Source: a virus
IMG/VR virus record: IMGVR_UViG_3300023174_000708
Location: 1-21,650 of that record
Reading direction: 5' to 3' (one strand)
DNA: 21,650 bases
Position numbers and translations under genes: made by a program. This document shows, one piece after another, positions 1 through 21,650 of the stretch (its first letter is position 1; the number at the start of each line of letters is the position of its first letter). The notes under the pieces were generated by a model, which saw nothing but the letters and a program-made list of their open reading frames with translations, had not been told where the DNA came from and ran no database searches.

Positions 1-260
1 ATTTGCTTGGCAGCCGCGTAGCTTTTCGTCGCACGTCCTAAACTTTCACCGAAAGAGCCTGTACGTCCTGGGTCAAAAAACTCACCCGCCGCCGCTAGCA
101 TAGAGGGGCTGAGTGAAGGCTCTTCGGTACGCTTCCGAAGCATGTCAGCCAAAACACCCTCGGCTTCTTTTACCGACTTCAGTTTAGCCGCGTACTCAGG
201 ATCTGAACCCAAGAACGGGATATCGTTTACAGCAGAAAGTCCAGATTTGATATCAGCCAT
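1..260 (-). CDS. Hypothetical phage protein, cut by left edge
   Basis: The start codon is the ATG read from 260 to 258, three bases after the stop of the preceding 340-residue gene. The frame stays open for 86 codons and leaves the window at base 1, so the C-terminus is missing. The visible part begins MADIKSGLSAVNDIPFLG and is rich in Lys, Glu and Ala. It looks mostly helical, with stretches such as EYAAKLKSVKEAEGVLADML, followed by a Gly/Phe/Arg segment (FFDPGRTGSFGESLGRATKS). There is no signal peptide or membrane segment. Its position at the end of the tail/ejection gene run suggests another internal virion or tail protein, but I do not recognise a family. Function unknown; the reading frame itself is well supported by spacing and operon order. 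Confidence 0.75.
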   Translation of the reverse strand, partial: MADIKSGLSAVNDIPFLGSDPEYAAKLKSVKEAEGVLADMLRKRTEEPSLSPSMLAAAGEFFDPGRTGSFGESLGRATKSYAAAKQ

Positions 261-263
261 GAC

Positions 264-1286
264 TTATCCAATACCGTTGATCATATTTTCAATATCTTGG
301 TTGGACAAGCCTGAGTCTGAATTAGGCGTGCCTCCGGATATGGATCCGTCAGGTCTCATAAAAATACCGCCGCCTAAATCCGTTGTTCCACCAATATTAG
401 AGTTACCGCTACTACCGAAGGCTTTTAGTAAACCTTGAGCAGCGCTCGTACCTCCGGCTCCAGCAGCAAATAGAGAACCCAGACCTACAAGTTGAGACAA
501 AGGCGATGCGGAGTAGGCTCCAGGCAGGGGTCCTTTGTACTCCTGTGCTGTAGAAGTCGGCACTGTATAACCGCGTAGCAGTTGAGCTGCATTGGTAGCG
601 GTTGTCAATGGAGCGTTGATTTTTGCTTGTCGAAGGGCTTGCTCTTGACCGCCTAAGTCCATACCGGTCTTTAAAGCCGATTGTCCTGCAGTGGCTTCAA
701 TATTCGCCAGCTGACCTTGAGTCAATGCGGCTTGATTTTGGACTTGGGCTTGTTGAAGCGCAGCTTGTACAGCGTCTTTATATCCTTGCTGCAGAGCTCC
801 AGTTTGAGCACCGAGCAAGTTTGATTGCAGATCTGCTGAAGTCTGTCCCAGAGCATTAGCATAGCGTTGACCGCCGAGTCCTCCAGTGCCGACAAAACCC
901 GCCTTCAACTGAGGCATTATGTTTCGTTGAATATTCTGCTGCTGCAGCCGCGCCATCTCATCCGTCACATTCGATGTGTACGGGTTCATGAAAGCGTTGA
1001 TATCGGCTGTACCTACGCCTTTGGCTACATCAGCCGCCGTAGCTTCACCCGCTTGCAACGGAGTAGCGTAAGCCTGTAGAGTTGAAGGGGCAGCTTGTAG
1101 TACTGCATTCTGCAACTCACCAAACCCAGCCACCATCTTAGACGGATCAGTAACTGCTCCAGTAACTTGAGCTTGACCCGTAGTAGCGAGGTTAGATAAA
1201 TAATTCGTGTAGTAATCGGGAGCGGTCGTTGCCGACGTCTGCTTTACCGTTACGTCTGGTAGGGCTGCGCCTTGGGTAAGACTCAT
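264..1286 (-). CDS. Gln/Ala-rich virion protein, probable internal or tail protein
   Basis: This 340-residue protein overlaps the stop of the 1026-residue gene by four bases (ATGA). Its Shine-Dalgarno AAAGG is embedded in the last codons of that gene. Residues about 85-235 are dominated by Gln, Ala and Asn in a likely long helical region, including the stretch FMNPYTSNVTDEMARLQQQN. The C-terminal third is Gly/Ser/Leu-rich with a hydrophobic Ala/Gly stretch and a low-complexity end. I recognise the general type from aquatic phage genomes, where it sits next to the large tape-measure-like or internal virion proteins, but I know no defined function. Composition and place suggest a protein packed in the virion or ejected with DNA; this is inference. 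No catalytic motif is visible. Confidence 0.8.
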   Translation of the reverse strand: MSLTQGAALPDVTVKQTSATTAPDYYTNYLSNLATTGQAQVTGAVTDPSKMVAGFGELQNAVLQAAPSTLQAYATPLQAGEATAADVAKGVGTADINAFMNPYTSNVTDEMARLQQQNIQRNIMPQLKAGFVGTGGLGGQRYANALGQTSADLQSNLLGAQTGALQQGYKDAVQAALQQAQVQNQAALTQGQLANIEATAGQSALKTGMDLGGQEQALRQAKINAPLTTATNAAQLLRGYTVPTSTAQEYKGPLPGAYSASPLSQLVGLGSLFAAGAGGTSAAQGLLKAFGSSGNSNIGGTTDLGGGIFMRPDGSISGGTPNSDSGLSNQDIENMINGIG

Positions 1287-4200
1287 TTGAGACCTTTCAG
1301 ATAAGCCAGCGGCGATTTAGCCTTCGGCGGTATTTTGTCATTTGGTGCGGAGCGTTTGTGAGCGCGAATCGCCTCACGCATCTTGTCTAGCTTGTCTGCC
1401 CCCGCTTTGTTCGAGCCGTCACCGAGTGCTGCAACGATATCAGCATCGAATACGTACTCACCGTCGGCTAGACGAGCGTCGATCAAATCATCCTGCCCAC
1501 CGCCAGCGCCTTGCACGTAGTGTGAGCCCTTATGCGGTACATTGCCTCCACGAGCTGCCATCAGCGGGGACGCCATAGCTAGACCGCCTCCGGCAAACGC
1601 CGCAGGTTTCTCACCGCGTAGCGCATCAAACTGATCGTCTAAGTTAAAATCTTCGCCATAGTTGTAGGCGTTGGGCGCAGCATAAGAGGCCATAATGGCC
1701 GCAGCGATTCTAGGGTCAACACCTTCCATGGCCATTGAGTCTCTCATTTCTCGTTGTTGTGCTACTTTTAAAGCAGCAAGAGGGTCAACAAACTTGTCTT
1801 GGGTTTGATAAGTCTTAAGCAGGTTCTCTTTGACCTCAGGCACTTTGCCTTCTACAGACTTCTCTGAGCCTATTATAGCTGGCGATCCGGTGCTAGTGGT
1901 TGTAGTTGTAGGAATAGTTACTTTTACACTAGTCCCAGTGCCGGTTCCGGTTCCGGTTCCTGTGCCAGTACCAGTGCCTGTACCAGTCCCAGTTCCAGTA
2001 CCCGTTCCCGTACCTGTCCCAGTTGAGGTCCCTGTACCTGTGCTAGTCCCAGTTCCAGTTGAGGTTCCAGTTCCCGTTCCAGTTCCCGTGCCAGTCCCTG
2101 TCCCTGTACTAGTTCCTGTACTAGTTCCAGTCCCAGTTCCAGTCCCAGTACCAGTCCCAGTTCCAGTCCCAGTACCAGTTCCAGTTCCAGTCCCAGTACC
2201 AGTACCAGTCCCAGTACCAGTTCCGGTTGAAGTTCCTGTTCCGGTTGAAGTTCCTGTAGATGTACCCGTACTCGTCCCAGTAGTGCTTGATGTCCCAGTA
2301 GTACCTGTAGTTGTACTCGCCCCTGTACCTGTTGAAGTACTAGTGCTAGTGCTAGTGCTAGTGCTTGTTCCTGTCAATGATCTAGTATCACTCGTACCAG
2401 TGCTAATGCTAGTAGATGTAGACACAGAGGTATTAGTAGAAGTCGATACGCTTGTAGAAGTCGATACGTTTGTAGAAGTGCTTGTAGAGGTGCTTGTAGA
2501 TGTAGAGGTATTAGTTTGAGTTCCAGATCCTGTACTAGTGGAAACATTCGTACTAGTTGAAACGCTAGATCCAGTTGTACCTGTAGACACGCTAGAACCC
2601 GTAGTACCTGTAGTGGTCAACCTAGATTGAGCCGCCGCGATGTCTGCGTCACTTACGCCGAACTTTGCTTTTGCAGCGGCGATAGCATTAGAATCAGGGT
2701 TGGACGCAAGGAAAGCGTTGATGTCGTTATAGTACCTATCTAATCCTTGATTAGCCTTCGCGTATTCGTACCCTGCGCTATTTCCACCCGCCGCGCCTGT
2801 AGCGCCAGAAGCGGCTGAAGACGAACCTGAAGCCGCTACGTTTGAACCTGAGGTTGAGCCTGAGGTTGAACCTGCAGAAGCAGCCGCATTAGCAGCAGCT
2901 AACGCATCAGCATCAGAGGCTCCTGCATTTTTAGCAGCTATAAATGTGTTCTGCCCGATCTGTGACAAATCAGCGCTGCTTGCTGCGGTAGAACTAGTAG
3001 TTGATGCCGAGGTAGATACCGAGGTTGTGACAGGCGTCTCTCGTTTAGCCGTAATCGTTAGAGTCGGTATCTCTTCTTGTAGTGATGTAGGGTCAGCGGC
3101 TTTCGCTTTTAGGATAGCAAAGTCTTCATCAGACATATTGATACCCATGTTCTTCAAGGTCTGTTGAGTTACATTTTCATCGTTAAGTAATGATACCGTA
3201 GCCCTCAAAGTTGCGTCATCTGGCTTTTGAGAAGTCATACCCGCAGTGGGGTTAAACTGCGACATGAGGTAGGCTATACCGGCGTGTGCAGCAGCTACAG
3301 CAGTTGCGATCTCAGGAGAAAAAGCTGCTCCCGCTAAAATCAACGGCGCGACCGTTTGCGTAACGCCGCCTTCTCCGTTTGACGAGGCGAAAGTGCTAGC
3401 TTGTAGCGGTGACATACCTTGCGATATGGCGTAGTCATACAACTGCTGAGTTCTATCTACTAGGCTTGTTCCTGCGTCAGATACTTTTGTACCTCCAGAA
3501 GTAGCTGTAGAACTGTTAGCTAGACTGATCAAGTTTCCTAAAGCCGCAGGATTTGCGCTTGCTAGATTAGTGGCCAAGTTAGAGATAGTCAAAGCATCTT
3601 TAGCGGTAATTCCATTGATGTTTGCTGAACCTAATCCTAGATTACTCTGAATATCTGCGTTTCCAGCGAGCGATGTCAACGCTCCTAAAGTATCACCTTT
3701 ATTTACGGCTTGTCCAACTTTTAATGCAGTGTTGACGTTCTCCAAACCAGGAACAAGCCCAGTCCCGCCGATGATGGCTCCAGTCAAGTTACCAGTTCGA
3801 ACTGCGTCTGCGACATTTAACCCAGCTAAAACTTGACCAGCTCCGGGGATAAACGATAAACCCATCTTTACTAAATCAAGGTCGCTAAAATCGCCTACAC
3901 CGCGACGATCCAAAACTTGTCCTGTTTTGTCGTCAATCAACTCCATAGAGCGTTGGTCAGCGGAGCGAGCCCAGTGAGAAACTTCTACGGGACGCTGTGC
4001 AATCTGAGTATCAATATCATCACCTTCGATGACATTACTAACTCCACCGCTTGTAGGTTTAATAGCAGATTTTGTCACACCTCCAGTTGAGGTTATATTG
4101 TCAGTAGGAGCCGTAAGTAAATTACTAGTTTGAGCATTTGAAGCTTGAGCTAAACCCCCGATAGGGGCTGGCGCTTCAGGTTTCGCGTAGAGGTCGTAGG

Positions 4201-4363
4201 CTTGAGTTATTGTAGGAGCAGCAACTCCCAGAGCGCTCAAATAATCTACAGCTTGCTTCTGCGAAGCTGCAGTATCACCACCAGCCAAACCTGTAAACTC
4301 TTTATACGCGGCGGCGATTTCGTCGGGGGTGCTTGATGCTGATAGTTTTTCAAATAAGGGCAT
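1283..4363 (-). CDS. Large Ala/Ser/Thr-rich virion protein with (Thr-Gly)n tract and tape-measure-like C-terminal motif
   Basis: This 1026-residue protein is the longest in the window. Residues 1-430 form an apparently folded N-terminal part with several Ala/Gly/Leu hydrophobic stretches, for example LSFIPGAGQVLAGLNVADAV and APLILAGAAFSPEIATAVAA. About residues 440-610 are Ala/Ser/Gly-rich. From about 610 to 810 the chain is almost pure Thr/Ser/Gly, ending in a long Thr-Gly dipeptide run. The last 104 residues (923-1026) carry FAGGGLAMA, then GGQDDLIDARLADGEYVFDA. This resembles the motif near the ends of many phage tape measure and related tail proteins (FAGGG, Gly-x-Asp, Ala-x-Leu-x-x-Gly-Glu-x-Val). 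The very end is Lys-rich. The gene begins two bases after the 89-residue gene. A tape-measure or ejection-protein role is inferred from size, position and this motif. Confidence 0.8.
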   Translation of the reverse strand: MPLFEKLSASSTPDEIAAAYKEFTGLAGGDTAASQKQAVDYLSALGVAAPTITQAYDLYAKPEAPAPIGGLAQASNAQTSNLLTAPTDNITSTGGVTKSAIKPTSGGVSNVIEGDDIDTQIAQRPVEVSHWARSADQRSMELIDDKTGQVLDRRGVGDFSDLDLVKMGLSFIPGAGQVLAGLNVADAVRTGNLTGAIIGGTGLVPGLENVNTALKVGQAVNKGDTLGALTSLAGNADIQSNLGLGSANINGITAKDALTISNLATNLASANPAALGNLISLANSSTATSGGTKVSDAGTSLVDRTQQLYDYAISQGMSPLQASTFASSNGEGGVTQTVAPLILAGAAFSPEIATAVAAAHAGIAYLMSQFNPTAGMTSQKPDDATLRATVSLLNDENVTQQTLKNMGINMSDEDFAILKAKAADPTSLQEEIPTLTITAKRETPVTTSVSTSASTTSSTAASSADLSQIGQNTFIAAKNAGASDADALAAANAAASAGSTSGSTSGSNVAASGSSSAASGATGAAGGNSAGYEYAKANQGLDRYYNDINAFLASNPDSNAIAAAKAKFGVSDADIAAAQSRLTTTGTTGSSVSTGTTGSSVSTSTNVSTSTGSGTQTNTSTSTSTSTSTSTNVSTSTSVSTSTNTSVSTSTSISTGTSDTRSLTGTSTSTSTSTSTSTGTGASTTTGTTGTSSTTGTSTGTSTGTSTGTGTSTGTGTGTGTGTGTGTGTGTGTGTGTGTGTGTGTGTSTGTSTGTGTGTGTGTGTGTSTGTGTSTGTGTSTGTGTGTGTGTGTGTGTGTGTGTGTGTGTGTSVKVTIPTTTTTSTGSPAIIGSEKSVEGKVPEVKENLLKTYQTQDKFVDPLAALKVAQQREMRDSMAMEGVDPRIAAAIMASYAAPNAYNYGEDFNLDDQFDALRGEKPAAFAGGGLAMASPLMAARGGNVPHKGSHYVQGAGGGQDDLIDARLADGEYVFDADIVAALGDGSNKAGADKLDKMREAIRAHKRSAPNDKIPPKAKSPLAYLKGLK
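1931..2262 (-). repeat. Hexanucleotide ACTGGN tandem tract coding for (Thr-Gly)n
   Basis: On the coding strand this is a nearly perfect run of the six-base unit ACTGGN, with only the sixth base drifting. It encodes alternating Thr and Gly with occasional Ser. Longer units (18 bases) recur around 2140-2215, as expected from slipped-strand duplication. The tract flows into a Thr/Ser repeat (about 2330-2530) built on ACTAGC or ACTTCT-like units. A tract of this kind changes length easily in replication, and the reading frame tolerates it because the unit is a multiple of three. Confidence 0.9.
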
Positions 4364-4365
4364 AG

Positions 4366-4635
4366 TCAGCTCACTGCAGGGTTAACGGCATTCACCAAGG
4401 CTTCTGCCCACTCATGCCAATCATCAAAGATGAAAGGTCCGGGGATGCCTTCATTAGTAAAGACATCAATCGCTTTTAGCCCTGATGCCCACTCTTGCCA
4501 GTTTGTACTGTCTGTAGGTATTTCCAAATTCTGCGTACCGTACAGTTCGCACATCAAAGACGCCCAAGATACAAAGTCGTGATAGCGAGGGTCGTATATC
4601 AGCGCGACGTTGGGTGAGGGGGATGCTGTAGCCAT
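4366..4635 (-). CDS. Small acidic hypothetical phage protein (89 aa)
   Basis: The ATG overlaps the stop of the stabilisation-protein gene by one base (TAATG), so translation is probably coupled. The protein is acidic and unusually rich in Trp (five: in FVSWAS, TNWQEWAS and DDWHEWAEA). It has two related Trp-x-x-Trp segments, NWQEWASGLKA and DWHEWAEALVN, which look like an internal repeat of a short amphipathic helix. There is no membrane segment or cysteine pair. I recall similar small genes beside the stabilisation protein in aquatic phages, without known function. It may be a small tail or ejection-complex partner; this is inferred only from its neighbours. Confidence 0.8.
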   Translation of the reverse strand: MATASPSPNVALIYDPRYHDFVSWASLMCELYGTQNLEIPTDSTNWQEWASGLKAIDVFTNEGIPGPFIFDDWHEWAEALVNAVNPAVS

Positions 4636-6878
4636 TAGTACGGTCTCACGTCGCCCACGTCGGCGTCTAAAACGATTCTACCAAGTTGAAAGTCTCCACC
4701 AGTTACATTGGATACAAACTTCAACCGCAACTCACGACGTTGCTCACGCATATCGATCTTACCTGAGTTAGGACTGAATGTATAAGGACCTGTGGTGTAA
4801 TCGGCTGATTGAGCAAACGGACGTCCAGTAACGTACAAGTCCATATCACCCGTCTGTATAAAGTCAGGCTCCACCCGCTCTAGCCGCAACCATAAGTTCT
4901 CTCCTACGGCAGACGGTTGAGAAGGACCTCCAGATACAAGTCCAAGATCGTTTGTTTCAAAGAACGACTCAATAGCCGTATACGTACCGCCCGTGACTTT
5001 ATCTGTACCGATTTCATTTTGATACAACGATACAAAACTCATCAAAGTATTGACCGTCAAAACAAATCCTGCGCCACCCGCGATCGTTGCAGATAAAGTA
5101 TTACCTACGGCGTAGCCAGTTCCATGCCCGTTGATAACTACTGCAGTAACTACGTTTCCTGCTACAGTAATATTTGCGGTTGCTCCTGTGCCTGTGCCCC
5201 CTGTCAACGGCGTGTTATTGTAAGTGCCGTTTGTGTAGGCTGAGCCCGCATTTGTGATCGTTGTCGCTAGAACGCCGCCCGTAGCATTGACATTCCAATC
5301 GGCGGTGACTGGGTAGTGAAACACTTGAGAAAAATAACCTGCAGAGCGTTGAGCGCCTAGAGCTTCACCTGCGTCATACCAAGTATTTTCACGAATGTTA
5401 TAGATGATAGCATCAGTGCACTCAGTCGCATTACCGCGAGGATAGAACCACCATATTTCACCGAAGCGAGGAACTTTAGACACCCAAACTTTCTCACGCT
5501 GAGCGTAGTTGAGATTATCAAAAAAGTAGTTCTGGTTCATGTTGTTCGGTATTTCTTTTACAACACCGTTGTACAACAGGAAGCGGTCAACTCCGCACCA
5601 ATAGTAAATACCGTCGTACTCAATCACGCACTGCGAGGATAGAATGGACGACTGAGAAGAGATCAAGTCATAGCGCCAGTACTGAGGTGGGGTACCTGTA
5701 CCGCCGATGTAGGATACTCGAATCAACGAGTCCAAAGACCAAAATAGCCCTGATGGAGCATTAGAGCCGCCGCGAACGGGCAAACCTTGTACGATCTTTC
5801 CTGTAGCTACGTTTACCTCATTAGCATCAGCCGATATCCAATCATTGACGTTACTAGCTGCGCAGTTTTTGATCAATCCATTATTACCGTACACAAACAC
5901 GTAAGGATGCAGAGAAACTACGCCGCCTGATACCGATATGTTATTGTCAAAAGTGATTGTAGAAGCGCCAGAAGTTGTAGCGGCGGCTGAGATCACGATG
6001 TTTTGTACTTGACCTAATGTAAAGACTAAGCCCGTAGTTGTTCCCGCTGTTGTGACAATCGCGCCGCCGCCCGAAGACGCTGACAAAGTAAATGTCGTTG
6101 CGTAGTTAGTAGCGATGATATAGTACGTTACACCTGAGGTTATCCCCGTAGCAGTTCCTGTGGAAGTTCCTGTCACTCGAACGGTCTGTCCTATATAGAG
6201 TCCAGAGGTAGAAGTGCAAGAGCATTGTCCCGCGATTCCAGTTACCGCTACAGCATTCAAAACCGGAGAAGCTATACTAGCTGAAACAACGGTAGTATTA
6301 GAAGGAATACCTGTTCCAGATATAGATTGACCCGCGCCGATTTGAACATCCTGCGTTGATAAGTACATTGTCGTTGTACTATTCAAGTATACAGAATCTG
6401 TAAATATACCGATAGGGCTTAAACTTGTACCCGTCACCGAGCCGCCTAAAACTTTTGTATTGATGTTATTATCAATCAGCGTAAGGTTTTGACCAGGATG
6501 GGCTAGTAACAGATTGTTTCCAGAACCGGCAACGTCTGAAAACGTATCAAATTGCCAGAGGTTATCCGCGTTAGCCGTGAAGCCTGTCAAAGTCAAATCT
6601 GTAATACCCGAACCCACGCCGTTGTTATCAATAGGTAAGAGTTGCAGACCTCCAGAGTATCCGTTGAATACGTTGTTAAAGTTCTGCTGCGGGTTTAGGT
6701 ATACACCGCGAGAAGGTCCTGCTAGAGACGCGGTGATTTGTCTGTAGCCGCCGATCTTGCGAGGGCGTCCGCGTTGAAAACGAACCCAACGACCAGAGTT
6801 GTAAAACTGCTTATCAAAAATCGTTCCATCGCGTTGAATGCCTGGTTTAGTGTCAAGAGCAAAAACTTTTGCGGTCAT
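4635..6878 (-). CDS. P22 gp10-like packaged-DNA stabilisation (tail hub) protein with inserted modules
   Basis: This 747-residue protein begins by ATGA overlap with the fibre gene, behind a perfect GGAGGT ribosome site. The N-terminus (FDKQFYNSGRWVRF, then PRKIGGYRQI) and the repeated Tyr/Trp beta strands of residues about 320-520 (WRYDLIS, CVIEYDGIYYWCGVDRFLLY, GEIWWFYPRG, IIYNIRENTWYDAG) resemble the beta-propeller stabilisation proteins that plug the portal below the adaptor (P22 gp10 type). The end (RRELRLKFVSN, then FQLGRIVLDAD) fits the final beta strands of that family. Two stretches look inserted: residues about 150-315, and 535-610 between propeller strands. With these the protein is longer than I recall for P22 gp10 (below 500 residues). 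Role: tail hub that seals and stabilises packaged DNA. Assignment is by fold-like pattern from memory, not by search. Confidence 0.75.
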   Translation of the reverse strand: MTAKVFALDTKPGIQRDGTIFDKQFYNSGRWVRFQRGRPRKIGGYRQITASLAGPSRGVYLNPQQNFNNVFNGYSGGLQLLPIDNNGVGSGITDLTLTGFTANADNLWQFDTFSDVAGSGNNLLLAHPGQNLTLIDNNINTKVLGGSVTGTSLSPIGIFTDSVYLNSTTTMYLSTQDVQIGAGQSISGTGIPSNTTVVSASIASPVLNAVAVTGIAGQCSCTSTSGLYIGQTVRVTGTSTGTATGITSGVTYYIIATNYATTFTLSASSGGGAIVTTAGTTTGLVFTLGQVQNIVISAAATTSGASTITFDNNISVSGGVVSLHPYVFVYGNNGLIKNCAASNVNDWISADANEVNVATGKIVQGLPVRGGSNAPSGLFWSLDSLIRVSYIGGTGTPPQYWRYDLISSQSSILSSQCVIEYDGIYYWCGVDRFLLYNGVVKEIPNNMNQNYFFDNLNYAQREKVWVSKVPRFGEIWWFYPRGNATECTDAIIYNIRENTWYDAGEALGAQRSAGYFSQVFHYPVTADWNVNATGGVLATTITNAGSAYTNGTYNNTPLTGGTGTGATANITVAGNVVTAVVINGHGTGYAVGNTLSATIAGGAGFVLTVNTLMSFVSLYQNEIGTDKVTGGTYTAIESFFETNDLGLVSGGPSQPSAVGENLWLRLERVEPDFIQTGDMDLYVTGRPFAQSADYTTGPYTFSPNSGKIDMREQRRELRLKFVSNVTGGDFQLGRIVLDADVGDVRPY
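5049..5276 (-). other. Inserted Gly/Thr-rich adhesion-type module in stabilisation protein (residues ~535-610)
   Basis: This segment has the pattern ITNAGSAYTNGTYNNTPLTG, then GTGTGATANI, VVTAVVINGHGTGYAVG and a final Gly/Ala strand. I recognise the style (NAGSGYTNGTY, TGGTGTGA, GTGYxVGD) from small beta modules found in many unrelated aquatic phage tail and fibre proteins. The propeller-like Tyr/Trp sequence stops at FHYPVTADW and resumes at SFVSLYQNEIG, consistent with a loop insertion. The module may be surface exposed and bind cell-surface sugars; this is inference. Confidence 0.6.
5934..6430 (-). other. Inserted Ig-like/adhesion-type module in stabilisation protein (residues ~150-315)
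   Basis: Residues about 150-315 are Ser/Thr/Gly-rich, with the strings GQSISGTGIPSNTTVVSAS and ITSGVTYYIIATNYATTFTL. Both are short patterns I recall from repeated beta modules in phage tail fibres. They differ in composition from the Trp/Tyr-rich flanks (LWQFDTFSDVAG before and LHPYVFVYGNNGL after), which look like continuous propeller. Boundaries are approximate. Confidence 0.55.
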
Positions 6879-8106
6879 GTAAATGTACCTCCAGCAATGC
6901 CTGTGGTAAACGTACCTGAGCCAGTTACCGTTACTCCAGTTGCCGTTACGCCGACGCGCTTGGTGCCAAGAACAGCAATAGCGAGCTGCCCCGCACTAGG
7001 GCGATACAAACCAGTACCAGTTTCAGCGGCGAAGTTAAGCGAGGGCGTACCTACCGTACCGTCTACCAAGCTCACGGCGGTTGCTCCGGCTTGCGTCGTG
7101 TTAGCGTTCAAAAAGTTCGTACCGTCACAAATCAACGTAGCTTGTTGCCCAGGAGGAATAGTAGCTGTGTAGCCTAATCCTGTAGTAGCCGTTAAAGTGT
7201 AGCCATTGTCTGTAGTCTGATTTGAAATGACATATAAGTTAACGATCGGTGGGAAGGTGAGGGTGACGTTTCCTGTCAGATTACCGACATACTCTTGAAT
7301 AGTGTTTGACGCCTCGCTCGCGGTGAGCAAATAATTTCCAGAAACTACGTTCTTTACAAGCGAGGTAAATACAAACGAAGAGTTAACTCCGTAGCCGACA
7401 GTGACGTACGCAGTGCCGGTGCAGACAACGAATGCTGACTCAGAGGGGTTAAAAGTTTTTGTACTATTCCCGTCAATCAACTCAGCGCCCGTACAAGTCA
7501 ATGTAAAAGACCCTGTGCCGTTGTTCTTAAATAGTGTAAACCAGTTATTCCCGAGGGTTGCCGCCGCAGGCAGTGTAGCCGCTCCGGAACCACCGCTCCA
7601 TACTCTAGTTTGCGCTCTGTCAGTATCTGCAAAAGTTGAACCGCTCGTGATAGCTGCCGAGGGGTGACTTTGATTTAGAGTAGCCCCGCTAGCAACTAAC
7701 CCGTAGCCGGCAAGTGTGGCAGCGTTTCCACCGGAGGAACCTGCACCAAAAGCGATCACGCCCCATGTACCCGTAGTAGTAGGGTTTGTAGTTAGGTACA
7801 CATACTGCGCTGTTCCTGCCGCAACGCTAACGATTGTGCCGCCTGTGTAGTCTTTTACCGTAAACGCTACCGCCCCTAGATTACGTATCAACGCATCAGT
7901 ACCTACTGACGTTTGATTAGCCGGAGGCATGGACAATGAGTAACCCGCGCCCGTAGGAGTTACGTCCATAATACGCGCTGCGTAGTTGCTAGTCGCGTTG
8001 CCGTTGATTGGCCACGATAGCGTTAAGTTAGAGCTTAAATTAAACGCTCTAAAACTTACATCCGTCGGTTTATTACATCGCCGGTAAAGGGTGATACATA
8101 GCTCAT
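6875..8106 (-). pseudogene. Fibre/beta-structure virion protein gene with apparent 1-base frameshift
   Basis: The intended start is probably the ATG at 8106, which makes an ATGA overlap with the preceding adaptor gene. It reads MSYVSPFTGDVINRRM and then stops at 8056. The neighbouring frame carries on without an interruption as KPTDVSFRAFNLSS, WPINGNATSNYAARI and MDVTPTG, but has no start codon before the ATG at 7969. One extra base near 8069-8071 (a TTT run on the plus strand) would join the halves into 410 residues. I recall aquatic phage proteins beginning MSYVSPFTGDVI, followed by PTDVSFR. As it stands, only the 364-residue part from 7969 could be made, and I see no good ribosome site there. 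The C-terminal half is fibre-like (FAAETGTGLYRPSAGQLAI) and ends GIAGGTFT. Possible causes are a real mutation, recoding or an assembly/sequencing error. Confidence 0.75.
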
Positions 8107-8738
8107 GAGTCCACCGCTATGGCTTGACGATCGGCGATGCGGAGCTTGTCTTCAGCAACCAGCGTATCCATGATCTGCTGATACTGCGCTTGCCACATCG
8201 GGGTTCGTGTGTCGTTCTTGAGGAAGGGCATCGCTTGTAACAGCGAGCCGTAAAGTAATGCTTGAGGAGCGTAGGTAGTAAACCAGTTTGTCTGATTAGA
8301 CGAGTCTAGCGGTTGAATACGCTCATAATACAAAACTTCAAAGTTGTAAGCCGAGTTAGGCGTAGGCGCGATCAACCAGTTGTTGTAGTCATAATCACAA
8401 TAAAAAGCAGGCACGCCTGTAGCCGTTGGGTCTGGCCAGTACTCACGAAGGTACTCATACTTGCGAAGCAATACGGGTTGACGCTGGCCAGCTACTGTAA
8501 CATTGAACGATACGGTCTTATGCCACCGAGCAGGTTTCAAAATAGTAGCTTGTCCTGCAGTCAACGTACTAGTGTTAACAGTCAAGTTACCAAGAAATTT
8601 GATTTGACTAGCGATAATCTGCTCAGCCAACATGATGAAAAGAGGAATCTTTTCCAGAGTGGCGGTATCGTTACGCTCCAGATACGACTGGATATTCTCA
8701 ACTAGAGAATCATACGTCATTACGGCTGCGACTGTCAT
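8103..8738 (-). CDS. Phage head-tail adaptor-like protein (211 aa)
   Basis: The 211-residue product starts with MTVAAVMTYDSLVENIQSYL. The N-terminus is helical (TLEKIPLFIMLAEQIIAS) and is followed by beta strands and a helical tail. The pattern WHKTVSFNV, LLRKYEYLREYWPDP, FYCDYDYNNWLIAPTP, FEVLYYERIQPLDSSNQTNW matches what I remember of the phage adaptor family (P22 gp4 / T7 gp11-like; SU10-type adaptor). These form a twelve-subunit ring under the portal. ERI/Tyr-Tyr strands followed by an Ala/Leu-rich helix (QALLYGSLLQAMPFL) are typical. It is the first gene after the promoter at 8766-8793. GAGG lies about 10 bases before the ATG. A second adaptor-like gene lies at 16973-18031, so the two may be successive neck rings. 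Confidence 0.75.
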   Translation of the reverse strand: MTVAAVMTYDSLVENIQSYLERNDTATLEKIPLFIMLAEQIIASQIKFLGNLTVNTSTLTAGQATILKPARWHKTVSFNVTVAGQRQPVLLRKYEYLREYWPDPTATGVPAFYCDYDYNNWLIAPTPNSAYNFEVLYYERIQPLDSSNQTNWFTTYAPQALLYGSLLQAMPFLKNDTRTPMWQAQYQQIMDTLVAEDKLRIADRQAIAVDS

Positions 8739-8765
8739 TATAAGTTACCTCGCTTTTCGCGCTTC

Positions 8766-8793
8766 ATTATAACCTCTACTAGGAAGCGATCAA
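8766..8793 (-). promoter_or_regulatory. Sigma-70-like promoter inside the lysozyme 3' end
   Basis: On the minus strand TTGATC (8793-8788) and a perfect TATAAT (8771-8766) are separated by 16 bases. Initiation would fall near 8757-8760, about 20 bases before the ATG of the adaptor gene at 8738. It lies at the largest gap between genes in this part of the operon (8739-8778). The -35 box matches four of six consensus bases. Placement is good, but the box could arise by chance in this moderately AT-rich gap. Confidence 0.5.
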
Positions 8794-9225
8794 ATTGCAC
8801 TCAGCGGTTCGGCGTTTAAGTAAACCAGGCAGTACTTTGCCGCCGCCCTTAGTCCATAGCATCAGTTGCTCTTTAGCCCCATCCCAATCACCCGCATTAA
8901 TCTTGCGCTTCAAAGTTGAGGTCTGAAGCCGCCCGACGCCTAGATTGTAGCAGAAGTCTACGATAGCGTTACACTTACGTTCGTCTGTGATAAGGCTAGG
9001 ACAGTTGCGAAGAACTCCCGGCAAGTACGTATGCTCGAGCTCTATCATCAAAAGTGCCCTCGCCGTCGGTTCGTCCATCGGCGGGTCTTCTAAAGTTACT
9101 TTGCGCTTGTCTGCGTAGTACGTAGAGCCGTAACCGATAGTGGCCACGCCAGCCGGACACAGGTACGGCTTTGCGCGGTAGCCCTCAAACTGACGACATA
9201 GAGCAGCAGCTAGTTCTAAGTTCAT
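8779..9225 (-). CDS. GH24 phage lysozyme (endolysin)
   Basis: This 148-residue muramidase cuts the beta-1,4 bond between N-acetylmuramic acid and N-acetylglucosamine in host peptidoglycan at lysis. The catalytic region is clear: FEGYR with Glu14, Cys23 in place of the more usual Asp, and Thr29 in ATIGYG. This is the Glu-x8-(Asp/Cys)-x5-Thr pattern of the family. Downstream, IVDFCYNLGVG and the TLKRKINAG segment match the conserved helical lobe, as does the end LPGLLKRRTAECNL. Length is normal. There is no signal peptide or signal-anchor helix, so release should need a holin. The ATG overlaps the stop of the holin candidate by ATGA. Confidence 0.93.
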   Translation of the reverse strand: MNLELAAALCRQFEGYRAKPYLCPAGVATIGYGSTYYADKRKVTLEDPPMDEPTARALLMIELEHTYLPGVLRNCPSLITDERKCNAIVDFCYNLGVGRLQTSTLKRKINAGDWDGAKEQLMLWTKGGGKVLPGLLKRRTAECNLIAS

Positions 9226-9716
9226 AGACCGCGCTGTTTAAGAGTTCTATCAAGGAACCAATAGTTGATTGTTCCAGACAGTAAAGCTGAAAAATCAGGA
9301 GTCATCATTGTTTTGAAAACTTCTACCGCAGGAGCGCCAGCCAACCATGCGTTGTAGGCAAACCATACATGGATAAACGACCAAACAAATAATACCCAAT
9401 ACGTGACCAGAGGGCGTACAGAAGCTGACAAGCTGGCTACCCAACCCCCTGCCGCTTTGACCATTTCAGCCTGTTGAACGATAGCGTTGTTAAACGCATC
9501 CATCACACCTACATCAATAGCCGCCTCCCGCTGCGCGCCGATCTCGGCTAACTTCATTTGACCGCGTAGTTGCTCTAAGTCGCATTGACGAGCAAACATA
9601 TTGAGTTCATGCTGGCGCTCATTTTTCTTGTCAAAAAACTTTAGCACCTCGGGAGCCATGCGGAACAAGCCGCCAAAGATGGAGCCTAGCAAGCCCCCAG
9701 AAAGAATGTCAAGCAT
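9222..9716 (-). CDS. Holin candidate, GTA three-helix type
   Basis: The 164-residue protein has an N-terminal hydrophobic Gly/Leu/Phe segment (LSGGLLGSIFGGLFRMAPEV), then a charged helical middle (residues 27-88) with KKNERQHELN. A strong membrane helix follows at about 102-125 (RPLVTYWVLFVWSFIHVWFA), and a weaker hydrophobic stretch lies at 141-157. This layout, with RP-x-V-T-Y before the main helix and a late Trp/Phe segment, is like the GTA-type three-helix holin family. It sits directly before the lysozyme gene and is joined to it by ATGA. GGAG lies seven bases before its start. The likely job is to make holes in the inner membrane that let the signal-less lysozyme reach the cell wall. 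The family call is from memory of patterns. Confidence 0.72.
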   Translation of the reverse strand: MLDILSGGLLGSIFGGLFRMAPEVLKFFDKKNERQHELNMFARQCDLEQLRGQMKLAEIGAQREAAIDVGVMDAFNNAIVQQAEMVKAAGGWVASLSASVRPLVTYWVLFVWSFIHVWFAYNAWLAGAPAVEVFKTMMTPDFSALLSGTINYWFLDRTLKQRGL

Positions 9717-9718
9717 GG

Positions 9719-9979
9719 TTATTCTCCACAGTGTTTACATCTATGATGGCTATCTCCGTGCGAGAGCTTTACTCCGGCTAAGAGCCCGATAAAGCCGCCG
9801 ATGATAGTTTGAAAAGCTGGGTGCAGCATAGAAAAAATTTCAGCGTTGTCTACTTCTTTTGCCCACAAACCGAGTAAGAATGCAACCACCATACCTAGCA
9901 CAGACAAGCAAAGTGTTGCGGCTACCATCAAGGTTACAGAGTATGTCAATTTACCTACTACGTCTGGATTGTTGTTCAT
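9719..9979 (-). CDS. Small two-helix membrane protein, holin or lysis accessory candidate
   Basis: This protein has 86 residues. A first membrane helix spans about residues 14-40 (VTLMVAATLCLSVLGMVVAF and on) and a second about 57-71 (FQTIIGGFIGLLAGVK). The tail is short and Cys/His-rich (SHHRCKHCGE) with a CxxC pair. Its stop is two bases before the start of the holin candidate. It has no good ribosome site and starts by ATGA overlap, so it is probably made by coupled translation. It could be a second holin, an antiholin or an accessory; the sequence does not decide this. Confidence 0.78.
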   Translation of the reverse strand: MNNNPDVVGKLTYSVTLMVAATLCLSVLGMVVAFLLGLWAKEVDNAEIFSMLHPAFQTIIGGFIGLLAGVKLSHGDSHHRCKHCGE

Positions 9980-10215
9980 ACAAGTATGTCTATTTTGCGG
10001 TTGGTAAAAATCTCAAGACTAAGTTGGTTACGCTCTGCTTTCTTTACATACAACTCAAACTCAAGATCATCAATTTTGTCTTTCACTTTCTTCATCTTCA
10101 GGGCTTGCTTGTATTCTTCCTCAAGCCGTTCCGCTCTACGCTCAAGCGCATCTGTCTTAGTTGGATAGTCGGCTACCCCAAGCATAGGATACCACTTGTG
10201 CAATGGCGTGATCAT
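9976..10215 (-). CDS. Small coiled-coil protein in the lysis block (79 aa)
   Basis: The central part is a long, strongly charged helix (ALERRAERLEEEYKQALKMK, then KVKDKIDDLEFELYVKKAER) with heptad-like Leu/Ile spacing, so a coiled coil is likely. There is no signal peptide or transmembrane segment. It overlaps the next gene by ATGA, and its own ATG overlaps the stop of the 96-residue gene by four bases. Lysis neighbours and the coiled coil recall spanin subunits, but it lacks the membrane or lipid anchor those need. Treat it as a hypothetical lysis-block protein. Confidence 0.75.
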   Translation of the reverse strand: MITPLHKWYPMLGVADYPTKTDALERRAERLEEEYKQALKMKKVKDKIDDLEFELYVKKAERNQLSLEIFTNRKIDILV

Positions 10216-10502
10216 TTCTTTTCGCGGTCAAGTGCATCTTTATATCCGTGTACAACTTTAGCTCTAATCCAAGTGCTATCCGCGGAACCAGCCCACTCGG
10301 ACAGGTTGTTCCAAATCACGACGTAGTCTGAAGCTTTGCAATAAGCGGCGTTCACGCTCAACCACTCCATCATCTTGGTATGTCGTTCGGTCGGATCGTG
10401 GACTATGTAGGCTATCCCGTAGAACTCGCGCACATGGCAGCCATTCTTGGCTACGGCTCCGACTAGCCCCAGTAAAAGTATTAGTAGTATAAGCCAGCGC
10501 AT
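10212..10502 (-). CDS. Exported or membrane-anchored small protein (96 aa)
   Basis: The N-terminus is a classic signal-type segment (MRWLILLILLLGLVGAVA, followed by Lys) with a plausible Ala-x-Ala cleavage near residue 18. There is no lipobox at the normal position, although a Cys follows at residue 22. The mature part has a second Cys (residue 55), so a disulfide in the periplasm is possible. It is Trp/Tyr-rich and ends in a Lys/Glu-rich tail. It probably works in the periplasm or on the outer face of the inner membrane. Within a lysis block a spanin-like or superinfection role is conceivable, but no family is recognised. Its ATG lies directly after the stop of the 31-residue gene. Confidence 0.72.
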   Translation of the reverse strand: MRWLILLILLLGLVGAVAKNGCHVREFYGIAYIVHDPTERHTKMMEWLSVNAAYCKASDYVVIWNNLSEWAGSADSTWIRAKVVHGYKDALDREKK

Positions 10503-10598
10503 TTACCATCTATTGCCCCACGCAATAAAGAATGTGCCTGCTAGAACAAAGCAAACTACGCACGCAAGGGCGATGATTGCTTCGATCCATTTCCACAT
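10503..10598 (-). CDS. Tiny single-helix membrane protein (31 aa)
   Basis: This gene reads MWKWIEAIIALACVVCFVLA and continues with a short GTFFIAWGNRW end. It is almost entirely one hydrophobic helix with basic and Trp ends, as in very small phage lysis or accessory proteins. Its ATG is one base after the stop of the preceding gene, and its TAA is directly followed by the next start. A longer in-frame reading exists upstream but would overlap the preceding gene and adds Tyr/Ser-rich residues without a ribosome site. Function unknown; gene status rests on spacing and composition. Confidence 0.6.
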   Translation of the reverse strand: MWKWIEAIIALACVVCFVLAGTFFIAWGNRW

Positions 10599-10599
10599 A

Positions 10600-10794
10600 C
10601 TATATCCCCAAGAGCTTTTTGACAAACTCACCCGCGACCCCAGGACCGAATAAGACCGCCGCAAGTAGTATGTACAATAAGTACTCAACGGTCTTCATCC
10701 GCTCTTTACCCCGATCGAGCTTGTCCTCAATAGAGCGATAGCGTTCAGCGCAGACCGCTTCATGAACGGCGAGTTTAGTCTCCAGTTGTTCCAT
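10600..10794 (-). CDS. Small coiled-coil plus membrane-anchor protein (64 aa), XhlA-like layout
   Basis: The ATG at 10794 is preferred over the in-frame TTG at 10800 because AAGG lies six bases before it. The N-terminal half is an amphipathic charged helix (TKLAVHEAVCAERYRSIEDK). The C-terminal half is one membrane helix (residues about 38-56, YLLYILLAAVLFG) and a short basic end (VKKLLGI). An E/H/C-rich helix followed by a membrane anchor is the layout of XhlA-type haemolysin/holin partners. It may help the holin or anchor a lysis complex, which fits the adjacent lysis genes. Its 5' end overlaps the 50-residue gene by 20 bases in another frame. Confidence 0.72.
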   Translation of the reverse strand: MEQLETKLAVHEAVCAERYRSIEDKLDRGKERMKTVEYLLYILLAAVLFGPGVAGEFVKKLLGI

Positions 10795-10927
10795 CTTCAA
10801 CCTTGGGGGCTTCAGGCTTTGCGGCTTCCTGAATAGCTTGGATTAGTTGATACACCTCTTGGTATGGGCGTGTACCCAAGTAACCGAGAAGTTGGTTTGC
10901 AGTTTCGATTGGTAATTGCAGTTTCAT
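10775..10927 (-). CDS. Very small conserved-type phage protein (50 aa)
   Basis: This reads MKLQLPIETANQLLGYLGTR, then PYQEVYQLIQAIQEAAKPEA and a short acidic tail ending in Asp before TAA. The ATG overlaps the stop of the 98-residue gene by one base (TAATG), and the 3' end overlaps the next gene by 20 bases. The pattern (two amphipathic helices, LPIETxN, the RPYxEV motif, then Gln/Ala repeats) is one I remember as a recurrent small gene near lysis or tail genes in aquatic phages, with no known function. No membrane segment. It fills what would otherwise be a gap of about 130 bases. Confidence 0.78.
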   Translation of the reverse strand: MKLQLPIETANQLLGYLGTRPYQEVYQLIQAIQEAAKPEAPKVEDGTTGD

Positions 10928-11223
10928 TAGTTGCTCCAAGGTGTACCAGTTGATATTTTAGGTTGTTTTTTGTCGTTGATCTGAGCTGTTAATGCGGCTT
11001 CAGTTGCTGTTTTGTCTACACCATTTGCCCAAATCCAGCCAAGCACTGTGGCTTCAGTCAAGTTAGCATATGCAATGGCAGGCGTACCGTCAGCCCATAA
11101 GCAAGTTGAATAGATAGAGGCTGTGTGCTCACCGTCTACTGCTGTTGCAGTCCAATGCGCTGTAGTTACAAAACCGTCTGAGGTTTTGCGATCAAGGTTT
11201 GTGATCTTCCAAGTAGTAGTCAT
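10927..11223 (-). CDS. Small hypothetical phage protein near fibre genes (98 aa)
   Basis: The start MTTTWKITNLDRKTSDGFV, followed by TTAHWTATAVDGEHTAS, is a pattern I recall from a widespread small phage family of unknown role found beside tail fibres. The first half appears to be beta strands. The second half has the helix NLTEATVLGWIWANG and an end KISTGTPWSN. Ribosome site AAAGGAAAATC precedes the ATG, with nine bases between the previous stop and this start. There is no signal peptide, membrane segment or catalytic motif. A tail-associated role is possible only by neighbourhood. Confidence 0.8.
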   Translation of the reverse strand: MTTTWKITNLDRKTSDGFVTTAHWTATAVDGEHTASIYSTCLWADGTPAIAYANLTEATVLGWIWANGVDKTATEAALTAQINDKKQPKISTGTPWSN

Positions 11224-11232
11224 GATTTTCCT

Positions 11233-11487
11233 TTAAGGTTTAGGATATTTAGCTTTCACGGCTAAACACTCATCAATGTACGCTTGTATTTGCGCTTGGT
11301 CGCCTTTTACTACGCCATCAATGTAATCGTTAATTGATGGATATTCAGCGGCACGGTCACGCTGATATTGTGTTTTTGCTAGCGCCTGCTTTTTAAGTTC
11401 CCATTGCGCTTCTTCAGCGTCTCGTGCGGCTTCTTCTTCTTCAGTAAATGGAATATTACCTTCTTGCGTAGCATGAAATCTTGCCAT
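11233..11487 (-). CDS. Tail-assembly-chaperone-like small protein (84 aa)
   Basis: The N-terminal part is charged (EEEEAARDAEEAQWELKKQA) and probably helical. The C-terminal half (AAEYPSINDYIDGVVKGD and CLAVKAKYPKP) matches the pattern YPs-I-x-D-x-x-D and VKxKYPKP that I associate with short proteins next to phage tail fibres, often described as tail assembly or XkdW-like proteins. It lies directly downstream of three fibre genes. AAGGA lies six bases before its ATG. The probable job is to help fold or assemble the fibres; family membership is moderate. Confidence 0.7.
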   Translation of the reverse strand: MARFHATQEGNIPFTEEEEAARDAEEAQWELKKQALAKTQYQRDRAAEYPSINDYIDGVVKGDQAQIQAYIDECLAVKAKYPKP

Positions 11488-11496
11488 GATTATTCC

Positions 11497-12126
11497 TTAA
11501 CTTGTTTTCAAACCATACAAATGGAATTGACCATAAATATTGTTTGAACTTGCATAAAATTGAAATCCTGTAAGCGGCAAATTATTAGCAGATAAGTTTT
11601 GCCCCCATCCTTTTACCCAACCTAGAGTTCCTGCATTTGCAGAACTAATATAAATTGGGGCCATCAAATTCCACTCAAATGCCTTATATGTTGTAGTTCC
11701 CGAAGAAGCGGGGTTATACAACATAAGAGTGCCTCTAATACTGTCGTTTCTTGAGCCTTGCATGTACAACGGCCCATTACCGTTCATTTGCGTTCTTGAA
11801 ACATTAACGCCGTTGTCATAAAATCCACTGCCTGTATTGTTTCTTTGGCCATAAGTCGAAAAATAGTAATTGAGATTTTGCAAAGAACCGTTGTAGTAAA
11901 TCTTGAACAATAAATCTTGGTCAGTCGCCGCGCCATACAAATAATCAATAACAACCATATATGTGTTGTATGTTGCATCAATACCACTTGTTAATGCAAT
12001 ACTTGCGGCATTAGATGCCGTTGTGGTTGAAATATAAACCCAAGGGCTAGAACTACCACCAGCCGCTGTAGTTTGAATTGTGTTGTCGGGAAACTGTACG
12101 CCCGTGGATACAAGAGAGACTGCCAT
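11497..12126 (-). CDS. Short tail fibre or tip protein (209 aa)
   Basis: The N-terminus (GVQFPDNTIQTTAAGG) has the FPDxTxQTTAA signature common to the collar end of phage tail fibres. The rest is a beta-rich Asn/Tyr/Gly domain (DYLYGAATDQDLLFKIYYNG, NNLPLTGFQFYAS) ending YGQFHLYGLKTS, a C-terminal pattern I recall from short fibre tips. It starts immediately after the S74 fibre and may be a separate tip or an alternative fibre. By eye the gene is richer in A+T than the flanking fibres, possibly a swapped-in module. It likely helps contact the host surface; receptor unknown. Confidence 0.78.
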   Translation of the reverse strand: MAVSLVSTGVQFPDNTIQTTAAGGSSSPWVYISTTTASNAASIALTSGIDATYNTYMVVIDYLYGAATDQDLLFKIYYNGSLQNLNYYFSTYGQRNNTGSGFYDNGVNVSRTQMNGNGPLYMQGSRNDSIRGTLMLYNPASSGTTTYKAFEWNLMAPIYISSANAGTLGWVKGWGQNLSANNLPLTGFQFYASSNNIYGQFHLYGLKTS

Positions 12127-14187
12127 TTAGATGGTTCCTTTCAATGCTTTAACTTCTGCACGCAACTCGTTGATGGCTTCGATTAACAGGGGAACCAACT
12201 TGTCGTACTGAACTGTTTTGTAGTTCTCGCCTGACTTGCTATTGCCGTCTGCATCCAAGTCAAACGGTGCGGCTTTGACGATCTGTGGCAACACTGCTTC
12301 AACTTCTTGAGCAATCACACCGACTTGTTCTTCATCGCTGTCGTAACCAAAGGACTTGGCTACTGAGTTGTTTGTGTAGTACACACCAGACAACTTACCC
12401 ACTTTATCCAAAGCATTCTCAATCTTGCCGCTGACAGTCTTGAGTCGTGCGTCAGAGTAGTACGCAGTGATGTTGCCTGTTGCGTAGATTGCACCAGCAC
12501 CAGGGTCTGATGCTGTGCCTACTGAGAAACCACCAGATGAGGAAAATCTGGCTCGTTCTGCGGAGTTAGTTCTAAAAATAGTCGTAGTTGCACCAAGTGA
12601 TTCAAGGTTCAATCCCACCGAATCTGCGGATACACGCCCATAGGATGTGCTAGTCGTACCAATATCTACAATGCCACCAGTAGTACCGCCAACGACAAGG
12701 GATTTATAGTTGCTGACAGGAGATGGAACAGAAGTAGTCCCCACCAGCAAGTTACCGCTAGAGTCTATTCTGGCTCGTTCTGTGTTTGCTGTTGCTAAAG
12801 TAATAATTCCAGAGCCACCAACAGCATTTATTCCAACAACACCATTTCCATTCAAAGCTAAATTACCACCCATCAAAATTTTAGTATTTGCGTTTGGCCC
12901 TTGAATTGTGCTTTCGTCTGTTGGCAAATAAATGGCAGGTTGAGTGGCATTGCTTTGAGTAATAACAAGGCGACCACCAGCAGTTGTTGTTGCGCCTAAT
13001 CCCAAATTCCCACTTGCATCCAGAGTCATCGCCTGAGTAAAGGAGGCAACAGTGCCTGCTGTGCCAGATGCGGCTAAACGCCAAGCATAACCACCAGTAG
13101 TTGCACCATTAAAATCAAATACACCCGCGTATCCATTACCTGTGTAAAGGTTGTTTGTCCCATTAAAATAAGAGTTTGAATACAACCAATTAGAGTCATC
13201 TTTAGCCATTAGACCAAAGTTTTTAACTTGCAATGCAGTATAAGTAGAACCCCAAGCACTCGGAGTAACTCCCAAGCCTAGATTGCCTACGATGTCGAGG
13301 CGTAATCTTTCTCCCCAAGATGTTCCGTTATATGTTTGAAATGTCAGGAAGTTTGCGCCATAAATAGTTCCTGCCGCTTCATCTGTGTCATATCCAAGGA
13401 ATACACCTTTAGCGTTCGCTGAGTCCATAAAACGCGACACAAGATAACCTGCGCCAGCGTTTGTTCCTGTTCCAACAACGTGTAATTTATCAGCAGGCGA
13501 ACTTGTACCAATACCTACATTGATTCCACTAGCCGTATAAAGGCTTGAGGATGTGAGGCGCAATCCTTCTGTATCATTTGTAGCAAATGTTATTGGTAAG
13601 TTAGCAATTGAATTTATTTCAAAAGATGTATCGTTTGATTCAAACCTTGCTTTTTGTGTAGTGTTGTCATTAGCAAAAAAGCGGATTGCCCCTGCATTTG
13701 CGGATGCCCTACCTCTAATTCGTATGCCTGTGCCGCCAGAGTTAGATTGAATATCAACTGGTGCGCTTGGACTAGTTGCGCCACCAGCACCCAAATTAGT
13801 CCCATCAAAAGTAAGCGCAGAGCCAGTAGCCAATGCACTAGAACTAGATGCGTAAACCACACCGCCTGATGTGAATGATGTTAGGTTTGTACCGCCGTTG
13901 GTTGTTGCCAATGTGCCTGCCAACGTGATCGTTCCAGACGTTGTTATTGGGCCACCTGACGTGGTCAAGCCTGTCGTGCCACCTGATACGGCAACGCTAG
14001 AGACAGTACCTGCCGCGCCGCCTGAAGATGCCAACAAAGTAACAACGCCAGAACTGTTCTTGGCATACAGTTTCATGTCGGCTGTATTGAGCGCAAGTTC
14101 TCCGTTGACAAGATTACCGGACGTAGGAACAGCGGAAGCCGTCGTGCTGTAATACAGCGATATGGGTGTAAAGTTAGTAGCCGCCAT
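12127..14187 (-). CDS. Tail fibre with C-terminal S74 self-cleaving chaperone domain
   Basis: This 686-residue protein opens with a fibre head (TPISLYYSTTASAVPTSGNL, GELALNTADMKLYAKN). Then come Gly/Ser/Thr beta repeats, several with the NLGLG or VGIGTSSPADKLHVVG trimeric-fibre pattern. Residues 576-686 are a peptidase S74 (intramolecular chaperone) domain: SDARLK with Ser578-Asp579, QVGVIAQEVEAVLPQIV, YDKLVPLLIEAINEL and an amphipathic end. In this family the domain trimerises the fibre and then cuts itself off at the Ser-Asp dyad. The encoded end is therefore probably removed from the mature fibre. The start has the run GGGGGAACC as ribosome site, inside the end of the 809-residue fibre gene. 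Cell-surface adhesion is the likely role. Confidence 0.9.
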   Translation of the reverse strand: MAATNFTPISLYYSTTASAVPTSGNLVNGELALNTADMKLYAKNSSGVVTLLASSGGAAGTVSSVAVSGGTTGLTTSGGPITTSGTITLAGTLATTNGGTNLTSFTSGGVVYASSSSALATGSALTFDGTNLGAGGATSPSAPVDIQSNSGGTGIRIRGRASANAGAIRFFANDNTTQKARFESNDTSFEINSIANLPITFATNDTEGLRLTSSSLYTASGINVGIGTSSPADKLHVVGTGTNAGAGYLVSRFMDSANAKGVFLGYDTDEAAGTIYGANFLTFQTYNGTSWGERLRLDIVGNLGLGVTPSAWGSTYTALQVKNFGLMAKDDSNWLYSNSYFNGTNNLYTGNGYAGVFDFNGATTGGYAWRLAASGTAGTVASFTQAMTLDASGNLGLGATTTAGGRLVITQSNATQPAIYLPTDESTIQGPNANTKILMGGNLALNGNGVVGINAVGGSGIITLATANTERARIDSSGNLLVGTTSVPSPVSNYKSLVVGGTTGGIVDIGTTSTSYGRVSADSVGLNLESLGATTTIFRTNSAERARFSSSGGFSVGTASDPGAGAIYATGNITAYYSDARLKTVSGKIENALDKVGKLSGVYYTNNSVAKSFGYDSDEEQVGVIAQEVEAVLPQIVKAAPFDLDADGNSKSGENYKTVQYDKLVPLLIEAINELRAEVKALKGTI
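13822..14010 (-). repeat. Fibre module (residues ~60-122) shared with the neighbouring 809-aa fibre
   Basis: The segment with SSVAVSGG, TSGGPITTSGTITLAGTLA and NGGTNLTSFTSG repeats the design seen near the end of the 809-residue fibre (TSVAMTVPSFLSVSGSPITT, SGTLAVTLSGTALPVANGGT and TGATTLSG, followed by an Ala/Ser stretch). The order of short motifs is the same, so the two neighbouring genes share a paralogous module. Boundaries are approximate. Confidence 0.6.
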
Positions 14188-16616
14188 TAGAAGGTTCCCC
14201 CGAAGATGCCAGTAGTAGCATTTAAAGTCGTAAATGCGCCAGTTGATGTCGTTGTCGCGCCAATTGATGTGCCGTCAATTGTTCCACCAGTAATCGCTAC
14301 AGTGCCAGCGTTTTGTGTCGACATTGTGCCAAGACCAGTAATTGCTGTATTAGGGATTGTGGTTGAAGCCGTCACCGCGCTTGTGCCATTACCAAACAGA
14401 TAGCCAGACAGCGTAGTAGCCCCTGTACCACCGTTTGCAACTGGTAATGCAGTCCCTGATAAGGTGACAGCCAATGTACCGCTTGTCGTAATTGGTGAGC
14501 CAGACACAGACAAGAATGAAGGCACAGTCATGGCAACCGATGTCACCGTACCACCAGCAGATGGTGTCGCAGAGATCGTGATGCCCCCAGAAGTATTTGA
14601 GATGCTGACGTTTGTACCAGCGGTTAAGTTGGCTAAAGTGTAGCCAGAACCATTACCGATGGCGAGTTGACCATTTGTAGGCGTAGCCGTTAAGCCTGTG
14701 CCGCCGTATCCGATACCGATTGTAGAACCATTCCAAGTACCCGCTGCAAGAGTGCCTACACCTGTAATTCCTGTGTAAGAGCCGCTCAAACGAGCTGATG
14801 GAAGCGTTCCTGAGCTGATATTTGCTGCATTGGTAGTATCAGTGGTAGCGGACGCCGCTAAACCCGATACAGCGCCAGCGGCGATAGCGATTGCGGTATT
14901 AGTTACTGATGTCAGCTGACCTTGAGCGTTTACAGCAAGAACAGGAACTTGAGACGCTGAACCATACGTTGCAGCAGCTACGCCTGTGTTTGTGATGCTA
15001 AACGTGGTTCCCGCTAGAGTTAACCCTGTACCTGCAGAGTACGTCACGGGAGCATTAAACTGTACAAAAGTCAGCGCTGTAGTACCTACAACGATAGGTA
15101 ACGCTGTTTGCTGCACCCAAGCTGTTGAAGCTAGAGTACCGCTGATGACTAGCACATAATCACCTTGATCAATTTCATTTGTACCTGAGCCTGACGTGTC
15201 GTAGTCTGAAGCTCGGGTAAGGACGAATGGAGCACCTGCACTACCTGCCTGTGTGACTACATATACGCCGTTGTAAGCCGCATTGCCTCCGGCTTCATCT
15301 TTAATCAGCACGCGCTGCGTAGCTGAGGGTGAGCCCCCGCCTAGAGACAGAGCCCCATTAGCGTTTGCGGTTATCGTCGCTCCAACTCCGCTCGCGCCGT
15401 TGTTGTATGTGTACGCGGGTAGTGTGGTTGTTGAGCCGTAATTTGCCGGCTGATGGTAGTTTAAACCTGAAGCAATAGAGTCAGCGTATTCTTTATTGAC
15501 AATATCCGTAGGGTTGACAGGAGTATTAGCGACGGTGCCAGAGGTCATTGTTACTGATGTAAACGTACCTGCCGCTGCCGTTCCTGCCCCGATCGTTGTG
15601 CCGTTTATTGTACTACCGGTAATGGTAGCCCCTGCAACTGTCCCGCCGGTAATTGCTACAGCAGAGGCATTCTGCGTAGACATCGTCCCAAGACCCGTGA
15701 TATCCGTATTAGGAATAGTAGCGCTTGCCGTCATAGCGGTCGTGCCGGAACCCTTAACATAACCAGTAAGCGTATTTGCACCAGTACCCCCTGAGAGTAC
15801 ATTTAAAGTGCCGCCGAGTACAACTACACCGCTAGAAGCTGAGGAAGGAGTAAGTCCAGTAGCGCCAGCACTAAATGTAGAAACACCGCCAGCTAAACTG
15901 AAAGGATTCCAAGCGCCATTAGCATAACCTTCAAAGACTTGGGAGTCGCTGTTGTAGCGAATTTGACCGCTAGAGCCTGCAGGTTTCTGCGCTGTAGACC
16001 CTACGGGTACAGTGATAGCCCCTGTTCCGGGAAATATAGCATTGCTAACGATACTGATCGTTGGATCAGCGCTGGCGCCTGTGCCGTTAGCTACATTGAT
16101 TTGATTTGCTGTTCCGGTGATAACTCGACCGGAAACTGAAGTACCCCCTGCCGTCAGAGCTAGCATACCTGTACCAGACAAGTTTGCCATTGCCGCAGCG
16201 ATACCGGTCAACTGGAAAGTTGGGTTAGCTCCAGTGCCGTCAGCGTTAGAAACGCTCAACCCCGCGCCCGAGGTTGCTAATTGACGCGCCGTGACCGTTG
16301 TACTTCCCGTCTTGACAATGATCCCTCCCCCCGCTGCCTCAAGGCTTCCAGCAGCGCCATTTAGGCTGAGCCGGTAAAACGATTGAGCACCGCCATCTGT
16401 CAAACCGAGTCCGGTTGTAGTAGACAAGTAGCGGCTGTTTGGAAGTTGTGGTGTTTGTATCACCGTCAGGTACTGATATACCTGTGAAGGTGACGCTGCA
16501 ATAGCCCCAGTAGTTGTCTGTACTGTCTGTCCGTTCTGGACAATAGGTACTGACTCTGTGCCTGTAATTGCACCAGCTGCGGGGAGTTGCGTTATCTGTA
16601 CTTGTGCTGAAGGCAT
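14187..16616 (-). CDS. Large repeat-rich tail fibre (809 aa)
   Basis: The protein is Gly/Ser/Thr/Ala-rich and mostly beta, as expected for a long trimeric fibre. The N-terminus (QITQLPAAGAITGTESVPIV) looks like a tail-attachment cap. Residues about 375-526 form a recognisable module of phage fibres: VNKEYADSIASGLNYHQPA, then RVLIKDEAGGNAAYNGVYVV, LTRASDYD and IDQGDYVLVISGT. It resembles the pattern DRVLVKDQ, NGIYVV, RAxDxD seen in cyanophage-type fibres. Two long repeats (residues 276-330 and 728-782) share TIPNTxITGLGTMSTQNA. The C-terminus ends FGGTF, and its final codons carry the ribosome site of the next fibre. There is no signal or enzyme motif. The likely role is host contact, together with the S74 fibre just downstream. 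Confidence 0.85.
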   Translation of the reverse strand: MPSAQVQITQLPAAGAITGTESVPIVQNGQTVQTTTGAIAASPSQVYQYLTVIQTPQLPNSRYLSTTTGLGLTDGGAQSFYRLSLNGAAGSLEAAGGGIIVKTGSTTVTARQLATSGAGLSVSNADGTGANPTFQLTGIAAAMANLSGTGMLALTAGGTSVSGRVITGTANQINVANGTGASADPTISIVSNAIFPGTGAITVPVGSTAQKPAGSSGQIRYNSDSQVFEGYANGAWNPFSLAGGVSTFSAGATGLTPSSASSGVVVLGGTLNVLSGGTGANTLTGYVKGSGTTAMTASATIPNTDITGLGTMSTQNASAVAITGGTVAGATITGSTINGTTIGAGTAAAGTFTSVTMTSGTVANTPVNPTDIVNKEYADSIASGLNYHQPANYGSTTTLPAYTYNNGASGVGATITANANGALSLGGGSPSATQRVLIKDEAGGNAAYNGVYVVTQAGSAGAPFVLTRASDYDTSGSGTNEIDQGDYVLVISGTLASTAWVQQTALPIVVGTTALTFVQFNAPVTYSAGTGLTLAGTTFSITNTGVAAATYGSASQVPVLAVNAQGQLTSVTNTAIAIAAGAVSGLAASATTDTTNAANISSGTLPSARLSGSYTGITGVGTLAAGTWNGSTIGIGYGGTGLTATPTNGQLAIGNGSGYTLANLTAGTNVSISNTSGGITISATPSAGGTVTSVAMTVPSFLSVSGSPITTSGTLAVTLSGTALPVANGGTGATTLSGYLFGNGTSAVTASTTIPNTAITGLGTMSTQNAGTVAITGGTIDGTSIGATTTSTGAFTTLNATTGIFGGTF
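14271..14435 (-). repeat. Second copy of the 55-residue internal fibre repeat
   Basis: Residues 728-782 of the 809-residue fibre include TIPNTAITGLGTMSTQNAG and VAITGGTIDG. They match residues 276-330 (TIPNTDITGLGTMSTQNAS, VAITGGTVAG) at most positions. The codons differ more than the protein, suggesting an old duplication or exchange kept by selection on the protein. Confidence 0.8.
15627..15791 (-). repeat. First copy of the 55-residue internal fibre repeat
   Basis: Residues 276-330 of the 809-residue fibre carry GGTGANTLTGYVKGSGTTAM, then TIPNTDITGLGTMSTQNAS. They match the copy at residues 728-782 and precede the large NGVYVV-containing module. The repeated unit resembles neck or hinge segments repeated along long phage fibres. 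Confidence 0.8.
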
Positions 16617-16617
16617 A

Positions 16618-16953
16618 TTACGGACTCAATATGTCAAGGTTTCCATTGTTCTCTGGTGTCTGCGTATTTTGCTGCGTAGAAATTATAAACGCACCATTTG
16701 GATCTGTAACCAAGTTACGGTCAGTATCCGCCACGGAAACATCAGGGCGAGGAAAACGGAGTTGAATCCGTTCAGTTTGTCTAGCGGGTAAACGGTAAGG
16801 GTCTAGCTGATCAGCGCAACCCTGATCACACACTTGCAAGCCAGGAAAATTGGGATCAGAACGCATTACCGAGTGGGCACGCTTCATCTTGCACCGATCG
16901 CATACTGCGATAGCGATATCAGAGTTTCCTAGGGTGTCAAGAAAGCGTGGCAT
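16618..16953 (-). CDS. Small zinc-ribbon-like phage protein (111 aa)
   Basis: Two Cys pairs, CDRC (residues 18 and 21) and CDQGC (42 and 46), form a likely four-Cys zinc site about 20 residues apart. The segment DPYRLPARQTERIQLRFPRP is a strong pattern I remember from small proteins of aquatic and Ralstonia-like phages. A flexible Thr/Gln/Asn-rich tail follows. It sits between the adaptor and the first fibre and ends one base before the fibre start (TAATATG). It could be a structural zinc protein of the neck or a fibre attachment factor. Function unknown; the zinc site is inferred from the Cys spacing. Confidence 0.78.
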   Translation of the reverse strand: MPRFLDTLGNSDIAIAVCDRCKMKRAHSVMRSDPNFPGLQVCDQGCADQLDPYRLPARQTERIQLRFPRPDVSVADTDRNLVTDPNGAFIISTQQNTQTPENNGNLDILSP

Positions 16954-16972
16954 ACCCTTATTTTAACTCTAA

Positions 16973-18031
16973 TTATCGAGAGTAAACGGATATATTGGGA
17001 GCCCAGTAAATTGGTGACTTATCGCGTTCTTCTTGCTCAGCTTGATAGAGATACTTTTCAGCTTGTTGCTCAAGATACTGGACGCGCTGCAAATCAACTC
17101 CGGGCAACTCCATACTCATTTGATGAGCTAACATAGACTGCACTGCCAAGTACCACCGCTGCGGTATTTCCAACTCATCAGTCAGCGCCCCGACGTCTTG
17201 AATTTGACGTGAGTACCAGACAGTCATCTGAATAAAAGGATCACTTGGCGTTGGCCACAAGTAAATTGTAGGCTGAGGAATAGTGCGGTCAAACCAGAAC
17301 TGGTACGGCTGATTGGCTGTAAAGTTTTTGTTCGGCAAGTTCGTGTAGTCATCACGGTTCAAGCGAGCCATCTGAATTTCACGGCTGTTGTTACCAACGA
17401 AGAATTCACGAACTTGAAGCGTACCGCCTCCAGTCTCGCGCATACGGTAGTACTGCACTGACTGGCCAGGATCGATATCATACCACAGCCATTCATTATC
17501 TACCCATGTCACCACGCCGGTATCTTCTAACAGGCTCCAAGTTGAGCCGTTAGTAGAATATTCCAATAGGATATGGAAACTACCGGAAACTCCGGGTAAT
17601 ATTCCGATAGATCCCGCGTAAACTTGGTTATCAGTACCGAAGTTTACAGCGATGTTGCCATTAGGCGATGTCTGCACGTCTTTGGTCGTTACATCGTTGT
17701 CAAACGCATTGTTTGCAACACCTGACGAAGCTGAGTAACCGCCCGTAGGACGATTCATTGTACGATATAGCACGTTGAGCGCATCGACCGCGCCTAGAGG
17801 CAGCGTATAGATGTATTTGTCAGCTTGTAAACCGATTACGGCTTTGCTGATCGCCCAGTAATTGATACCGCGATTGACTAGGTTTGATAGCAAAAAGTAT
17901 AACGACTCTCGCGCTGACAATACTTGTTCAGACGTGAGCTCCTCAGCCAACTTGCCGCAGCGACGAGCGCCGTGGTCAATGAACTTTTGTACATTGATTA
18001 AAGTTGTACCTACTGTTCCGCTAGTACTCAT
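16973..18031 (-). CDS. T7 gp11-like tail tube/adaptor protein with discoidin-like insert
   Basis: This 352-residue protein has the frame of the T7 tail tubular protein A / adaptor family. It opens with helices (VQKFIDHGARRCGKLAEELT) and WAISKAVIGLQ. Then, after the insert, come MARLNRDDYTNLPNKNFTAN, QPYQFWFDRTIPQPTIYLWP, a Tyr/Gln strand with VWYSRQIQDV and the helical EIPQRWYLAVQSMLAHQMSM. The tail ends in a coiled-coil-like Gln/Glu-rich helix. Residues about 98-215 appear to be an inserted beta-sandwich (a separate feature). The family forms the ring linking portal and tail. The gene lies three bases after the 172-residue gene and leads the neck/fibre block. Confidence 0.82.
   Translation of the reverse strand: MSTSGTVGTTLINVQKFIDHGARRCGKLAEELTSEQVLSARESLYFLLSNLVNRGINYWAISKAVIGLQADKYIYTLPLGAVDALNVLYRTMNRPTGGYSASSGVANNAFDNDVTTKDVQTSPNGNIAVNFGTDNQVYAGSIGILPGVSGSFHILLEYSTNGSTWSLLEDTGVVTWVDNEWLWYDIDPGQSVQYYRMRETGGGTLQVREFFVGNNSREIQMARLNRDDYTNLPNKNFTANQPYQFWFDRTIPQPTIYLWPTPSDPFIQMTVWYSRQIQDVGALTDELEIPQRWYLAVQSMLAHQMSMELPGVDLQRVQYLEQQAEKYLYQAEQEERDKSPIYWAPNISVYSR
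17387..17740 (-). other. Possible F5/8 type C (discoidin-like) domain inserted in the adaptor
   Basis: Residues about 98-215 read like a discoidin-type sugar-binding fold. The opening is a short AFDNDVTTKDVQT turn, then the strand IAVNFGTDNQVYAGSIGIL, the strand HILLEYSTNGSTWSLLED with the (Glu/Asp)-Tyr-Ser-x-(Asp/Asn)-Gly-x-x-Trp motif, and WYDIDPGQSVQYYRMRETG. It is flanked by ordinary adaptor sequence (ALNVLYRTMNRP before and EIQMARLNRDDY after). A sugar-binding insert on the neck ring would be unusual. Confidence 0.6.
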
Positions 18032-18034
18032 ACA

Positions 18035-18553
18035 TCACCACCCAGGACAATTCCATCGTTTCATTGAAGCTCTAGCCCGACTGCCCTTTTCGCTTTTTTC
18101 AGCTACGGGACCCATACGCGCGCAGAACGAGTCGCGTCTAGGACCGCCCTCAGGCTGAGGGGCTTTCAAGTGAGAGCCTGTTGCTGCGTTGTATTTCTTA
18201 CGCCCTTTTTCAGTCAGCCCTGCTCCCTTGGACACAGGCAGCGCTTCGCCGCGCTTGACGCTTAGACTGACCTCGCCGCCTTTCTTCAATTTGGCGGTTT
18301 TTGCTGAGTCTCTGAAGTCTTTAGCCGTTGGAGCACCTTCGCTACCAACTCGGCGCATTTTCTCCCCAGAGCCTTCAGCGATTCTTTTACGTTTTGCATG
18401 AATGTTGGCATAGAGCCCACCTTCCTTAAATTCTTTACCCTTGTCAGCTTTGACAAACTCTTTGCCGACTTTTTGAGGCACACCACCGAAGCCGCCCTTG
18501 GTGTGGGCTGCGGCTTGCATCAACTTATGTTGGGCTGGTGATTTGCTTGGCAT
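18035..18553 (-). CDS. Basic, modular phage protein (DUF6321-like C-terminus, 172 aa)
   Basis: This Lys/Arg/Gly-rich protein looks like several small blocks joined together. An N-terminal block (KSPAQHKLMQAAAHTKGGFG) is like short phage proteins starting SKSxAQ. A middle block (GLYANIHAKRKRIAEGSGEK) is rich in Arg/Lys. The C-terminal block (KGRKKYNAATGSHLKAPQPE, then PRRDSFCARM and MKRWNCPGW) matches what I recall of DUF6321-type phage proteins. Strong basic charge suggests DNA or RNA contact in the head, but no function is proven. It is two bases downstream of the 134-residue gene and has no clear ribosome site. Confidence 0.8.
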   Translation of the reverse strand: MPSKSPAQHKLMQAAAHTKGGFGGVPQKVGKEFVKADKGKEFKEGGLYANIHAKRKRIAEGSGEKMRRVGSEGAPTAKDFRDSAKTAKLKKGGEVSLSVKRGEALPVSKGAGLTEKGRKKYNAATGSHLKAPQPEGGPRRDSFCARMGPVAEKSEKGSRARASMKRWNCPGW

Positions 18554-18555
18554 GA

Positions 18556-18960
18556 TTAGGCGTAGGACTTAACCATCTCAAGAACAACAGTGTATGTATC
18601 ACCATTACTTTGGTCAGAGGTACTGAACACGATGTTGCCGTTTTTACCTGCACCAGCATTGTTTGTAATGCCCCCAATTTTGGAAAAATCGTTTTCGTAA
18701 TTGGTGTTGATAGTTGACAAGAAAAATGGAACATCAGTCGTTGCATCCCAATACATACGCACTTCCAAACCATGACAGACGGAAGTAATCTTTGTCACGG
18801 TCACGCCAGTACAAGCCTTGCCCGAATTGCTTGGAGTCAAAGCAGAGACATTGACTTTGGTAACCGCAGTTTCACCAGTGCCGTCACTGATGTTTGTGAA
18901 TTTCATAATTGCCAGACGCTCACCATCGAGTAGCGTTTGACTTGTAACTGCATCAGCCAT
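18556..18960 (-). CDS. Small beta-rich virion protein (134 aa)
   Basis: The protein starts MADAVTSQTLLDGERLAIMK and continues with beta-rich Thr/Val/Gly sequence (ACTGVTVTKITSVCHGLEVR, then MYWDATTDVPFFLSTIN). It carries no signal peptide, membrane segment or enzyme motif. I have seen similar small genes in the capsid block of aquatic phages, where they are thought to be structural, for example decoration or tail-tube-like proteins, but the exact role is not known. The gene follows the hairpin terminator at 18974-19001. GAGG is nine bases before its ATG. Confidence 0.75.
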   Translation of the reverse strand: MADAVTSQTLLDGERLAIMKFTNISDGTGETAVTKVNVSALTPSNSGKACTGVTVTKITSVCHGLEVRMYWDATTDVPFFLSTINTNYENDFSKIGGITNNAGAGKNGNIVFSTSDQSNGDTYTVVLEMVKSYA

Positions 18961-18973
18961 AATTTAATCCTCA

Positions 18974-19001
18974 ATTAAAAGAACGGGAGCCGAAGCCCCC
19001 G
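18974..19001 (-). terminator. Hairpin terminator after the basic protein gene
   Basis: In the leftward transcript the bases CGGGGGC, a UUCG loop and GCUCCCG pair over seven positions (one G-U), followed by UUCUUUUAAUU. A UUCG tetraloop with a G/C-rich stem and a U tract is the textbook intrinsic terminator. It lies between the stop at 19009 and the ribosome site of the 134-residue gene. Since more late genes follow at once, it probably works as a partial stop, or as a 3' end stabiliser for the capsid transcript. Confidence 0.8.
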
Positions 19002-19008
19002 CCTTATT

Positions 19009-19851
19009 TCAACAAACCGCACCGCCGCGCTTTTTACCAGTCTGGTATTTGCTGTAGACGTCTTCTGTCTTAGCCTTTGCTTCCCGCATAGCGGTTGCAT
19101 TTTCAGCTGCAAAAGATTTCTGCAAGCGTCCTTCAGCTGGGGTAACAGAGCCACCCTTTTTGAAAGTACCAGCCAGTTGATTAATCGCAACAGGTGCGCT
19201 TGGCTTCTTGGCTCCTTGAGGCATTGCTACGGGTCGACCAGAGTCAACTACGCCCCCCGTAGCATAGTGCTTTTTTGCGGCACCGCCTTTTTTGTAACCG
19301 CCACCATTGCCCAACTTCACCTCACCCGTGGGGGCAGAGTTAGTGTCGGGTTTAGCATACACCATCTTTGTCTCACCTTTGGTGGACTTGATAATGCCGC
19401 CGTCTTTGAAGCCGCCTTGGCCATCGACTACGCCGCCTGTCATATAGCCTCCTGGCTTTGTAGACTTAGCGATTCCGCCAGTCTTCAAACCCTTGTGGCC
19501 TTTAGAAGCAGGTTTACCCTCATGCGATTTCAGCTCTTTCTCAATCTTGCTCATCTTAGACATTTCTGCCTTATGCATAGATGGAGATTCGCCGCCTTCT
19601 TTCATGCGGGGAGGTGCAATCATAGGCTTCTTGCGAGCAGCCATAGCGCGAGCCATAGGTGAGATGGACATAGCAGGACGAGCGCCCATAGATCCGCGAT
19701 CAAGCGAATCCATCATGCCCCCGTCAGCCATTTTCTTGTGCCCATGCTCGCCCTTGCCGCCCTTCATGCCTACGTGTCCACCTTTCTTGAGCTTCAGAAT
19801 AACTGAAGGCTCTGTGGTCTCCATTTTGACCATCGGTTTAAACTCAGCCAT
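19009..19851 (-). CDS. Lys/Gly-rich basic virion-block protein (280 aa)
   Basis: The composition is extreme: Lys, Gly, Met and Ala dominate. No fold-like hydrophobic core is visible. Short units with a Gly-Gly pair recur about ten times: LKKGGHVG, KMADGGMM, KTGGIAK, MTGGVVD, KDGGIIK, YKKGGAAKK, YATGGVVD, FKKGGSV and KKRGGAV near the end. It sits between two capsid-block genes and has a strong AAGGAG ribosome site, so it is probably made in quantity. Phages often put a basic protein of this kind inside or near the head, where it could neutralise DNA charge or bind scaffolds. This is inference; I know no family with a defined role. Confidence 0.75.
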   Translation of the reverse strand: MAEFKPMVKMETTEPSVILKLKKGGHVGMKGGKGEHGHKKMADGGMMDSLDRGSMGARPAMSISPMARAMAARKKPMIAPPRMKEGGESPSMHKAEMSKMSKIEKELKSHEGKPASKGHKGLKTGGIAKSTKPGGYMTGGVVDGQGGFKDGGIIKSTKGETKMVYAKPDTNSAPTGEVKLGNGGGYKKGGAAKKHYATGGVVDSGRPVAMPQGAKKPSAPVAINQLAGTFKKGGSVTPAEGRLQKSFAAENATAMREAKAKTEDVYSKYQTGKKRGGAVC

Positions 19852-19862
19852 GATAGTGCTCC

Positions 19863-20312
19863 TTATACTTTCTGAGCATACACAACGGTAAAGCGATAGA
19901 CGCCTTGCGTTGTGCTGATCGTGCCGTTGGGAGCGATCGTCAAGACGACGTTGGTGTTTGTACCAACATCAGCCATCGCCGAAAGCTGTGCAGCTGTGAA
20001 TGTAAGCGCAGCGCGACCGCCAGCGAAAACATTGGTAGCTGATACATATTGTGTACCTGCCGCCGCCGTTCCGACAGTTGCGTTGATTAAAGTAGCCGTA
20101 CCGCCGCCAACCACTTCGTCCACAGTTTGATCAATAAAAATATTGATAATCTGTGAAGATGCGGGGATGACTTCAGTAACACTTACAGCCGTACCTGCCG
20201 CTACAGTAGTCACGGTACTTGTCTGCATCATAACGACGAAACCGCCGTCAACAGTGTCAGTCAAGGAACCGGAACCTGCACGCAGGGTAGAACCAAAGTA
20301 GGTTTGTGCCAT
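19863..20312 (-). CDS. Small beta-rich virion protein, possible decoration or head fibre (149 aa)
   Basis: The sequence is Thr/Val/Ala/Gly-rich with repeated beta strands (VDGGFVVMMQTSTVTTVAAG, IINIFIDQTVDEVVGGGTAT, NVVLTIAPNGTISTTQGVYR). It ends VVYAQKV. The gene lies just downstream of the major capsid gene with a strong AAGGAG site eight bases before the ATG (20321-20326). This is the usual place for decoration or head-completion proteins. It lacks any known motif beyond the general beta pattern. Confidence 0.75.
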   Translation of the reverse strand: MAQTYFGSTLRAGSGSLTDTVDGGFVVMMQTSTVTTVAAGTAVSVTEVIPASSQIINIFIDQTVDEVVGGGTATLINATVGTAAAGTQYVSATNVFAGGRAALTFTAAQLSAMADVGTNTNVVLTIAPNGTISTTQGVYRFTVVYAQKV

Positions 20313-20326
20313 TGTCTTTTCTCCTT

Positions 20327-20351
20327 AAAACGCAGGGGGCAAGCCCCCCGC
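20327..20351 (-). terminator. Hairpin after the capsid gene, possible partial terminator
   Basis: In the leftward transcript GCGGGGGG, a CUUG loop and CCCCCUGC pair over eight positions, with one G-U wobble where the other strand would have a mismatch. A short U tract (GUUUU) follows and then the ribosome site of the next gene. Strand-specific pairing favours the leftward transcript. The U tract is short, so read-through is likely. Confidence 0.65.
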
Positions 20352-20357
20352 TTGGGT

Positions 20358-21272
20358 TTAGACGCCGGCAGTGCCGTACATTGCACGCCAGTCAGTGAAG
20401 CCAACGTCGTAACGCTCTGTCGCCTTGTAGCGCATAGAGTCAGTTTCGAAGTCGCCTTCCATGGTCTTCTCCAACTTGCGACGCATCAAGAGCTTCATGC
20501 CCTCAGGAGCGTCGGTCTGGACCCACCATGCTGTAGCGCTGGTCAAACGAGACATAACTGCGGCACCTTCGTCCAACAAGCCGATAGACTTGATAGGGTT
20601 GATGTCGTTGTTAGCGGTGCCGGCACGCAACACTGATTTCAACAGCACTTCAGCTTGGAAGACGTTGCCTGGAGCCACCACCAACTGGCGGGGAACCAAA
20701 CGAATCTTCTTGCCGTTGTTGTCAACAGCTTGACGGATTTGAATCAGCATCTGTTCGAGAGATGTCTGAGACAAGTTCGCTGCAGTAGCCAACAAGTTAG
20801 AGGCTGTGCCGTTCACGATGGGGTGAGAAGCGGAGTTCAAAGGAACGCCGTCGCCGCCATTGTAACCAGCCGTGAACGCGTAGTTCAACACGTTAGCAGA
20901 CAAAGTCTCTTTTGTCTCAACCAAAGATTGAGCCAAGTGACGAGCATAAGTCTGACCGATACGGATGTGATCGCCGTCCTCAACCAACACTTTGGTCAAC
21001 GCGAAGGCCAAGCCATACACATTGTACACATAGCGTTTCAGGAACAGCACGCCGCCCTGTTGGTAGCTAACGGGAGTACCGTCAGGCAACTGAGGAGCTG
21101 CACCAAATCCGTACAAGACGGGTTCTTCGTGGTAGTTACGTGGGATACCTTGCTCTTCGCGGAAAACGCGAGACCATTCATCGGCACGTTGATCATAGAC
21201 TCCGTCGAAGCATTCATTGAGGATAGGTTCAACGATGCTTCTAAAGTCCGTACTGCGCATTGGAGCTGCCAT
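20358..21272 (-). CDS. Major capsid protein (HK97 fold, Mu gpT-like)
   Basis: This 304-residue protein matches the general pattern of Mu gpT-type major head proteins. An N-terminal helix (RSTDFRSIVEPILNECFDGV) is followed by VLYGFGAAPQLPDGTPVSYQ and a helical YVYNVYGLAFALTKVLVE. Then come GYNGGDGVPLNSASHPIVNG, LEQMLIQIRQAVDNNGKKI, LVVAPGNVFQAEVLLKSVLR, NNDINPIKSIG, TSATAWWVQTD and a strand-rich end (FETDSMRYKATERYDVGFTD). The Asn-Gly/Ser-His-Pro and LVVAPG segments are family hallmarks. Length fits the family. It has the strongest ribosome site seen (AAGGAGGG, 21281-21288), as expected for the most abundant virion protein. There is no visible fused protease or scaffold. Confidence 0.9.
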   Translation of the reverse strand: MAAPMRSTDFRSIVEPILNECFDGVYDQRADEWSRVFREEQGIPRNYHEEPVLYGFGAAPQLPDGTPVSYQQGGVLFLKRYVYNVYGLAFALTKVLVEDGDHIRIGQTYARHLAQSLVETKETLSANVLNYAFTAGYNGGDGVPLNSASHPIVNGTASNLLATAANLSQTSLEQMLIQIRQAVDNNGKKIRLVPRQLVVAPGNVFQAEVLLKSVLRAGTANNDINPIKSIGLLDEGAAVMSRLTSATAWWVQTDAPEGMKLLMRRKLEKTMEGDFETDSMRYKATERYDVGFTDWRAMYGTAGV

Positions 21273-21280
21273 GATTCACT

Positions 21281-21288
21281 CCCTCCTT
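21281..21288 (-). promoter_or_regulatory. Strong ribosome site of the capsid gene
   Basis: AAGGAGGG on the leftward strand, eight bases before the capsid ATG, overlaps the TAA of the preceding gene (21287-21289). This couples termination of that gene to very strong initiation of the capsid gene. Confidence 0.85.
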
Positions 21289-21650
21289 AAACGGCGTTGG
21301 TTACTGCGGTATACTGGTGCTTGCTAATTGTAGCGCGCACGATAGTATATGCATCTCCCCAAGCATTGCCGGGGATGGGAGCGAGGTCAACAATACGCAT
21401 TTGAGCGTTGTTACCTGCGCCAGCGAGTGTTGTTGACAAAGTGCACTGAGACAAACCAGTGACATTAGAGCCAGCGGTTGTGTTGCTCAGGTTAGCTTCG
21501 TCGCCAACGGAGGTTGCTGCAAGCGAGCCGGCAGCTTGGATTTCATACACGATCAAAGGATCATTGTAGTAGTACGCAACGGCTGAACCAGTCTGATAAG
21601 CAGTGTTAGCAGGGAAATAGTTCGACACGCGACGACGACCTGTGGTGTCA
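21287..21650 (-). CDS. Structural protein, 5' part beyond right edge
   Basis: The frame is open from the right edge to the stop at 21287. The codons before the first possible start within the window (a GTG at 21628) read DTTGRRR and continue directly into VSNYFPANTAY. The GTG has no ribosome site, so the real start is probably outside and only the C-terminal part is seen. That part is beta-rich with small residues (YYYNDPLIVYEIQAAGSLAA, CTLSTTLAGAGNNAQMRIVD) and ends YTAVTNAV. It lies directly upstream of the capsid gene. It could be a head decoration or completion protein; no firm family. Confidence 0.72.
   Translation of the reverse strand, partial: DTTGRRRVSNYFPANTAYQTGSAVAYYYNDPLIVYEIQAAGSLAATSVGDEANLSNTTAGSNVTGLSQCTLSTTLAGAGNNAQMRIVDLAPIPGNAWGDAYTIVRATISKHQYTAVTNAV

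Follow-up and report, generated by a model that had tools for sequence, protein, structure and literature searches.

The tail of SU10 consists of an adaptor, a nozzle, and long and short fibres, and six of the long fibres are held by their N-termini in the adaptor, a dodecamer (PMC9509320). The DNA analyzed here, called the window, is the whole stretch of 21,650 nucleotides of the virus record IMGVR_UViG_3300023174_000708. It carries a gene matching the Pfam SU10 adaptor family and, directly behind it, a fibre gene whose N-terminal codons are out of frame with the remainder; a search found no solved structure related to this fibre by sequence. By likeness to SU10, the window fibre would be attached to the adaptor.

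Among uncultured aquatic phages, the fibres of the contigs IMGVR_UViG_3300021963_006001 and 3300037189_003180 were 93% and 92% identical, respectively, to the window's at the protein level. Both contigs share the window's gene order and its ATGA overlap with the adaptor gene, and their fibres have 410 aa, the length of the window's protein when its two frames are joined; they differ in having one base more at the site of the break, where their frame is unbroken. A more distant match was the 'tail protein' UOF78404.1 of Caudoviricetes sp. MW202545.1 (43.9% identity over 92% of the query), which is encoded by a single unbroken CDS of 1,221 bases. Its neighbours are arranged as in the window, with an adaptor-size hypothetical protein upstream and, downstream, a gene annotated as 'phage stabilization protein' that is syntenic with the window's 747-aa structural gene. 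In addition, the 'tail fiber protein' GB2A_gp068c of Caulobacter phage GB2A was 38.9% identical over the first 286 query residues. Like the window fibre, it comes after an adaptor-size virion structural protein, but it is longer (~790 aa), has another C-terminal part and is unbroken. The proteins of Caulobacter phages RW, RLK and KcrB likewise matched only the first 286 query residues.

Organization of the Fibre Locus

The minus strand is the coding strand at the fibre locus, and the features are listed in Table 1. The fibre start (ATG, 8106-8104) overlaps the stop codon of the adaptor gene (TGA, 8105-8103) as ATGA, and translation from it gives only 16 codons, MSYVSPFTGDVINRRM, before a TAA stop at 8058-8056. 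The protein continues in the -1 frame with respect to the start, which opens after a stop just upstream of 8116. Its codons from CCG at 8068 onward give PTDVSFRAFNLSSNLTLSWPINGNATSNYAARIMDV, starting with PTDVSFRAFNL, and the frame ends with a stop at 6877-6875; no ATG, GTG or TTG occurs in this frame before the ATG at 7969. The codons at the break are GTA ATA AAC CGA, and the one-base gap in the alignment to relatives falls at the TTT of the plus strand at 8069-8071, which is AAA on the coding strand.

The initial annotation, which had described an ATGA-coupled start at 8106, a stop after 16 codons and no start before 7969, was thus correct in its coordinates and frames. It had also rightly placed the break at the T run, since the alignment gap falls there, and the proteins of the five closest relatives have exactly the 410 residues that it had calculated for the joined frames. 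On the other hand, the extra base that it had envisaged within the T run does not appear in relatives as a longer homopolymer; they carry instead a glutamine codon at residue 13. We saw no ribosome-binding-like sequence upstream of ATG 7969, and nothing resembling a promoter or a terminator was found near the break.

Table 1. Positions in the window of the split fibre gene, its neighbours and the elements around the break.
Feature	Coordinates	Strand	Basis or remark
Upstream gene, SU10-type adaptor protein	8103..8738	-	Pfam PF24175 (E 4.7e-26), PHROG 2941; ATGA overlap with fibre start
Short ORF, MSYVSPFTGDVINRRM then stop	8056..8106	-	True fibre N-terminus in codons 1-12, identical to relatives
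Site of one-base difference	8069..8072	-	Gap relative to relatives between 8071 and 8070
Remainder of fibre frame, 397 codons and stop, intact	6875..8068	-	88-93% protein identity to closest relatives, dN/dS, weak PHROG tail-fibre matches
Imperfect inverted repeat (stem-loop)	8024..8057	-	Just after the break, inside the fibre CDS
Sole ordinary-start ORF for the downstream part	6875..7969	-	ATG is the invariant Met47 of relatives; residues 1-46 absent
Downstream gene, 747-aa virion structural protein (phage-stabilisation/nozzle-like position)	4635..6878	-	PHROG 3287 (E 8.8e-29); ATGA overlap with fibre stop

At an identity of 70% or more, all 159 relative ORFs of the adaptor gene were full length and could be aligned from residue 1. 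Elsewhere in the window, a second protein (16976-18031, minus strand) weakly matched the SU10 adaptor family, with 26.2 bits against a cut-off of 27, and another fibre (12130-14187, minus strand) had a C-terminal Peptidase_S74 intramolecular chaperone domain. A 1026-residue protein (ORF 4363-1283, minus strand) contained, at 1830-2519, a long low-complexity alternation of Gly/Ser-Thr (GTGTGT..., STST...), which differed from relatives by many small indels, mostly multiples of three.

Unbroken Fibre Genes in Related Contigs

With the 397-residue part as the query, an IMG/VR scan confirmed 298 stretches, and the best 80 were retained. In every one of these best 80 of 298, the N-terminus MSY(V/I)SPFTGDV(I/V)Q was in frame with PTDVS..., and the fibre ATG overlapped the upstream stop as ATGA, as it does in the window. 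Because the same 13-residue N-terminus was joined in frame in all 80, the break in the window goes beyond chance. The unbroken frames of these best 80 of 298 support the one-base frameshift that had been proposed from the window, and they bear out the statement, made at the same time, that aquatic phage proteins begin in this way without the break. The fibres of the relatives were 410-433 aa long, and a short ORF followed by a separate downstream start, looked for as a natural arrangement, was found in none of them.

A second scan used a degenerate pattern of the N-terminal motif and, together with the earlier loci, covered at least 126 distinct places, none of which had a stop within the first 100 codons. 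Specifically within the fibre gene of one relative (L140, ~3347-4620), a single in-frame stop was seen at codon 191, with the homologous frame running on through it; this may be another isolated inactivation or an error. Among relative ORFs with at least 70% identity that share the 3' end of the fibre, all 130 had an N-terminus that could not be aligned in frame to the window. The exact 25-base junction of the window was present in no other viral contig of the collection, which may omit records very near the window, and the 30 bases preceding the junction were present in seven other viral contigs.

Isolation of the Gap and Selection on the Downstream Frame

The window was aligned with its relatives over longer stretches. 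Against contig 3300021963_006001 (L085), 4,833 bases aligned at 86.4% identity with one gap of one base, and against L001, 3,397 bases aligned at 90.9% identity, again with one gap of one base; in both cases the gap was the same single base absent from the window between 8071 and 8070. An identical gap was found against L082, L083, L084, L086 and L005; the remaining one-base gaps against these five contigs across the adaptor-fibre region were compensating pairs. No other unpaired one-base gap was present in the closest alignments. Furthermore, no other gene was split between frames in the approximately three quarters of the window covered by relatives, and the neighbouring tail genes were intact; the quarter outside this coverage lies mainly at 20001-21650, at 11501-13000 and in the repeat region at ~2000-2500. 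Note that this tblastn-based scan for split genes sees only pieces that are long enough and misses the known break, and a second comparison was built for lost ends. A contig generally ridden with indels was rejected, given that the closest alignments had no other unpaired gap and that the part covered by relatives had no further gene split between frames.

Over the 397 codons of the downstream frame, dN/dS was 0.064, 0.050, 0.072 and 0.085 against L001, L085, L084 and L005, respectively, and the same measure between relatives was 0.039-0.086. The branch leading to the window had 13-17 nonsynonymous and 45-63 synonymous changes, as compared with 16-27 and 57-67 on sister branches, so that no excess of nonsynonymous change was seen on the window branch, and no stop occurred in the 397-codon frame. 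The downstream frame is therefore under strong purifying selection without relaxation on the window branch. A long-standing pseudogene was rejected by the dN/dS of 0.05-0.09, the lack of stops and the branch counts. Since there is no sign of a dead gene, the base was either lost very recently or never lost in the organism.

Nature of the Fibre Protein

The window fibre had weak matches to the PHROG tail fibre families 12796 and 28766 (E 2.7e-05 and 5.5e-05, respectively) and no match to a Pfam family, and phrog_12796 was matched by 44 of 44 relatives, with a best E of 1.7e-09. From these matches the protein is probably a tail fibre. An AlphaFold2 model of an intact relative had a mean pLDDT of 56.9 and was confident only over much of residues ~20-120. 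Foldseek matched ~100 columns of it to tailspike N-terminal regions at a marginal E of 0.03-0.4, from this poor whole-protein model, which gives a hint of a tailspike-like N-terminal domain. The top three PDB hits of Foldseek (6o38) were not trusted, with an rmsd of 17-18. The matches of the first 286 query residues to Caulobacter phages suggest that the N-terminal part may be a common anchoring part.

Translation starting at ATG 7969 would drop residues 1-46, including the invariant MSY, SPFTGDV, QPTDVS and W32-P33. It would also remove the first strand of the domain at residues ~20-120, the only one modelled with confidence. With these invariant residues and the first strand lost, ATG 7969 is unlikely to give a working fibre.

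Discussion

The break is a single-base loss, seen in this contig alone, in an ordinary and conserved gene for a probable tail fibre; its most likely origin is either a sequence error or a very recent mutation, rather than a biological device. The initial annotation had offered three readings, namely an inactive or phase-varying adhesin, a recoding site, and an error in the sequence; the error has the best support and an inactive adhesin is possible, whereas a recoding site and a phase-varying adhesin are contradicted by the unbroken relatives, the lack of a slippery heptamer and the run of three bases. Programmed -1 ribosomal frameshifting that joins both frames would need a downstream frame at -1, as is the case, and a stem-loop lies just downstream of the break, where one 80-nt stretch has a low folding energy (z of -3.5). 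However, GTA ATA AAC CGA is not a slippery X XXY YYZ heptamer of the zero frame, and split frames occurred in none of the 80 relatives (best 80 of 298) and in none of the at least 126 motif places. The stem-loop is common to the closest relatives, which are unbroken, and absent from more distant ones, and the fold of a wider stretch of 107 nt was unremarkable, with a z of 0.06. Its presence in unbroken relatives indicates that it is not tied to a frameshift, and programmed frameshifting is very improbable here. We give as little weight to the idea that the base is truly missing and that the fibre is made via a rare non-canonical frameshift or switch, unlike in all relatives.

The frameshift lies close to the start of an adhesin-like gene, the place where phase-variable repeats sit, and slippage in such a short repeat would turn the fibre on and off. 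The run in the window has only three bases, though, and is not longer in relatives, and neither a repeat tract nor a length variant nor an off-state was found among at least 126 distinct sequences; phase variation is hardly conceivable on these counts. Nor is it credible, except at the very margin, that a short leader ORF and, behind it, a fibre gene with its own start at 7969 are the natural arrangement. An ATG is present at 7969 and the Met there is invariant in relatives, but this Met is an internal residue of their unbroken frame, and the ATGA overlap between adaptor and fibre genes is conserved.

The missing base is probably a sequencing error or an assembly/consensus error of the contig. 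Such an error is favoured because the frame is selected throughout, no other sequence is broken at this place, and loss of a conserved tail gene would be strongly disfavoured in a phage that replicates. The adaptor-adjacent fibre gene is ordinary (410 aa in relatives), with translation from 8106 coupled to the stop codon of the adaptor gene. The one base missing at 8071/8070 in this contig separates the frame of the 12 N-terminal codons from that of the other 397. This loss is not conserved, and if it is a contig error, the phage would make a normal full-length fibre. Several points speak against an error. The site is no long homopolymer and hence no classic indel hotspot, and no other unpaired indel was present in the compared stretches, which makes a generally error-rich contig less likely. 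In addition, indels are not the usual error type of short-read data. A review associates indel errors chiefly with noisy long reads (PMC8021871); how far this bears on the contig depends on its sequencing method.

Somewhat doubtful, but to be taken seriously, is a real and very recent frameshift, in which the genome, or a minority variant in the assembly, has a fibre that is null or truncated at its N-terminus. In that case the particle would be defective, or would live with a fibre from ATG 7969 or without a fibre. The break does stand in the sequence as given, and isolated inactivating differences occur in related contigs, such as the stop of L140, although that stop is possibly an error too. 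Against a recent mutation, the junction is found in no other contig, the downstream frame is unrelaxed, and the product from 7969 would lack residues 1-46, with them several invariant positions and the modelled domain's first strand.

Whether the base was lost in the organism or only in the contig, comparison with a set of relatives distinguishes a one-off break from a site of recoding. As an error, the break would be a matter of annotation only, in which gene callers would give a fibre truncated by 46 residues and the conserved N-terminus would be lost. If it is a real allele, the window would represent a natural fibre-null or fibre-altered phage, which would be mildly interesting because the gene adjoins that of the tail adaptor and all relatives have conserved it.
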